This document shows positions 1 to 64,000 of a stretch of 64,000 nt of DNA, in pieces. The DNA is taken from the NCBI GenBank assembly GCA_024639905.1, contig JAHEGE010000003.1, positions 62,001 through 126,000 of the forward strand, read 5' to 3'. The notes under the pieces are model-generated. The model had not been told where the DNA came from, searched no databases, and worked only from the letters and a program-made list of their open reading frames with translations. Origin of the DNA: Gammaproteobacteria bacterium. GTDB taxonomy: Bacteria; Pseudomonadota; Gammaproteobacteria; Pseudomonadales; Pseudohongiellaceae. The translations under genes and the position numbers were made by a program. Position 1 is the stretch's first letter. The number at the start of each line of letters is the position of its first letter.

Positions 1-91
1 CGAGCACCGGGTCGACTTCTACGCTAATGCGTTTGAGTTCGCCCTTCGCTTCGAGCAGGTCGATAAAGTCTCTAAGGTCTTTGAACGCCAT
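1..91 (-). CDS. ubiD: UbiD, 4-hydroxy-3-polyprenylbenzoate decarboxylase (N-terminal fragment)
   Basis: Only the first 30 codons are inside the window; the gene runs off the left edge. The translation starts [20 protein letters not shown] and continues with [10 protein letters not shown]. This matches the N-terminus of UbiD, the prenylated-FMN-dependent decarboxylase of ubiquinone biosynthesis. Its place downstream of rho and trxA on the same strand is the arrangement known from Pseudomonas (ubiD-rho-trxA), which supports the call. Too short to judge the active site. Confidence 0.85.
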
Positions 92-160
92 GATTGTTTC
101 CGTTGTCTTGGGAGTCAATCACTACGCGGTGAGGCGCAACTTAGACGACTCCCTGAGATG

Positions 161-185
161 AAAAAGGGACCAACTGAGTGGTCCC
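161..185 (-). terminator. Intrinsic terminator of rho
   Basis: On the minus strand a 7-bp perfect stem (GGGACCA / TGGTCCC) with a 6-nt loop is followed by TTTTT. It starts about 10 bases after the rho stop codon and ends before the ubiD start, so it should separate rho from ubiD. Confidence 0.8.
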
Positions 186-195
186 TGAGCAATGC

Positions 196-1455
196 TTACT
201 TACGCTTCATCGAATTGAAGAATTCTTCGTTGGTCTTCGTGTCTTTGAGCTTATCGAGAATGAACTCGGTTGCCTGCACGTCTTCCATCGAGGTGAGCAG
301 CTTGCGCAGAATCCACATGCGTTGCAGTTCTTCCTCTGTCGTAATGAGTTCTTCGCGGCGCGTGCCGGAGCGGCGCACGTTGATCGCAGGATAGACGCGC
401 TTCTCGGCGATCTTGCGGTCGAGCTGAAGCTCCATATTGCCGGTGCCTTTGAATTCTTCGTAGATCACCTCGTCCATCTTTGAGCCGGTTTCGACCAGCG
501 CGGTCGCGATAATCGTCAGGCTGCCGCCTTCTTCGAGATTACGCGCGGCGCCAAAGAAGCGCTTAGGGCGCTCTAACGCGTGGGCATCTACACCACCGGT
601 GAGTACTTTGCCCGAGCTTGGGATGATGGTGTTATAGGCGCGGGCGAGGCGGGTAATCGAGTCGAGCAGGATCACCACGTCTTCTTTGTGTTCGACCAGG
701 CGCTTGGCCTTTTCGATCACCATTTCGGCGACCTGTACGTGGCGCGCGGGCGGCTCGTCGAAGGTGCTCGCGACTACCTCGCCGCGCACCGAGCGCTGCA
801 TCTCTGTCACTTCTTCCGGACGTTCATCAATCAGCAACACGATGAGGCGGCACTCGGGATTATTGCGCGTAATCGACTGCGCGATGTTCTGCAGGATAAG
901 CGTCTTACCCGCCTTAGGAGGAGACACGATGAGCCCGCGTTGACCCTTGCCGATGGGCGCAACGAGATCGATGACGCGAGCGCTGAGGTCTTCGGTGCTG
1001 CCGTTTCCAACCTGAAGGATGAGGCGGTCCTGTGGGAACAGGGGCGTGAGATTTTCGAATAGGATCTTGTTCTTGGAATTTTCGGAACTCGAGAAATTAA
1101 TCTCGTGCACTTTCAATAGTGCGAAATAACGCTCGCCGTCTTTCGGCGGACGAATCTTGCCAGCAACCGTGTCGCCTGTGCGCAGGTTGAATCGGCGAAT
1201 CTGGCTCGGCGACACGTAAATGTCATCGGGGCCCGCGAGGTAAGAAGAGTCGGCGGAACGCAGGAAGCCGAAGCCGTCTTGGAGTATCTCAAGGACACCA
1301 TCGCCGGAGATGTCTTCTCCGTTTTTTGCGTGCTTCTTCAGTATCGCAAAGATGATGTCTTGCTTGCGCGTGCGCGAGACGTTCTCCAGGCCCATGTCAT
1401 GAGCGGTTTGAACGAGGTCGGCGACGGGCTGCTGCTTGAGTTCGGTTAAATTCAT
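196..1455 (-). CDS. rho: Transcription termination factor Rho
   Basis: Hexameric RNA-dependent ATPase/helicase that terminates transcription. The 419-residue length is the normal one. Visible in order: Rho N-terminal helical domain (about 1-45), cold-shock-like RNA-binding domain (about 50-125, including DGFGFLRS and the [10 protein letters not shown] stretch), Walker [10 protein letters not shown] (179-187), Walker [11 protein letters not shown] (D265), and the R-loop region [13 protein letters not shown] near 340. It lies between trxA and ubiD on the same strand and has its own terminator just after the stop. Rho genes are commonly autoregulated through a long leader; a 350-base leader is present here. 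The antisense ORFs inside it are shadows. Confidence 0.98.
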
Positions 1456-1805
1456 TAGGGAGGGCTTCTTTGGTTAGTTCGATTCGTCGCTTGGGATTCG
1501 GATAGGAACCGCTGGAAGCGCGAAGGGAGTGTGCTTAAAGGAAGTGTGTTTATTAAGTTGGTTTAGGTGTCTCGAGCAGCCTTCGTCGGTGTCGCGGCTG
1601 CACTAAGCTGTGCGTTGCGAGTAGGGCGAGTTGCTCAAATCAAAATAACAGAGGGTTTTCGACTTCTTGCATCCAGGGCGGACTAGCTTGGTAATTCTGG
1701 TTTCGGCTCTAGAGGCGACTAACAGCTTACATCGGTCTGCCTGATCGGAACTTTAATACGCGCACTGGCGCTTAGAGTTGGGAGTAGGCTGAGGGGGGTA
1801 AAGCT
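1456..1805 (-). other. Long non-coding leader upstream of rho
   Basis: About 350 bases between the trxA terminator and the rho start contain no supportable ORF on either strand. By position this is the rho promoter and 5' leader. I could not pick a convincing -35/-10 pair. Rho autoregulation through a leader attenuator is known in E. coli; that it applies here is inference. Confidence 0.4.
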
Positions 1806-1842
1806 GCGACTGTTTGAGGGCGTTTTAGCCTCAAACAGCCGC
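1806..1842 (-). terminator. Intrinsic terminator of trxA
   Basis: A 14-bp stem with one mismatch (GCGGCTGTTTGAGG against CCTCAAACAGTCGC on the minus strand) and a loop of about 9 nt lies 13 bases after the trxA stop. The following T-tract is weak (AGCTTTACC), so termination may be partial or Rho-assisted. Confidence 0.6.
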
Positions 1843-1854
1843 ATTAAACGCAAT

Positions 1855-2181
1855 TTAGATTACGCTGTCAATAAAGGCGGCGAGCTGTGATTTCGATAGG
1901 GCGCCGACTTTTGTGCCTGCCACTTCGCCGTTATTGAAGATAAGCAGCGACGGGATGCCGCGCACGCCGTATTTGGGCGCGGTGGCAGTGTTGGCATCGA
2001 CGTCCATCTTGCAGACCTTGAGTTTGCCGGCGTAGTCGCCACTAATCTCTTCGAGAACGGGGGCAATCATCTTGCAGGGCCCGCACCATTCTGCCCAGAA
2101 GTCGACAAGTACGGGGCCGTCTGCTTGGAGTACGTCTTGCTCGAAAGAGCTGTCTGAAATGTGAACGATTGCGCCGCTCAT
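1855..2181 (-). CDS. trxA: Thioredoxin 1
   Basis: Cytoplasmic disulfide reductase of 108 residues, the standard size. The active site WCGPCK follows the [10 protein letters not shown] strand-turn near residues 28-36, and the cis-proline loop GVRGIPSLL comes at about 72-80. It lies directly upstream of rho, as in many Gammaproteobacteria, with its own hairpin terminator. The start ATG at 2181 is preceded on the minus strand by AGAAAGGAC, a fair ribosome binding site. Confidence 0.97.
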
Positions 2182-2276
2182 AGTGTCTGTCCTTTCTGGA
2201 GTGAAAAATAGAGAGTATTAAGAATGTCTTAGTGGTCTATATAGCGGCTGCAGAGACAGGTTTCAAGGTTTGCCCG

Positions 2277-3302
<1,026 letters not shown>

Positions 3303-3436
3303 TTATCTCGTTTCAATGGGTTAAGCTTCGACCTTAGTCCAGCGCTTAGCGCTGACAATCGGCAAGTCTTTTGCAAAAAAGTATCTTAACAGCCGCGACT
3401 CGTGAATAGAATCGTTAGCGTGGCACCGAACAGGAA

Positions 3437-3445
3437 CCCCCCCCC
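3437..3445 (+). repeat. Homopolymeric run of nine C at a gene start
   Basis: Nine consecutive C residues lie between an AGGA motif (3432-3435) and the GTG at 3447. If translation starts at 3447, a change in tract length changes ribosome-binding-site spacing. If it starts at 3402, a change shifts the reading frame. Runs of this length are the classical substrate for slipped-strand phase variation. Confidence 0.7.
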
Positions 3446-3446
3446 A

Positions 3447-5582
3447 GTGAACCGACTCAGAGTCATTCTCGCCGCGCTCGTCGTGGCAGCCCTCGGCGCC
3501 TATTTCGCCTTCGACCTCGGTCAATACCTCACGCTGAGTTATATCCAGTCGCAACTCGCCAGCCTGCAGGCGTTCCGCGACGCCAACTTCGCACTCACGG
3601 CGCTAGTCTACTTTTCGGTTTACGTCATCGCGACGGGCATCTCGATTCCCGGCGCCATCCTGCTGACGCTGCTCGGCGGGGCGATATTCGGGCTTGGCTG
3701 GGGGCTTTTGCTCGTGTCGTTCGCGAGCAGTATCGGCGCCACCGGCGCGTTCCTCGCCTCTCGCCTGCTGCTGCGCGACTGGGTTCAGCGCCGTTTCGCT
3801 GCCTATCTCGCGCCTATCAATCAGGGTATGGAGAAAGACGGCGCGTTCTACTTGTTTAGTTTGCGGATGGTGCCCATCGTGCCGTTTTTTGTCGTTAACT
3901 TGCTGATGGGCCTCACGACCCTCTCGGTGCCAACTTATTACCTCACGAGTCAGATCGGCATGCTCGTATCGACTGCGGTCTATGTGAATGCCGGCTCGGA
4001 GCTTGCGCAGATTACCTCGCTGAGCGGCTTAGTCTCGCCGTCGGTGCTGCTGTCGTTTGCCGCTCTGGGCATCGTGCCTTTAATCGCGAAATGGCTTATC
4101 GCCGTGTTGCAGCGGCGCAAGAGTTTGGGCAAGTTTGCCAAGCCTAAGCGCTTCGACGCCAACGTGGTCGTGGTTGGCGGTGGTTCTGCGGGTCTGGTGA
4201 CCTCGCTCATCGTCGCCGGCGCTAAGGCCAAGGTGGTGTTAGTTGAGAAGCACAAGATGGGCGGCGACTGCCTCTACACCGGCTGTGTGCCAAGCAAATC
4301 GCTGATTCGCAGCGGGCGCATCATGTCTTACATTCGCCGCGCTACAGAGTATGGCATTACCGATGCCACAGGCAGCGTGGATTTCACCAAGGTGATGCAG
4401 CGCGTGCGTGGCGTGATCGAGACCATCGAGCCACACGACTCACCGGAACGCTATACCGGTCTTGGCGTGGACTGTGTGAGTGGCGAGGCACGCATCAAGT
4501 CGCCTTATGAGGTCGAGGTCGATGGCAAGACCATCACCACCGAGGCTATCGTCATCGCCTCTGGTGCGAGGCCCTTCGTGCCGCCTGTGCCGGGGCTCGA
4601 GGCGCTCGACTACCTCACCTCTGATAGTGTGTGGTCACTTACCGAATTGCCCAAGCGCTTACTGGTCATTGGCGGCGGCCCTATAGGTTGCGAGCTTACC
4701 CAGGCCTTCGCGAATCTGGGGTCGAGTGTGACTCAGGTGGACATGGCGCCGCGGATTATGCCGCGGGAAGACCCCGAGGTCTCGGCGGCGGTGAGTGCGC
4801 GCTTTACCGAGCAGGGTATTCGCCTGCTCACCGATCACAAGCTGATGAAGTTCGAGACGATAGACGGCGAGCACATCATGGAAGCGGAGCACGAGGGCCA
4901 GGTTGTGCGCGTGGCCTTTGATAAGGTGCTGCTTGCGATCGGGCGCCGCGCCAATGTCGAGGGTTTCGGCCTCGAGGAGCTCGGCGTTGCACTGACGCCC
5001 CAGGGTACCGTGGAGGTGAACGCCCAGCTGCAAACTAACTTCCCCAATATCTTCGCCTGCGGCGACGTGGCGGGGCCCTATCAATTTACCCACATGGCCT
5101 CCTATCAGGCGTTCTTTGCGGCGATTAATGCGGTGGCGGGCGGGTTGTGGCGACTCAAAACCAACTACGCAGTGGTGCCGTGGGCGACATTCACCGACCC
5201 CGAGGTGGCGCGGGTGGGCTTGAGCGAAGAAGAGGCGAAACAGCGCGGTATCGCCTACGAAGTCACGCGTTACGACATGGGCCACCACGACCGCTCCCTA
5301 GCCGATGGCGAGGCTCATGGCTTTATTAAGGTGCTCACGGTACCGGGCAAAGACAAGATGCTAGGGGTGACTATTGTCGGCTATCACGCGGGCGAGCAGA
5401 TCGCCGAGTTCGTCTTCGCCATGACCCACGGCATGGGTCTTAAGAGCATCGCCGCCGTCACGCATATTTATCCGACGCTGGGCGAGGGCAACAAATTTGC
5501 CGCTAACGTGTGGCGCAGTGCTCGCCTGCCGACGCATCTCCTGCCGTGGATGGCTCGTTTCTTCGCTTGGCGGCGTGGGTAA
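3447..5582 (+). CDS. TVP38/DedA membrane domain fused to a mercuric-reductase-like flavoprotein disulfide reductase
   Basis: Two domains in one chain. In numbering from the first possible GTG at 3402, residues about 18-240 form a TVP38/TMEM64 (DedA superfamily, VTT) membrane domain with several hydrophobic segments. Residues about 252-720 form a pyridine-nucleotide disulfide reductase: FAD motif VVVVGGGSAG (near 255-264), redox-active CLYTGC (C290, C295), NADH motif LLVIGGGPIGCE, and a C-terminal dimerisation domain with HIYPTLGEG. The His-Tyr region resembles mercuric reductases, but there is no N-terminal metal-binding domain and no C-terminal vicinal Cys pair, so mercury reduction is unlikely. 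I chose GTG 3447 because AGGA precedes it and the protein then begins MNRLRVILAALVV, a natural membrane start. The alternative GTG at 3402 has no visible ribosome binding site and adds 15 residues. Confidence 0.85.
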   Translation: MNRLRVILAALVVAALGAYFAFDLGQYLTLSYIQSQLASLQAFRDANFALTALVYFSVYVIATGISIPGAILLTLLGGAIFGLGWGLLLVSFASSIGATGAFLASRLLLRDWVQRRFAAYLAPINQGMEKDGAFYLFSLRMVPIVPFFVVNLLMGLTTLSVPTYYLTSQIGMLVSTAVYVNAGSELAQITSLSGLVSPSVLLSFAALGIVPLIAKWLIAVLQRRKSLGKFAKPKRFDANVVVVGGGSAGLVTSLIVAGAKAKVVLVEKHKMGGDCLYTGCVPSKSLIRSGRIMSYIRRATEYGITDATGSVDFTKVMQRVRGVIETIEPHDSPERYTGLGVDCVSGEARIKSPYEVEVDGKTITTEAIVIASGARPFVPPVPGLEALDYLTSDSVWSLTELPKRLLVIGGGPIGCELTQAFANLGSSVTQVDMAPRIMPREDPEVSAAVSARFTEQGIRLLTDHKLMKFETIDGEHIMEAEHEGQVVRVAFDKVLLAIGRRANVEGFGLEELGVALTPQGTVEVNAQLQTNFPNIFACGDVAGPYQFTHMASYQAFFAAINAVAGGLWRLKTNYAVVPWATFTDPEVARVGLSEEEAKQRGIAYEVTRYDMGHHDRSLADGEAHGFIKVLTVPGKDKMLGVTIVGYHAGEQIAEFVFAMTHGMGLKSIAAVTHIYPTLGEGNKFAANVWRSARLPTHLLPWMARFFAWRRG

Positions 5583-5618
5583 GCGACGACCACAGAAGCG
5601 GGGATTTCCCGGCAACAA

Positions 5619-5683
5619 GCTGTATATTTAACGATAAAAAAGCGTATATTTATCGATAAATAGCTGTATATTTTCTGATAAAG
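5619..5683 (+). repeat. Three tandem 21-22-bp AT-rich iterons upstream of the ATPase
   Basis: Three head-to-tail copies of a unit close to AGCTGTATATTTANCGATAA begin at 5619, 5641 and 5662. The middle copy contains a perfect 16-bp palindrome TATTTATCGATAAATA (5647-5662). The spacing of two helical turns places all copies on one DNA face. They lie about 80 bases before the ATPase start and are far more AT-rich than the surroundings, so they are a likely operator or regulatory array for that gene. Confidence 0.7.
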
Positions 5684-5760
5684 TTAAGCCAAGCCGTCTA
5701 TCAGCGACAGCTAGAACGCGCATGACGCGGGGTGTTTAAACCTAAATCAGGAGAATAATA

Positions 5761-7041
5761 ATGTTCGAGCGGCATATCTACGCACGACTCCTGGAGTCAT
5801 TAAACGCCTTCCGAGTAGTTTACATACCCGGCGCGAGGCAGGCAGGGAAGAGCACGCTGGTGCGATAGATAGCGAAGCAGCGAGGGCTTCATTACGTCAC
5901 GCTGGACGACAGCGGAGCGCGTTTGGCCGCCGAAACCGACCCAGAGGGTTTCGTTGCAGAGTTCCTCGAGGGCGGGCTCGCGCTCGATGAAATTCAGTAT
6001 GTCCCCAATCTCGTGTTTGCCATTAAGCAGGCGTCGGACCTGCTACCCCCAAATGAGAAGGGCAAGTTCCTCCTGACTGGGTCGTCGGATCTCTTCGCGG
6101 GCAAGCAGGTTAGCGATAGGCTGCCTGGGCATATGGAGACTCTGATCCTTTATCCGCTTTCGCAATCGGAGCTGAGCGTCAGGAGTCGCAACACGCTATA
6201 CCAAATAGTAGAAGGCGAATTCGCCTCGGTTTCGGGGCCGACGACGCGTGGAGCACTGTGCCAAGCGATCCTAGCTGGGGGCTACCCAGAGACTCAATCG
6301 ATGAGTTCGCGGGCCCGGATCAGTTGGTATAGGTCTTATATCGACGCGCGTATTCTAAAAGATTTCGAGCAGGTCTATAGCGGCCGCGGTGACTTTGTCG
6401 TCGTGGCGCGAGCGCTGCTAGACCTTCTTGCGGGTCGCTGCGGCAACCTGCTCAATTTTCATAATCTCGCGAACGAACTGCGTATCGGAGATGAGAAAAC
6501 GAAGAAAATGACCGCCGCCTTCGAGCAGATGTTCATCGTTCACCGAGTAAACGGGTACTTGAAGAACCGAAGCAAGCGCTTGGCGGTGACTTCGCCTAAA
6601 AGCCATTTTGTCGACACGGGGCTCGCGTGCTACCTCCTCGGCCTGCGGACTCGTGAGCAGTTAGTCACCAGCTCGCACTTTGGTGGCTTGTTGGAAAATT
6701 TCGTCCTCATGGACCTGTGTAAGAACGCAGTGTTTAGCGAGCATGAGGTCGACATTACGCATTTCCGCGACAACTATCAGCGGGAGGTTGATATCGTACT
6801 CGAGGAGCCGGGCGGCTCAGTCATCGGGATTGAAGTGAAGGCTTCACAGTCGATTACGAAATCCGACTTCAAGGGTTTGCTTGCGTTAGCAAATTACGCC
6901 GGGTCTCGTTTTAGCGCGGGCATACTGCTCTATTCCGGAGACAAAGTCTTACCAATTAAGTTCGGCGACTTTACGTTTACTGCAGTGCCGTTCGCCTCGC
7001 TCTATCCGCAATTATTGTCCCCTACGCCGCAGATTTCCTGA
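5761..7041 (+). pseudogene. AAA ATPase with DUF4143 domain, interrupted by one TAG codon
   Basis: Reading from ATG 5761, preceded by AGGAGAATAATA, gives MFERHIYARLLESL followed by the Walker A region GARQAGKSTLVR. Codon 36 is TAG (5866-5868), after which the same frame continues open for 391 codons to 7041. Family members usually have Gln at this position (RQIA), so a single CAG-to-TAG change explains the break. The rest looks intact: Walker B LDEIQYVP, the TGSSDLFAG motif, and a C-terminal DUF4143/nuclease-like domain ending with EVDIVLEEPGG and GIEVKAS. A downstream restart (TTG 5923) would lack Walker A and could not bind ATP normally. The undecayed frame suggests a recent mutation or a sequence error. 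The 3' end overlaps dsbB by 20 bases. Confidence 0.8.
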
Positions 7042-7531
7042 ACGCCATAAACAGGCACAGCGAGAAGAGGCCGGTGAAGGCGATGAGCGCCATCTGTGGG
7101 ATAGAGAAAATTCCGAACAGGCGGAAGACGACTTCGGCGCAGTTGCCGTCGCCTTTAAGTAGGAAGTTAAGTGTCTCCATGAACGGGAAGTTGTCCATGA
7201 TGTAGGTGAGGCCCGGGCCGCAGGCGGGGACTTCGTCTTCGGGTAAGTTTTGCAACCAGATCTGGCGTATCGAGAAATAGCTGCCGAACACGCACATGGA
7301 CGCTGCGACCAGCGACATGAATTTTTGTGTAGTGGCGGCAGGATTTGCCAGCGCCGCGGCGAGGCAGACAACGCCACACAGGATGAAGAACACACGCTGG
7401 GTGATGCACAGGCCGCAGGGCGATAAGAGCATCACGTGTTCCATATACAACGCGATGGCGATCGTTAACACCGTCACTAAGAAGATGCCGATGTTCATCA
7501 CCCGGTTACTCGGTAGGCTAATAGTGCTCAT
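7022..7531 (-). CDS. dsbB: Disulfide bond formation protein B
   Basis: Inner-membrane quinone reductase that reoxidises DsbA. 169 residues with four predicted membrane segments. The first periplasmic pair is C39-G-L-C42 (SPCGLC), and the second-loop cysteines are C104 (VPACGPGL) and C131 (DGNCAE), the pattern of DsbB. It lies downstream of gshA on the same strand with a 22-base gap, and its 3' end overlaps the convergent ATPase pseudogene. Confidence 0.95.
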   Translation of the reverse strand: MSTISLPSNRVMNIGIFLVTVLTIAIALYMEHVMLLSPCGLCITQRVFFILCGVVCLAAALANPAATTQKFMSLVAASMCVFGSYFSIRQIWLQNLPEDEVPACGPGLTYIMDNFPFMETLNFLLKGDGNCAEVVFRLFGIFSIPQMALIAFTGLFSLCLFMAFRKSAA

Positions 7532-7553
7532 GTGGTGCTCCTAAGTCGTCGTT

Positions 7554-9170
7554 CTAGTGCGAGGCGGCGTTCCACTCGGCTAAGAAAGTCTCAAAATCTG
7601 GCTGCGCCTCTGCCTCGATAGCAGCCTGCTTATCGAGCGAGTCTAGCGCAGTTTGGGTGAAAAGCGTCTCGTCTTGCTCAGACAAGGGGGCGCCGGCTAG
7701 CTCATCGCGCTGCTGCTGGGATAAAGCGAGCGCTAGGCCGAAGAATGACAGCCCTTCTTCCTGCATTTGCTTCAGCATCCTGCCCGAGGGCGTTAGCGTG
7801 GCATCGGCAAGCTTGGCGACCTGTGCCTCGAGCGCGCTTTGGTAGTCGGTAGTGTCGTGGATGCTGTTAAGCAGCGCCGACGCGTTGCCTAGCGAGTCGA
7901 GTAGCTGTCCCGCCCATTCGCGCATACCGCGCGGTCTGCCTTCTTCGTTCAGCATCAAGGCAGGGTCGCGGCCTTGTTCCACAACCCGCATAAGATTGTC
8001 GGCAACTTCGAAGAACTCGTCTTGATTGCACTCTGGGCTTGGCGCTAGGAGGCAATGAATAAGGAAGGTGTCGAGGAAGCGCACCTGCTCCGCGTCGATT
8101 CCCAGCATCAAATAGGGATTCAGGTCTAAGGCGCGTACTTCAATATATTCGATGCCGCCTTCCATGAGTGCCTCGAGCGGGCGTTGTCCGCTTTTCACAT
8201 TCCGCTTCGGACGAATAGTGCTGTAGAACTCATTCTCGAGTTGGAGCAGGTTGGCATTGATCTGGCGGTGCTCGCCATTAGGCCCCCGACCAATTTTTTG
8301 GTAGTCCGGATACGGCGTGTGCATGGCATTGCCGAGGCATTCGGCGTAACTGCCGAGCTCGTTGTAGCACACGAATAGCGACTTCTGCGCCTCGCTTTTA
8401 TAGCCTAAATTTCCCATGCGTAAACACGTAGCGTAGGGCAGGTAGAGGCTGTTGGAGTCGAGTGTATCCAGCGAATGCTCGCGACCTTTGACGAAACTCT
8501 TGCATGCTGCAGGCGAGGCGCCGAAGAGATAGACCAGTAGCCAAGAATAGCGGTGGAAATTGCGGATGAGGTGCAGGTATTTGTCAGTACGGAAATCCTG
8601 CAGTGACCCTTGATCGCCACAGTGCGCCTGATACTGCGGCCAAAAACTGTCTGGCATCGAGAAATTGTAGTGAATGCCAGCGATGGTCTGCATGATCTTG
8701 CCGTAGCGGTTACTCAGGCCTTCGCGGTAGAGCGTCTTCAATTTGCCTACGTTCGAGGTGCCGAACTGGGCAACGGGAATCTCCGCTTCGCCGCCGAGAG
8801 CGCAGGGCATGCTCGACACCCAGAACATCTCGTTGTTCTCGACGTTCTTCAGGGAGAAGCGGTGAATGCCTTCGAGCATGCCGAGGCAGTCGTCGATGCG
8901 GTCATAGGCGGGGGTAATGAATTCGAGCAGCGACTCTGAGAAATCGGTGGTGATGTAGGGATTGGTGAGCGTCGAGCCGAGCGCAACTGGATGGGGGCTT
9001 TGTGACAGTGCGCCGGTTGGGCTAACGCGCAGGCTTTCCTTTTCGATGCCCCGCACCACTGCTCCCCAGCTTAGGTCGAAGTCGGGCAGGGAGTAGAATT
9101 GGAGTGCGGCGGCGCGTGTAGGCGCGGGGAGCCGTGAGAGGCGAGAGAGCGGTGCTTGCGCGTCAGACAT
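7554..9170 (-). CDS. gshA: Glutamate-cysteine ligase (proteobacterial GshA family)
   Basis: ATP-dependent first step of glutathione synthesis. Recognisable family stretches are GIEKESLRVSPTGALS near the N-terminus, TDFSESLLEFITP, HYNFSMPDSFW, YLPYATCLRMGNLGY and the EYIEVRALDLNPY region. I prefer the ATG at 9170 (MSDAQAPLSRLSR, 538 residues) over the upstream in-frame ATG at 9227, because the extra 19 residues are not family-like and that start shows no ribosome binding site. Neither start has a strong one. Context with dsbB suggests a thiol-redox neighbourhood. Confidence 0.93.
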   Translation of the reverse strand: MSDAQAPLSRLSRLPAPTRAAALQFYSLPDFDLSWGAVVRGIEKESLRVSPTGALSQSPHPVALGSTLTNPYITTDFSESLLEFITPAYDRIDDCLGMLEGIHRFSLKNVENNEMFWVSSMPCALGGEAEIPVAQFGTSNVGKLKTLYREGLSNRYGKIMQTIAGIHYNFSMPDSFWPQYQAHCGDQGSLQDFRTDKYLHLIRNFHRYSWLLVYLFGASPAACKSFVKGREHSLDTLDSNSLYLPYATCLRMGNLGYKSEAQKSLFVCYNELGSYAECLGNAMHTPYPDYQKIGRGPNGEHRQINANLLQLENEFYSTIRPKRNVKSGQRPLEALMEGGIEYIEVRALDLNPYLMLGIDAEQVRFLDTFLIHCLLAPSPECNQDEFFEVADNLMRVVEQGRDPALMLNEEGRPRGMREWAGQLLDSLGNASALLNSIHDTTDYQSALEAQVAKLADATLTPSGRMLKQMQEEGLSFFGLALALSQQQRDELAGAPLSEQDETLFTQTALDSLDKQAAIEAEAQPDFETFLAEWNAASH

Positions 9171-9338
9171 AGGGCTACTCAAGGCGAAACCATCCTGTGC
9201 GGGTTGAAGGCCGCAGAAAGCGCGCATTATTACAAAGAACGTGGCGCCGCGCTAACGAGTTTGTGTGCCCCTAGATTTGGACAATGCCTCGCGGATTGAG
9301 CCTGCATAGGCGCGATTCGTTACTGTCTTGCGCGAGCG

Positions 9339-9749
9339 CTACTCGATCTGCTTGAAGCGATGGATAAGCCGGCGATCTTTCTTGTTCGGTTTGGTGTTGG
9401 TCATCAGCTGAGGCTGGCTCTTGCGCTGCTCGGCGAGAGTCTCTCGTTGCTCGACGCTTTGGGCTGTTTCCTCGTAGAGCAGCTGGGCCTCTGGCGCCCC
9501 GCGCCGCTGTTCGGAGAGCACGCGTACGACAACCGTGCGTTCGTCGAATCCCTGGCGCAGGCGAATCTCGGCGCCCACCTCGATTTCCTTGCTCGGCTTC
9601 GCACGGCTGCCATCGCACTGTACCTTGCCGCCCTCGATCGCCTGTTTGGCGAGGCTCCGTGTCTTGTAAAAACGCGCCGCCCACAGCCACTTGTCGAGGC
9701 GTAGCTTAGAGGAGTCGCTCTTGCTTACCGGTGTGTGCTGCTTAGCCAT
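9339..9749 (-). CDS. hslR: Heat shock protein 15 (ribosome-associated S4 protein)
   Basis: A 136-residue basic protein with an N-terminal S4 RNA-binding domain (LRLDKWLWAARFYKTRSLAK, about residues 17-36, and the GGKVQCDG turn). It ends in a Lys/Arg-rich tail. Hsp15 binds free 50S subunits carrying a stalled nascent chain and helps recycle them. The gene lies next to yrfG, the same pair as in E. coli (yrfG-hslR), which supports orthology. Confidence 0.93.
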   Translation of the reverse strand: MAKQHTPVSKSDSSKLRLDKWLWAARFYKTRSLAKQAIEGGKVQCDGSRAKPSKEIEVGAEIRLRQGFDERTVVVRVLSEQRRGAPEAQLLYEETAQSVEQRETLAEQRKSQPQLMTNTKPNKKDRRLIHRFKQIE

Positions 9750-9790
9750 GCGCCGCTCTCTGCTGGGTCAACTGATTGCCTCCTAGGCGG

Positions 9791-10459
9791 CTAGGCCGCG
9801 CGCACCCGAGACGGCATTATTTCTTCAAAATCATGCACTTGGGTAAATTCGGCGAGGGCAAGCCCGGGGCGTTCGCTATCGGGTTGGTGGATGGCTAGCA
9901 GGTGGCCGATACCTTCACTCTGCGCGCGCCGCAACACCGGAAGCGAGTCGTCCAGCAATAGTGTGCGGGCAGGGTCGAAGGCCTCGATGAGTTGGAGCTT
10001 GCCCCAGAAGCCTTCATTTTCCTTAGCGAGCTCAAGCTGATGTGAGCTAATGCGCTGGTGGAAGTAGTCGGCGATGTCGGTATGCTGCATCTTGAGCGCG
10101 AGGCTTTGGGGGTGTGCATTGGTGACCAGCAGAACGCGCTTGCCGAGGGCATTGAGCTCGGAAAGCAGGTTTTCCACATTGGGGCGCACCCGAATTTTAT
10201 CGGTTATGGTGTGTTTGAGGGCGGTGATATCGACGTCGAGCGTGTCGCGCCAATAGTCTAGACAATACCAGTCAAGCGTGCCGAAGACTCGCTCGGAGGT
10301 CGCCTCACAGAATTGATGAGCTTCGATGGGATCTATGCGGTGCTGCTGGGCATAGGTCAAGGGCAGTAGGTGCTGCCAAAAATAGCTGTCAAAATGCAGG
10401 TCTAGCAGGGTGCCATCCATGTCGAACATAACAGTGTCGATTTCGTTCCAAGGCGGCAT
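9791..10459 (-). CDS. yrfG: GMP/IMP nucleotidase, HAD superfamily (YrfG)
   Basis: HAD hydrolase of 222 residues. Motif I is VMFDMDGTLLDL (near residues 8-19), motif II is LLVTNAHP, and motif IV is LLLDDSLPVL. The stretch FWQHLLPLTYAQ is typical of YrfG, which dephosphorylates GMP and IMP. ATG 10459 is chosen over the longer frame from 10540 because GGAG lies about six bases upstream and the extra 27 residues are not family-like. It is adjacent to hslR and divergent from cysQ. Confidence 0.9.
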   Translation of the reverse strand: MPPWNEIDTVMFDMDGTLLDLHFDSYFWQHLLPLTYAQQHRIDPIEAHQFCEATSERVFGTLDWYCLDYWRDTLDVDITALKHTITDKIRVRPNVENLLSELNALGKRVLLVTNAHPQSLALKMQHTDIADYFHQRISSHQLELAKENEGFWGKLQLIEAFDPARTLLLDDSLPVLRRAQSEGIGHLLAIHQPDSERPGLALAEFTQVHDFEEIMPSRVRAA

Positions 10460-10531
10460 GGTCGCTCCGTGTTCGCTAGAGAAAGTGCTGCGTAGCTTAG
10501 CGCGAATTATTTTACGAGGGTAGGAGCAAAG

Positions 10532-11383
10532 GTGAGCCAAACCGATAAACTAGTCACTCGCGTGCCGGCGCTGAGCGAGATTGTTCGCATCGCCGAAGCG
10601 GCGGGCGTTCGCATACTCGAGGTCTATAACGGCGCCGACTTCGAGGTCGAGCGCAAGGCCGACGACTCCCCACTGACGCTCGCAGACCGCCGTGCGCACG
10701 AACTCATCGAGCAAGAGTTAATTGCCCTCGCGCCCCACATCCCAGTGTTATCGGAAGAATCGACAGCGTTACCGTTTGCTCAGCGCAGGGTGTGGCAGCG
10801 CTATTGGCTTGTCGATCCCTTGGACGGCACCAAAGAATTCATCAGCCGTAACGGTGAATTTACCGTGAACATTGCGCTCATCGAAGACGGACGCGCGACC
10901 CTTGGCGTGGTGCATGTGCCGGTTACCGGCGTGACGTATTTCGGCTCACTGGGGGGCGAGGCGGGGCGCGACTCTGCGGGCGCATGGAAATCCGCAGGCG
11001 GCGATATCAAGCCGATCGCCGTCCGCGAACTGGGCGCGAGCGAAGTCAGGGTCGTCGCGAGTCGCAGACATCGCGGTGAGCGGCTAGACGAGATGCTGCG
11101 CGCAATCGAGTCGTCGTCTGGGCTTGAGGATGTTGTCAGCATCGGCAGCTCACTCAAAATGTGCTTAGTCGCCGAAGGCGACGCTGACGTCTATCCGCGC
11201 CTCGCGCCAACCAGCGAGTGGGACACCGCGGCCGCGCACGCTGTGCTGGTGGCTGCAGGAGGCGAGATAGTCGATCTCAAATTCAGTCCTCTGCGTTACA
11301 ATCAAAAGGACTGCCTGCTTAATCCGGAGTTCATCGCCCTCGGCGATCGCTCGGTCGATTGGCGAAAGCTGTTAGGACTTTAG
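10532..11383 (+). CDS. cysQ: 3'(2'),5'-bisphosphate nucleotidase CysQ
   Basis: Converts 3'-phosphoadenosine 5'-phosphate (PAP) to AMP during sulfate assimilation. 283 residues with the inositol-monophosphatase fold: metal motif VLSEES, WLVDPLDGTKEFISRNGEFTVNIAL, and the C-terminal WDTAAAHAVLVAAGGEIVD. It starts with GTG 10532 preceded by GGAGCAAA. Divergent from yrfG. Confidence 0.94.
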   Translation: MSQTDKLVTRVPALSEIVRIAEAAGVRILEVYNGADFEVERKADDSPLTLADRRAHELIEQELIALAPHIPVLSEESTALPFAQRRVWQRYWLVDPLDGTKEFISRNGEFTVNIALIEDGRATLGVVHVPVTGVTYFGSLGGEAGRDSAGAWKSAGGDIKPIAVRELGASEVRVVASRRHRGERLDEMLRAIESSSGLEDVVSIGSSLKMCLVAEGDADVYPRLAPTSEWDTAAAHAVLVAAGGEIVDLKFSPLRYNQKDCLLNPEFIALGDRSVDWRKLLGL

Positions 11384-11436
11384 CTCGCGGGCGTGGGATT
11401 AGCAGGCATTTATTCGCAGTAAAAAAGGGGACCACC

Positions 11437-13305
11437 ATGAATCAATCCGTACTCAAGACCTGGCGCCGCGCAGCGCTTGCACTGCTCGCCGTGTTTGCGC
11501 TTGCCGCGTGTTCGGAGCCTGCGCCGCAGTCGAATACCGAAGAGCCAAGCGTCGTAGCGGCAGTGTCTGAGACCGAGCGACTCAACGCCTGGCTCGATGA
11601 GCAATATGCCGAGCAATTGGAATCCAGTCCGATGACTAAGACTCGACTCGGCGACAAGTCAGATTACGACGAGCTCGACGATTACTCGGTGGCGGCTGAG
11701 CAGGCTGATCTTGAGTGGTTACGCAGCAGCGTCGCGGAAATGGAATCGACGTTCGATGTCGATGCGCTTAACGACGACGGAAAGCTCTCTTATGCCATGT
11801 GGCAATTTTCCCTAGAGCGCGCGGAAGCGGGCGTCCCGTTCCGTCAACACGGCTACATTTTTGGCCGCGGAGGTCCCCACGCCTACCTGCCTAATTTCCT
11901 CATCAATTTCCACCGCGTTGATACCGTCGCCGACCTCGAAGCCTACGTCGCTCGCCTCGGCGAAATCGATCGCATCTTCGACCAATTGCTGGAACGCTCG
12001 CGTGCTGCGTCTGCCGCAGGCATTCGTCAGCCGCGCTTCGGCTACGATTTCGCCCTAGCAGAGATCGAACGCGTGACCGCCGGTGCGCCTTTTAGCAGCA
12101 GCGACAGTTCGCCGAACTCGCCGCTGTGGACAGACCTGCAAGACAAGACTGGCGCGCTAGTAGACGAAGGCCTGCTCGACGCCGAAGATGCGCAAAGGTT
12201 TACTGGCGAGATCCGCGAGCTATTGTCAACCGAGGTGTTAGGTGCCTACGAGCAAGTGGCGAGCTGGCTGCGAGAAGATCGAGAATTCGCGAGCGCAGAG
12301 TCGCAAGGCGTATGGGCGTTGCCTGAGGGTGAGGCATTCTACAATTACCGTCTCGCGCAAATGACGACAGTTGATCTGACCGCCGATGAGATTCATCAGA
12401 TCGGTCTCGATGAGGTTGCGCGCATTCAGGGCGAGATGGAAACGATTAAGCAGACAGTCGGCTTCGACGGCACGCTGCAGGAATTTTTCGTCTTTATGCG
12501 TGAAGACGAACAATTCTATTACCCGAATACCGACGAAGGGCGCCAAGCCTATCTCGATTTAAACAACGAATACCTGGACGCGATTACGCTTAAGCTCCCC
12601 GACTATTTTGGTCGACTACCGAAGGCGGCGCTCGAGGTGCGAAGGGTAGAGGCGTTCCGTGAACAGGCAGGTGCTGCGCAGCATTATAACGCCGGCACTC
12701 CAGACGGCTCGCGCCCGGGCGTGTTCTATTCGCACATGAGCGACATGTCTACGCTGCCGATCTTTCAGCTCGAGGACGTGGCGTATCACGAGGGCAATCC
12801 CGGCCATCACATGCAGATTTCGATTCAGCAGGAGCTCGAAGAGGTGCCGCGTTTCCGCACGCAGTACCGCACGACTGCCTACACCGAAGGCTGGGGGCTT
12901 TACTCAGAGTGGTTGGCAAAAGAGATGGGTGGCTTCGAAGATCCCTATTCCGATTTCGGGCGCCTCGGCGGCGAGATTTGGCGCGCGATTCGTTTGGTAG
13001 TCGATACCGGCATCCACTCAAAGCAGTGGAGCGAGGAGCAGGCTGTGCAGTATTTCTTGGATAATTCGCCGCAGCCAGAAGGCGCCGTACGGTCTGAAAT
13101 TCAACGCTACTTTGCAACACCTGGCCAAGCCACCGCGTATAAGATCGGCATGCTAAAGATTCAGGAAGTGCGCCGCGATGCTGAGCAGGCGTTGGGCGCT
13201 AACTTCGACATTCGTGAATTCCACGATGTCGTGCTCGGTGCCGGCGCGTTGCCGTTGCCACTTCTAGAAGCACGAGTCGATCGTTGGATTCGTGATTCGC
13301 TGTAG
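11437..13305 (+). CDS. DUF885 family lipoprotein, probable metallopeptidase
   Basis: ATG 11437 with AAGGGG upstream gives a lipoprotein signal (MNQSVLKTWRRAALALLAVFA, lipobox LAAC followed by S). The longer frame from 11359 lacks this logic. The mature protein is a DUF885 member with the motif YHEGNPGHHMQISIQQE near residue 450 and a following YTEGWGLYSEWLAKEMG segment. An HE..GHH-type metal site with a downstream Glu is consistent with a zinc peptidase, but the substrate is unknown. A paralogue with the same architecture lies at 51892-53751. The next gene follows after 43 bases and may be co-transcribed. Confidence 0.85.
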   Translation: MNQSVLKTWRRAALALLAVFALAACSEPAPQSNTEEPSVVAAVSETERLNAWLDEQYAEQLESSPMTKTRLGDKSDYDELDDYSVAAEQADLEWLRSSVAEMESTFDVDALNDDGKLSYAMWQFSLERAEAGVPFRQHGYIFGRGGPHAYLPNFLINFHRVDTVADLEAYVARLGEIDRIFDQLLERSRAASAAGIRQPRFGYDFALAEIERVTAGAPFSSSDSSPNSPLWTDLQDKTGALVDEGLLDAEDAQRFTGEIRELLSTEVLGAYEQVASWLREDREFASAESQGVWALPEGEAFYNYRLAQMTTVDLTADEIHQIGLDEVARIQGEMETIKQTVGFDGTLQEFFVFMREDEQFYYPNTDEGRQAYLDLNNEYLDAITLKLPDYFGRLPKAALEVRRVEAFREQAGAAQHYNAGTPDGSRPGVFYSHMSDMSTLPIFQLEDVAYHEGNPGHHMQISIQQELEEVPRFRTQYRTTAYTEGWGLYSEWLAKEMGGFEDPYSDFGRLGGEIWRAIRLVVDTGIHSKQWSEEQAVQYFLDNSPQPEGAVRSEIQRYFATPGQATAYKIGMLKIQEVRRDAEQALGANFDIREFHDVVLGAGALPLPLLEARVDRWIRDSL

Positions 13306-13348
13306 CGAGAAAAATAACTTTTACTTTTTGAGAAATAAGGAAATCGGC

Positions 13349-14647
13349 ATGGCGCAAATGACAACTGGGCATACTGGCAAGGGGATGCGGGTGATGGCAG
13401 CGCGACTATTTCTGGCGTCCGCTTATCTTGTCGCGCAGCCCGCGGTATTTGCAGCTGAGTTGGCGATGCCAGAAAGCGTTGGGCTGTCTAGCGCGGGGCT
13501 TGCTGCAGTGACTCAGCGACTGCAACGCCATGTGGACGAAGGCGATATAGCGGGCGTTGTGGCCGCAGTGGCGCGCGACGGCAAACTCGTTTATCAGGTC
13601 GCTCTGGGGCAACAGGATATCGAAGCGAAGCGCGCAATGCAGGAAGACGCCTTATTTCGCATCTACTCAATGGCGCGCGAGATCACCAGCGTCGCGGCGC
13701 TAACGCTCTATGACCAGGGCGCGTTCGAGTTCGATGATCCCGTGTCGAAATACCTTCCGGAGTTCGCCGACCAGCGTGTGTTGTTAGACTCAAGCTCCAC
13801 CGACATTAACGCCACGCGCGAGCGAGTCGGTGAGATGACTATCGCACACCTGCTTACTCACACCTCAGGGCTCGGTAGTCGCAGCTCGGCGCTCTATGTT
13901 GAAAACAACGTACGCGACCGTGCAGCGAGTTTAGACGCGATGGTCCGTAAAGCAGCTGCGGTGCCTTTGTTCCAAGATCCGGGTACGGAATTTCGCTACG
14001 GCATTCACGCGACGATCGTCGGCAAGCTGATCGAAGTGTGGTCAGGACAGCCCTTCGAAGAGTATTTGCGCGACGCCCTGCTGCAACCGCTGGGCATGGA
14101 CAGCACTCTGTTCTGGGCGGAGGGAGACAACGCCGAGCGCCTCGCGCAACTCTACCGGCCAGACACCGATAAAGCGCTGCGTCCTTATGCGATCGAAAGC
14201 GTGCCATGGACGCAGCGTCCGGCGCTGATTGAAGGAGGCGTCGGCTTGTTGTCTTCGGTGCCTGACTTTGTTCGTTTCTCGCAGATGGTGCTTGACCGTG
14301 GCCGTATTGCAGGAAGCAATGAACGGCTGTTAAGCGAGTCTACCGCAGCCCTCATGTATGCCAACGCGGTGCCGGCAGCGGCCATGCCTATAGGCGACTC
14401 ACGTTACTGGTTAGGGTCGGGCTGGAGCCTTGGCGGATTTAACGTCGTGCTCGATCCCTCGACCTATAACTACCCCGTCTCCGAAGGCACTATCTGGTGG
14501 GACGGCTCGGCGGGCACGCGCTTCTTTATCGATCCGGTGCAAGGCACTGTGCTGGTTATTATGGCGCAAGTGTCACCGTCAAACGGGGGCGGATTTAGGG
14601 AGAACTTTAGCCGATTGGTAGATGCGGCGCTCATCGAGCGTCGCTAG
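13349..14647 (+). CDS. Secreted serine hydrolase, beta-lactamase class C / EstB family, with SxxR instead of SxxK
   Basis: ATG 13349 is preceded by AAGGAAA. The N-terminus has a hydrophobic segment ending near VFAAE, a likely signal peptide. The beta-lactamase/penicillin-binding fold is clear: the FRIYSMAREITSVAALTLYD helix, a FRYGIHATIVGKLIE second-motif region and WWDGSAGTRFFIDPVQG. The nucleophile motif reads S107-M-A-R110, whereas the family has SxxK with Lys as general base. The codons are TCA ATG GCG CGC, so a Lys-to-Arg change is real in this sequence. It may be inactive, altered in mechanism, or a member of a variant subfamily. It overlaps the convergent kinase gene by 4 bases. Confidence 0.82.
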   Translation: MAQMTTGHTGKGMRVMAARLFLASAYLVAQPAVFAAELAMPESVGLSSAGLAAVTQRLQRHVDEGDIAGVVAAVARDGKLVYQVALGQQDIEAKRAMQEDALFRIYSMAREITSVAALTLYDQGAFEFDDPVSKYLPEFADQRVLLDSSSTDINATRERVGEMTIAHLLTHTSGLGSRSSALYVENNVRDRAASLDAMVRKAAAVPLFQDPGTEFRYGIHATIVGKLIEVWSGQPFEEYLRDALLQPLGMDSTLFWAEGDNAERLAQLYRPDTDKALRPYAIESVPWTQRPALIEGGVGLLSSVPDFVRFSQMVLDRGRIAGSNERLLSESTAALMYANAVPAAAMPIGDSRYWLGSGWSLGGFNVVLDPSTYNYPVSEGTIWWDGSAGTRFFIDPVQGTVLVIMAQVSPSNGGGFRENFSRLVDAALIERR

Positions 14648-17085
14648 TCGTTTAGCCCATCTATTTTACGACGCGCCTGATCGATCATGTCCCCAATCAA
14701 TTGCGGCAGTGCGTTGGTGTCATAGGGCTTCGCCACGCAGCGGAGGGAATGGTGGCGGTCGATCCTCCCTCGAAGGTTGGGCTCTATATAACCTGTCGCT
14801 AGCAAGACTGGAATATGCGGGCGGAGGGTGAGCATCTCCTCAGCCATGTCGATACCGTTCATCCCGCCCGGCATAACAATATCTGAGAACACCATATCGA
14901 TTTCTGGGTGGGCTTCAAACTGCAGTAATCCGAACGAGCCATCGGAGGCCTCGATGATACGGTAGCCTTCGCGTCTGAGCATCTCCACGGCGACTTCGCG
15001 CACGTTGTCGTTGTCTTCAACCACAAGCAGTGTTTCTGAGCGACCGCCGAGGCTGCATGCCGGAGTCGTGTCCTGCACCTGCGCATCGAATTCTTCGCGG
15101 CGCTGCGGAAGATAGAGCCTAAAAGTCGTTCCTTTGTCGAGTTCGCTCTCGACGCTAATCGCGCCGCCGGATTGAGTCAAGAATCCATAGACGGTGCTTA
15201 GTCCGAGGCCGGTGCCACGGTCTTTACGTTTAGTCATAAAAAAAGGCTCGAATATTTTGCTCTTAACATCGTCTGTCATGCCTGAACCATTGTCGCTAAT
15301 ACTGAGCTCTATAAAAGTCTCGTCTTGACCCGGCATGGGCGTGCCCAATTGCCGAACGGCAGTTAGGCGATCGACAGGTCTTGCGGAGAGAGTCACCGTG
15401 CCGCCATTGGGCATCGCATCCTTGGCGTTGATGCAGAGATTGAGAATGGCATTCTCGAGCTGCGTTTTATCGGTAGCAGCAATGCAGGTTTCGTCACAGG
15501 GTAAACATTCGAGGTGAATGCTTTCGCCGAGCAAGCGACTAAAGAAATCTTCCATGTCTTTGATTAACGCACAAATATCAACATTGCTCGTTCTCAAAGA
15601 CTGTTCGCGCGAGAAGCTGAGCAGCCTGTTGTTCAGCTCCGCGCCATTCTGAACAGCCGCCATGACTTTCTGGATGAGAGAGGTCGATTGCTCGTCTTGC
15701 TCGAGACTGCGCTCGAGAAACTGCAGATTCCCAAGGATCACCGTGAGGAGATTATTGAAATCGTGTGCGACGCCACCGGTGAGTCGTCCTATCGCCTCCA
15801 TTTTTTGCGATTGCATGAGCATGTTTTCCATCTCTTTCTGTTTACTGAGATCGGTAAAGCTCACCACCGCCCCGATCGTGCGCGCATTTTTGATCACGGG
15901 CTCCGCCGAATAGCGCACAGGGACAGTGACATTGGATTTATTCCGGAATCCGCTATCGATGAGCTCTGCGGGAATGCCTTCGAGGTAAGTCTTCGCGATC
16001 GCCGCGTTATTGTTCACGCTGGTAATAGAAGACAACGAGTTAGGGCTCAGCAGTTGCAGGGCACTCAGGCCGATGACTTCGTCTTCTCGATACTGCAACA
16101 TGCTGAGCGCCGACTTATTAATAAAAGTGATCGCGCCGACATCGCTTAGGCCAAAGATTCCTTCCTGTAACGCATTGAGTAGTAAATGACGATCCTCTGC
16201 AGCTGCAATAAGTTTGGCATCAGTGCGCGCGTTCTGGGCTTCCAATGCGTTTTCTCTACGCCTTCGTGACGAAAGCTCTTCCTCAATTTGGCTGAGCCGA
16301 ACGGCCTCAGCATGCACTTCGCGCTGCATCGCTGCATAGCTGAGATTGGCTTCTATAAGGGCGAAAGCCTCCCTATGCATGCGCCATGCTACCGGCACGA
16401 TGAAACAGAAAAACAGGCAATAACTAGCGATTAGCTCGAACTGGTTGTTCTGAATATGAAATAGAATACTCGCGATAAAGGCGAGGGTTGCGGGAAGTGC
16501 GAAGGCGATGAAGACCATGCGCATTACCGAGAGCGTCGCGGCGGCTCCCGTCAGCATGCCGGCAAGCCAGAGGCCGGACAGTGCCGACAGTGTCGGATCG
16601 CTGTCTGCGGCGAGGGTGAGCGGAACCAGGCCCCAACAGATGCCAGAGGCGAATGAGCCGAAGACCAAAAGCTGATAGCGAGACTCGAGATCTCTATCGG
16701 TGGCTTCTACTTTTCTGAATTGAAGGAGTAGGAAGTAGCGTAAACCGGTGAAAGCCTGCAACGCAATGAACCAAATAAAGAGTGCCGTGTTAAACCACGG
16801 GCTGAGGAGTAGGCCGATCGTGAAGACAAAGAGGCCCGCCGCCAGATCGCCCAGCAAGATGAAACCAAGATTATCGAGCAATTTGGCAATACACGCCGAA
16901 TAGAGGTTGTTTCCTGTCGAAATCGAGCTCCGGTGTTCAGCTTCCTCTGGCGTTTTCGCGTTGCCGTATGCGTTGGAGGGGTCGCCTAGCGGCACGGGGT
17001 CTTGAAATAGGGCGTCATCGATTCGCGCCTTTTCCTTATTGATAGGTTGTGCCTGAGGCGATTTTTCGGATGGAGTAAGAGACAT
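14644..17085 (-). CDS. Membrane-bound hybrid sensor histidine kinase with C-terminal receiver
   Basis: 813 residues. About six hydrophobic segments (roughly 70-235) form a membrane sensor region, followed by a coiled coil (about 245-295), a PAS domain (about 300-415, LQEGIFGLSDVGAITFINKS), a HisKA domain with phosphoacceptor H441 in GRLTGGVAHDFNNLLTVI, a HATPase domain (NLCINAKDAMPNGG, DNGSGM, GTGLGLSTVYGF) and a receiver with MVFSDIVMPGGMNG. No cognate response regulator lies nearby, so it is an orphan. Ligand unknown. Confidence 0.92.
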   Translation of the reverse strand: MSLTPSEKSPQAQPINKEKARIDDALFQDPVPLGDPSNAYGNAKTPEEAEHRSSISTGNNLYSACIAKLLDNLGFILLGDLAAGLFVFTIGLLLSPWFNTALFIWFIALQAFTGLRYFLLLQFRKVEATDRDLESRYQLLVFGSFASGICWGLVPLTLAADSDPTLSALSGLWLAGMLTGAAATLSVMRMVFIAFALPATLAFIASILFHIQNNQFELIASYCLFFCFIVPVAWRMHREAFALIEANLSYAAMQREVHAEAVRLSQIEEELSSRRRRENALEAQNARTDAKLIAAAEDRHLLLNALQEGIFGLSDVGAITFINKSALSMLQYREDEVIGLSALQLLSPNSLSSITSVNNNAAIAKTYLEGIPAELIDSGFRNKSNVTVPVRYSAEPVIKNARTIGAVVSFTDLSKQKEMENMLMQSQKMEAIGRLTGGVAHDFNNLLTVILGNLQFLERSLEQDEQSTSLIQKVMAAVQNGAELNNRLLSFSREQSLRTSNVDICALIKDMEDFFSRLLGESIHLECLPCDETCIAATDKTQLENAILNLCINAKDAMPNGGTVTLSARPVDRLTAVRQLGTPMPGQDETFIELSISDNGSGMTDDVKSKIFEPFFMTKRKDRGTGLGLSTVYGFLTQSGGAISVESELDKGTTFRLYLPQRREEFDAQVQDTTPACSLGGRSETLLVVEDNDNVREVAVEMLRREGYRIIEASDGSFGLLQFEAHPEIDMVFSDIVMPGGMNGIDMAEEMLTLRPHIPVLLATGYIEPNLRGRIDRHHSLRCVAKPYDTNALPQLIGDMIDQARRKIDGLND

Positions 17086-17233
17086 GGGTATGAGGGTTTA
17101 AGGATGAGAGTCTTAATAGGACCGGTTGTCTAGAGATTCATTGCTAGATTGAACAGAACTAATGCAATAGTTCGCTCCAGGCCTAGCAGCATCGTGGTAA
17201 AGTCTATGGATATTGCGAGAGTTGGAGGGAAGA

Positions 17234-18925
17234 ATGAGTGACGAGTGGAAGGCGTTGAGCGGCGCTAACGCACAAGCCGCCTTAGCCTTGGTCGAGGCGA
17301 AGATAAACGAGGCTTTTCGCTTCATTCGTGCGGCGTGCCTCGATACTGACACACAGCGCCTGAACGCGCGCAAGCTTGATGAGTGGCAGGCTGAGAGCTA
17401 CGAGCTCGCCTTCGGCATCGCGGAGTTAGAGGCTGCGCGAGCTTTGCTCGAGCAAGGGATGTCGCAGGGTGACAGCCTGGTGCTGAAAATAGCCTTGAGC
17501 CAATGCGCCCTGTCTCTTAATGCCTTACTTGGCCGGCTTTCAAGTATTGCGGGAGGCTGCGGCATAGGCCGAGAGGCACTTGCCGTCTTGCAGCAGGCAC
17601 CGGCAATTAGCGCTCTTTTAGACGATTACGCGACACCCCAAGGCCTCGCTGCGTTGGGCGCGGAGCTCATCGAGCGGAGAATGCCGCGGCTACCCTCATT
17701 CCTCGATACGGAGAAGGAGATGGTCCGTGCCACGTTTGAGCGCTTCGCAGACGAGGTCGTCGCGCCATTGGCCGAGGCTATTCACCGGCAAGATCTCGAC
17801 ATCCCAGAAGCGATCATTCGGCCGGCCGCCGAGCTTGGCTGTTTTGGTACATGTATCCCGGAACGGTTCGGTGGACTGCAACCGGACGATAAGCCAGACA
17901 GCCTTAGTATGATCGTCGTGACAGAAGAGCTGTCGCGCGGCTCGCTCGGCGCAGCTGGAAGCCTGATCACGCGACCTGAAATCGCCGCACGCGCGCTTCT
18001 TGCGGGCGGCACGCACGAGCAGCAAGAAAAATGGTTGCCCCAGCTTGCTGCAGGCGAGACCCTCTGCGCGATCTCGATTACTGAGCCCAACACGGGCTCC
18101 GACGTCGCGTCGGTTGCGTTGCGAGCAGCAAGGACAGAAGGCGGCTGGCACCTACAGGGCGCGAAAACCTGGTGCACCTTCGCCGGTCGCTCGGAACTGC
18201 TGGTGGTATTGGCTCGCACCGATCCGGATCCTGCCTTGGGGTTTCGCGGTTTGAGTCTGTTCCTCGTAGAAAAGCCTGCCTTCGCCGGTCATGAATTTGA
18301 AGTAAAGCAAGCGAAAGGGGGTTCGCTAAGTGGCCGCGCGATCTCAACGCTGGGCTACCGCGGCATGCACTCATTCGAGCTCGCCTTCGATGGGTTCTTC
18401 GTGCCAGACGCCAATTTGGTGGGCGGCGAGGCAGGTCTCGGGCGAGGTTTCTACTCGACGATGGCTGGATTCGCCGGCGGGCGCATACAAACGGCTGCGC
18501 GTGCCACGGGTGTGATGCAGGCAGCGTATGAAAAGGCGCTGAGTTATGTGACTGAACGCAGCACGTTTGGCACACCGCTGGCGGGCTATCAACTTACTCA
18601 GATTAAGATCGCTAAGATGTTTGCGACGATCGCGGCCTCGCGACAGTTCTCGTATGCGGTGGCGGAATTAATGGACGACGGCGAGGGTCAGATGGAAGCT
18701 AGCCTCGTCAAACTATTTAGTTGTCGCGCGGCCGAGCAAGTCACGCGCGAGGCGATGCAGCTTCACGGCGGCATGGGCTATGCGGAGGAGGTTGCGGTAA
18801 GTCGCTACTTTGTAGACGCCCGGGTGTTATCGATTTTCGAGGGCGCAGAAGAAGTGTTGGCGCTTAAGGTTATCGCGCGCGGCTTGATAGAAAGAGCCGG
18901 TACCTCAGCAGGGGGCGGCAGCTGA
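17234..18925 (+). CDS. Acyl-CoA dehydrogenase with N-terminal extension
   Basis: FAD-dependent alpha,beta-dehydrogenation of acyl-CoA. ATG 17234 is preceded by GGAGGGA, so I prefer it to the upstream in-frame start at 17213. An extra helical region of about 150 residues precedes the usual core. The core shows AISITEPNTGSDVAS, the WHLQGAKTWCTFAGRSE strand, RSTFGTPLAGYQLTQIKIAKM and the C-terminal MQLHGGMGYAEEVAVSRYFVDAR-type FAD region. The stop overlaps the start of the CoA transferase by one base, indicating translational coupling. Confidence 0.92.
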   Translation: MSDEWKALSGANAQAALALVEAKINEAFRFIRAACLDTDTQRLNARKLDEWQAESYELAFGIAELEAARALLEQGMSQGDSLVLKIALSQCALSLNALLGRLSSIAGGCGIGREALAVLQQAPAISALLDDYATPQGLAALGAELIERRMPRLPSFLDTEKEMVRATFERFADEVVAPLAEAIHRQDLDIPEAIIRPAAELGCFGTCIPERFGGLQPDDKPDSLSMIVVTEELSRGSLGAAGSLITRPEIAARALLAGGTHEQQEKWLPQLAAGETLCAISITEPNTGSDVASVALRAARTEGGWHLQGAKTWCTFAGRSELLVVLARTDPDPALGFRGLSLFLVEKPAFAGHEFEVKQAKGGSLSGRAISTLGYRGMHSFELAFDGFFVPDANLVGGEAGLGRGFYSTMAGFAGGRIQTAARATGVMQAAYEKALSYVTERSTFGTPLAGYQLTQIKIAKMFATIAASRQFSYAVAELMDDGEGQMEASLVKLFSCRAAEQVTREAMQLHGGMGYAEEVAVSRYFVDARVLSIFEGAEEVLALKVIARGLIERAGTSAGGGS

Positions 18926-20136
18926 TGCAGCAACTCTTGAGAGGGCTGCGAGTCGTTGAAGGTAGCGCTTTCGTCGCGGCTCCTTCCGGCGGCATGACCC
19001 TGGCGCAATTGGGCGCGGACGTGATCCGCTTTGATCAGATAGGCGGGGGCATCGACACGAATCGCTGGCCGGTGACAGATCAAGGCAAGAGTCTCTACTG
19101 GCATAGCCTCAACAAAGGAAAACGCTCAATCGCAGTGGATTTTCGTAAGCCTGAGGGGAGGGAGCTGCTAAGCGAATTGATTTGCGCGCCGGGCGATGAC
19201 GCCGGGCTTTTTCTGACAAACTTTCCCGCCCGCGGCTGGCTTAGTGACGAAGCGCTGCGTGCTAAACGCGAAGACCTCATCTACCTTAACCTAACGGGCG
19301 ACCGCCACGGCGGCAATGCGCTCGATTACACGGTTAATGCGCGCGTGGGCATCCCTTTCTTGAATGGCGATGGCAAAACGCCACTGAACAGCGCATTGCC
19401 CGCTTGGGATGTGATCGCGGGCCAACAGATTGCCCTAGGGCTTCTTGCTGCAGAGCGGCATCGCAGCAGGACGGGAGAAGGACAGTTCGTGTCTATAGCG
19501 CTAGCAGATGTCGCGCTCGCGACGATGGGCCACCTCGGCTATCTCGCTGAGGCTAGATTGAATAGCGAGCCACGCCCCTCCCTAGGCAATCATATTTTTG
19601 GTACGTTCGGTTTTGATTTTGAGTGTGCGGACCGAGAAAGAGTCATGGTTGTCGGCGTCAGCCCTAAGCAGTGGCAAGCGCTGATTGAGGTAACCGGCTG
19701 TGCGGAGGAGGTGGCAACGCTAGGTTCTACCTTGAATCTGAATCTAGCGTTAGAGGGTGATCGCTACGCCGCACGCGAGGCGCTGGTCGAGCTCTTTAAA
19801 CCCTGGTTTTCGATGCGTCCGAGCGCGAATGTCCACGCGGCATTAGAAGCAGCGGGGGCGTGTTGGGGGCCCTATCAGACACTTAAGCAGTTAGTCAGCA
19901 GCGATGTCGAAGCCTCTATCGAGAATCCGCTTTTCTCGATGGTTCAGCAGCCCGGCATTGGGGAGTTACTCACTCCGTCTCAGCCGCTTAACTTTGGCGC
20001 ATTGCCTAGTGAGCAGCCAAATCCGGCGCCGCGCCTCGGAGAGCATACCGACGAGATATTGGCAGACGTGCTAGGCCTTAGTAGTAGCACTATAGGCGCC
20101 CTGCATGACGCGGGTGTGGTTGCCGGCGCGCCCTAA
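18925..20136 (+). CDS. CoA transferase family III (CaiB/BaiF type)
   Basis: Transfers CoA between carboxylic acids, or acts as an acyl-CoA racemase in related subfamilies. Family marks: LLRGLRVVEGSAFVAAPSGG, LAQLGADVIRFDQ, YWHSLNKGKRSIAVDF, WDVIAGQQIALGLLAAERHR, and GEGQFVSIALADVALATMG, which carries the expected Asp. ATG 18925 overlaps the dehydrogenase TGA (TGATG). With the dehydrogenase and the following acyl-CoA ligase it forms a three-gene acid activation and oxidation unit. The substrate cannot be read from the sequence. Confidence 0.9.
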   Translation: MQQLLRGLRVVEGSAFVAAPSGGMTLAQLGADVIRFDQIGGGIDTNRWPVTDQGKSLYWHSLNKGKRSIAVDFRKPEGRELLSELICAPGDDAGLFLTNFPARGWLSDEALRAKREDLIYLNLTGDRHGGNALDYTVNARVGIPFLNGDGKTPLNSALPAWDVIAGQQIALGLLAAERHRSRTGEGQFVSIALADVALATMGHLGYLAEARLNSEPRPSLGNHIFGTFGFDFECADRERVMVVGVSPKQWQALIEVTGCAEEVATLGSTLNLNLALEGDRYAAREALVELFKPWFSMRPSANVHAALEAAGACWGPYQTLKQLVSSDVEASIENPLFSMVQQPGIGELLTPSQPLNFGALPSEQPNPAPRLGEHTDEILADVLGLSSSTIGALHDAGVVAGAP

Positions 20137-20192
20137 GAACACACGCTTTTACGATTAAACGAGAACCCAGTGACGTTGAGATTTTAACCACT

Positions 20193-21863
20193 ATGACATT
20201 GAGCACAGCAGTATTAGAAGCCGCACAGGCTAGCGAACAGATAGTGACGTTGTTAGAGCGAGCCGCGGCGACCTGGCCCGAGAGGCCTGCATCGACTTAT
20301 CAAGGCAAGACGCTTTCGTGGGAGCAGACACACCGCCGCTGTCGCGCCCAAGCAGCGCTGTTTGCCGATGCGGGCGTGACGCGCGGCGATCGTGTCGCCT
20401 ATTTGGGTTTTAATTCGAATGTGTGTTTCGAGGCTTATTTTTCTCCTGCGCTCATAGGCGCAATCTTCGTTCCTTTAAACTTTCGCCTCGCGGTAGGCGA
20501 GCTTATTGAATGCATAGACGACTGCACGCCAAGAGTCCTGCTTTGCGAGCCGGGTTTTCTCGCGCAGGCGCTTGCCCTTAGCGAGCGCTGTGCAAGTCTC
20601 ATTCAGGTGCTCGTCACCGGTGATGAAGCGGAATTCACACGCGCGCGTCAGAACGGCATCGACCTTAACGGCGAGTCCCATGCCTTGCCCGAGAATTTTT
20701 TGAGTCTCGAAGCCGCTATCTCTGCAACGCTTACGGCTCAGGATGTACTGGCAATGGCGCCAAGTCGTGGCGATGAGACTCTGATGCTTTTCTACACTGG
20801 GGGCACAACAGGCAAGTCGAAGGGTGTTATGCTCAGTAATACCAATTTTCTCTGCAACACGGCAGGTTCAATTCCCCTCTACAAAATGCAGGACGGATGG
20901 CGTTTCCTGATAGTCGGACCGCTGTTCCATATCGCCGCCGGTGCGCGCTTGTTTAGCTGTGCTGCGCTCGGCGGACACGCGATCATTCTGCCGAAATTTG
21001 ATGTGCCTGAAGTACTGGCGAGTATCGCTAAATACCGCATTAACTCAGCCACTCTGGTGCCGACAATGTTTCAGATGCTAATCGACCATCCCGCTTTTGC
21101 GAGTGCTGATCTGTCGTCGATGCAGATGGTTGCCTCAGGTGCCGCGCCGATGCCGATGGCCCTACAGCACCGAGTCATTGATGCATTCGCCGGTATGAAT
21201 CTTTATCAAACCTACGGCATGACGGAAGCCTCGCCGATCGTGACAAGTCTCGATGCGAAATATCACGTGTTCGATGGAGCCTATTCGGACAAGCTCGGAT
21301 CGGTGGGCTTACCTGCGCCCCATGTACGGCTGCGGATCATCGATGAGGAAGGCGTTGATCTGCCAACAGGCTCGACCGGCGAGGTGCTAGCAAAGGGCGA
21401 TAATATAATGACCGGCTATTGGAACCTGCCGGAGCAGAGCGCTGTCGCCTTGCAAGACGGCTGGTATCACACCGGTGACGCGGGCTATGTGGACGCCGAC
21501 GGATTCCTCTTCTTGGAAGGTCGGGTCAAAGACATGATCGTGAGCGGGGGAGAAAACATCTATCCGATCGAGATCGAGAACGTCCTCGCGAGCCACCCGT
21601 CGGTGCACCAGTGCGCTGTGATCGGCATCCCACATGACACCTGGGGCGAAGCAGTTCACGCGGTTGTGCTGTTGGAAGAGTCGGCGAGCGTGCCCACCGA
21701 GAAGGCGCTAATAGATTATTGCCGAGAGCGCATCGCGACGTACAAATGTCCCGTCAGCGTGAGTTTCCGTCGCGAGCCAATGCCGCTCTCACCAATTAAT
21801 AAAATCCTCAAGACTGAACTGCGCAAGCCTTTCTGGGAGGGGCGTAGCAGCGCGCTGGTGTAG
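20193..21863 (+). CDS. Acyl-CoA synthetase (AMP-forming fatty-acid-CoA ligase family)
   Basis: 556 residues. AMP-binding signatures are visible: LFYTGGTTGKSKGVMLS (P-loop-like A3), YQTYGMTEASPIV (A5), GWYHTGDAGYVDADGFLF (A7), GRVKDMIVSGGENIYPIEIE (A8) and the terminal Lys in SPINKILKTELRK (A10). It activates a carboxylic acid with ATP and CoA, presumably supplying the acyl-CoA dehydrogenase upstream. The gap of 56 bases after the CoA transferase suggests the same operon. Confidence 0.93.
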   Translation: MTLSTAVLEAAQASEQIVTLLERAAATWPERPASTYQGKTLSWEQTHRRCRAQAALFADAGVTRGDRVAYLGFNSNVCFEAYFSPALIGAIFVPLNFRLAVGELIECIDDCTPRVLLCEPGFLAQALALSERCASLIQVLVTGDEAEFTRARQNGIDLNGESHALPENFLSLEAAISATLTAQDVLAMAPSRGDETLMLFYTGGTTGKSKGVMLSNTNFLCNTAGSIPLYKMQDGWRFLIVGPLFHIAAGARLFSCAALGGHAIILPKFDVPEVLASIAKYRINSATLVPTMFQMLIDHPAFASADLSSMQMVASGAAPMPMALQHRVIDAFAGMNLYQTYGMTEASPIVTSLDAKYHVFDGAYSDKLGSVGLPAPHVRLRIIDEEGVDLPTGSTGEVLAKGDNIMTGYWNLPEQSAVALQDGWYHTGDAGYVDADGFLFLEGRVKDMIVSGGENIYPIEIENVLASHPSVHQCAVIGIPHDTWGEAVHAVVLLEESASVPTEKALIDYCRERIATYKCPVSVSFRREPMPLSPINKILKTELRKPFWEGRSSALV

Positions 21864-21901
21864 TTGAGCGCGGTGGCTTAGAGTGCCCACGCAACTGCTA
21901 G

Positions 21902-21934
21902 GAAAAATGCATCGATGAAAGACCTGACCCCGGG
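21902..21934 (+). repeat. Dispersed repeat copy 1
   Basis: A 33-bp stretch identical to 25243-25275, containing ATGCATCGATGAAAGACC and then TGACCCCGGG. It lies in the short space between two convergent genes and ends next to the stop codon of the minus-strand gene. A shorter variant is at 25177-25203. The role may be as a transcription end, as with REP elements. Confidence 0.8.
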
Positions 21935-21935
21935 T

Positions 21936-22649
21936 TTAGGTTGCCCAGCCGCCTGCTAGGGGGATGAGCTGACCGACCATGTGGGTGCAGTGTTCGTTGG
22001 CGAGATAGGCGGCGAGTTCGGCGGTCTCCTCCGGGCTGCCGATGCGGTTGGTGGGTACATTGCGTTTTACGTGTTCGAGAAACTTCGGTTCGTCCAGTAG
22101 GTGATCTGGGTAATAAGTCTCGTTATTCACGTAATTTTGTGCGATTGCGTTGGCCTGAATGCCGCTGCGTGCAAGCTCTAACCCCACTGCCTTGATGAAC
22201 GCGTTCTGTGCCCCTCGCGCGGCGCAGTATGCCGCGTTATTGGGAATGCCTCGGAGCGGCGCGGCGCTCGTCACGGCGATGATTTTTCCACTCTGACGTT
22301 CGAGCATCTGAGGCGTGACTGCGCGCACGAGATGCATGAGCGGATCTACCAGGGAGGCGAATAGCGCGTGCCAGTCGTCATCGGTGATTGCCTGCACGGG
22401 GCCTGTCATCGGTGGCTTAGCAAGATTAATAACAAGGATGTCGATACGGCCGGCGTCGCTCACCACAGTATCAACTTCTTCGCGTGAGGTGAGTAGTGCG
22501 TCGCTCTCGATGACGGTAATACCTGAGGCGCGGAACTTAGAGGCAATGGCGCGGCCCATGTAGCGATCGACACAGGTAACCAGCGCGCGCCGCTCTGCAG
22601 CGGCATCTGAGCCTGGCTTCTTGAGTGCGCGCTCTGTTTTAAGTTCCAT
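21936..22649 (-). CDS. Candidate halohydrin dehalogenase (SDR-fold, Ser-Tyr-Arg triad)
   Basis: 237 residues with a short-chain dehydrogenase fold but without the NAD-binding TGxxxGxG motif and without the catalytic YxxxK. It has instead T25-x4-Y30-x-G32 (TCVDRYMG) and S128-x12-Y141-x3-R145 (S followed by AAPLRGIPNNAA, then YCAAR). Both are the defining motifs of halohydrin dehalogenases, which form epoxides from vicinal haloalcohols and open epoxides with nucleophiles. Similarity to HheC continues at the C-terminus (HVKRNVPTNRIGSPEETAEL, then GQLIPLAGGW). The start is ATG 22649. It lies 49 bases downstream of the candidate selenoprotein on the same strand. Alternative: an SDR with divergent function. 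Activity is inferred, not shown. Confidence 0.82.
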   Translation of the reverse strand: MELKTERALKKPGSDAAAERRALVTCVDRYMGRAIASKFRASGITVIESDALLTSREEVDTVVSDAGRIDILVINLAKPPMTGPVQAITDDDWHALFASLVDPLMHLVRAVTPQMLERQSGKIIAVTSAAPLRGIPNNAAYCAARGAQNAFIKAVGLELARSGIQANAIAQNYVNNETYYPDHLLDEPKFLEHVKRNVPTNRIGSPEETAELAAYLANEHCTHMVGQLIPLAGGWAT

Positions 22650-22698
22650 TGTCTGTTCCCGATTCTAGCGAGGCGATCTCGCTTTTGATTGTCAGTGC

Positions 22699-23310
22699 TT
22701 AGTCTGATTGCGCGAGCAGGTGCTGCACAAATTTTTCTAGCGTCTCATAGGGCTGGCAGCCAACCACGACGAGGTCGCTTGCATAGAATGTTGGTACGCC
22801 AGTGACGCCTGTGGCGCGCGAACGCTCCCAGTCTGCGTCGATTGCCGCAGCGAAGGCGCGAGTATCCAGCACTTCGCGAGCGGCCGCTGTGTCGAGGCCA
22901 ATCGAGCCGGCAATCGTGACAAGCGCATCGATATCGCTGATGTTAATGGCATCCACGAAATAGGCGCGATACAGCGCATCATGAATGGCGTCGCCACCGG
23001 GTTGAGTATCTGCCCACGCGCCGAGTTCCTGAGCGAGTCGGCTGTTATAGGTATGCGTGCGCTCGCCATAGGGCAGTCCCGCTTCCGCCATTAAGCTCTT
23101 AAGCCGCTGGCGCACGGGCTCGATATCACGCCCTGCGAACATTTCCGCAAGTGAACGGCCCTCGATCGGGGTATCTGGGTGCAGAGGGAAGTGGATCCAC
23201 CGCGTCTTAACCGGGTAGTTGGCTTTGAGTTTTTCAATACTCACGGTACTGAGGTAACACCACGGTCAAACGTAGTCGGTAAAAATATCTAGCGTGATTT
23301 CTTTGGTCAA
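22699..23310 (-). CDS. DsbA/FrnE-like thiol oxidoreductase with in-frame TGA at the catalytic Cys (candidate selenoprotein, UxxC)
   Basis: The open part (from GTG 23244) lacks the first strand and active site of the DsbA-like 2-hydroxychromene isomerase/FrnE family. Reading upstream in the same frame to TTG 23310 restores them: MTKEITLDIFTDYV, then TGA (23266-23268), then PWCYLSTVSIEKLK. The TGA sits exactly where the first Cys of the CPWC active site belongs. Upstream, AAAGG lies 8 bases before the TTG. With the TGA read as selenocysteine the protein is 203 residues, normal for the family, and keeps the cis-Pro loop GVTGVPTFYA. A stem-loop follows the TGA. The alternatives are a TGC/TGT-to-TGA mutation or a base error; the exact position makes selenocysteine attractive. 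No selA/B/C/D gene is in the window. Confidence 0.7.
23238..23256 (-). promoter_or_regulatory. Candidate bacterial SECIS stem-loop
   Basis: In the RNA directly after the UGA, UACCUCA pairs with UGAGUA (six base pairs with one bulged C) and closes a six-base loop GUACCG. The first loop G lies 17 bases after the UGA, within the 16-37 range known for bacterial SECIS elements, and the loop begins with GU. The stem is short and the fold was judged by eye only. Confidence 0.4.
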
Positions 23311-23463
23311 AATGGCTGCCTTTATGGTTGAGCTGGATGAGTCCGGATAATAGCGAGCCTGGCCTTGGCTGTCTCTAGCCGGCAGTTTGCGTGTCACGGG
23401 ACTTGCGGTAGACTCGGGTCATTCTCGTCGGCAAAATAACAGTAAAATAACGGAGATATCACT

Positions 23464-25143
23464 ATGCGCAAACTCTTAACAGCAGGCGTCGCGCTCGGCG
23501 TCGCCGCCATGCAACTGGCCGCCATGCCAGCAGTTTATGCCCAGGCGGCCGACGAGCCGTTGGCGATTATCGTTCCTGGCGGCGGCACTTATTCGCGCCC
23601 CATCACGACAGATTCCGACCGCGCACAGCAGTTCTTCGACCAGGGTCTGCGCATGGCGTGGAGCTTCTATTTCCCCGAATCTATCGCCTCATATCAAGAG
23701 GCGTCGCGGTTAGATCCCAACAGTCCCATGCCGTATTTCGGTCTTGCGCACGCGGCGGGCCCTAACCCCAATAGCCGTTACGCAGGCATGCCCGATGACC
23801 CTCAGGGCACGGGTCTTGCGGCAATACGCGAGGCGCTGCGGCGCATCGATAACGCCACGCCACGCGAGCAGGACATGATTCGCGCCCTGTTCGTCCTCTA
23901 TAACAAGGACGCCATCGCCGATACCCGCGAGCGTGATTTCGCCTTCGTTGATGCGATGCGTCAATTACACGCGAAATACCCCGAAGACCCTGATATCGCG
24001 TCGATGTTCGGTGCGGGCTATATGAATACAACGCGATGGGACTACTGGGAAAAGGACGGCACGCCGCGGCCTGGCACCGAAGAGGCGCAGCGCGCATTCG
24101 AAGCGGCGATGCGGGCGGAACATGACCACCCAGGTGCTAACCACCTGTATATCCACCTAATGGAAGCCTCTTCGCAGCCCGAGTTGGCGATGCCTGCGGC
24201 GCAAAAGCTCGAGTCTACCGTGCCGATCTCAGGCCACATGGTGCACATGCCCGGTCACATCTACCTGCGCGTAGGCGAATACGAGAAGGCGATCGATATT
24301 AACGAGCGCTCACAGATCGTCGATCTGCAGTTTGCTGAACTCTGGGGCGATACCAACTTCCCCAACATCGGCACCTACCCGCTCTCCCATAAAATGCACG
24401 CGCCTCATGCGCTAGACTTCGTGCGCTACGCGAGCATGCTTCAAGGCAGCTACGCGCAGGCTTCAGAGGCTGCGCAGCGCGGTGCAGCCAGCGTTGGCAC
24501 CGCAGCCGAGGCGGTGAATCGCGGTGAGAAACGCGTAGCGCATTCCTGGATTGTGGATAAAGTGTTCGGCAAATGGGACAAGTTGCTCTCCAGCGAACAG
24601 AGCCACAAAGGCACGCCTTACCTTGATGGCATGTGGAGTTACGTAACCGGCAGCGCGCATATCGCCAAGGGCGATCTGGCTGCCGCTGATGCTGCCCTCG
24701 TCCACCTAAAGGCGATGGCGGTGGATCCAAAAGTCGATACGACCGGGGTGAGTCCGACTTCGGCCTCGCAGGTCCTGACGTTGGCGAGCTTCGCGCTCGA
24801 AGGCGAGATAAAGGAAGCCCGCGGTGATCTCGCCGGTGCGATAGCGGCCTACACTCGCGCGGTCGAGATCGAAGACAGCAACAGCTACACCGAGCCGCCA
24901 GATTGGTCCGAGTCTATGCGTCTCTATCTTGGCGCTGCGCAGCTCGACGCTGGCATGGCCGAGGAGGCCGAGGCCACGTTCCGCGAAGACCTGCAGTGGA
25001 AGCAGCAGAGCGGCTGGTCTACTTTTGGCCTCTACCAGGCAGTCGATGCCCAAGGCCGCAGCGCCGAAGCCGAAATTATCAAGCGCCAGTTCGATTCATT
25101 CTGGCGCAACGCCGACGTCACCCTCTCCCGCGCGCATCTCTAG
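23464..25143 (+). CDS. Secreted/periplasmic TPR-repeat protein with conserved His motifs
   Basis: 559 residues with a clear signal peptide (MRKLLTAGVALGVAAMQLAA, cleavage near VYAQA). The mature part is built of TPR-like helical repeats (FFDQGLRMAWSFYFPESIASYQEA; LRVGEYEKAIDINERSQ; ARGDLAGAIAAYTRAVEIED). Conserved His-rich segments HPGANHLYIHLMEAS and GHMVHMPGHIYLR at about residues 220-265 are typical of a family of bacterial TPR proteins of unknown function and could bind metal. It is divergent from the candidate selenoprotein; the 153 bases between them must hold both promoters. Confidence 0.8.
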   Translation: MRKLLTAGVALGVAAMQLAAMPAVYAQAADEPLAIIVPGGGTYSRPITTDSDRAQQFFDQGLRMAWSFYFPESIASYQEASRLDPNSPMPYFGLAHAAGPNPNSRYAGMPDDPQGTGLAAIREALRRIDNATPREQDMIRALFVLYNKDAIADTRERDFAFVDAMRQLHAKYPEDPDIASMFGAGYMNTTRWDYWEKDGTPRPGTEEAQRAFEAAMRAEHDHPGANHLYIHLMEASSQPELAMPAAQKLESTVPISGHMVHMPGHIYLRVGEYEKAIDINERSQIVDLQFAELWGDTNFPNIGTYPLSHKMHAPHALDFVRYASMLQGSYAQASEAAQRGAASVGTAAEAVNRGEKRVAHSWIVDKVFGKWDKLLSSEQSHKGTPYLDGMWSYVTGSAHIAKGDLAAADAALVHLKAMAVDPKVDTTGVSPTSASQVLTLASFALEGEIKEARGDLAGAIAAYTRAVEIEDSNSYTEPPDWSESMRLYLGAAQLDAGMAEEAEATFREDLQWKQQSGWSTFGLYQAVDAQGRSAEAEIIKRQFDSFWRNADVTLSRAHL

Positions 25144-25145
25144 CT

Positions 25146-25203
25146 TGGGTCAGGTCTTTTGTTTATGCACCGCAGGTGCATGAATGAAAGACCTGACCCG
25201 GGG
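25146..25203 (+). repeat. REP-like nested palindrome (includes dispersed repeat copy 2)
   Basis: The arms GGGTCAGGTCTTT (25146-25158) and AAAGACCTGACCC are perfect inverted repeats. Inside lies a second hairpin, TGCACC-GCA-GGTGCA. It begins three bases after the TPR gene stop and probably acts as its transcription end. The right arm belongs to the same dispersed repeat family as 21902-21934 and 25243-25275. Confidence 0.8.
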
Positions 25204-25240
25204 TTTTGCGCCGCGTAAAACCCAATCCCACTAAACCCCA

Positions 25241-26107
25241 ATGAAAAATGCATCGATGAAAGACCTGACCCCGGGGTTGAAAGAGTTTATGGAGGCGAAT
25301 CCGCGGGCGGTGGTGCTGACGGGGGCGGGGATTAGTCTCGCCTCGGGGATTCCGACCTACCGCGATAGCAAGGGAAACTGGCAGCGTAACGATCCTATCC
25401 AGCATCGCGACTTCGTTGAAAAGCCGGCGTCGCGGCAGCGCTATTGGGCGCGCAGCTATGCGGGTTGGCCGGCTGTAGGGCTGGCTGCGCCGAATGCGGC
25501 GCATCACGCGCTGGCGGAGCTCGAGGCGGCGGGGTTCGTCTCGCTACTAGTGACACAGAATGTCGACCGACTGCATCAGCGGGCGGGGTCGCAGAACACG
25601 ATCGACCTGCATGGGCGACTCGACCGCGTGGTCTGTCTGGCTTGCGGCGAGAAGAGCGAGCGTGCGCGCATGCAGGAGAGAATCATCTCTCATAATGGCA
25701 CGTTACCAAGTCCGGGCGAGCTTGCGCCCGACGGCGACGCAGACGTTCCCGATGCCGTGATCGCGGGCTTCACGGTCCCAAGCTGCGAGTCCTGCGGCGG
25801 GGTGCTGAAACCCGATGTGGTGTTCTTCGGCGATTCGGTGCCTAGGGCCACTGTCGAGCGCATCTTCAGCGCGATTGACGCGGCAGGTGCGCTGTTGGTG
25901 ATAGGCAGCTCGCTAATGGTATATTCGGGCTTTAGATTCTGTCGCCACGCCCATCAAGCTGGTTTTCCTCTTGCGTGTATCAATCCCGGCGCCACACGCG
26001 CCGACGAGCTGTTTACGTTGAAGCACGAGGGAGATTGCGCAGAGGCACTTACCGGTTTGGCGCGGCAACTTAAAGCGACGCTAACGACACCAAGACAAAC
26101 ACAATAA
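25241..26107 (+). CDS. NAD-dependent protein deacylase, class II (SIRT4-like) sirtuin
   Basis: 288 residues. Visible motifs: GAGISLASGIPTYRDSKGNW (NAD site), VTQNVDRLHQRAG, catalytic DLHGRLDRVVC, zinc cysteines CLAC and CESCGG, and VIGSSLMVYSGFRF. The pattern is that of class II sirtuins, NAD-dependent deacylases or ADP-ribosyltransferases. The start is either ATG 25241 or ATG 25256; neither has a good ribosome binding site. The first codons lie inside a dispersed repeat that also exists as non-coding copies, so the N-terminal residues may be repeat-derived. Confidence 0.92.
   Translation: MKNASMKDLTPGLKEFMEANPRAVVLTGAGISLASGIPTYRDSKGNWQRNDPIQHRDFVEKPASRQRYWARSYAGWPAVGLAAPNAAHHALAELEAAGFVSLLVTQNVDRLHQRAGSQNTIDLHGRLDRVVCLACGEKSERARMQERIISHNGTLPSPGELAPDGDADVPDAVIAGFTVPSCESCGGVLKPDVVFFGDSVPRATVERIFSAIDAAGALLVIGSSLMVYSGFRFCRHAHQAGFPLACINPGATRADELFTLKHEGDCAEALTGLARQLKATLTTPRQTQ
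25243..25275 (+). repeat. Dispersed repeat copy 3, inside the sirtuin start
   Basis: Identical over 33 bp to 21902-21934. Here it encodes the N-terminal residues NASMKDLTPG of the sirtuin, while copy 1 is non-coding. Confidence 0.8.
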
Positions 26108-26151
26108 TAGCAAGAGGTCGAGGCAGGGGAGCTAAGGCCATTGGGGGAAGC

Positions 26152-28164
26152 ATGATTCAACTAAAAAGCCACACTCGTTCACTCACTGTGGCTGCCGCTG
26201 CCTTCGCGCTTGCGTGCAGCGCAGGTTTCGTCAGCGGGCAAGACCATTTCAATACTAAGGGCGCGCCAGCGAGCGTGCACACCGCGGCATTGCAACAGGC
26301 GCTGCGCGAATCACTGCCGTTCGACGACGAGCGCGACTTCGACGAGTCACGCCGCGGATTTATCGCCGAGCCTGCGTCCAAGCAAATCCTTGGCGCGCAA
26401 GGCAATGTGGTCTGGGACATGGGTCGTTACGATTTCCTCGTCAGCGGCGATGAGATCGATTCCATGCATCCTTCCCTGCAGCGACAAGCTACGCTGAACT
26501 TGAACTTCGGCCTCTACGAAGTCGTCCCCGATTTCATCTATCAGGTGCGCGGTTTCGATCTGGCCAACATGACTCTGGTGCGTGGCGACAGCGGCTGGAT
26601 TCTCTTCGACGTGCTGCTCTCGAGCGAGACGGCTGCTGCTGCTTTAGCGCTGGCCAACGAGCAGCTCGGCGAGTTGCCGGTCAAGGCGGTGGTGTACTCC
26701 CACTCCCACATCGACCACTTCGGTGGCGTTCTGGGCGTGACTAGCGTGGAGCAAGTGAATAGCGGCGACGTCGCAATCTATGCGCCGTCTGGGTTTATGG
26801 AGGAGGCGATCTCGGAAAATGTCTATGCGGGCAATTCGATGTCGCGCCGCGCAGGCTTCCAATACGGCCGCGTGATCCCTTCGAGTCCTTTCGGGCAGGT
26901 CGATTCGGCTATAGGCAAGGGGCTTTCCGCAGGCACGACTGGCCTCATCGCGCCATCGATCGTGGTCACCGAAGCGTTCGAGACGCATACGATAGACGGC
27001 ATCGAGGTCGTCTTTCAGAACACGCCTGGCACCGAGGCGCCGGCGGAAATGAACGCGTGGTTCCCCGAGCAGAAGGTGTTCTGGGCGGCTGAAAATATCA
27101 CCGCTACGATTCACAATATCTACACACTGCGCGGCGCACTGGTGCGCGATGCGCTAGCCTGGTCGAAGCAAATTAACGCCGCGCTCTATGAGTTTGGCCT
27201 CGATGCCGAGGTGATGGTTTCGTCTCATAACTGGCCGCGCTGGGGTAATGCGCGCATTCAAGAAGTCATGCGCACACAGCGTGATGCCTACGCGAACCTA
27301 AACAATCAGGTGCTGTTTTTGGCAAATCAGGGTGTCACCATTAATGAGATCCATAACGAATACCAGGTGCCTCCTAGTCTGCAAAATCAGTGGAGCGCGC
27401 GTCAGTACCACGGCTCGGAGTTCCATAACTCCCGCGCCGTTATCAATCGCTACCTAGGCTACTGGGACGGCAATCCTGCGACACTCGCACCGCTCTCGCC
27501 TGACGAATCTGCGCCGCTTTTCGTCGAGATGATGGGCGGCAGCGCACCGATTCTCGTCAAGAGCCGAGAGCTTGCCGCAGCCGGCAGCTACCGCCATGCG
27601 ATGGAGTTACTCAACAAACTGGTCTACGCCGAACCGACTAATCGTGCGGCGAAAGACTTGCTCGCCGACGTGTTCGAACAGCTTGGCTATCAGTACGAAA
27701 GCGCGAGTATGCGTCATGTATTCTTGTCGTCTGCTCAAGAGCTGCGTAACGACGTGCAGCCCTTCGCCATGCCGCGTGGTAATAGCCCAACGCTGGCGCG
27801 CGCGATGACAACGAGTCAGTGGTGGGACGCGGTTGCCACCCGAGTCGATAGTCTCGCGGCTGACGAGCTGAACTTCACACTCAATTTCATCACGCCTGAC
27901 ACCGGGCAAAGTTTTGTCGTTGAGATGAGCGGCGGCACGCTGTCGAATATCGAGGGGTATATAGCGCCGAATCCGGACGCCACGATTACGATGAATCGCA
28001 GCGACTTAGAAACGGTCATTATGGGGCAGGCAACCCTCGGCTCGCAGCTTCAGAGCGGCGTCGGTACAGTAACCGGCAATGCCGCGCTCCTAATGCAACT
28101 GAATTCCGTACTTGTCGAATTCGATCCGAGCTTCGAGGTGATTCCTGGGACACTCGTGCAGTAA
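26152..28164 (+). CDS. Alkyl sulfatase, metallo-beta-lactamase type (class III, SdsA-like)
   Basis: 670 residues with a signal peptide (SLTVAAAAFALACSAGFVSG). The catalytic MBL domain has YSHSHIDHFGG (zinc ligands), then TEAPAEMNAWFPEQKVFWAAEN and IHNIYTLRGALVRDALAWSK. A central helical dimerisation region and a C-terminal SCP2-like domain (LNFTLNFITPDTGQSFVVEMS) complete the SdsA architecture. These enzymes hydrolyse primary or secondary alkyl sulfates in the periplasm, releasing sulfate. ATG 26152 follows GGGGGAAGC. It is followed after 48 bases by an unrelated arylsulfatase-type gene. Confidence 0.93.
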   Translation: MIQLKSHTRSLTVAAAAFALACSAGFVSGQDHFNTKGAPASVHTAALQQALRESLPFDDERDFDESRRGFIAEPASKQILGAQGNVVWDMGRYDFLVSGDEIDSMHPSLQRQATLNLNFGLYEVVPDFIYQVRGFDLANMTLVRGDSGWILFDVLLSSETAAAALALANEQLGELPVKAVVYSHSHIDHFGGVLGVTSVEQVNSGDVAIYAPSGFMEEAISENVYAGNSMSRRAGFQYGRVIPSSPFGQVDSAIGKGLSAGTTGLIAPSIVVTEAFETHTIDGIEVVFQNTPGTEAPAEMNAWFPEQKVFWAAENITATIHNIYTLRGALVRDALAWSKQINAALYEFGLDAEVMVSSHNWPRWGNARIQEVMRTQRDAYANLNNQVLFLANQGVTINEIHNEYQVPPSLQNQWSARQYHGSEFHNSRAVINRYLGYWDGNPATLAPLSPDESAPLFVEMMGGSAPILVKSRELAAAGSYRHAMELLNKLVYAEPTNRAAKDLLADVFEQLGYQYESASMRHVFLSSAQELRNDVQPFAMPRGNSPTLARAMTTSQWWDAVATRVDSLAADELNFTLNFITPDTGQSFVVEMSGGTLSNIEGYIAPNPDATITMNRSDLETVIMGQATLGSQLQSGVGTVTGNAALLMQLNSVLVEFDPSFEVIPGTLVQ

Positions 28165-28212
28165 GTCTCAGCATTCAGGAAAGGCTGAGGTAGAGAATTG
28201 AGGAGGCAGTTT

Positions 28213-29544
28213 ATGCGAGCGCTCATAAGATACTGCTGCTTCGCGCTGGCACTAGCCGGCGCGCAGGGAGGCCTTGCTGCCGATGGCGCTGCGAGGCCTA
28301 ATTTCGTGATCGTCATGGCCGACGATCTCGGCTATGGCGACCTCGGTGTCTACGGCTCTACACTAATCAAGACGCCTAACCTCGACCGCATGGCGCTCGA
28401 AGGCGCACGCTTCGACAGTTTCTATAGCAGCGCTAACATTTGCACAGCGGCGCGCGGGGGGCTGCTAACTGGGCGATATCCTATTCGTCTCGATCTCGTG
28501 AACGACGTCGCGCGGCCCACTAACGAAGTGCACCTCGCGCCCGACGAAATCACCATTGCAGAAGCGCTGAAGCCGCTCGGCTATCGCACGGGACTTTTCG
28601 GTAAATGGCATTTGGGCAGTCGCGTCGAGTGGGGGCCACTGCGGAGTGGTTTCGACAGAGTCTTCGGCGTGCTTCACAGCAACGACATGTCTCCCTTGGA
28701 GTTATACGATCAAGACGCGGTGATCGAAGACCCCGTCGTGCAGGAGACGCTGACTCAGCGCTATACCGAACAGGCGCTGACATTTATCGAAGACAGCGTA
28801 GAACAAGAGCAGCCGTTTCTCGTGTATCTGCCCCATAGTTTCCCCCATGTCCCGCTGCACACCACCGCGCCCTTCGAAGGACAGTCGGATGCGGGATTGT
28901 ATGGCGACGTCGTCGAGACGATCGATTGGAGCATGGGCCAACTACTCGCGAAACTCGAATCACTCGGCATCGATGACAACACGCTGGTTATCTTTACCTC
29001 AGACAACGGCCCGTGGTGGGAGGGAAGCCCAGGCCCATTCCGCGACCGCAAAGGCAGCTCATGGGAAGGCGGGCAGCGAGTGCCCTTCATCGCCCAATGG
29101 CCTGGTAAGATACCTCGCGGTCTCGTATCGAACGAGCCGGCGATGAATATCGATCTCTTTCCAACTTTGCTTGCGCTCGCGGGCGGCGAGTTGCCTAGCG
29201 ATCGAGAGATCGATGGCTTGAATATCAGCGAGATGCTCTTCGCCAACGCGAGCTCTCCCCACGAGGCGCTGTTTCTTTTCGATGCCGACCGTATCGCCGG
29301 TGTGCGCAGCGGGCAGTGGAAACTCGTGCTCGAATCGCGCTATCGCAACGTGACCAATAGCTTCGACAATCCCGATTCCTATTACGGCCCCGTAGGCCTG
29401 TTATTCGATGTGGTAAAAGACCCCTCCGAGACCTACAGCTTCGCGCGCGAGCAGCCGGAGATCGTGGAGCAGATGCGGGCGCATTTAGAGCGCGGGCAGA
29501 ACACGCTGAATAGCACTCTCCTTCCTAATATGTGGAATCGCTAG
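28213..29544 (+). CDS. Exported type I sulfatase (formylglycine-dependent)
   Basis: ATG 28213 with GAGGAGGC upstream is a better start than TTG 28198. A signal peptide (MRALIRYCCFALALAGAQGG) precedes the alkaline-phosphatase-like sulfatase domain: metal site FVIVMADDLGYGDLG, C77 in ICTAARGGLLTGRYP (CxAxR, the Cys converted to formylglycine), GKWHLG, and TSDNGP. The C-terminus has SGQWKLV. Maturation needs a formylglycine-generating enzyme or AtsB, not in this window. It overlaps the ABC ATPase gene by 13 bases, so the sulfatase belongs to the sugar-uptake operon. The substrate is inferred to be a sulfated glycoside. Confidence 0.92.
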   Translation: MRALIRYCCFALALAGAQGGLAADGAARPNFVIVMADDLGYGDLGVYGSTLIKTPNLDRMALEGARFDSFYSSANICTAARGGLLTGRYPIRLDLVNDVARPTNEVHLAPDEITIAEALKPLGYRTGLFGKWHLGSRVEWGPLRSGFDRVFGVLHSNDMSPLELYDQDAVIEDPVVQETLTQRYTEQALTFIEDSVEQEQPFLVYLPHSFPHVPLHTTAPFEGQSDAGLYGDVVETIDWSMGQLLAKLESLGIDDNTLVIFTSDNGPWWEGSPGPFRDRKGSSWEGGQRVPFIAQWPGKIPRGLVSNEPAMNIDLFPTLLALAGGELPSDREIDGLNISEMLFANASSPHEALFLFDADRIAGVRSGQWKLVLESRYRNVTNSFDNPDSYYGPVGLLFDVVKDPSETYSFAREQPEIVEQMRAHLERGQNTLNSTLLPNMWNR

Positions 29545-31166
29545 TGTCCGTGTCGAACACCGTTACCCGGCCTGCTGAAAACCGGACCGCCAGCGCAGAC
29601 AAGCTGCTGTGCGTTGAAGGGCTTACAAAATTCTATGGCGATATCGGCGTTCTGCACGACATCGACTTTACGCTTTGCGCAGGCGAGGTACATGCGATCC
29701 TCGGCGAAAACGGCGCGGGCAAGTCTACCCTCGTTAAGTGTCTTGCGGGCTTCGAGCAGCGCAGCAGCGGAGCGCTTTTCGTAGCAGAGGAAACAGCAGA
29801 GGAAACAGCCGAGGAAAAGGCGTCAGACCACTTGACGCTTAACGCCGTTTCCAGCGCGGCGTGGAGTCACGCCGCCGCCGAGCGCGCCGGCGTCGTGCTC
29901 ATCCACCAAGAGTTCAACCTCGCAGAGCAGCTAAGCGTCGCTGACAATCTCTTTCTCGGCAATGAGCTGCGCGGTCCCCGTGGCGTTTTCCTCGATAAGA
30001 AGACAATGCAAGAACGCGCACGTGAGTATCTTGCCGAACTCGGCTGCGACATCGATCCCACGCTGACGGTCGCCAATCTTTCGGTCGCGAATAAACAGCT
30101 GGTCGAGATCGCCAAAACCTTAGCGAAGAATGTACGCGTACTCATCCTCGATGAACCTACGGCGGTACTGACGCAGAAAGAGAGTGCGGCGTTGTTCGCG
30201 CTCATCACTCGACTAAGCAAGCGCGGCGTCGGCGTGGTCTATATATCGCACAAGCTCGAAGAGATCGAGCAGATCGCGGATCGCATCACCATCATTCGAG
30301 ACGGCGAGCTCGTTGGCTGCTACCCAGCACAGGAACTAAGCCAAGACGATATGGCGAGGCTCATGGTGGGGCGCGAGTTAAGCTCTCTTTATCCTGCGAT
30401 TCCCGCGCCATCGGACAACACAGAGCAAGTCCTGCGCGTTGATAATTTGCACGTCGCAGGCACCTCGACGGCCGTCAGTTTCTCCCTCAAGCGCGGCGAG
30501 ATACTCGGCTTCTCAGGATTAGTCGGCTCTGGCCGTACCGCGCTGTTCGAGACCCTAGTGGGGCTGCGTAGTGCACAGTCCGCATCCGAGAGCGCGACAA
30601 CACTCGAATTGTTCGGGAAAGAAGCCACACTGCACAGTTTGGCCGATGCTCGCGATAAGTCCGTGGCGTATCTCACCAAAGATCGTAAGGGCAGTGGGCT
30701 TTTATTAGATAAGAATCTAAAAGACAATTTTTCGCTGTTTGCGCTGCAGAAATTTGCGCGCGGGCTCATCGATCTTCGCGCCGAGCAGGCCGCGTTCGAT
30801 GCAGCGATCGAAACCTTCGATATACGCATGCGCGATACTCGCGTCGTTGCCGGCCAACTCTCAGGCGGCAATCAGCAAAAATTACTGCTCGCAAAAATGC
30901 TCGAGACTGCACCGGATATCCTCATTATCGACGAGCCCACTCGCGGCATCGATATCGGCACTAAAAGTCAGATCTATCATTTTCTCGCCGAGCTCGCCGC
31001 GGCGGGAAAGGCGTTGGTATTGATCTCGTCAGATATGAGCGAGGTGATCGGCATGGCACATCGCGTAGCGGTCATGCATCAGGGCAGCATCGCCGGTATA
31101 TTGAAGGGCGATGAAATAAACGAGCACGACATCATGCGCTTCGCTACCGGTCTCAGAAAGGCATAA
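29532..31166 (+). CDS. Sugar ABC transporter, duplicated ATP-binding subunit (RbsA/XylG type)
   Basis: 544 residues with two ABC domains. Domain 1 has Walker [15 protein letters not shown], signature [16 protein letters not shown] and Walker [10 protein letters not shown]. Domain 2 has a degenerate Walker A ([12 protein letters not shown]), signature [15 protein letters not shown] and Walker [13 protein letters not shown]. This is the carbohydrate-uptake type 2 arrangement. The start (GTG 29532 or GTG 29544) overlaps or touches the sulfatase stop, suggesting coupling. It works with the permease and binding protein that follow. An insertion with repeated glutamate-rich [12 protein letters not shown] lies near residue 87. 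Confidence 0.93.
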
Positions 31167-31206
31167 GAGCGAATATGCAGGGCCAAAAAGGCTAATAGGG
31201 GAAAAT

Positions 31207-32163
31207 ATGAACAAGCTCGATTTGAAGACAGCAGGGCCGTTTATCGCGCTAATCGTGATTTTCGTCATCGGCGTCTTCGTCAACGAGGCGTTCTTGAGCG
31301 CCGGCAATCTGAGCAACATTCTCGCGCGCAGCTCGTTCATTGGCATCGTCGCAATAGGCGCGACTTTCGTCATCACCACTGGCGGCATCGACCTGTCGGT
31401 TGGCTCAATGGCGGCATTTATTTCCGGCTGCATGATCCTCCTCATGAATGGGTTGATGGAGACCTTCGATTCGCTAGTCCTCATTATCTTCCTCGCAGTA
31501 CTAGCCTCCGCAGCGATCGGCGCGCTCGCGGGCTTGGTGAATGGACTGCTCACCACTAAGGCGAAGATCGAGGCGTTTATCGTCACGCTGGGTACTATGG
31601 GCATCTACCGCTCGCTCGTGACCTATATGGCGGACGGCGGCACGCTGTCGCTGAATTTCACACTCGGCGACGTCTATAGCGAGGTCTACTACGGCACGCT
31701 GCTCGGCTTGCCCTATCCGGTCTGGGTGTTTCTCGCCGTCGCAATTCTTGGCTATGTGCTGCTCAACATGACTGTGTTCGGGCGCCACTGTTTTGCTGTG
31801 GGCTCTAACGAGAGCGTCGCGCGCTATTCGGCGATTAATGTCGACAGAGTGAAGACAGCGACCTACATCCTGCAGGGGCTCTGCGTCTCCATCGCGACCA
31901 TTATTTACGTACCGCGATTAGGCTCGGCATCGGGGCAGACCGGCATACTTTGGGAGCTCGAGGCGATCGCCGCGGTAATCATTGGCGGCACCATGCTCAA
32001 GGGCGGCTATGGCCGTATCTGGGGCACCGTCGTGGGTGCGTTGATCCTCACGCTGATTGGCAACATACTCAACCTAACCGATGCCGTGAGTAATTACCTT
32101 AACGGCGCGGTGCAGGGAGTGATCGTCATCGTTGCGGTGTATCTGCAACGCGGCCGACGCTAA
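31207..32163 (+). CDS. Sugar ABC transporter permease (RbsC type)
   Basis: 318 residues with eight or more hydrophobic segments. Typical family stretches are [29 protein letters not shown] and the C-terminal EAI-loop-like [20 protein letters not shown]. It forms the membrane channel of the transporter with the ATPase 40 bases upstream. AGGGGAAAAT precedes the ATG. Confidence 0.94.
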
Positions 32164-32245
32164 GAAGCGACGCTGGCTAAAGAGCGTTAAGCATAAAGCT
32201 GTAAGAAAGCCGCTGAATAAAGAGAAAGAACTAAGAGAGAGAACT

Positions 32246-33226
32246 ATGAGTCAATTTTTAGCGCCACGCCCAGTACAACGGCTAGCGAAATTCATCGCCG
32301 CTGGCACCGCCGCACTGTGTCTGACAGCAGCCCTTACAGCGACCCTGCAGGCGCAGACCATCGGCGTATCGATTCCCGCCGCGACACACGGCTGGGCAGG
32401 GGGGCTTAACTTCCATGCGGAGCAGACCAAGGCGCGGTTGGAAGCAGCGAATCCTGGCCTTAAGGTCGTGCTGGTGACTGCGAACAGCGCCTCCGAACAA
32501 GCCAACGACCTCGAAGACCTCGTGGCTATTCATCGCATGGACGCGCTAGTCATTTTACCGTTTGAATCGGCGCCTCTCACCGGCCCGGTGGCGAATGCTA
32601 AGCGCCGCGGGGTGTTCGTCACTGTTGTCGACCGTGGCCTGAGCGAGCCTGGCATACAAGACGTCTATGTAGCGGGCAATAACGCAGAGATGGGTAGAGT
32701 GTCCGGCGAGTATATTCGACAGCGGCTGAACGACAGCGGCAAGATCGTCGTGCTGCGCGGTATGCCGACGGTGATAGACGAGCAGCGATTTGACGGCTTC
32801 ATGAGCGCATTGGAAGGCGGCGGCGTCGACGTGCTCGACGACCAGTATGCGAACTGGAACCGCGATGACGGATTCACAGTAATGCAGGATTTCCTCTCGA
32901 GGTTTCCAGAAATAGATGCAGTGTGGGCTCAGGATGACGACATCGCCATCGGCGTGATTCAGGCGGTGCGTCAGGCCCGCCGTCAAGACGAGTTGTTTAT
33001 CGTCGGCGGAGGCGGCATGAAAGACATAGTGAAGCGAGTCATGGATGGCGACAAACTGACGCCAGTCGACGTGCTATACCCGCCGTCGATGATCTCGACT
33101 GCGATGGAACTCACGGCACTGAAGTTCGTCTCGGATACGCCAATCGAAGGCGAGTACATTCTAGGTTCGCCGTTAATTACCCAAGACAACGCCGAAGAGT
33201 ATTACTTCCCAGATTCTCCGTTTTAA
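32246..33226 (+). CDS. Periplasmic sugar-binding protein of the ABC transporter
   Basis: ATG 32246 (MSQFLAPRPVQRLAKFIAAG) follows AAGAGAGAGA and begins a signal peptide ending near LQAQ. The upstream in-frame extension to 32132 overlaps the permease and is not likely. Periplasmic-binding-protein I fold: TIGVSIPAATHGWAGG, DALVILPFESAPL, GKIVVLRG, AVWAQDDDIAIGVIQAV. RbsB-like class. The ligand is not readable; the operon suggests a glycoside or oxidised sugar. Confidence 0.92.
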   Translation: MSQFLAPRPVQRLAKFIAAGTAALCLTAALTATLQAQTIGVSIPAATHGWAGGLNFHAEQTKARLEAANPGLKVVLVTANSASEQANDLEDLVAIHRMDALVILPFESAPLTGPVANAKRRGVFVTVVDRGLSEPGIQDVYVAGNNAEMGRVSGEYIRQRLNDSGKIVVLRGMPTVIDEQRFDGFMSALEGGGVDVLDDQYANWNRDDGFTVMQDFLSRFPEIDAVWAQDDDIAIGVIQAVRQARRQDELFIVGGGGMKDIVKRVMDGDKLTPVDVLYPPSMISTAMELTALKFVSDTPIEGEYILGSPLITQDNAEEYYFPDSPF

Positions 33227-33261
33227 TCGGAGACGTGCCATAGCGTGATGCAGGTAAATTT

Positions 33262-34317
33262 ATGAAGACAATAAAAGGTCCCGCAATCTTCCTCGCGCAG
33301 TTCGTCGGCGACGATGCGCCCTTCGATTCGCTCGATGGCATCGCGGCATGGGCGAGCGACCTAGGCTATAAAGGTATTCAGATTCCTAGTTGGGAGTCTA
33401 GTCTCATCGATCTAGAAACCGCCGCGTCGAGCCAAGATTACTGCGACGAGCTGCGCGGTACGCTCGCGAATTACGATATCGAGATAACCGAGTTGTCGAC
33501 ACATCTTCAGGGTCAGCTCGTTGCCGTGCATCCTGCCTACGATGAGATGTTCGATGGCTTCGCGCCGCCACAGGTGCAGGGTAGGCCAGACGCGCGTCAG
33601 GCATGGGCCGTAGATCAACTCCTGCTAGCGGCAAAGGCGTCGCGCCGGCTCGGGCTAAGCGGCCACGCGAGTTTTCCGGGCGCCTTGGCTTGGCCGTATT
33701 TTTACCCCTGGCCGCAGCGCCCCGCGGGCTTAGTGGAGCGGGCCTTCGATGAGCTCGCTAAGCGCTGGCTCCCCATACTCAATGCGTTTGACGACGCGGG
33801 CGTCGATATCGGTTTCGAGATTCACCCCGGAGAAGACCTGCACGACGGCGTCACGTTCGAGATGTTCCTAGAGCGGGTGAACAATCATCCACGCGCCAAT
33901 ATTTTGTTCGATCCGAGCCACATGGTCCTGCAGCAACTCGACTATCTGGGCTTTATGGATGCTTACAAAGAGCGCATCAAACTCGTGCATATTAAAGATG
34001 CCGAGTTCAATCCGACGGCAAAGCAGGGCGTTTACGGTGGCTATCAACCGTGGATCGATCGCGCCGGACGTTTCCGCTCGCTCGGCGATGGGCAGGTCGA
34101 TTTCCGCGCGATGTTCTCGAAGCTCGCCGCTAACGACTTCGAAGGCTGGGCTGTGCTCGAGTGGGAATGCTGCCTAAAACATCCGGAAGATGGCGCGCGT
34201 GAAGGGGCACAGTTTATTAAAGAGCATATCATTCGCGTCACCGATCGGGCATTCGACGACTTCGCCGATGCCGGCACCGATGATCTCGCCAACAGCCGCA
34301 TACTCGGGCTGGATTAG
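33262..34317 (+). CDS. Sugar phosphate isomerase/epimerase family protein (AP-endonuclease-2 TIM barrel)
   Basis: 351 residues, cytoplasmic (no signal peptide). The TIM-barrel family is recognised from GYKGIQIPSWE, DVGFEIHPGEDLHD (metal Glu/His), ILFDPSHMVLQQLDYLGFMD, KLVHIKDAEF and WAVLEWECCLKHPEDG. Members isomerise or eliminate sugar and inositol derivatives, including 3-keto-glycosides. It sits between the transporter and an oxidoreductase, three bases before the latter, so it probably acts on the imported or oxidised sugar. Confidence 0.87.
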   Translation: MKTIKGPAIFLAQFVGDDAPFDSLDGIAAWASDLGYKGIQIPSWESSLIDLETAASSQDYCDELRGTLANYDIEITELSTHLQGQLVAVHPAYDEMFDGFAPPQVQGRPDARQAWAVDQLLLAAKASRRLGLSGHASFPGALAWPYFYPWPQRPAGLVERAFDELAKRWLPILNAFDDAGVDIGFEIHPGEDLHDGVTFEMFLERVNNHPRANILFDPSHMVLQQLDYLGFMDAYKERIKLVHIKDAEFNPTAKQGVYGGYQPWIDRAGRFRSLGDGQVDFRAMFSKLAANDFEGWAVLEWECCLKHPEDGAREGAQFIKEHIIRVTDRAFDDFADAGTDDLANSRILGLD

Positions 34318-34320
34318 ATT

Positions 34321-35442
34321 ATGAAACAACGCATTCGCTTAGGCATGGTGGGCGGCGGACAAGGCGCGTTCATCGGCGAAGTGCATCGCTTCGCTGCGCG
34401 TTTAGACGATCGTTTCGAACTCGTCGCCGGCGCATTGAGCGCGGACGCAGACCGTGCCCAACAGTCTGCCCGCGAACTCGGTATCGCAGACGCGCGCAGT
34501 TATGAATCTTTCGAAGACATGGCGCGAGCTGAGGCTGCGCGCGACGATGGCGTGCAGGCCGTGGCAATCGTGACGCCGAATCACCTGCATTTCGCGCCGG
34601 CAAAGGCGATGCTGGAAGCCGGCATCCATGTGATCTGTGATAAACCCCTCACGAGTAGCTATGCCGAGGCGCAGGCCTTAGCCCAAGTCGTTGAGCAAAG
34701 CGGCGCACATTTCGCGGTGACCTATAATTACAGTGGCTACCCACTCGTCCGCGAGGCGCGCGCGATGGTCGCCGCCGGCGCGTTGGGTGCGCTGCGGCTC
34801 GTGCAGGTGGAATACCCGCAGGATTGGTTGGCAACCGCAATCGAGGCCGAAGGGCAGAAGCAGGCGGCGTGGCGAACAGATCCTGCACGCGCCGGCGCCG
34901 GCGGTTGCATAGGCGATATTGGTACGCATGCATTCCACCTCGCGGGCTTCGTGAGTGGACAACAGCCCGAGTGCCTGCTCGCTGACCTCAGCTCGTTCGT
35001 CCCGGGTCGAGTCTTGGACGATAACGCCCACATACTCCTGCGCTACGCGAGTGGCGCGCGCGGCAGTCTATGGGCGAGCCAGGTTGCCGCGGGCGAAGAG
35101 AACGCGTTACGTCTCAGGCTTTACGGCGAGACGGGCAGTTTGGAATGGTTTCAGGAAAACCCCAACAAGCTGTTACACCGACCATTAGGGCAGGCGATGC
35201 GCACACTCACCCGCGCGGGCGCTACGCTGCGCGACGATAGCGGCGCGATCACGCGCATACCGGCAGGCCACCCCGAAGGCTTTATCGAGGGCTTCGCAGC
35301 GCTTTACAGCGACTTCGCCGATCTCATCGAAGGCGGTGAGGCAGCGCTTTTGCCGACAGTCGCCGACGGACTTAAAGGTGTACGTTTCGTTGATGCGGCG
35401 GTACAGTCGATGGCTCAGGGTTCGGCCTGGGTCACGCTTTAG
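34321..35442 (+). CDS. Gfo/Idh/MocA family NAD(P)-dependent sugar oxidoreductase
   Basis: 373 residues. Rossmann motif LGMVGGGQGAFIGEVHR at the N-terminus, VAIVTPNHLHFAPAKAMLEAG, catalytic HVICDKPLT (the E/DKP motif) and GGCIGDIGTHAFHLAGF. Members oxidise or reduce cyclic sugars, often at C3. It follows the isomerase by three bases and is part of the same operon. Confidence 0.93.
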   Translation: MKQRIRLGMVGGGQGAFIGEVHRFAARLDDRFELVAGALSADADRAQQSARELGIADARSYESFEDMARAEAARDDGVQAVAIVTPNHLHFAPAKAMLEAGIHVICDKPLTSSYAEAQALAQVVEQSGAHFAVTYNYSGYPLVREARAMVAAGALGALRLVQVEYPQDWLATAIEAEGQKQAAWRTDPARAGAGGCIGDIGTHAFHLAGFVSGQQPECLLADLSSFVPGRVLDDNAHILLRYASGARGSLWASQVAAGEENALRLRLYGETGSLEWFQENPNKLLHRPLGQAMRTLTRAGATLRDDSGAITRIPAGHPEGFIEGFAALYSDFADLIEGGEAALLPTVADGLKGVRFVDAAVQSMAQGSAWVTL

Positions 35443-35470
35443 CATTTTTTATAGAAGGGGATCGCTCACG

Positions 35471-36373
35471 ATGAGCCACAGCACAGTATTCGACAAATCT
35501 TTAGCAGGGGCCGAGAAAGGTCTGAGTGGGCGCGGGTTTTCAAGACGCGGGTTCCTCAAGAGTGGCGGCATAGCGGCCGCTGGACTTGCAGCGAGTACTG
35601 GCTTCATCCCCGCGGCTTTAGCGCAATCGAACCGCGTCGAACGCGTTGGCCTTCAGCTCTACACGCTGCGCAAAGAACTCGCCGCGGACTTCGATGGCAC
35701 GCTCGCGCGCGTCGCAGCGCTTGGTTATAAAGAAATGGAGTTTGCCGGCTACTATGGCCGCAGCGCTACACAGGTGCGCGACGCTCTCGATGCCAATGGC
35801 ATGACGTCGCCAGCCGCACATATTCAGTGGTCCGCCATCCGCGATGATCTTAACGGCGAGATCGAACGCGCCGTAGGTATCGGCCAGCGCTACGTCGTAA
35901 TTCCTTATCTGCAGGAGAATGAGCGCACACTTGATCACTATAAGCGCTTGGTGGACACGCTGAACACGGCGGGTGAAGCCTGCCGAGACGCTGGATTAAA
36001 GATGGCGTATCACAATCACAATTTCGAATTTGATACAGTCGATGGCGTTGTGCCCTACGACATGTTGCTCGCGCAGACCGACGCCGACTTGGTGGATATG
36101 GAGCTAGACCTTTTCTGGATTTCTTATGCCGGTGTCGATCCACTGCACTATATCGAGCAGCACCCCGGGCGCTTCAGCATGCTGCATGTAAAAGATCTCT
36201 CGGCCGACGGTAAGATGGTGGCGGTCGGGGAGGGTGCGATCGATTTCGCGTCGATCTTCGCGCGCGCCAAAACCGGTGGGTTCACACACTATTTTGTTGA
36301 ACACGATAATCCCGTCGACGCATTCGAGTCGGTGACGACGAGCATCGCCGCCGTGAACAGTTTGCGGTTTTAA
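35471..36373 (+). CDS. Tat-exported sugar isomerase/epimerase-like TIM barrel
   Basis: ATG 35471 (GAAGGGGA upstream) begins MSHSTVFDKSLAGAEKG and then a twin-arginine signal SRRGFLKSGG with cleavage near AALAQ. The mature part is a xylose-isomerase-like barrel (VGLQLYTLRKELAADFDGT, YKEMEFAGYYG, MAYHNHNFEF, MELDLFWISYAGVDP, MLHVKDLSADGKMV, YFVEHDNP). Export folded through Tat implies a bound metal and a periplasmic role, next to the periplasmic oxidoreductase encoded downstream. Such exported barrels occur in 3-keto-glycoside pathways; that role is inference. Confidence 0.88.
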   Translation: MSHSTVFDKSLAGAEKGLSGRGFSRRGFLKSGGIAAAGLAASTGFIPAALAQSNRVERVGLQLYTLRKELAADFDGTLARVAALGYKEMEFAGYYGRSATQVRDALDANGMTSPAAHIQWSAIRDDLNGEIERAVGIGQRYVVIPYLQENERTLDHYKRLVDTLNTAGEACRDAGLKMAYHNHNFEFDTVDGVVPYDMLLAQTDADLVDMELDLFWISYAGVDPLHYIEQHPGRFSMLHVKDLSADGKMVAVGEGAIDFASIFARAKTGGFTHYFVEHDNPVDAFESVTTSIAAVNSLRF

Positions 36374-36437
36374 GCTGCAGTATTACTCGCACAGAACAAT
36401 CAAAAAAAGAAAACAAGAAGCGTAAAAGAGTCGGAGA

Positions 36438-36986
36438 ATGAAGATGAAAACCAGACGTGAATTCATACAGGGGCTCATCCTGTCGGTAGGCGGCGCGGCG
36501 ACACTCAGCGCCTGCGGAGACAACGCCCCCGCGGTAATGGCGACAGCGCCGAATAACCCCGGTCGGTTCTACACTAGCGACGAGATGTTGCTGGTGAATA
36601 GGGTGGCAGACCTCATCATCCCAGAAACTGAGACGCCGGGTGCCTTGCAGGTGAACGTCGCCGGCTATCTCGATGGCCTCATGACTGATTGGGCGAGCGC
36701 ACAAACACAAGAAGAACACCGCCTCGCACTCATCCGACTGCGCGTCGACCTCGACGCAGCGGTGAGCGGTGAATTCGTTAGCGTGAGTCAAGCCGATGCC
36801 GAGGCCGCGCTGGCGGCACTCGATGCGCGTGCCTTCGAAAGCGATCAGAGTCTCCAGGGTTATCGCACGCTAAAAGGCTGGATTACCCAAGCCTATTTTG
36901 CCACCGAGGCGGGCGCGGTGCAGGAGCTCAAGTGGGTTGCCTTACCAGGCCGTTGGGATGCCAGCGTCGACATAAACCCTGCGTAA
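36438..36986 (+). CDS. Gluconate 2-dehydrogenase subunit 3 family protein (Tat-targeted)
   Basis: 182 residues with a Tat signal (TRREFIQGLILSVGG) followed by a lipobox-like LSAC, so possibly a Tat lipoprotein. The mature part matches the subunit-3 family: DEMLLVNRVADLIIPETETPGA, then AGYLDGLM. In gluconate 2-dehydrogenase and glycoside 3-dehydrogenase complexes this small subunit escorts the FAD subunit, here the GMC protein encoded 35 bases downstream. No cytochrome c subunit follows in this operon. Confidence 0.9.
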   Translation: MKMKTRREFIQGLILSVGGAATLSACGDNAPAVMATAPNNPGRFYTSDEMLLVNRVADLIIPETETPGALQVNVAGYLDGLMTDWASAQTQEEHRLALIRLRVDLDAAVSGEFVSVSQADAEAALAALDARAFESDQSLQGYRTLKGWITQAYFATEAGAVQELKWVALPGRWDASVDINPA

Positions 36987-37021
36987 GTTAAAAACAAGAA
37001 TTCGAAGAGAGGAAGCATAAA

Positions 37022-38722
37022 GTGGCAGATTTCGATGCGATAGTTGTAGGGTCTGGAATGAGCGGCGGCATGTCCGCGAAGGAACTCACCGAGCGTGGTC
37101 TTAAAGTATTGGTGCTGGAGCGAGGGCCGGAAATTATTCCCGAGCGCGACTACACGGATAACCTCAACCCTTGGGAGAAACCGAATCTGGACAGCGTGCC
37201 CCAAGACGAAATCGCCGAGCATTACCCGCGTCAGTACGGTGGTGTCGCTTACGCGATTAAGGAATCTACGAAGCATTTTTGGGTGAAAGACTCCGAACAT
37301 CCTTACGAAGAAGCGGAAGGCACGACCTACGATTGGCTGCGCGGTTACCATACGGCGGGGCGTTCGATCATGTGGTCGCGTCAGACTTATCGACTGAGCG
37401 ATCTCGACTTCGGCGCAAATCAGCGTGAGGGTCATGCTATAGACTGGCCGATTCGCTACGCCGATATCGAGCCTTGGTATAAGAAGGTGGAGACCTTTGT
37501 CGGCATTTCCGGCAGCGCCGAAGGGCTTCCACAGTTGCCCGACAGCGTGTTCCAACCGGCGTTCGAGCTAACCGACGCCGAGAAATCTTTGAAGGCGAGC
37601 GTCGAGGGGGCATTCCCTGAGCGCAATGTGATCCCCGCGCGCATCGCACACCTGACCGATGCGACCGAAGAACAGAAAGAGTTGGGCCGCAGCAATTGCC
37701 AAGTGCGCAATCACTGTCATCAAGGCTGCAGCTTCAAGGCGTATTTCTCCTCACTCAATGCGACACTCCCGGCCGCCGAGCGCACCGGCAATATGACGCT
37801 CGTGCATAACGCGATCGTGCAGTCGGTTGAATATGATGCGGCGACGAACCGTGTCTCCGGAGTTCGAGTTATCGACGCGCTAACCAATGAGAAGCGCACC
37901 TATACCGCCAAGGTGCTGTTCCTCAATGCATCGACAATCGCCTCAGCAATGATTCTGTTGCAGTCCAAGTCGGAGACTTTCCCGAACGGCTTGGCGAATC
38001 ACTCCGATCAGGTGGGCCGTAATCTTATGGACCACGTGAGTGGCGCCAACGCCTCCGGCTATCTGAGCGGTTTCGATAATAAAACCACATTCGGGCGCCG
38101 TCCGAGCGGCGGCATTTACATTCCTCGCTACGCTAACCTAGACGGCCAAGATAAGCCGTATCGACGCGGCTTCGGTTTCCAAGGCGGCGCGACCTCTGTC
38201 GGCAATGCGGGCGGACAGATTCCCGGTATAGGACGCGCGTTTAAAGAAGCGCATCGCATGCCGAGTGCGTGGCGCATCGGCATTGGTGCATTCGGCGAGC
38301 AGTTATCGAATCCGGATAACCGCGTAACGCTCCATGCTAGCAAGCGCGATAAATGGGGCAATCCCCTCGCGCTGTTCAACGTGAAATACAGCGACAACGA
38401 ATACACTATGCTGCAAGAGGCGAGCAAAGACGCCGTTGCCATGCTCGAAGCAGCGGGCTGCACCAACATCACGGCGACCGATGTTAACTTAACCAAGCCC
38501 GGCAATCGCATCCACGAGATGGGCAGTGCTCGCATGGGCCGCGATCGCGACACGTCAGTCCTTAATGGCTGGTGTCAGGCACACGACGTACCTAATCTGT
38601 TCATCACCGACGGCTCGTTTATGACCTCGGCAGGGTGCCAGAATCCATCGCTTACCTACATGGCATTCAGCGCGCGTGCGGCAAACTACGCAGCAGACTT
38701 GATCGAGGAGGGCGTGCTCTAG
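37022..38722 (+). CDS. GMC family FAD oxidoreductase (sugar dehydrogenase catalytic subunit)
   Basis: 566 residues starting with GTG 37022. FAD site DAIVVGSGMSGGMSAKELTE, GRSIMWSRQTYR, and the C-terminal HEMGSARMGRDRDTSV and CQNPSLTYMAFSARAANY. A Cys-rich segment CQVRNHCHQGCS near residue 225 is typical of the gluconate/glycoside dehydrogenase branch. No signal peptide of its own: it is likely co-exported with the Tat-bearing subunit 3. Predicted role: periplasmic oxidation of a sugar or glycoside, possibly at C3. Confidence 0.92.
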   Translation: MADFDAIVVGSGMSGGMSAKELTERGLKVLVLERGPEIIPERDYTDNLNPWEKPNLDSVPQDEIAEHYPRQYGGVAYAIKESTKHFWVKDSEHPYEEAEGTTYDWLRGYHTAGRSIMWSRQTYRLSDLDFGANQREGHAIDWPIRYADIEPWYKKVETFVGISGSAEGLPQLPDSVFQPAFELTDAEKSLKASVEGAFPERNVIPARIAHLTDATEEQKELGRSNCQVRNHCHQGCSFKAYFSSLNATLPAAERTGNMTLVHNAIVQSVEYDAATNRVSGVRVIDALTNEKRTYTAKVLFLNASTIASAMILLQSKSETFPNGLANHSDQVGRNLMDHVSGANASGYLSGFDNKTTFGRRPSGGIYIPRYANLDGQDKPYRRGFGFQGGATSVGNAGGQIPGIGRAFKEAHRMPSAWRIGIGAFGEQLSNPDNRVTLHASKRDKWGNPLALFNVKYSDNEYTMLQEASKDAVAMLEAAGCTNITATDVNLTKPGNRIHEMGSARMGRDRDTSVLNGWCQAHDVPNLFITDGSFMTSAGCQNPSLTYMAFSARAANYAADLIEEGVL

Positions 38723-38772
38723 CGCGCCCCGATGCGAGTGGTGTTGGCGGCAATAGGCGGTCGGGAGTAAAC

Positions 38773-39096
38773 ATGACATTACGCAGCGCGTATTTGCTTC
38801 TCGCCGTCGTGGGCGCGGTTGTTCCCTACGGGTTCTTTTTAGGCTTCTTTGCGGAATACGGATTCAGCGTGCCCGCCTTTCTCGCTTCACTGTTCGCGAG
38901 CGGCGCCGCCGGTGGATTCACCGCTGACCTGCTCATTAGCTCCTTCGTTTTCTGGCTATTTATGTTCGCCCGTCGAGCTCAGCCCCCTAAGCAGGGCGCC
39001 CCTGCGCCCTGGCTTTTCATCTTGCTCAATCTCACCATCGGCCTGTCCTGTGCGCTGCCAGCCTATTTGTATGCCCAGGCCAGACGCGACAGTTAA
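38773..39096 (+). CDS. DUF2834 small membrane protein
   Basis: 107 residues from ATG 38773, GGGAGTAAAC upstream. Three hydrophobic segments ([56 protein letters not shown]) fit the DUF2834 family. The function is unknown. It lies 50 bases after the GMC gene and may be read from the same transcript. The longer frame from 38635 overlaps the GMC gene and is not likely. Confidence 0.8.
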
Positions 39097-39101
39097 AGAC
39101 T

Positions 39102-39248
39102 ATGCGCGGAGTAAAAAAACAGGACCTTCCCCAAAAACAGTGCCCCGTCTGCAAACTGCCTTTTACTTGGCGTAAGAAATGGGAGAAGAATTGGGCAGAG
39201 GTGAAGTACTGCTCGGAGCGCTGCCGACGCAGTGGCAAAGCGAGCTAG
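39102..39248 (+). CDS. DUF2256 zinc-ribbon-like mini-protein
   Basis: A 48-residue basic protein: [17 protein letters not shown], then [14 protein letters not shown], then [15 protein letters not shown]. Two Cys pairs (CPVC and CSERC) should bind zinc. The pattern is that of DUF2256, often found near photolyase/cryptochrome genes; none is seen here. It begins five bases after the DUF2834 stop. Function unknown. Confidence 0.88.
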
Positions 39249-39262
39249 GAGAAAAGGGGTGG

Positions 39263-39287
39263 AGAAAAGGGGTTTGACCCCTTTTCT
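39263..39287. terminator. Bidirectional intrinsic terminator between convergent operons
   Basis: A 10-bp perfect stem AGAAAAGGGG / CCCCTTTTCT with a five-base loop TTTGA, A/T-rich on the outer side so that U-tracts arise in both directions. It closes the plus-strand sugar operon and lies directly after the sulP stop on the minus strand. A partial direct copy of the left arm (GGAGAAAAGGGGT) precedes it. Confidence 0.85.
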
Positions 39288-39288
39288 T

Positions 39289-41007
39289 TTAGCCGAGGCG
39301 TTTGCTTAGCGTGCTAAACGCGTCGAACTGACTTAGAAAAACGTCGCCGCTCAGATGCGCGAAAAAATCTGTGCGGTTTAGCATGTCCATCACCGGCCCC
39401 TTCACTTCCGATAAATTCAGCGTAATTCCCTGTTGCTTGAGTCTTAAGTTTACGGCCTCCAAAGTTTCTAGTGCTGTGTAGTCAATCTCGTTGACGGCCG
39501 TGCACATCAATATCACCTGAGCGATCTGATCATTCTCGTAGACTGCGCTGTAAATGCGTTCTTCGAGATACGCTGCGTTGGCGAAGAAGAGGCTTTCGTC
39601 GACGCGAAGGGTGAGGATTTTTGGATGCCGCTCGACCTGATAACGGCGAGCGTTGCGAAAATGTTCGGTACCTGAGATTAATCCGACCTCGGCGATATGA
39701 GGCTTGGAGGTGCGGTAAAGATGCAGGCTAATCGAGACGAGTATGCCGCAGGATACGCCGGCCTCAACGCCGAAGCCGAGTGTAATCAGCATAGTCACCA
39801 GCACCGCCGCGGTGTCGCCTTTCGAGACCTTCCAGGTGCTGCGAATGACAGAGAAGTCGACAAGGGCGATTACGGCCACGATGATAGTCGCAGCGAGTGT
39901 CGCCTTCGGCAACGCGTATAAGAGTGGTGTGAGGAATAGCGTAACCACGGCGATGAATACCGCGGTCATTAGGCTCGCCGCTTGGGTGACGGCGCCGGCG
40001 TCGAAGTTTACGACCGAGCGCGAAAAACCCCCTGTCACCGGCAATCCGCCGGAGAACGCAGAGGCGAGGTTTGCGGTGCCGAGGCCGATGAGTTCCTGGT
40101 CCGCATCGATACGTTCTTGGCGTTTGCCGCCGAGTGTGCGTCCAACAGAAACCGACTCGACATAACCGATGATTGAGATGAGAAGCGCAGGCAGCCATAA
40201 AGCCTCGATAAGCGCTAAGGAGAAGTCGGGTAGTGCGAGGGCCGGTAATCCCGTTGGGATTTTTCCGACTACAGCGACGCCGGCCTCTTCAAGATTGAAA
40301 TTCGCCGTAACGGCGATAGTCGCTATCACCGCCAGCACAGGGGCGATTTTGGTGATGAGCTGCGCGCTGTAGCGGGAGAGACCGACGGCGGAAAGTGCGC
40401 GCACGCCCTGCGCCCTTACGAGGAGCAGGAAGACAATAACGCCGCCACCAATCGCGAAGGTCATTCCGCTGACCTGTGCGAGGTTGACCCACAAAGAGTG
40501 CAGCAGTTCGCCCAGAGTATCTCCCCCCGCTTGAATGCCCAGAATATGCCGAAGCTGGCTTAAGGCGATGATGAGTGCGGACGCGGTAATGAAGGCTGAC
40601 ACGACGGTATGAGAGAGGAAATTGGCGAGGAAGCCAAGGCGTAAGAACCCGAATGCAGCGAGCATGATGCCGGACAAGGCGGCGAGTGTAACCGCGGCGG
40701 CAGTCGCGCTCACAGTGCCGGCCGCTGCGACCTCACCCACCGCGGCTGCAGTCATCAGCGAGGCTATGGCCACCGGCCCCACCGACAGCGTGCTACTGCT
40801 CCCGAAGAGCGCGTAAACTGCGAGTGGCAGAATGCTCGCGTAGAGGCCGACCTCGGCTGGCAGGCCGGCCAATAACGCATAGGCGAGCGACTGGGGTATT
40901 AGCATGATCGTGACGATGATCGCCGCGATTAAATCACTGCTAAACGTCTCACTGTCGTAGCCGCGCATCCAGCGCAGCGCCGGCAAGAGATTCTCGCTGG
41001 TAAGCAT
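39289..41007 (-). CDS. SulP family anion transporter with STAS domain
   Basis: 572 residues. About 10-12 membrane segments (SLAYALLAGLPAEVGLYASILP, GLGTANLASAFSGGLPVTGGFSR) are followed by a STAS domain from about residue 440 (ILTLRVDESLFFANAAYLEERI). SulP proteins carry sulfate, sulfite-like anions or bicarbonate. It lies 18 bases downstream of the sulfide:quinone reductase fusion in the sulfide operon, so sulfite or sulfate movement is the likely job; direction is not readable. Confidence 0.92.
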   Translation of the reverse strand: MLTSENLLPALRWMRGYDSETFSSDLIAAIIVTIMLIPQSLAYALLAGLPAEVGLYASILPLAVYALFGSSSTLSVGPVAIASLMTAAAVGEVAAAGTVSATAAAVTLAALSGIMLAAFGFLRLGFLANFLSHTVVSAFITASALIIALSQLRHILGIQAGGDTLGELLHSLWVNLAQVSGMTFAIGGGVIVFLLLVRAQGVRALSAVGLSRYSAQLITKIAPVLAVIATIAVTANFNLEEAGVAVVGKIPTGLPALALPDFSLALIEALWLPALLISIIGYVESVSVGRTLGGKRQERIDADQELIGLGTANLASAFSGGLPVTGGFSRSVVNFDAGAVTQAASLMTAVFIAVVTLFLTPLLYALPKATLAATIIVAVIALVDFSVIRSTWKVSKGDTAAVLVTMLITLGFGVEAGVSCGILVSISLHLYRTSKPHIAEVGLISGTEHFRNARRYQVERHPKILTLRVDESLFFANAAYLEERIYSAVYENDQIAQVILMCTAVNEIDYTALETLEAVNLRLKQQGITLNLSEVKGPVMDMLNRTDFFAHLSGDVFLSQFDAFSTLSKRLG

Positions 41008-41025
41008 TCTGTCTTCCTTGTCGCG

Positions 41026-42732
41026 TTAAGCGTCGCGCAGCGCTTTGAGTTTTTTCGGCCCTGCTAGCCACTCGCGCCCCTTGAGCATGGCATGCCAGTA
41101 AATCGCCGGTAGCATATCCTTCTTTAACACCCAGGCCATCCAAGTTGGTGTTGTGCCGTTAAGGAGAAAGGTCGGGAATGAAGGTAGCAGCTTGCCGCCG
41201 TAGCCGAATTCGGCCAAAACGATCTTGCCGCGTTCGACTGTCAGTGGGCAAGAGCCGTAGCCATCATAGCCCGCTGTGAGTTCTCTGCCGGCGAGCGCGC
41301 TGACAATGTTCGAGGCGACGACCGGCACCTGTTTGCGCACTGCTGCCATAGTCTTCGCGTTAGGCGTATTCATCACGTCACCTAAGCCCCAGACGTTGGC
41401 AAATTTCTTGTGCTGCAAACTAAATTGATCGACGTCGAGCCAACCGCCTGCATCTGCGAGCGCGCTGCTCGCAACAAAGTCAGGTGACTTCTGCGGTGGA
41501 CACACATGCAGCATGTCGAACTCTTCGCACAGCAGCTCGCCTTCTTTCTCGGGATCGCTGGATTTAAAATAGGCGCGCTTATTATCGCCGTCTACTTCGA
41601 CCAAGGTGTGGTTGAAGTGAGTCTTCGCCTTGTACTTGTCGATGTATTTTTGCAAAGCAGGCACATAAGCGCCTACGCCAAACAACACGCCGCCTGCGTT
41701 AAAGAAATCGATACTAATATCTTTGAGTGCGCCGCTGCGATACCAATGATCACCCGATAAGTACAGCGCCTTCTGCGGCGCGCCTGCGCACTTAATCGGC
41801 ATCGGTGGCTGAGTGAAAATGGCGCGGCCCTTCTTCAAGCCCTTAACCAGTTCCCAAGTGTACGCGGAATGGTCATAGGAATAGTTAGACGTCACGCCAT
41901 TCTTGCCGAGGCTCTCTTTTAAACCCTTTATCCCTTCCCAGTTTAGTACCAGGCCCGGCGCCACGATGAGCTGCTGATAGTGCAGCGACTGACCATCGTC
42001 ACATTGGATCGTATTCGCCTCCGGAGTAAAGCCTACAACGGACTGCTTTATCCACGAGACAGTATTTGGAATGAGGTCGCGCATAGCGCGCTTGGTTTGC
42101 GTGTTAGTGAATACGCCGCCACCTACCATCGTCCAGCCAGGCTGGTAATAGTGTGACTCCGCGGGATCGACGAGAGCTATGCGCAGCGCCGAATTGCGTT
42201 TCAACAGGCTTGAGGCCGCGGCGATGCCCCCAGAACCGGCGCCAACGATGACGACATCGAAGCTTGGTTTCGCCGGATTCTCAGTAGTGTTAGCTGCCAT
42301 TGGAGTGTCTCCTACGAAGGGCTTTATTGCCTCACTGACATCGAAGCCAGCTTGTTTTGCGGTGGCGAGCACCGCATCGACGTTTGCGCCTTGGCTCACA
42401 CTCGCAGCCGACCATAGGCAGGTGGAGCGGTTGCCTGTTCGGCAAAAGGCATGCACTTTTTTGTCCGAGTTTTTCGCGCTAGCGAGTAGCTCTACAAACT
42501 GCTCAACTTGCTGCGGCGTCTGCTCGCCCGCCTTAAAGGCAATGCTAACAGCTTCGATACCGAGCTCTTGTGCGGCTGTGGCTAGAGTATCGAAAGACAC
42601 TTGGTCTTGCGCCTCGCCATCGGGGCGGTTGCACACGAGCAGTTGAACGCCTTGTTCTTTTAAGGACGTGAGGTCATCGAGTTCGACTTGGGCCGAAGCT
42701 GTGAGGGTGTCGCTGAGCGTCATGATCTGCAT
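41026..42732 (-). CDS. DUF442 (phosphatase-like/sulfur) domain fused to sulfide:quinone reductase-like flavoprotein
   Basis: 568 residues. Residues 1-140 are a DUF442/TIGR01244 domain with HAFCRTGNRS (C97, R102). Residues about 157-568 are a type of sulfide:quinone oxidoreductase: FAD motif VVIVGAGSGGIAAASSLL, HYYQPGWTMVGGG, and two cysteines C315 (KCAGAPQ) and C411 (HVCPPQK) placed as the redox pair. It oxidises sulfide to a persulfide with electrons to quinone. Fusions of this type occur next to persulfide dioxygenases, as here. CGGAGAAAAA precedes the ATG. Confidence 0.92.
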   Translation of the reverse strand: MQIMTLSDTLTASAQVELDDLTSLKEQGVQLLVCNRPDGEAQDQVSFDTLATAAQELGIEAVSIAFKAGEQTPQQVEQFVELLASAKNSDKKVHAFCRTGNRSTCLWSAASVSQGANVDAVLATAKQAGFDVSEAIKPFVGDTPMAANTTENPAKPSFDVVIVGAGSGGIAAASSLLKRNSALRIALVDPAESHYYQPGWTMVGGGVFTNTQTKRAMRDLIPNTVSWIKQSVVGFTPEANTIQCDDGQSLHYQQLIVAPGLVLNWEGIKGLKESLGKNGVTSNYSYDHSAYTWELVKGLKKGRAIFTQPPMPIKCAGAPQKALYLSGDHWYRSGALKDISIDFFNAGGVLFGVGAYVPALQKYIDKYKAKTHFNHTLVEVDGDNKRAYFKSSDPEKEGELLCEEFDMLHVCPPQKSPDFVASSALADAGGWLDVDQFSLQHKKFANVWGLGDVMNTPNAKTMAAVRKQVPVVASNIVSALAGRELTAGYDGYGSCPLTVERGKIVLAEFGYGGKLLPSFPTFLLNGTTPTWMAWVLKKDMLPAIYWHAMLKGREWLAGPKKLKALRDA

Positions 42733-42783
42733 TTTTTCTCCGTTTCTTTTTTTTGAAATAAAGTGTCGCGTCTTTGTCCAGTG

Positions 42784-43689
42784 CTACTTAAAGGCGTTAA
42801 TCGGCACTTTAAGATAGACCAAGCCGTTGTCCTCTGCGCTTGGCATCTCGCCGGCGCGTACATTGACCTGCAGGGAAGGCAGTATGAGGTGCGGCATGCC
42901 GAGTGTCGCATCGCGCGTAGTGCGCATTTTTACGAATTCAGCTTCACTGACATTGTCGTTTACATGAATATTGCGCGCGCGTTCTTCCGCAATGGTGGTT
43001 TCGTATTCAAGCTCGCGACCATCGGGTCCGTAGTCGTGACACATGAAGACGCGCGTCTCTCCGGGAAGCTCTAATAGTTTATGGATCGACCTGAATAGTG
43101 TGCCTGCGTCGCCACCGGGGAAGTCGGCGCGAGCGGTGCCTGCATCTGGCATGAACATCGTGTCGCCAACGAAAAGCGCATCGCCGATGAGGTGTGACAT
43201 ACAGGCGGGAGTGTGACCTGGCGTATGCATGACATGCGCCTCCAATTCGCCGATCAAGTAAGTTTCGTCATCGACGAAGAGATGATCGAATTGCGAACCG
43301 TCGTGGGCGATCTCCTTGTCGATGTTGTAGATTCCGCCAAAGACTTTCTGCACCGTAGTGATATGTTCTCCAATCGCGAGCTTGCCGCCAACCTCGTCGC
43401 GAATGTAGTGGCCAGCAGACAGGTGATCAGCGTGGGCATGGGTCTCGATGATCCACTCTACGCTTAGGCCGTTGTCGCGCACATACTTAATGATCGCGTC
43501 TGCACCTTCGTAGCTAATCGTGCCGGAGGCGTAGTCTAGGTCGAGCACGCTGTCGATAATCGCGCAGGCCTTGGTCGCGGGATCTTTGACTACATAGGAG
43601 AACGTATTGCTCTCAGCATCGAAGAAGGGCGTAACGACAGGGTTACTCGTGTCGTTGGACTGCGTAGCGTTGGCGATGAGTGCGTTCAT
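42784..43689 (-). CDS. Persulfide dioxygenase, metallo-beta-lactamase fold (ETHE1/Blh-like)
   Basis: 301 residues. Iron site THAHADHLSAG (83-93), HTPGHTPACMSHLIGDALFVGDTMF, and GTARADFPGGDAGTLFRSIHKLL with CHDYGP. The GTARADFPGG stretch is characteristic of persulfide dioxygenases, which oxidise glutathione persulfide to sulfite and glutathione. It acts downstream of the SQR encoded 51 bases further on and shares its operon. The ribosome binding site AAGGAGG lies just upstream of the ATG. Confidence 0.93.
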   Translation of the reverse strand: MNALIANATQSNDTSNPVVTPFFDAESNTFSYVVKDPATKACAIIDSVLDLDYASGTISYEGADAIIKYVRDNGLSVEWIIETHAHADHLSAGHYIRDEVGGKLAIGEHITTVQKVFGGIYNIDKEIAHDGSQFDHLFVDDETYLIGELEAHVMHTPGHTPACMSHLIGDALFVGDTMFMPDAGTARADFPGGDAGTLFRSIHKLLELPGETRVFMCHDYGPDGRELEYETTIAEERARNIHVNDNVSEAEFVKMRTTRDATLGMPHLILPSLQVNVRAGEMPSAEDNGLVYLKVPINAFK

Positions 43690-43722
43690 AGTGACCTCCT
43701 TGGTCGCGTGTTAATGGCTATT

Positions 43723-44715
43723 TTATTCATAGCTCAGCGGCTGTGATTTGCCGTAAAAAATTCGGTAGATAAATATCGTATAGAACAGGATCATGGGTAC
43801 CGCCAGCGCAGTGCCGATAAGCGCAAACTGTAATGAGGCGGTGGATGCCGCGCTTTCCCAGATGTTCATCTTACCGATGACGATGTCAGGGAATATGCTA
43901 TACGCAAGGCCTAGCGCCATCATGAGGCACATCAAGACCATGCACACGAAAACGATCCAACCGTAGCCGGCCTGCAGTATTTGTGGTCGTGAAAGCACCC
44001 AGAGTGCGGTAAAGAAAGCCACGGCGGTCATCAGTGGAATGGGCATGAGTCCAATCGCGGCAGGCAACGTAAACCACTTTGCAGCGATCTCGCTGCTCGC
44101 GATGGGGGTGGCAATAGAGATCAAGAAGAGGCCAACGCCCATCGGCAGAATCGCGGCTCGCGCCCAGCGTGCTGCCTTGTTGTAGAGCTCGCCCTCCGAC
44201 TTAATGAACATCCAGCCGCAGCCAAGCACAACATAAAAAGCCGGCAGAGACAGCGCGATAGCCACCGAAAAGGCGACGCTGGTCATGCTGGTTTCGAGTC
44301 CCATCACGTAAGCGCCTAGCATCCAGCCTTGAGACATGGAGGCAAGCAGTGAGCCAACGAAGAACAGCGTATTCCACATGCTTTTATATTCTGCGGCCAC
44401 TTTGACGCGGAAGTCGAAGGCAACCCCGCGTAGGATCAAGCCGAACAGCATCAAGGTGACTGGAATATAAAGGTGCGTAAGAATCATGCCGTGAGCAGAG
44501 GGAAATGCGATAAGCAAGATGCCGATGCCGAGTACTATCCAGGTCTCATTTGCGTCCCAGAATGGACCGATGGCCTCGATCATTCGGTCTTTCTCCTCGT
44601 CGCTGGCAAGCGGCAGTAAGATGCCGATGCCGAGGTCATAGCCGTCTAAGATGATATAGAGCAGAAGGGCCAGGCCCATTAAGCTGACGAAGATGAGCGG
44701 TAACCAGTATTCCAT
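43723..44715 (-). CDS. cydB: Cytochrome bd ubiquinol oxidase subunit II
   Basis: 330 residues with about eight membrane segments; typical CydB stretches YIILDGYDLGIGILLPL and GPFWDANETWIVLGIGILLIAFP. Its ATG overlaps the last base of cydA. The length and sequence fit the cyanide-insensitive oxidase (CIO) branch. It lies 33 bases upstream of the persulfide dioxygenase gene, which places the terminal oxidase in one transcription unit with the sulfide genes. Confidence 0.95.
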   Translation of the reverse strand: MEYWLPLIFVSLMGLALLLYIILDGYDLGIGILLPLASDEEKDRMIEAIGPFWDANETWIVLGIGILLIAFPSAHGMILTHLYIPVTLMLFGLILRGVAFDFRVKVAAEYKSMWNTLFFVGSLLASMSQGWMLGAYVMGLETSMTSVAFSVAIALSLPAFYVVLGCGWMFIKSEGELYNKAARWARAAILPMGVGLFLISIATPIASSEIAAKWFTLPAAIGLMPIPLMTAVAFFTALWVLSRPQILQAGYGWIVFVCMVLMCLMMALGLAYSIFPDIVIGKMNIWESAASTASLQFALIGTALAVPMILFYTIFIYRIFYGKSQPLSYE

Positions 44716-46079
44716 TACGCAGCTCCTGTCGCGGCGTTCTTGTTGGCGGCGAAGTCGATAGTCGCGCGCAACGAACGAGCCGGCTTAGACGACAAGTAGT
44801 GCAGCGAGAAAATATAGAACACCAGCAAGAACGCATAGAGGGCGAGATAGCCAATCAGCGTGCTCAATACCATGCCGCCGGCGTGATCAGCCACGACTTC
44901 GCTTGCGCGGATATAACCCTGAACAACCCACGGCTGTCGGCCGATCTCGGTGACATACCAGCCAGCGAGAGTGGCGACCCAGCCTGCGAATGTCATGCCG
45001 CTAAGCGCGCGCAGTAGCCAAGGACCGACTCGGTCTTTAAGCAGCGCGTAGCTTCCCCACCAGGCGATAGCGAGCATAAGAAAGCCAACGCCGACCATAA
45101 CTCGGAAACTCCAGAAAAGCGGGGCGACGGGCGGATGCGCATCTTCGAACTCGTTAAGGCCTTTAATTTCGCCATCTGCGTGGTGTGTCAGGATAATGCT
45201 CGCCATTTTCGGTACTTCGATAGCGAAGTGAGTTGTGCGTGCCTCTTCGTCGGGAAAGCCGAAAAGTGTGAGCGGCGCGCCTTTTTCTGTTTCCCAAATG
45301 CCCTCTACCGCAGCGATTTTGGCGGGCTGATTCTCGAGCGCGACCAGTCCGTGCATGTCGCCAACGAAGATCTGTAGCGGCGCGAGTACCGCCGCGAAGA
45401 AGACGCCCGTGCGGATGACTTTCCATGTAGCCGGGCCGTCGACATTCTTACGTGCGCGCAATGCGCTAATGCCGGCCACGAAGAACGAGGCGGTCAGAAG
45501 TGAGGCGAGCACCACGTGGATAAATCGGTATTTAAACGAAGGATTGAAGACGATCTCCCACCAGTCGTCGACCATGAAAACGCCATTCTCTATGGTGAAT
45601 CCCGCTGGCGTGTGCATCCATGAGTTAAGGCTGATAATCCAGAACGCAGACAATGTGGTGCCGATGGCAACGAGGAAGGCGGAAATTAGGTGTGTGCGGC
45701 TCGAAACTAAATTTTTGCCGTAGAGCATGATGCCGAGGAAAGAGGCTTCGAGGAAGAACGCAGTGAGTACTTCGTAGCCTAAAAGCGGGCCGGCGATGTT
45801 GCCGGCGCGTTCCATGAAGCCGGGCCAGTTGGTACCGAACTGAAAGCTCATGGTGATGCCAGAGACGACACCGAGCGCGAATGTTAGCGCGAAGACCTTC
45901 ACCCAAAAGAAATAGGCGTACTCCCAATCCAGGCGGTCATCACGCCCGCTGAAGGTGTAGCGCACACGGAAATAGACAAGTAGCCAGCACAAGCCGATGG
46001 AAATGCTGGGAAACAAGATATGGAAACTAATGTTCGCGGCAAACTGAATGCGCGAAAGAATGAAGGGGTCTAGTTCCAT
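44715..46079 (-). CDS. cydA: Cytochrome bd ubiquinol oxidase subunit I
   Basis: 454 residues. The N-terminal heme ligand H20 lies in ANISFHILFPSISIGLCWLL; GRQPWVVQGYIR is the conserved GRQPW motif of the quinol site region. The chain is shorter than the E. coli CydA, consistent with the short-Q-loop/CIO type. The bd oxidases use quinol and O2, do not pump protons and tolerate sulfide and cyanide. The -24/-12 promoter and a small membrane peptide gene lie upstream. Confidence 0.96.
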   Translation of the reverse strand: MELDPFILSRIQFAANISFHILFPSISIGLCWLLVYFRVRYTFSGRDDRLDWEYAYFFWVKVFALTFALGVVSGITMSFQFGTNWPGFMERAGNIAGPLLGYEVLTAFFLEASFLGIMLYGKNLVSSRTHLISAFLVAIGTTLSAFWIISLNSWMHTPAGFTIENGVFMVDDWWEIVFNPSFKYRFIHVVLASLLTASFFVAGISALRARKNVDGPATWKVIRTGVFFAAVLAPLQIFVGDMHGLVALENQPAKIAAVEGIWETEKGAPLTLFGFPDEEARTTHFAIEVPKMASIILTHHADGEIKGLNEFEDAHPPVAPLFWSFRVMVGVGFLMLAIAWWGSYALLKDRVGPWLLRALSGMTFAGWVATLAGWYVTEIGRQPWVVQGYIRASEVVADHAGGMVLSTLIGYLALYAFLLVFYIFSLHYLSSKPARSLRATIDFAANKNAATGAA

Positions 46080-46121
46080 GAGTGTTTGTCTCCGAGCGTC
46101 GGATGCTGTGGGGTTTTATCG

Positions 46122-46211
46122 TTAAAGTGCGTACACAACAATCGCCCAGCAGACGAGTGCGGTGATCGGCGCGACGAGCATCATCAGGACCATATTCTTA
46201 ATGTGGATCAT
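46122..46211 (-). CDS. 29-residue single-span membrane peptide upstream of cydA
   Basis: ATG (46211-46209) is preceded by a strong ribosome binding site (TGAGGAG, 9 bases before). The peptide starts MIHIKNMVLMMLVAPITA and ends VVYAL: a short polar head, one hydrophobic span and no long tail. It lies between the sigma-54 promoter and cydA (42 bases). Size and context suggest an accessory subunit of the bd oxidase, in the manner of CydX, CydS or CioZ, though these are usually downstream of cydB. Sequence homology to them is not evident. Confidence 0.65.
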   Translation of the reverse strand: MIHIKNMVLMMLVAPITALVCWAIVVYAL

Positions 46212-46272
46212 GTCAGTAACTCCTCAGTGGGAAGCGAAGCGATAAATTCGGGTGGTGCTTTAAGGTAGATAT

Positions 46273-46288
46273 AGCAGGAGCCGTGCCA
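46273..46288 (-). promoter_or_regulatory. Sigma-54 (-24/-12) promoter of the cyd-pdo-sqr-sulP operon
   Basis: On the minus strand the element reads TGGCACGGCTCCTGCT. GG at -24 and GC at -12 are separated by exactly 10 bases, and TGGCACG is the full -24 consensus. The predicted start is near 46262, about 50 bases before the small ORF. The divergent gene encodes a sigma-54-dependent activator, which is the expected partner. Confidence 0.8.
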
Positions 46289-46410
46289 ACACGCACTTTG
46301 TCGCGCTATCTAATTGTGTTTGCTCGCTATTATTATTCTAGCGAGGCTTGCGTAGTGGGTTTAAGCGAGGTGTGATGGGGTTAACGCCATAGCTGTGCCA
46401 CTAATGTCGA

Positions 46411-46446
46411 AGTTAATGACAATAACGTCAGCATAATTGACAATAA
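46411..46446. promoter_or_regulatory. Candidate FisR upstream activating sites
   Basis: TGACAATAA occurs twice, at 46417 and 46438, 21 bases apart (two helical turns). The first copy is also half of an inverted repeat TGAC-N6-GTCA (46417-46430). The array lies about 130-160 bases upstream of the -24/-12 promoter, a normal distance for a sigma-54 enhancer, and 40-70 bases upstream of fisR, so it could also mediate autoregulation. Confidence 0.5.
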
Positions 46447-46485
46447 AGGCAGGAGGGGAGGATAATCAGCCGACAGGAGTCCCTA

Positions 46486-47859
46486 ATGGAGATGATCACC
46501 ACAGATAAAGCACGCGATTTGGGCGCAATGCTCGAAGGCTATGACTGCCCTGCGATCCTGGTCTCGGCCGACTATCAGATACTCGCGACTAATCGTCACT
46601 ATACCGATGCCTTTGGCGCCATTGCGCTCGAAGAAGAGCCGCGCTGCTACAAAGTGTCTCATGGGTATTCTAAGCCTTGCGATCAGTCGGGAGAGGACTG
46701 TCCGCTCGGTGCAGCCGTCGCCTCCGGACACAAAGAACGGGTACTGCATATTCACCAAACTCCGCGCGGCAAAGAGCATGTTGACGTGGAGATGCTGCCA
46801 ATTCATAACAGCCGCGGCGACCTCGCCTACTTCGTAGAATTGCTGCGACCCGTGCCGCTTGCGAGTGGCGAGGTTGCGACTCAGGAGCTCGTCGGATCAA
46901 GCGTCGCTTTCGAAAAAATGCTCGCAAAAATAGCCCGCGTTGGTGCGACCGACGCATCGGTTTTGTTGCTCGGCGAGTCGGGTACCGGCAAAGAGTTGGC
47001 GGCGCGTGCGATTCATATGGCGAGCAAGCGCGCGACTAAGCCCATGGTGACGTTAGAGTGTGCAGGACTGTCCGATTCGCTTTTCGAGAGTGAGTTATTC
47101 GGCCACGTCAAAGGCGCTTTCACGGGAGCACACACGAATAAGAAAGGACTCGTAGAGCTCGCGCATGGCGGTACGCTTTTCCTCGACGAACTGGGCGACA
47201 TCCCCCTCGGGATGCAGGTCAAGTTACTCCGCCTTCTTGAGACCGGGACTTTTCGCCCCGTGGGCAGCGGCGAGGTGAAGACGAGTGATTTTCGGCTCGT
47301 TTGTGCGACGCATAAGAATCTGCAGAAGATGGTCAGCAAGGGCGATTTTCGAAACGATCTTTTCTATCGTATTAATGTCTTCCCTATCGCAATTCCCTCG
47401 CTCGCGGAGAGGCTCGATGATCTGCCTGCGCTCAGCAAGACGATACTCGCGCGCTTCGCTGGGGGTGAGAAATACCACCTGACGAACTCCGCTATTAAAG
47501 CGCTATCGGCCTATCGCTTTCGCGGTAATATTCGCGAACTGCGTAATCTTCTCTATCGGGCCATTGTGCTTGCGGATACGAACGTTATCGATAACAGAGT
47601 AATCGAGCGATGTTTTGAAGAAGATGCCTCGATTGTCGATCAGTCGATCGGCGATTCTGTTAACGATGCACAGCAACAGATAATCGAACCCCCCGTGCAG
47701 CACGTTGTTGCTGAGCCCATCAGCTTGAAAGAAGTGGAACTTCGCTACATAGAGAGTCTGCTGCGGCAGTATAAGGGCGATAAGAAAGTGGTGGCGAAAA
47801 TACTCGATCTAAGCGAGCGTTCTTTATATCGAAAGATCAGAAAAAATCAGAATGTCTAA
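46486..47859 (+). CDS. fisR: FisR-type sulfide/persulfide-responsive sigma-54 activator
   Basis: 457 residues. The N-terminal PAS-like sensor (about 1-120) contains C54, C65 and C72 (RCYKVSHG, SKPCDQSGEDCP). The spacing 11 and 7 equals that of C53, C64 and C71 of FisR from Cupriavidus, which senses persulfide. The AAA+ domain has GESGTGKE (163-170), GAFTGA (210-215, sigma-54 contact) and LFLDELGDIPLGMQVKLLR. A Fis-type HTH (VVAKILDLSERSLYRKIRK) ends the protein. It is divergent from the sulfide operon and faces a -24/-12 promoter, so it very probably activates it. Confidence 0.92.
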   Translation: MEMITTDKARDLGAMLEGYDCPAILVSADYQILATNRHYTDAFGAIALEEEPRCYKVSHGYSKPCDQSGEDCPLGAAVASGHKERVLHIHQTPRGKEHVDVEMLPIHNSRGDLAYFVELLRPVPLASGEVATQELVGSSVAFEKMLAKIARVGATDASVLLLGESGTGKELAARAIHMASKRATKPMVTLECAGLSDSLFESELFGHVKGAFTGAHTNKKGLVELAHGGTLFLDELGDIPLGMQVKLLRLLETGTFRPVGSGEVKTSDFRLVCATHKNLQKMVSKGDFRNDLFYRINVFPIAIPSLAERLDDLPALSKTILARFAGGEKYHLTNSAIKALSAYRFRGNIRELRNLLYRAIVLADTNVIDNRVIERCFEEDASIVDQSIGDSVNDAQQQIIEPPVQHVVAEPISLKEVELRYIESLLRQYKGDKKVVAKILDLSERSLYRKIRKNQNV

Positions 47860-47873
47860 CGAGGCTTAAAACA

Positions 47874-48260
47874 ATGAAAACAGTAAAAATCGAACATGAC
47901 TTTAGGCAATCCGCGGACGAGGTATGGGCTATATTCGCCGATGTCACCCGCTGTGACTGGGTGCCAGCAGTGGAGAAAATTACCTTAGATGGCGATGTTC
48001 GCAGTTTTGATATGGCGGGCTTAGGCGAGGTGCAGGAACGAATTATTCGGTTAGATAACGAGGAGCGAGTCCTGCAGTACTCGGCGATAAAGGCGCGTTC
48101 TGTGCTCGAGCATCATCTCGCCACGATTCATGTTACCCATGCCGGATCCGGCGGCTGTCATTTCTCTTGGCAGACTGAGATAGCCCCAGATGAATTCGAG
48201 CCTGCAATCGCGGGTGGTATGGCCGCGGCATTCGCCCAACTGAAAAAAATTGTGGCGTAG
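47874..48260 (+). CDS. SRPBCC (START/polyketide cyclase-like) family protein
   Basis: 128 residues, helix-grip fold: MKTVKIEHDFRQSADEVWAI at the N-terminus, a long C-terminal helix (PAIAGGMAAAFAQLKKIVA) and alternating strands between. It probably binds a small hydrophobic ligand; the reaction, if any, is unknown. It lies 14 bases after fisR, so it is co-transcribed with it. Confidence 0.82.
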   Translation: MKTVKIEHDFRQSADEVWAIFADVTRCDWVPAVEKITLDGDVRSFDMAGLGEVQERIIRLDNEERVLQYSAIKARSVLEHHLATIHVTHAGSGGCHFSWQTEIAPDEFEPAIAGGMAAAFAQLKKIVA

Positions 48261-48601
48261 GCGCGGGCTGCAGGTTTTAAAACTCCTGTTTCAGGAGCGC
48301 CCTGTGATGGTGCGATGCTGCTTCTCGCGCGTCGCGGCGGGGCGTGTTGCTAAACCCCCTGCTGAGACGCGTGCCTATTTCGACGCGTTGGACCGGTGCG
48401 CGCATAGAATGCAACTAATTGAATTTCCGAAGATTGCCCAGGTCGAGCGCCCATAACTGAAATTATTTCATCGGCTGAGCAATCTTGGTACGAGTATTGC
48501 TAAGTATAGGGCACATACTCGAAAACGCAGCCCGCTGTATGAGGAGATTCTCTCCCTCTCTCATCATTTCGGAGTGCACCAACCTAGTTTTCAGTATTTT
48601 T
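48261..48601 (+). other. Intergenic region with possible small RNA
   Basis: About 340 bases without a convincing ORF. It contains a short hairpin CTCCTG-TTT-CAGGAG (48283-48297) and ends in a strong terminator 340 bases after the last gene. A promoter-like TTGGTA (48484) with a TATAGG about 15 bases on lies before the terminator, so a transcript of about 120-130 nt with GGA-containing hairpins is possible. This is weak evidence. Confidence 0.3.
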
Positions 48602-48635
48602 AACCCGCCGGTGCTCGCACTTGGCGGGTTTTTTT
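48602..48635 (+). terminator. Strong intrinsic terminator
   Basis: A perfect 8-bp stem AACCCGCC / GGCGGGTT with a 13-base loop is followed by at least five further T on the plus strand. It lies 340 bases downstream of the SRPBCC stop, so it may end either that operon or an unannotated RNA. It also shields the convergent SMR gene. Confidence 0.85.
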
Positions 48636-48667
48636 ATGGCCTTAGGAAGCGACTGCCAAGGAGCAGC

Positions 48668-48991
48668 CTAGGCAGGTAGCGAGCTTCGCAGTTGCAGGCC
48701 AACTGCCGCGCAGAGCATCACCGATATCAGGGCGAGGCTGACAAAGTCTAGCCGGTCTTTGAGAAAGAAATGACCGATTACCGCGAGTGCGACGATGCCG
48801 GCTCCTGACCAAACCGCGTAGGCTATCGAGATACTTATCTGTGCCATAGCTTTGGATAAGAGATAGAAGCTTGCAATATAAAAGAGCGGAATAAGGAACG
48901 CATACTTATTACTAAACTGATTGGATGCGCGCAGCGACAGGGTGCCGCACACCTCCAGGATGATCGCTGTATACAAATATAACCAGTGCAT
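48668..48991 (-). CDS. Small multidrug resistance (SMR) family transporter
   Basis: 107 residues with four membrane spans, from ATG 48991 preceded by GGGAG. The essential membrane-embedded Glu is E13 in YTAIILEVCGTLSLRAS; also AYAVWSGAGIVALAVIGHF, the conserved AxWxGxG stretch. SMR dimers exchange protons for cations such as quaternary ammonium compounds, guanidinium or polyamines. The longer frame from 49219 has no support. No guanidine riboswitch pattern was seen upstream. Confidence 0.92.
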   Translation of the reverse strand: MHWLYLYTAIILEVCGTLSLRASNQFSNKYAFLIPLFYIASFYLLSKAMAQISISIAYAVWSGAGIVALAVIGHFFLKDRLDFVSLALISVMLCAAVGLQLRSSLPA

Positions 48992-49393
48992 TGGTGGTTC
49001 TCCCTTTGCGTTGATGTAGGTGGTTTCGTGCGCTGCTTCCACAAATTTGAGGCGAGCGAGCGCAGTCGACAGCAATAGGCTGTCTAGAGTCGATGAGTTT
49101 TTTTGACAAAAAATCGAGGTCAAACTCTCGTCGTGGTGTGCTGCGCTTGAGGAAAAATCGCAACGGACAAGAATCAAGAACCTGGAAAAAAGAAAAGGCA
49201 ACTTAATGCCAGAACTCAATACTAGAGTATTTTTCTGTAAAAGTAAATTCGATTATTGGAATGACTATTTAAGTCAGGAGAATTCTTAGCGTGTTGCGAA
49301 TTTTTGAGAGGCATAAATATCTTGCTTAGTTTTGGAAAGGACCGATAATTCGCGCGTTGTTTGGATTTTCTCTTGGTATATTTGGGATAAATA
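48992..49393. other. AT-rich divergent intergenic region with an inverted repeat
   Basis: No ORF here has a plausible start and composition. The notable element is TTTGAC-N11-GTCAAA (49102-49124), whose flanks extend the symmetry imperfectly (CGATGAGT on one side, CTCTCGTCG on the other). It could be an operator for the SMR gene or a hairpin. The right half (49220-49390) is strongly AT-rich and should contain the promoter of the hydroxylase gene. Confidence 0.4.
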
Positions 49394-50104
49394 ATGAGTA
49401 ACGCTGTAGAGATCAATGCTTGGCGACTTAGCGACGGTGATGACTCCGATACGACGCTTTTCGCACGAATTGCTGCCGACCTCACAAGGCATGGCTATAG
49501 CATTCGTCCTGCCAGCATGCCGGCCTCTCTCGTCGATCCCTTGCATGCGCATGTGCAATCAATGAACGAGACGCAGTTCCGCGCTGCAGGTATTGGGCGT
49601 GGGGAAAATTTCGTGCGCAGTCAGTTCGTTCGCACCGACGAGATATGTTGGATCGACGGGAGCTCCCCCGCTGGAGAGGCGTGGCTTCAGTGGGCTCAGA
49701 AACTGCGGCTCTATCTTAATGAGAAGCTGCTTCTTGGCTTGTTCTCATTCGAAAGTCATTTTTCACATTATGCCCCTGGCGACTATTACAAACGCCATCG
49801 GGATGCCTTTAAAAGCGACGCGCTTGATAGGCGTGCCCAGCCCGCCGATTCGAACCGTGTCCTGTCACTCATCCTCTACCTCAATCCGGGGTGGAGCGCG
49901 CGTGATGGGGGTGAGCTTGTGCTCTACAAGGACGATGCTGATGTAAACGGCACGAAGGTGACGCCGCTCATGGGGACCCTTGTTATTTTTCTCAGTGAAG
50001 AATTCCCCCACGAAGTACTGCCCGCGGCAAGGGATCGCTATGCTATAGCTGGTTGGTATCGCGTGAATTCGTCTAGCGCCGATCGCGTCGACCCGCCTCG
50101 TTAA
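49394..50104 (+). CDS. 2OG-Fe(II) oxygenase, SM-20/prolyl hydroxylase type
   Basis: 236 residues. Iron ligands H135-x-D137 (YKRHRDAF) and H206 (FPHEVLP), 2-oxoglutarate Arg R215 (ARDRYAIAGW); also SLILYLNPGWSARDGGELVLY and TPLMGTLVIF. These are the features of bacterial prolyl-4-hydroxylase-like enzymes, some of which hydroxylate elongation factor Tu. It starts at ATG 49394 in an AT-rich context. The target protein is unknown. Confidence 0.9.
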   Translation: MSNAVEINAWRLSDGDDSDTTLFARIAADLTRHGYSIRPASMPASLVDPLHAHVQSMNETQFRAAGIGRGENFVRSQFVRTDEICWIDGSSPAGEAWLQWAQKLRLYLNEKLLLGLFSFESHFSHYAPGDYYKRHRDAFKSDALDRRAQPADSNRVLSLILYLNPGWSARDGGELVLYKDDADVNGTKVTPLMGTLVIFLSEEFPHEVLPAARDRYAIAGWYRVNSSSADRVDPPR

Positions 50105-50122
50105 TCATTTCCCGCTTAGGCT

Positions 50123-50638
50123 TCAGGCCATGGGGACTGTGATCTTAAGGGTTTCTTTTACCTGCTCCATGACCACGTAGCTGGTCGACTCCTGCACCCC
50201 AGGGAGGTTCAAGAGCGTGTCGCCAAGCAGTTCCCTGTAGGCGCCCATGTTGGCGACGCGCGCCTTGATCAGATAGTCGAAGTTACCCGATACCAAGTGA
50301 CATTCCTGGACTGGGTCTAGTGCTAACGCGGCTGCTGTGAATTCGGCAAAGATGTCCGGCGATTTACGGGCGAGGCGAATCTGCACAAATACCACGAGTC
50401 CCGCCTCGAGATAGCTCGGATTAAGCAGCGCGCTATACCCGACTATGACGCCGTCGCGTTCCATTCGGCGTACGCGCTCCATGCAGGGGGTAGTGGTAAG
50501 ACCTACCCGTCGTGCGAGCTCTGCATAGCTAAGGCGGCCGTGATTTTGCAGCTCGCGAAGGATTTTTCGATCGATCTTTGATAGAGGCTTGGGCTGCTTC
50601 ACTGTAATTATCCAGTTGATTTCACTGTTATAGGTCAA
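50123..50638 (-). CDS. Lrp/AsnC family transcriptional regulator (probable regulator of ald)
   Basis: 171 residues: N-terminal HTH (LSKIDRKILRELQNHGRLSY, ELARRVGLTTTPCMERVRRM) and a C-terminal RAM domain (VQECHLVSGNFDYLIKARVAN). The true start may be GTG 50602 (MKQPKPLSKIDRK), which gives the usual length near 159. It is divergent from alanine dehydrogenase with a 124-base AT-rich spacer, the classical arrangement of an amino-acid-responsive activator and its target. Confidence 0.92.
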   Translation of the reverse strand: MTYNSEINWIITVKQPKPLSKIDRKILRELQNHGRLSYAELARRVGLTTTPCMERVRRMERDGVIVGYSALLNPSYLEAGLVVFVQIRLARKSPDIFAEFTAAALALDPVQECHLVSGNFDYLIKARVANMGAYRELLGDTLLNLPGVQESTSYVVMEQVKETLKITVPMA

Positions 50639-50762
50639 TTTATAAATATAATACGCCAGAAATATGAAGATTAATAAATATTTCAGCTATCTGAGAATCG
50701 CTTGTTCAGGCCTATACTTTTAGCCACTCACAGAGCACGACTAACGGGATTGGAGAGCGACG

Positions 50763-51902
50763 ATGCGAATAGGTGTACCGAAGGAAATCAAGAATCATGA
50801 ATACCGCATTGGATTAACTCCTGCGGGCGCACGGGAGCTCGTCGCTGCGGGCCATCACGTGTTGGTCGAGACCCAAGGCGGCGCTGCGATCGGGTTCGAT
50901 GATGAGCAGTACCTCGCCGTTGGTGCAGAGATCGTCGCCGACGCGGGGGTAGTATTCGAGCGTAGTGAACTCATTATTAAGGTCAAGGAGCCACAGCCAA
51001 ACGAGTGCAAGCGCCTGCGTGCGAATCAGACGCTCTTCACCTACCTGCATCTCGCGCCTGACCCCGAGCAGACCAAGCTGCTGCTCGCCTCAGGGGCGAC
51101 CTGTATCGCCTACGAGACTGTCACCGGTGCAGGCAATTCCTTGCCTCTGCTTGCTCCTATGAGTGAGGTCGCGGGGCGTATGTCGATTCAAGAGGCTGCA
51201 CTGTGTCTCGAAAAATCCAAGGGCGGCAGTGGCGTTCTCTTGGGCGGCGTGCCTGGCGTCGAAGCGGGTAGGGTGGTTGTCCTCGGCGGCGGCGTGGTGG
51301 GCCTTAATGCGGCGCGAATGGCCTTGGGCCTTGGCGCCGATGTCACGCTACTCGACCGCTCGCTCGCTCGCCTGCGTCAAATCGATGAGCTATTCGACGG
51401 CAGGATAAAAACCCTCTATTCCACAACCGATGCGATTGAGTCGCAGCTGAAGACGGCTGACGCCGTGATTGGCGCTGTGCTCATCCCCGGTGCGTCGGCG
51501 CCGAAGCTTGTGACACGGGCGATGCTTAGTTTAATGAAGCCTGGGTCGGTGCTGGTCGATGTGGCGATCGATCAGGGCGGGTGTTTCGAGACGAGCCGCC
51601 CGACCACCCATCAAGAGCCAACCTATGTCGTAGACGGCATCATCCACTACTGTGTGGCCAATATGCCAGGCGGTGTGGCGCGGACTTCAACGCTCGCACT
51701 CACGAATGCGACATTGCCCTTCGTCATGGCGCTCGCGAATAAGGGCGCCGAGGCGGCGATGCGCGATGATGCGCATCTGCTCAAAGGCCTCAATGTCTAT
51801 CGAGGCGTGCTCACGGTTGAGGCCGTAGGACGCGCGCAAGACTTGCACTGGGTTGACCCCGCCGAAGCGTTACAGCAGGGGGCGCTGCAAGTTACAGCGT
51901 AG
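50763..51902 (+). CDS. ald: Alanine dehydrogenase
   Basis: NAD-dependent reversible deamination of L-alanine to pyruvate. 379 residues: [20 protein letters not shown], the substrate Lys in [13 protein letters not shown] motif [21 protein letters not shown], and [23 protein letters not shown] -10-like TATACT lies at 50713-50718. It is probably controlled by the divergent Lrp/AsnC protein. The 3' end overlaps the convergent DUF885 gene by 11 bases. Confidence 0.96.
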
Positions 51903-53751
51903 CGGCGAGCCACGCGTCGATCTTAGCCTCCAGCATGCTCATCGGCAGCTGACCGGAGCCTAAAACCTGATCGTGAAACGCGCGTATGTCGAAGTCGGCG
52001 CCTAATGCCGCTTCGGCCTTCGCGCGAATCGCTTGGATGCGCAGCATGCCGATTTTATAGGCCGTCGCCTGGCCTGGATTGTTGAAATAGCGGCGAATCT
52101 CCGAACGCACCGAAGGCTCGGGGCGCGGCGAGTTTTCCAGCGCGTACTGTACCGCCTCGTCTTGGGTCCAACGCTTGGCATGAATGCCCGTGTCCACCAC
52201 TAGGCGCACCGCCCGCCAGATTTCGCCAGAGAGCCTGCCAAAATCAGAGTAGGGGTCTTGATAGCCGCCCATCTCCTTGCCGAGTCCTTCCGCGTAGAGT
52301 CCCCAGCCCTCACTGAATGCCGTGTAGCCCTTATTGGCGCGAAAGGCGGGCAAGCCTTGCAGCTCTTGCTGGATTGAGATCTGCATGTGATGTCCAGGCA
52401 CGCCTTCGTGGTAGGCAAGGTTTTCGAGCCGATGCCTGGAGGCTGCACGCATGTCTGAAAGGTGAGCATAAAAGGTGCCGGGGCGTGCACCGTCGGCGGT
52501 TCCGCGCGCATAGTGTGCAGCGCCGCCATCTTGCTCGCGGAAAGGTTCGACGCGGCGAACTTCTAAGCCGGCCTTAGGCAGGATGCCGAAATAGTCGGGT
52601 AGCTTCTCATAGGTAGCTGCGAGGAGCGCGTCTGCGTCAGCTAAGTAGGCAGCGCGTCCGGCGTCCGTATTAGGATGATAAAAGCGGTCATCGCTGCGGA
52701 TAAACGTGAAGAAATCCTGTAGCGAGCCTTCGAAACCGACTTGTTCCTTAATCGCGACCATTTCGGCTTGTATGCGCGCAACTTCAGCGACTCCGGTGTC
52801 AAAAATCTCCTCGGCGCTGAGCGGCAGGGTGGTCATGCGTGCTAGGCGTTGTTGGTAATAGGCCTCGCCATCGGGCAGTGACCAGGCACCCTGCGCAGCC
52901 TCGGACACATTGGAGAGGTCGTCCGACAACCAGGCGCTAATCTCGCGGTAAGCCGGCAGCATGTTGAGCACCATCGCATCACGGGCTTCATCCACGAGCG
53001 CTTGTGCTCGCGCGGCATCGATAGCGCCGCTATCGACAAGTGCGAAAAACTTGCTGTTAACGTCTTGCCAGAGGGCAGACTCGCCCATGGCATCGAAGGG
53101 CAGCCCGCGCGTTATCCGTTCAATCTCACTGAGTGCTTGGCGATAGTCGAAAAACGGCGCGCGGATGCCATCGGCTGCGGCGAGTTTAGTGCGCTCAAGG
53201 TACTGCAATAAGTAGCGTCCACTCTGAGTTAGGCGGGAGATATAGTCCTGCGCGTCGCGCTCGGTTTCCACAACCTGATAGTTAATCAGGCTGTTTGGCA
53301 GCGAGGACTGCGGGCCATTGCGCCCAAAGATAAATCCGTGGCGGCGGAAGCGCGCGGATTCTTCTGCCTGATTGAGCTCAAAGAGCCAGAGGTCGAACGA
53401 CCGCTGCGATTCGGCATCGAGTGCTGCGTAGTCGAACTCGCTCCGCAGTCGCGAGACAGAGTCTCTGCGCCATTCTAGCCTCGCTTGCAGGGATTCTTCG
53501 GAGACGTCGTCGAGCTCCCCATGCGCACTCTTATCACCGCGGCGGCTCTTCGCCAGCGGTGAGAAATCGAGTTCTTGAGCGTATTCTGCATCGAGCCAGG
53601 CTGTGAGGCGCTGTGACTCGGACGAGATCGAAGTCGATGTTGATTCTGGCTGGGTTGGCCCGCAGGCGGCCAGAAAGGCGATGCCTAGAGCGCCGAGGTA
53701 GCGCAGCGAATGCGCCCTGAGCAAGAAAAGGGTGTTGAAAGCCTTGATCAT
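51892..53751 (-). CDS. DUF885 family lipoprotein, paralogue of 11437-13305
   Basis: A start at ATG 53751 (MIKAFNTLFLLRAHSLRYLG) gives a lipoprotein signal with lipobox LAAC; an upstream GTG at 53781 adds 10 residues. The protein follows the other DUF885 member along its whole length: RRGDKSAHGELDDVS against LGDKSDYDELDDYS, FGRLSGEIWRAVRLVVDTGIH in both, and the motif YHEGVPGHHMQISIQQEL. Probable metallopeptidase of unknown substrate anchored in the outer or inner membrane. It stands alone, convergent with ald. Confidence 0.85.
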   Translation of the reverse strand: MIKAFNTLFLLRAHSLRYLGALGIAFLAACGPTQPESTSTSISSESQRLTAWLDAEYAQELDFSPLAKSRRGDKSAHGELDDVSEESLQARLEWRRDSVSRLRSEFDYAALDAESQRSFDLWLFELNQAEESARFRRHGFIFGRNGPQSSLPNSLINYQVVETERDAQDYISRLTQSGRYLLQYLERTKLAAADGIRAPFFDYRQALSEIERITRGLPFDAMGESALWQDVNSKFFALVDSGAIDAARAQALVDEARDAMVLNMLPAYREISAWLSDDLSNVSEAAQGAWSLPDGEAYYQQRLARMTTLPLSAEEIFDTGVAEVARIQAEMVAIKEQVGFEGSLQDFFTFIRSDDRFYHPNTDAGRAAYLADADALLAATYEKLPDYFGILPKAGLEVRRVEPFREQDGGAAHYARGTADGARPGTFYAHLSDMRAASRHRLENLAYHEGVPGHHMQISIQQELQGLPAFRANKGYTAFSEGWGLYAEGLGKEMGGYQDPYSDFGRLSGEIWRAVRLVVDTGIHAKRWTQDEAVQYALENSPRPEPSVRSEIRRYFNNPGQATAYKIGMLRIQAIRAKAEAALGADFDIRAFHDQVLGSGQLPMSMLEAKIDAWLAATL

Positions 53752-53926
53752 CGTGGTCGCTCGCAGTAACAGTGATGTCACGAGGATAAGAGTATTGCAC
53801 TGGAGAGTCTACTCGGTAGTCCGACGATTGCGTGGCGGATTCGCGGCTCAGAATCATGGATTACTGTGGCCGCCTATTGCATAATCTCGACCCCCTCCGC
53901 TCACCAGATATTGTTGGATTTGCCTC

Positions 53927-54850
53927 ATGTGGTTTAAGAATCTTCGCTTTTATACCTTCGCCAAACCCCTAGCTCAAACCTTCGACGAAGTCGAAACCGC
54001 GCTCGCAGACAAGGTGTTCGAGCCCTGTGGCTCTATGGAGAAGGCACGACTAGGATGGATAAGCCCATTAGGGCGCGAAGGCGAGATGCTAACCCACGTG
54101 CAGGGGCAATATTTAATGCTGTGCTGCCAGAAACAGGAGCGGCTGCTGCCTGCATCGGTGGTGAACGAGGCGACAGACGAGAAGGTCGCCGAGCTTGAAG
54201 AGCGACAGGGCCGACAGATCTATCGCAAAGAGAAGCGCCAGATCCGCGACGACGTCTTTGTGACGCTCTTGCCGCGCGCGTTCACCCGCAACACTCAAAC
54301 CTTCGCCTATATCTCATTGGCAGACAATTTGCTGGTCGTGAACTCTTCTAGTGCGCCGAAGGCAGAAGAGCTCATCACGCTGCTGCGCGATACGCTGGGG
54401 TCATTGCCGGTGGAAATTCCCGCCACTAATCGAGCGCCTGCGGACGTCATGACGCGCTGGCTTAGAGAGCAGCACGGCAGCGATAACTTCGTCATCGATG
54501 AAGAATGCGAGCTGTTTAATCCTATCGACGGCGGCAATGTAGTGCGCTGTAAGGGCCAAGACCTCTTCAGCGAAGAGATTCAAGCGCATCTCGGCGCCGG
54601 CAAGCAAGTGAAAAGCCTCGGCGTCACATGGAATAGCTCGGTGAGCTGTGTGCTGGGCGAAGATCTGTCTATCAAGCGCCTGAAATTCGTCGGTATGAAT
54701 GAAGAGCGGGACAACGGGGAGGCCGAATCGGCAGCGGAAAAGTTCGATCAAGAGTTTGCCGTGATGACGCTGCAGCTCACCGACTTCTTCGACAATTTCT
54801 TCGCCGCATTCGGCGGTCTCGAGACAGCACAAGGCGCGTCGGACAACTAA
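53927..54850 (+). CDS. rdgC: Recombination-associated protein RdgC
   Basis: 307 residues, the normal length. The N-terminus MWFKNLRFYTFAKPLAQTFD and GWISPLGREGEMLTHV are characteristic. RdgC forms a ring-shaped dimer on DNA and modulates RecA. It is followed after 18 bases by tex on the same strand. Confidence 0.96.
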   Translation: MWFKNLRFYTFAKPLAQTFDEVETALADKVFEPCGSMEKARLGWISPLGREGEMLTHVQGQYLMLCCQKQERLLPASVVNEATDEKVAELEERQGRQIYRKEKRQIRDDVFVTLLPRAFTRNTQTFAYISLADNLLVVNSSSAPKAEELITLLRDTLGSLPVEIPATNRAPADVMTRWLREQHGSDNFVIDEECELFNPIDGGNVVRCKGQDLFSEEIQAHLGAGKQVKSLGVTWNSSVSCVLGEDLSIKRLKFVGMNEERDNGEAESAAEKFDQEFAVMTLQLTDFFDNFFAAFGGLETAQGASDN

Positions 54851-54868
54851 ACGCGCAGGACACCCCGC

Positions 54869-57205
54869 ATGAACATAAGCAATACACTTGCTGAAGAGCT
54901 CGGCGTTCGCGAACAGCAGGTCGCTGCCTCTATAGCATTACTCGACGAGGGCGCAACGGTGCCCTTTATCTCGCGCTACCGAAAGGAAGCGACGGGCGGG
55001 CTCGATGACCTCCAACTGCGCGACCTCGAATTGCGGCTACGCTATTTGCGCGAACTCGCCGACCGTAAGCAGGCGATACTCGCGAGTATCACCGAGCAGG
55101 AAAAACTGACGCCCGAGCTCGAGAAAAAAATTCAAGCTGCCGACACCAAGTCTTTGCTCGAAGACCTGTACCTGCCGTACAAGCCCAAACGCCGCACCAA
55201 GGCGATGATTGCCATCGAGGCGGGCATCGAGCCGCTTGCTGAGTGCCTATTGGCTGATCCCACTCTGGAGCCGGAGGCGCAGGCGCTCTCGTTTGTTAAT
55301 GCCGACGCCGGCTTCGCCGACGCTAAAGCGGTGCTTGACGGTGCCAAGCAGATTCTCATGGAGCGCTTCGCCGAAAACGCAGAACTTAGTGGCAGCCTAC
55401 GTTCTTATCTCTGGGAAGAGGGGGTAATGCAGTCTCGAGTGGTCGAAGGGAAAGAGGAAGAGGCGGCAAAGTTCCGTGACTATTTCGATTACGATGAGCC
55501 GCTGAAAAAGATACCCTCCCATCGAGCCCTGGCAGTCTTTCGCGGACGCAAGGAAGGCTTCTTGCAGGGCACTCTCGCCACTCCAGCTGCGGTAGCTAAT
55601 GCCGACAAAACCCGAGCAGAAGCGAGCCCGGAGCGCGCTGAGTTGATGATCGCGCGCACTTTTGGCATCGAAGACAAGGGTCGGCCAGCCGATCGATGGC
55701 TAGCCGAAGTCGTGAAGTGGACCTGGAAGATTAAACTCCACACGCGACTCGAGCTCGACCTCATGGGGCAACTGCGCGACGCCGCTGAGGAAGAAGCGAT
55801 CCGTGTTTTTGCTGAGAATATAAAGGCAATCCTGCTCGCCTCTCCAGCGGGTAGCAAGGTCACCATGGGTCTCGACCCTGGGTTACGCACAGGCGTTAAA
55901 GTGTCTTTGGTCGACGCCACGGGCAAATACCTCGAAGACACCGCTATCTATCCCCACGCGCCGAAAAACCAATGGGACCTGTCGATCGATATCCTTGCCA
56001 AACTCTGTGCTAAGCACAGCGTGCAGCTCATCGCTATCGGCAACGGCACGGCGTCACGCGAGACAGATAAACTCGCGAGCGATCTCATTAAGCGCCATCC
56101 CGAACTTAAACTGCAGAAGGCGATGGTCAATGAGGCGGGCGCCTCGGTGTATTCTGCCTCGGATATCGCGCGCGAAGAATTTCCCGATCTAGATGTCACC
56201 GTGCGCGGCGCGATCTCCATTGCGCGCCGCTTGCAAGACCCACTTGCCGAGCTGGTAAAGATCGAGCCGAAGGCGATTGGCGTTGGCCAGTATCAGCACG
56301 ACGTTAGTCAGGTCAGGCTCGGCCAGTCCCTCGACGCGGTAGTGGAAGACTGTGTGAATGCGGTTGGCGTTGATGTGAACATGGCGTCGGCGCCACTGCT
56401 GCGTCGGGTTGCCGGCCTCAGTGCCTCGATCGCAACGAATATCGTCGCCTACCGAGATACCCATGGCGCCTTCAAGTCGCGCGCAGCCCTGAAGTCCGTG
56501 CCTCGCTTTGGCGAAAGAAGCTTCGAACAAGCGGCTGGGTTCCTGCGCATCGTAGGGGGTGATAATCCGCTTGATGGCTCAGCAGTACATCCAGAATCTT
56601 ACGCGGTGGTGGAGAGAATCGGCGCGGCGGGCAAAAAGACAGTTACTGAACTAGTTGGAAACCTCAGCTATCTCAAGTCAGTCGATGCGAAAGCGTTCGT
56701 CGATGAGCGTTTTGGCCTGCCAACGATAACCGACATTCTGGCGGAATTGGAAAAGCCCGGTCGCGATCCACGGCCGGAGTTTAAGACAGCAGACTTCAAA
56801 GACGGTGTCGAGAAAGTCTCAGATCTCGTTGAAGGAATGGTGCTCGAAGGTGTGATAACCAACGTGACTAACTTTGGCGCCTTCGTCGACGTAGGCGTCC
56901 ATCAAGACGGCTTAGTCCATATTTCTGCCCTGTCGAACACCTTCGTTAAAGATCCCCATGCTGTCGTGAAGACTGGTGACGTGGTCAAAGTTAAAGTTAT
57001 GGAAGTGGACGTTAAGCGGCAACGCATCGGCCTTTCTATGCGCATAGATGACGACCCCGAGAGGCGCAAGGCGGAGACCGCCGGGCGCAGTGAGTCGCGA
57101 GGAAATGCTCGCGGCGCGCAGCGGCAATCGGCACCACAGCGTTCGAGCACGCCGATAAAGACCGGCACACTGGGCGACCTACTCAAAGGCGCGATGAAAA
57201 AATAG
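54869..57205 (+). CDS. tex: Tex, S1-domain transcription accessory / RNA-binding protein
   Basis: 778 residues. The Tex N-terminal helical region ([24 protein letters not shown]), the YqgF-like RNase H fold ([19 protein letters not shown]), HhH motifs ([20 protein letters not shown]) and a C-terminal S1 domain ([21 protein letters not shown], about 645-715) with a basic tail are in the usual order. It binds nucleic acids and influences transcription and stress tolerance. The 9-base gap to yaeQ suggests co-transcription. Confidence 0.96.
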
Positions 57206-57214
57206 GAAGTCTCG

Positions 57215-57751
57215 ATGGCGCTTAAACCTACCATTTATAAAGCGAAGATTGCGCTTACCGATCTGGATCGTGAGGTCTACGACAATGTCACCCTAACCGT
57301 CGCCTGTCATCCTTCGGAAACGCTGGAGCGGATGATGGTGCGAATTATGGCTTACTGCCTTAATGCGCAAGAAGGCTTAGAGCTTTGCAAGGGATTAAGT
57401 GACTCCGACGAAGCAGACCTATGGGCACGCTCTTTAGATGGCGCGATGTCAGTATGGATCGACGTCGGTGAACCGACGCTTGAGCGTGTCAAGAAGGTGT
57501 CGCGTCTAGCGCCCGATGTGCGCGTGTACAGCTTCAACTCGAAGGCGCCTACGTGGTGGGATTTGGCGTCGCCAGAACTCAAGAAACTGCCAGTGCGTGT
57601 GTTTCGTTTCGATTGGGCGGGCGTGCAGGCGCTCGCGAAGACGGTGGAGCGCACGATGGATATTGCGGTCACCGTGAGCGAAGGCAGCCTATTCGTTTCG
57701 ACCGCAAAGGGCGACTGCGAACTGCAGCTTGAGTGTCTCCAGGACGGCTAA
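57215..57751 (+). CDS. yaeQ: YaeQ family protein
   Basis: 178 residues, the standard size. MALKPTIYKAKIALTDLDRE, HPSETLERMMVRIMAYCLNA and DLWARSLDGAMSVWIDVGEP are the family blocks. The fold is PD-(D/E)XK-like; the cellular role is not settled. A good terminator follows at 57810. Confidence 0.94.
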   Translation: MALKPTIYKAKIALTDLDREVYDNVTLTVACHPSETLERMMVRIMAYCLNAQEGLELCKGLSDSDEADLWARSLDGAMSVWIDVGEPTLERVKKVSRLAPDVRVYSFNSKAPTWWDLASPELKKLPVRVFRFDWAGVQALAKTVERTMDIAVTVSEGSLFVSTAKGDCELQLECLQDG

Positions 57752-57809
57752 CGGCCGATCTGCGCCCGCGGCACTTATTGCTTCGATTTCAAATTAAATG
57801 CGTCGCTCT

Positions 57810-57835
57810 AAAGGGGGCGAAGCCCGTCCCCTTTT
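57810..57835 (+). terminator. Intrinsic terminator after yaeQ
   Basis: Stem AAAGGGG / CCCCTTT with an 11-base loop ends in TTTT on the plus strand, about 60 bases after the yaeQ stop. It closes the rdgC-tex-yaeQ unit. Confidence 0.75.
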
Positions 57836-57929
57836 GTCTGTGAGGCAGGCAGGCTGTTAGAGCTCAAAGCTTCCGGCGATCAGTGGCCGAAAACGCCTAA
57901 AAATTTTCTCCTCAGACCCCCAAAAATTC

Positions 57930-57958
57930 TTGTAGCTACCGACTATTGGCAGTATAAA
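57930..57958 (+). promoter_or_regulatory. Candidate sigma-70 promoter of the SET gene
   Basis: TTGTAG (57930-57935) and TATAAA (57953-57958) are separated by 17 bases. It lies in the 363-base space between yaeQ and the SET gene (57752-58114), which otherwise holds only the yaeQ terminator and an untranslated leader of about 150 bases. Confidence 0.45.
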
Positions 57959-58114
57959 GCGCGCGTTGAAACCCTTGGTCGCGAATCCTCGCACCGGACT
58001 CAGCGCTCTGTTTTAAAGGTAATGCGCATCCGCGCAGTGTTTTGGGCACGGCTTCTCTTTTCGACGTCTCGAAGGATAGCTGGTTGTCCGATCGTTATTT
58101 GGAGAAGACTAACG

Positions 58115-58585
58115 ATGCTTTATCCTGCAAGCTTTGGGGACAATCCCCTCTACCCAAAAGACACAGACTTCCGTGTGATCCGCAAGGATGACACCAACGG
58201 TTTTGGCGTAATCGCGTTGCGCTCTTTTAAGCGCGGCGAAATCATTGCAGCGATGGCAGGCGAGGTCGTTACCGACATTCGCCAACACACGCTGCAAATA
58301 GACGACAATACACACCTACACGATGTGCATTTCTCAGGTTACTTCCTACATTCCTGCGAGCCAAACATCTCGTTGGATATGAAGGCGATGCGCATCACGG
58401 CACTGCAAGACATAGCAGCAGAAAGCTATCTCTACATGGATTACGCGGAGACCGAGCAGGTGCTTTTCAAGCAGTTCGCTTGTGCCTGTGGAAGCGACTC
58501 GTGTCGAGGTTGGATTACTGGTAACCAAGAAGTCCATCCTGGCCTCGTTCACGAAGCCGTCATGGTCGGTACCGACGCAGCCTAG
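58115..58585 (+). CDS. SET-domain protein
   Basis: 156 residues from ATG 58115 (GGAGAAG upstream). A compact SET core: GFGVIALRSFKRGEIIA, the S-adenosylmethionine-site region FLHSCEPNISLDMKAM, the Tyr-containing YLYMDYAETE, and a post-SET-like CACGSDSCRG with three Cys. Such stand-alone bacterial SET proteins are predicted lysine methyltransferases; the target is unknown. The PLP decarboxylase begins 27 bases later, so the two are probably one unit. Confidence 0.88.
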   Translation: MLYPASFGDNPLYPKDTDFRVIRKDDTNGFGVIALRSFKRGEIIAAMAGEVVTDIRQHTLQIDDNTHLHDVHFSGYFLHSCEPNISLDMKAMRITALQDIAAESYLYMDYAETEQVLFKQFACACGSDSCRGWITGNQEVHPGLVHEAVMVGTDAA

Positions 58586-58612
58586 TCTGCTATTACTGCG
58601 AAAACTTGAAGA

Positions 58613-59866
58613 ATGATGACAGAACAGGAATCTCAGCTGTGGTGGCAGCGTGCCGACCTTAGTTACCATGGCGAAGCGCTATTCTTCGCTGGGCATAGTG
58701 TCGAAGCACTCGCCAAACGATTTGGTTCGCCATCGTTCGTCTACTCTTTCGCGCGTGTGCGCGACAATTTAGAACGCGTCGACGCCGCATTGAGAGCAGC
58801 GCAGCTACCTGCAGGCTACACTTTGCTGTATGCGATGAAGGCGAATCGCTTCGCACCGCTGTTAACGAGTCTTCAGCACACGGGTTTGTGTGGTATCGAT
58901 GCATGCTCGCCGCGCGAGGTTGAGCATGCCGTAAGCTGTGGATTCCGCCCCGATCAGATTTCCTTCACCGCGGGCAGCCTGTCGCGTCGTGATGTCGAAT
59001 TGCTCGCCTGCTACGACGGGCTCTTCGTCGATTGCGATTCCCTGCACGCCATTAATGCGTGGGGACAGTGTAGGCCGGGGAGCGAGATCGGTATTCGCGT
59101 TAACCCGGCGATGGGTGTTAGTCGTGCGGACAACGACAAGCTGCAGTACGCCGGAACTGCGGCAACCAAATTCGGAATTTACGAGGAGCAGTTAGACGAG
59201 GCGCTTGCACTTGCGCGCTCACACGGCCTCAAGATTACAAAGATCCACTTCCATACGGGCTGTGGTTATCTCACGCCAGAGCTGAGTCAGTGGGATGCGG
59301 TTATCGGTTCGTGTCTCGAAAAATTTGTCGCACGTTGCCCCGACGTGACAACGGTCAATGTCGGCGGTGGCTTAGGTGTGCCCCACGTGGCGAGCGACGG
59401 CACACTCGATCTGCAGGCTTGGAGCGCTGTGCTGCATAAGCACTTCGGCAACCGTAATCTGCGCGTCGAGATTGAGCCCGGCGAGTATATTGTGAAAGAC
59501 TCGGGTCTGTTATTGCTAGGTAAGACTTTCGAGGAAACCAAACAAACGACGAGATTCGTAGGTGTCGATGCTGGCTTTAATATCGCCCCCGAGCCGGCTT
59601 ACTATAATCTGCCGTTTCAACCTTTAGCGCCGCGTCGCAGCGGCCCGCTAAAGCAGGTGACGGTAGTTGGCAATATTAACGAAGCGCTAGACGTTTGGTA
59701 CCGCGACGCGTGGCTGCCCGAGCTCGAGGGGCAAGAGTCGTTGGTCCTAATTAATGCCGGCGCATACTCTGCGTCTATGGCATCGAATCATTGTATGCGA
59801 GGCGAAATGCGCGAATTCTTAATCGCAGACCCGCGCACAAGTTCCGCGGCCGATACGCCGCAGTAG
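58613..59866 (+). CDS. PLP-dependent decarboxylase, fold type III (diaminopimelate/ornithine decarboxylase family)
   Basis: 417 residues. The PLP Lys is K76 in LLYAMKANRFAP; HFHTGCGYLTPE and VNVGGGLGVP form the phosphate site, EIEPGEYIVKDSG the conserved Glu region, and NINEALDVWYRD with INAGAYSASMASNHC the C-terminal active-site segment. It resembles LysA but differs from the standard enzyme, and its neighbour is a SET protein rather than a lysine-pathway gene, so the substrate may be another diamino or modified amino acid. Confidence 0.85.
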   Translation: MMTEQESQLWWQRADLSYHGEALFFAGHSVEALAKRFGSPSFVYSFARVRDNLERVDAALRAAQLPAGYTLLYAMKANRFAPLLTSLQHTGLCGIDACSPREVEHAVSCGFRPDQISFTAGSLSRRDVELLACYDGLFVDCDSLHAINAWGQCRPGSEIGIRVNPAMGVSRADNDKLQYAGTAATKFGIYEEQLDEALALARSHGLKITKIHFHTGCGYLTPELSQWDAVIGSCLEKFVARCPDVTTVNVGGGLGVPHVASDGTLDLQAWSAVLHKHFGNRNLRVEIEPGEYIVKDSGLLLLGKTFEETKQTTRFVGVDAGFNIAPEPAYYNLPFQPLAPRRSGPLKQVTVVGNINEALDVWYRDAWLPELEGQESLVLINAGAYSASMASNHCMRGEMREFLIADPRTSSAADTPQ

Positions 59867-59911
59867 CCACCCTGTTCTGTTATCCTAAGCGCCTAGCTCT
59901 AGGAGGCGCCT

Positions 59912-60391
59912 ATGGAACCCACACAGATCAACCCCGAACTATTCGTAAAACGCATTACCCTCGATGCCAATCTTCCGAAGCTTGCCAGCAAGATCAATGC
60001 TGCGCAGTGGGATGACGAGAACGAGTTGGACGAGGCGGATTTCACGGCGGAATCCCTTGAGTGGTATCTCAGCGATGACGACAATTTCTTCTTCGCTTGT
60101 TTCGCGGGTTCAGATATCGCAGGCATCGTATCCGCTCAATTTCTAAGGCGACCGTATGGCAAGATTCGCACACTCTACGTCGATGAGATCGATACGGCTG
60201 TGAACTTTCGTCGTCAGGGCGTCGCTACGGCGCTGATGGCAGAGATCAAGAAACTTGCCGACGAAACCGACAGCTACGATCTCTGGCTTGGAACCGAGAA
60301 AACGAATGCGGGCGCACAGGCATTGTATGCCTCTCTGCAGCCGGATGAGGTTGAGGAGTTTGTTGGCTACACGTGGAATCTTGACGGCTAA
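59912..60391 (+). CDS. GNAT family N-acetyltransferase
   Basis: 159 residues. The acetyl-CoA motif A is VNFRRQGVATALMAEIKKLA; preceding strand KIRTLYVDEIDTA and following NAGAQALYASLQPDEVEEFVGY complete the fold. AGGAGG precedes the ATG. Substrate unknown; acidic N-terminal half. Confidence 0.87.
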   Translation: MEPTQINPELFVKRITLDANLPKLASKINAAQWDDENELDEADFTAESLEWYLSDDDNFFFACFAGSDIAGIVSAQFLRRPYGKIRTLYVDEIDTAVNFRRQGVATALMAEIKKLADETDSYDLWLGTEKTNAGAQALYASLQPDEVEEFVGYTWNLDG

Positions 60392-60403
60392 GAAGCTAAG
60401 GAG

Positions 60404-61846
60404 TTAAGCCCTTATTGGGTTACCCACGTTAAATACACCAGTGTCACCGTAATCTTGTCCCTCGATGCGTTCGATATCGGGAGGGAACGTCGCTCGTTTA
60501 AGGCGATAGTAGGCTTCTCTGTACGAACCTTCAGCTGCCTTGCCGTAGGTAACATAGAGCGCACGCCGTGAAGATTGGGACCTGTTAGGCCCCGATCTGT
60601 GTGGAATAAACGAATCGAAAAGCAGGATGTCGCCCGGCTGAGTAGTCAGCGGCTCCCAGGCGAGCGTCGACGCGGTTTCCCTATTCAGTGTCGAGTCGGC
60701 CTCTAGCGGAAGCGTTTCGCGCAGGTAGTTGCCAGGAACAAGCTCCAGGCATCCGTTATCCACAGTGGATGCATCGACGCTAAGCATCAAGGTGATGTGA
60801 TAACTCTGGCCGAAGCTGGTGAACGCAGGAGCGTCCTGATGAGGAGAAAATCCGTTTCCGCCGGGCAGTTTAAAATTTATTTTTTCTTTGAATAACACGG
60901 CACGATCCCCCATGAGCTGTGAGACAAGTGCGAGTATTGGTCGACTGCGTAGCAGCGCGTCTAGTTGCGGATGGAACTGAAGGAAGTTTTCAATTCTGCA
61001 CAGTTGGCGTCCGTGAGGGTCGTCTTCCGGAGCCTCAAAGTACTGCATCCATTTCCCGGCTGTCTCGGGTAAGTCTTGTAGCTCGTCCACCCAGTGTGAA
61101 AGCGTTGAGGTAAAAGAGCTGTTCGACGTAGCGGATAATTTCAAATAGCCGTTCCTGTGCCATGAACTTAACTGCTCAGCGGTCAGCGTTGGGAAATCGT
61201 GAAAAGGCGTTATTGCGGAATCAATCTCTTTTTCGCGTTGAGTTTGCAAATGCTGCTCAACGATAGAAAGATAGTGTTTGAGAGGTGGGGTTTTCAGTGT
61301 CTCTTGCTTTGCCGCTTCATCCCAACGTCGAAGCAGGAGGTACTCTTCATGCAATGGGTCGCTCTCAAAAGACTTTGCCTCGGCTCCTGTCATCTTGCCA
61401 CCTTGGAAATCTAAAGTGCGCTTAGACGCTGGTGAGAGTAGTGCAGCGTATTCAGGATTTTTTGTACAGAGATAGCGCTTAGCGTTGACGTGATTCTCAA
61501 CCAAGCTCGCGACTCGCTGAGAAAAGCCCAAGTTGCGGAGGAAGTCAGCGCCCACTGCTTCATGATGTTTGCGACCTAAACCCGCCATGTCTTGAGCTGC
61601 ATCGTACCCTTCCAGCACATGGCCGATATCGTGAAGCAGCGCAGCCAGAATCAGTTCTTCATCGGCCCCCGCCTGCTCTGCAAAAAAAGCGGATTGTAGA
61701 AAGTGCTGACTTTGTGACACAGGCTCGCCGATGTAATCGGAGTCCCCACGGGCAAGAAGCAATGCTTCTAGCTCGGCTGTGATTTGCTTTGGCGAAACGA
61801 CGGACTGTGCTAAGCCGTTTTCACGACTAGAGGAAATTATGCTCAT
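60404..61846 (-). CDS. Fused PhnZ-type HD diiron oxygenase and PhnY-type 2OG-Fe(II) oxygenase (phosphonate oxidation)
   Basis: 480 residues, two enzymes in one chain. The N-terminal HD domain keeps the PhnZ spacing: Y38/E41/H48 (DYIGEPVSQSQH; PhnZ Y24/E27/H34), H72-D73 and H76 (LLHDIGH), H95 or H94, H119, K123, S141, T144, R173 and D176. The mixed-valent diiron oxygenase PhnZ cleaves 1-hydroxyphosphonates. From about residue 215 a phytanoyl-CoA-dioxygenase-like domain has H336-x-D338 (PHQDAP), H416 (IPHRSG) and R422, as in PhnY/TmpA, which hydroxylate the phosphonate first. Possible substrates are 2-aminoethylphosphonate, methylphosphonate or the trimethyl derivative. No phosphonate transporter is adjacent. 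Confidence 0.88.
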   Translation of the reverse strand: MSIISSSRENGLAQSVVSPKQITAELEALLLARGDSDYIGEPVSQSQHFLQSAFFAEQAGADEELILAALLHDIGHVLEGYDAAQDMAGLGRKHHEAVGADFLRNLGFSQRVASLVENHVNAKRYLCTKNPEYAALLSPASKRTLDFQGGKMTGAEAKSFESDPLHEEYLLLRRWDEAAKQETLKTPPLKHYLSIVEQHLQTQREKEIDSAITPFHDFPTLTAEQLSSWHRNGYLKLSATSNSSFTSTLSHWVDELQDLPETAGKWMQYFEAPEDDPHGRQLCRIENFLQFHPQLDALLRSRPILALVSQLMGDRAVLFKEKINFKLPGGNGFSPHQDAPAFTSFGQSYHITLMLSVDASTVDNGCLELVPGNYLRETLPLEADSTLNRETASTLAWEPLTTQPGDILLFDSFIPHRSGPNRSQSSRRALYVTYGKAAEGSYREAYYRLKRATFPPDIERIEGQDYGDTGVFNVGNPIRA

Positions 61847-61878
61847 GGGGTCCTTTGATTCTCTCGCAATTTAAAGCG

Positions 61879-62643
61879 CTAGTGCTCAGGGGATTCGAAG
61901 TGCCGTCGGTATTTTCGGGTTTGTTGCGCAATGAAACCTCCGCCAACTAGGCCGGGTGCGATCCATAGAAAAATACTAAAACCTTCCAGCGAGTCACCGA
62001 ACAGCGTATTCATAAAATTGAGTCCGCCAAAAACAAAGAAAGCGGTGTAGGCGGCGATGCCTGAAGCGATTAGTCCGCCCAAGTGTTCGGTCCACCACTC
62101 TTTGGGTCGTAGTTCTGTTTTGGTGGCGTATCGCAGCGCGCCTAGCGCCGTGAAAATCTCGAAGGTGCCGAAAAGGAGGAAAAGAATCGAGGACGTTGCC
62201 AAACCGTTGGCGAGTAGTCCAAAGCCCGCAACGATTAGCGCCGCACAGAGCGCTAAATGGAGTGGCCGGCGTAGCGCAGCCCTATCGCCGCGACCTAGTA
62301 TTGATAGCCAGCCTTGACGCGTCGACAACAGCACTAAGAGTGAGAGTGACAAGAGGAATAGCGCGAAATCGCGGATCTCACGGCTCGCCTCTAGCGCTCG
62401 AGTCGCGCTGAGCTCAATGCCGCGCGCATGCATAGCGAGTGGAAAGAGGAGGTCGAGCGAGGTTATCACTAGGCCAGAAAGCCCTATGGTATACATGATT
62501 CGGGCGAAGTAGCGACCAAAGCGTTTGTGATTAAGGTTGCCCTTATGTGTAAAGAGCGGAATCCAGAATAGCACTAAGCCACAACTGCCAGCGACGATGT
62601 GCAGCCGCATAGCCACCTCGTGTAGGTAATAGAGTAGGGTCAT
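61879..62643 (-). CDS. Polytopic membrane protein, DUF2306-like
   Basis: 254 residues with seven or eight hydrophobic segments; first span LHIVAGSCGLVLFWIPLFTH, then KRFGRYFARIMYTIGLSGLV. The His-containing first span and the short H-x-G pattern resemble DUF2306-type proteins. Function unknown. A start at ATG 62610 (MRLHIVAG) is also possible. It follows the phosphonate fusion on the opposite side of a 32-base gap, so it may head the same transcript. Confidence 0.7.
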   Translation of the reverse strand: MTLLYYLHEVAMRLHIVAGSCGLVLFWIPLFTHKGNLNHKRFGRYFARIMYTIGLSGLVITSLDLLFPLAMHARGIELSATRALEASREIRDFALFLLSLSLLVLLSTRQGWLSILGRGDRAALRRPLHLALCAALIVAGFGLLANGLATSSILFLLFGTFEIFTALGALRYATKTELRPKEWWTEHLGGLIASGIAAYTAFFVFGGLNFMNTLFGDSLEGFSIFLWIAPGLVGGGFIAQQTRKYRRHFESPEH

Positions 62644-62751
62644 CGTGGCCGCTCCTTTTATTCACGTGCATGGAGACTCTTGCATAAGAAATCAGATCTC
62701 GCCCCACCGCTGCTGTTATACTGCGCGCTCAATTCAGAAGGAAAGCCCGCT

Positions 62752-63150
62752 ATGAACAAGGATGCGTCGATTGAACCGCGCCTAGTCGAAATAACCCGTG
62801 AGCCCGTCGAGCTCTATAAAGTGCTTAAGTTTGAGGGCCTCGTTGGGAGCGGGGGTGAGGCCAAGGCCGCCATCGAGGCGGGTCTGGTGACTGTGAATGG
62901 CACTGCCGAGTTGCAGAAGCGCAAGAAACTCGTGGGTGGTGATGTAGTTCGCGTCGGCGACGAAGTCTTGGTGCTGAGCTTAGTTGAGGGCTATGTGGCG
63001 CCCACGCTAGCTGAGAAGCCAAAGAAGGTCGTGGAGAAGAAGGCCGCCCCTAAAAAGGATTGGCGCAAGAAGCGCACGCCAGCAGAAATTGATGCAGCCG
63101 CTGGCGTCGTCTCCCAGCGTGGCAAGCCGTTCGGCAAGCCCGCGAAATAG
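62752..63150 (+). CDS. S4-domain RNA-binding protein (YbcJ/RlbA-like)
   Basis: 132 residues from ATG 62752, preceded by AAGGAAAG. The S4 fold is ELYKVLKFEGLVGSGGEAKA followed by IEAGLVTVNGTAELQKRKKL. A Lys/Pro-rich basic tail (KPKKVVEKKAAPKKDWRKKR) follows. Probably binds structured RNA or ribosomal subunits. The frame upstream to 62680 lacks support. Confidence 0.87.
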   Translation: MNKDASIEPRLVEITREPVELYKVLKFEGLVGSGGEAKAAIEAGLVTVNGTAELQKRKKLVGGDVVRVGDEVLVLSLVEGYVAPTLAEKPKKVVEKKAAPKKDWRKKRTPAEIDAAAGVVSQRGKPFGKPAK

Positions 63151-63156
63151 CGCTGT

Positions 63157-63714
63157 CTACCAGTCTAGATCGTCGGGTATCGCGAAGTCGGCATAAGCCT
63201 GCTCTTCGAGCTCCAGTTTAGAGAGCTGCTTGGGGTTGGCAATGGTGACGAAATGGTCGGCGCTGCGTTCTTGGATCTTATGCGCGACATCGACCGGTAC
63301 CATGGCATAGTGGCCATCGGCCTTTGACTCAACGATTGCGAGGGTCCCGGCGCTCAACTGTTCGCGCGTGCGTTTGTCTACCCACAGCTGTTTAACCTTG
63401 CCGCCGTGGGTAAAATTGTATTTCAACTCACCCTTGTTGCTTACCGCATTGCTTTCGATGAGTTGACGAATCTGTGCCATCTTCGCGCGCCATTCGCCGT
63501 CGCGATTGCGCTCTTCGTTGAGCTTACGGTCGCGTTCGGCTTTCTCACGCTGCACCTGCCTGCGGGATTGCTCCGCTTCCTGCTGTGCGTTCTTTTTTTC
63601 AGACTTCTTTTGCGGCTGCTTGGTCTCTTTGCGCTTCGCGCGTTCGAGCTGCTTGGCCTTTTTTTCGTCGACCAGGCCTGCGGCCTTTAACTGATCTTTT
63701 AGAGACAATGCCAC
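63157..63714 (-). CDS. DUF2058 family protein (YaiL-like)
   Basis: 185 residues. The N-terminus SLKDQLKAAGLVDEKKAKQL and a long charged coiled coil (about 20-75, rich in K, R, E, Q) precede the DUF2058 core (KYNFTHGGKVKQLWVDKRTR, YAMVPVDVAHKI). It is believed to be nucleoid- or ribosome-associated in E. coli, but the function is unclear. It is convergent with the S4 gene, six bases apart. Confidence 0.9.
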   Translation of the reverse strand: MALSLKDQLKAAGLVDEKKAKQLERAKRKETKQPQKKSEKKNAQQEAEQSRRQVQREKAERDRKLNEERNRDGEWRAKMAQIRQLIESNAVSNKGELKYNFTHGGKVKQLWVDKRTREQLSAGTLAIVESKADGHYAMVPVDVAHKIQERSADHFVTIANPKQLSKLELEEQAYADFAIPDDLDW

Positions 63715-63803
63715 TGGGGGCTCCTACTGCATAAACCGTGAAAGTACAGCGGTAATGTTAGCTTCCGCGGGCGGTGCTTACCAGACTCGCGGTAGCCGGT
63801 GGG

Positions 63804-64000
63804 TTAAGGGTCGAAATAAATGGGATTGCCTATTAAGCGAGTCGCGCCACGAGGAGTCATGAGGTCTACTCGCAGCCACTTGGGCGCATCAGCTTCGCTC
63901 TCGCCGACTAAAGCAGGCAGTGCGAGTGAGCCCTGCCAACGAGTTGCTGTGTCGCTGGAATCCGAGTTTGCCCCGGTGGCTGCAACGATGTCGCCATCAA
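63804..64000 (-). CDS. C-terminal part of an unidentified protein
   Basis: An open frame enters from the right edge and ends at TAA (63806-63804) after 64 in-window codons. Readable blocks are DGDIVAATGANSDSS, RWQGSLALPALVG, APKWLRVDLMTPRGATRL and the end IGNPIYFDP. The ending resembles C-termini of some CehA/McbA or PHP-type metallohydrolases (a strand followed by NPIY), but this is too little for a call. Confidence 0.5.
   Translation of the reverse strand, partial: DGDIVAATGANSDSSDTATRWQGSLALPALVGESEADAPKWLRVDLMTPRGATRLIGNPIYFDP

Follow-up and report, generated by a model that had tools for sequence, protein, structure and literature searches.

Does the TGA codon that interrupts a FrnE/DsbA-like reading frame of a marine gammaproteobacterium encode selenocysteine (Sec), or does it mark an error, a decaying gene or an untranslated leader? 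The question is raised by a window of 64,000 nucleotides (the whole stretch of DNA analysed, to which positions given without a locus or contig label refer), in which the minus-strand frame 23310..22699 reads LTKEITLDIFTDYV-TGA-PWCYLST and continues to its stop. The answer reached here is that the frame is almost certainly a real bacterial selenoprotein gene, with the UGA at codon 15 read as Sec. The features of the locus are collected in Table 1.

Table 1. Position of the gene, its functional elements and its downstream neighbour in the window
Feature	Position	Strand	Details and basis
Very probable selenoprotein gene, FrnE/DsbA-like	22699..23310	minus	TTG 23310-23308, stop 22701-22699, 203 residues; Pfam DSBA and PDB FrnE matches
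TGA, read as Sec15, position 1 of UPWC redox motif	23266..23268	minus	Frame reading and homologue column
Cys18 codon TGT, residue 2 of UxxC motif	23257..23259	minus	
AAAGG, plausible ribosome-binding site	23319..23323	minus	8 nt before TTG at 23310, read from sequence
SECIS-like hairpin, 7-bp stem, 5-nt loop CGUGA (23245-23241)	23234..23252	minus	Pairing kept in TGA 54-mers, covariation
Cys185 codon TGC, third Cys accompanying Sec	22756..22758	minus	57/60 distinct Sec rows, 0/32 Cys rows
Short-chain dehydrogenase, downstream neighbour	21936..22649	minus	Pfam adh_short_C2; 49 nt after stop

Reading frame and fold

The 203-codon frame holds a single internal stop, the TGA at 23268-23266, which stands where CPWC has its first Cys. 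Once it is read as Sec, the active-site region becomes DIFTDYV-U-PWCYLST. An earlier note on this DNA had claimed that a TGA takes the place of the first Cys in the CPWC of a FrnE/DsbA-like frame, that the sequence is intact on both sides, that a TTG start with AAAGG fits, and that automatic gene calling truncates the gene. These points were all borne out, as the frame is highly conserved and free of any other stop and AAAGG is suitably placed before the TTG. Moreover, in most relatives with TGA, an ATG precedes it by 13 or 14 codons, so that the TTG at -14 is plausible as a start. A scan of the window yielded 27 rows with an in-frame TGA next to a Cys motif, among which 23268 alone was judged by eye to lie in a conserved frame, the homologue search being for 23268 only. 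Elsewhere in the window, positions 5617-5682 contain a short tandem repeat that is rich in AT, with a period of 22 and about 3 copies.

Standard ORF finding places the start at GTG 23244 and yields a product of 181 aa that has lost the active site. Such a product could be the real protein, with the upstream part untranslated, and the output of standard ORF finding speaks for it. However, it would begin only after the first strand and CPWC, both of which are translated in Cys homologues, and the upstream residues are conserved, with D12, Y13, the motif, Y19, and L20 invariant in 37 rows. Additionally, GTG 23244 sits in the loop of the hairpin described below and appears as GTA, GTC or GTT in 9 of 58 TGA sequences. 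A start at this GTG is very improbable, and reading the TGA as Sec corrects a truncated standard annotation from which the active site had been removed.

The full-length protein matches Pfam DSBA at 1.6e-31 (110 bits against a cut-off of 25.6), and phmmer against the PDB aligns it with FrnE of Deinococcus radiodurans at 1.4e-23, Sec being placed opposite the first Cys of CPWC. An AlphaFold2 model based on the 37-row alignment has a mean pLDDT of 95.1, and the five best PDB matches of this model in Foldseek are all D. radiodurans FrnE, with a TM score of 0.92 by query length. In the model and its matches, the DsbA/FrnE fold is seen with the CxxC motif opening the first helix.

Conservation of the TGA and the selenocysteine machinery

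Relatives of the gene were collected by a contig scan, from which the best 80 of 170 were kept; these 80 loci stand for fewer than 80 independent genomes, as L071 and L082 come from one genome and L050 and L055 stand under one assembly name. Across the best 80, the Sec15 column carries TGA in 50 loci, TGC in 19 and TGT in 11, and TAA or TAG in none (0/80). Thus, the homologue column that the earlier note had pointed to contains codons for U or C only, and the in-frame TGA falls where 30 homologues have Cys. The retention of TGA by 50 of these 80 loci, with no TAA or TAG, is more than chance. In the same genus, a full-length gene with one TGA was found in 26 of 36 other genomes, several of which are the same assemblies as among the 80 loci; the remaining ten comprise one decayed copy (in G010) and nine genomes with no match. 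The decayed copy (L131, G010:C185:20000-22500) has a frameshift and several stops, and its genome still has SelB.

These counts bear on two simpler explanations. A sequencing or assembly error, with TGC or TGT as the true codon and an ordinary Cys enzyme as the product, would require a single-base difference only, and the genome is a draft of 26 contigs. However, TGA occurs at the same codon in separate assemblies, namely in the 50 loci of the best 80 and in the 26 genus genomes (with the shared assemblies just mentioned), and an error is hardly credible. Decay through a nonsense mutation in the active site does occur in this group, as the G010 copy and possibly the nine genomes with no match illustrate. 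Nevertheless, the only stop in the window's frame is the TGA, the frame being otherwise open, and relatives at 46–84% identity keep it with both flanks conserved, which leaves a pseudogene next to no probability. The error, pseudogene, and downstream-start readings were all rejected, based on the conserved TGA, the open frame, and the conserved upstream residues.

The genome that carries the presumed selenoprotein gene comprises 2,668,146 bases (completeness 100, contamination 0.04). A search for selA, selB, selC, and selD detected all four. The tRNA-Sec gene (selC) scores 63.3 bits, over the Rfam cut-off, with a model to which ordinary tRNAs match below the cut-off in 14 of 14 control genomes and over it in 5; ARAGORN independently called a tRNA-SeC(tca). 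SelA (548 bits), SelB (352 bits), and SelD (275 bits) all exceed their curated cut-offs, and contig C9 carries selC, selB, and selA within some 25 kb. At locus L018 (1381-3648, minus strand), SelD is found within a frame of 755 codons, whose N-terminal part resembles, by eye, a pyridine-nucleotide disulfide oxidoreductase/NADH dehydrogenase. This is presumably a SelD fusion of a known type.

The association with the machinery was examined in 48 genomes, which account for 49 of the 80 loci, namely 19 TGA loci out of 50 and every one of the 30 Cys loci. At E<=1e-60, SelB was present in 19/19 TGA genomes vs 4/29 Cys genomes. Within the genus, it was detected at the same threshold in 21 of 26 TGA genomes and not in the other five (G001, G005, G008, G016, and G019), which are 65–89% complete. 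Furthermore, SelB is kept in 9 of the 10 genus genomes that have no intact gene, so the FrnE/DsbA-like gene is not the sole reason to keep the Sec trait. A class-wide search of 369 genomes, 57 of them matching at E<=1e-12, returned TGA in the window's own genome only; hence the distant gammaproteobacterial FrnE homologues there are Cys forms.

Two relatives depart from the common motif. L106 (1501-2103) is a TGA form with U-L-W-C instead of U-P-W-C, which was missed by the motif filter and stands outside the hairpin and Cys185 counts. L130 (1179-1808; G039:C20:3678-4307), from a genome with SelB, is a FrnE homologue at a greater distance (32% identity); its sole internal TGA is at the Trp of CPWC (CP-TGA-C) and not at a Cys, in one genome. 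No orthologue of this gene was matched in the one other genome of its genus. The CP-TGA-C may be a mutation, an error or a CPUC motif.

In a tree of 92 rows, drawn with a midpoint root and with two distant rows on very long branches, two changes of the Sec/Cys label are needed, and the tree does not say which state came first. The nearest named relative in this tree is OM182 bacterium BACL3, grouped with two MAGs (fork 100/95), and the Sec form is conserved across this OM182/Pseudohongiella-like clade of marine Gammaproteobacteria. Two alphaproteobacterial-type Sec forms, L063 (3001-3612) and L065 (2790-3380), lie inside an otherwise Cys clade and have a compensatory hairpin change and no third Cys; they represent either a separate gain or the survival of an older Sec state.

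Gene order was compared at a minimum of 50% identity, with some loci cut by contig ends. The downstream dehydrogenase accompanies 36/50 TGA loci and 0/30 Cys loci. A divergent upstream TPR protein (36/50) and a CoA-transferase (35/50) also stand beside the TGA loci, and neither of them is found beside the 30 Cys loci. Overall, 42/50 TGA loci and 0/30 Cys loci have one or more of the four neighbours tested. The dehydrogenase is a conserved neighbour that is not needed for the selenoprotein claim.

A hairpin within the coding sequence

The earlier note had described a stem-loop 17 bases after the TGA with a loop starting on GU. A conserved hairpin is indeed present and has the geometry of a bacterial SECIS, but the TGA lies 20 nt ahead of the loop, in which GU is at positions 2-3 and not at the start. 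The stem runs from U13-A31 to C19-G25, starting 13 nt after the TGA. All 7 stem pairs are kept in 55 of 55 distinct TGA 54-mers (one of them containing an N, though not in the stem), and GU is invariant throughout. The distinct Cys 54-mers, an impure control as the amino acids there differ, form all 7 pairs in 0 of 29 cases (range 2–5 pairs). A compensatory change from U17-A27 to C17-G27 occurs in L063 and L065. Additionally, loop positions 1 and 4 form a cross-loop pair, being C/G in 46, U/A in 6, G/C in 2, and U/U in 1 of the 55.

Covariation was assessed by five measures against 500 shuffles in 20 rows, hand-picked to include variants. In these picked rows, 99.4% of cells pair, and the covariation score of 0.172 vs 0.081 shuffled was reached by 0 of 500 shuffles. 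Two of the five measures, the count of double-change pairs (66/500) and further pair types (359/500), were not above the shuffles. Synonymous choice is also frozen under the hairpin in TGA loci. For instance, Leu at codon 5 is CTC in 57/58, with a synonymous entropy of 0.13 bits vs 1.95 bits in the Cys group, and codon 9 (Ser AGT, 56/56) and codon 10 (Ile ATT, 55/55) do not vary. Codons beyond the hairpin do vary in the TGA loci, such as Leu 13 (2.15 bits) and Pro 27.

The bSECIS model, as given in the accessible part of PMC13188914, specifies a stem of 4–16 bp, a loop of 3–9 nt with G in its first two positions, 16–37 nt from UGA to loop, and an energy at or below -7.5 kcal/mol. The window's hairpin falls within this geometry (7 bp, 5 nt, CG, 20 nt); its energy is -4.8 kcal/mol alone and -5.8 evaluated in 60 nt, compared with the limit of -7.5, and its pair probabilities are 0.42–0.52. 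The best fold of the window's 49 nt (-7.8) is a structure other than the hairpin, with a z of -0.53 vs shuffles. On average, the sequence that follows the codon folds no more stably in TGA loci (-8.2) than in Cys loci (-10.0), and an Rfam search of the window gave no match at the gathering threshold. With its in-loop covariation, the conserved SECIS-like hairpin offers natural data well suited to the study of recognition by SelB.

The computational checks suggested in the earlier note (Sec machinery, homologue column, hairpin) all favoured its selenoprotein reading. Based on these features, a mechanism of Sec insertion may be proposed. SelA would make Sec-tRNA-Sec using selenophosphate from SelD, and SelB would deliver it to UGA codon 15 under the direction of the hairpin located 13–31 nt downstream. 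The product, 203 residues long and with no obvious signal peptide, would be a thiol/selenol-disulfide oxidoreductase that belongs to the FrnE branch of the DsbA fold. Sec15 would serve as the attacking nucleophile and Cys18 as the resolving residue (U15-P-W-C18); this redox chemistry and the substrates on which it would act are presumptive.

A third cysteine and comparison with known systems

Among 92 distinct proteins, the Cys185 column holds Cys in 57 of 60 Sec rows, the exceptions being L058 (Ser) and L063 and L065 (Ala); the 32 Cys rows have Ala in 31, Gly in 1, and Cys in none. L106, outside the 92 rows, also carries Cys here. By analogy with the thioredoxin fold, the loop after the last strand, which holds Cys185, should presumably adjoin the active site. 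Cys185 is almost confined to Sec forms and may act there as a second partner for resolution or exchange. A more specific and rather doubtful proposal is that the Sec forms go beyond a plain exchange of Cys for Sec and have a three-residue redox centre (U15-x-x-C18 plus Cys185), in which Cys185 might rescue over-oxidised Sec as a second resolving residue or set up a relay; proteins with Cys in place of Sec would then have lost Cys185 or never acquired it. As Sec and Cys185 occur mostly in the same part of the tree, Cys185 may be one inherited change and not a repeated coupling. The Sec-linked third Cys offers a testable point on why Sec is retained in a FrnE/DsbA-like enzyme.

COG2761 is taken here to be FrnE. 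The earlier note was right that DsbA-like selenoproteins are known from marine metagenomes. In the accessible text of the sources, a DsbA-like protein (COG2761, UxxC, nine sequences) was among the new Sargasso Sea selenoprotein families of 2005 (PMC1088965), DsbA 1 (pfam01323, UxxC, 63 sequences) showed a higher abundance in the marine samples of the Global Ocean Sampling (PMC2398784), and the family was carried on in PMC1794560, PMC9312934, and PMC13188914. The accessible portions of these five accounts do not use the name FrnE, and those of PMC1088965 and PMC13188914 do not mention a third Cys. A limited literature search found no published treatment of the gene of the OM182/Pseudohongiella-like clade. 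The window protein combines UPWC with PF01323, the published family being defined by UxxC in a PF01323/COG2761 protein; as this family is already in print (PMC1088965, PMC2398784), the gene adds a well-supported member to a known selenoprotein family.

Compared by description, as far as the accessible text goes, the 'DsbA-like protein form 1' (PMC1088965, PMC13188914) shares PF01323, UxxC, and an origin in marine bacteria with the window protein, and its SECIS has a guanosine in a small apical loop, as in the window. Likewise by description, 'DsbA 1' of the Global Ocean Sampling (PMC2398784, accessible part) shares pfam01323, UxxC, and marine abundance. The Cys homologues of Rhodospirillales/SAR116 and others (30/80 loci) are 44–62% identical over nearly the full length, but have TGC or TGT for TGA, no SECIS-like hairpin, and Ala or Gly for Cys185. 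FrnE of Deinococcus radiodurans (5cnw, 5coh) is alike in fold and sequence and has CPWC at the same place, whereas it has Cys instead of Sec and Ala at the position of Cys185; with 260 aa it extends past the aligned part, and the window protein ends at residue 203.
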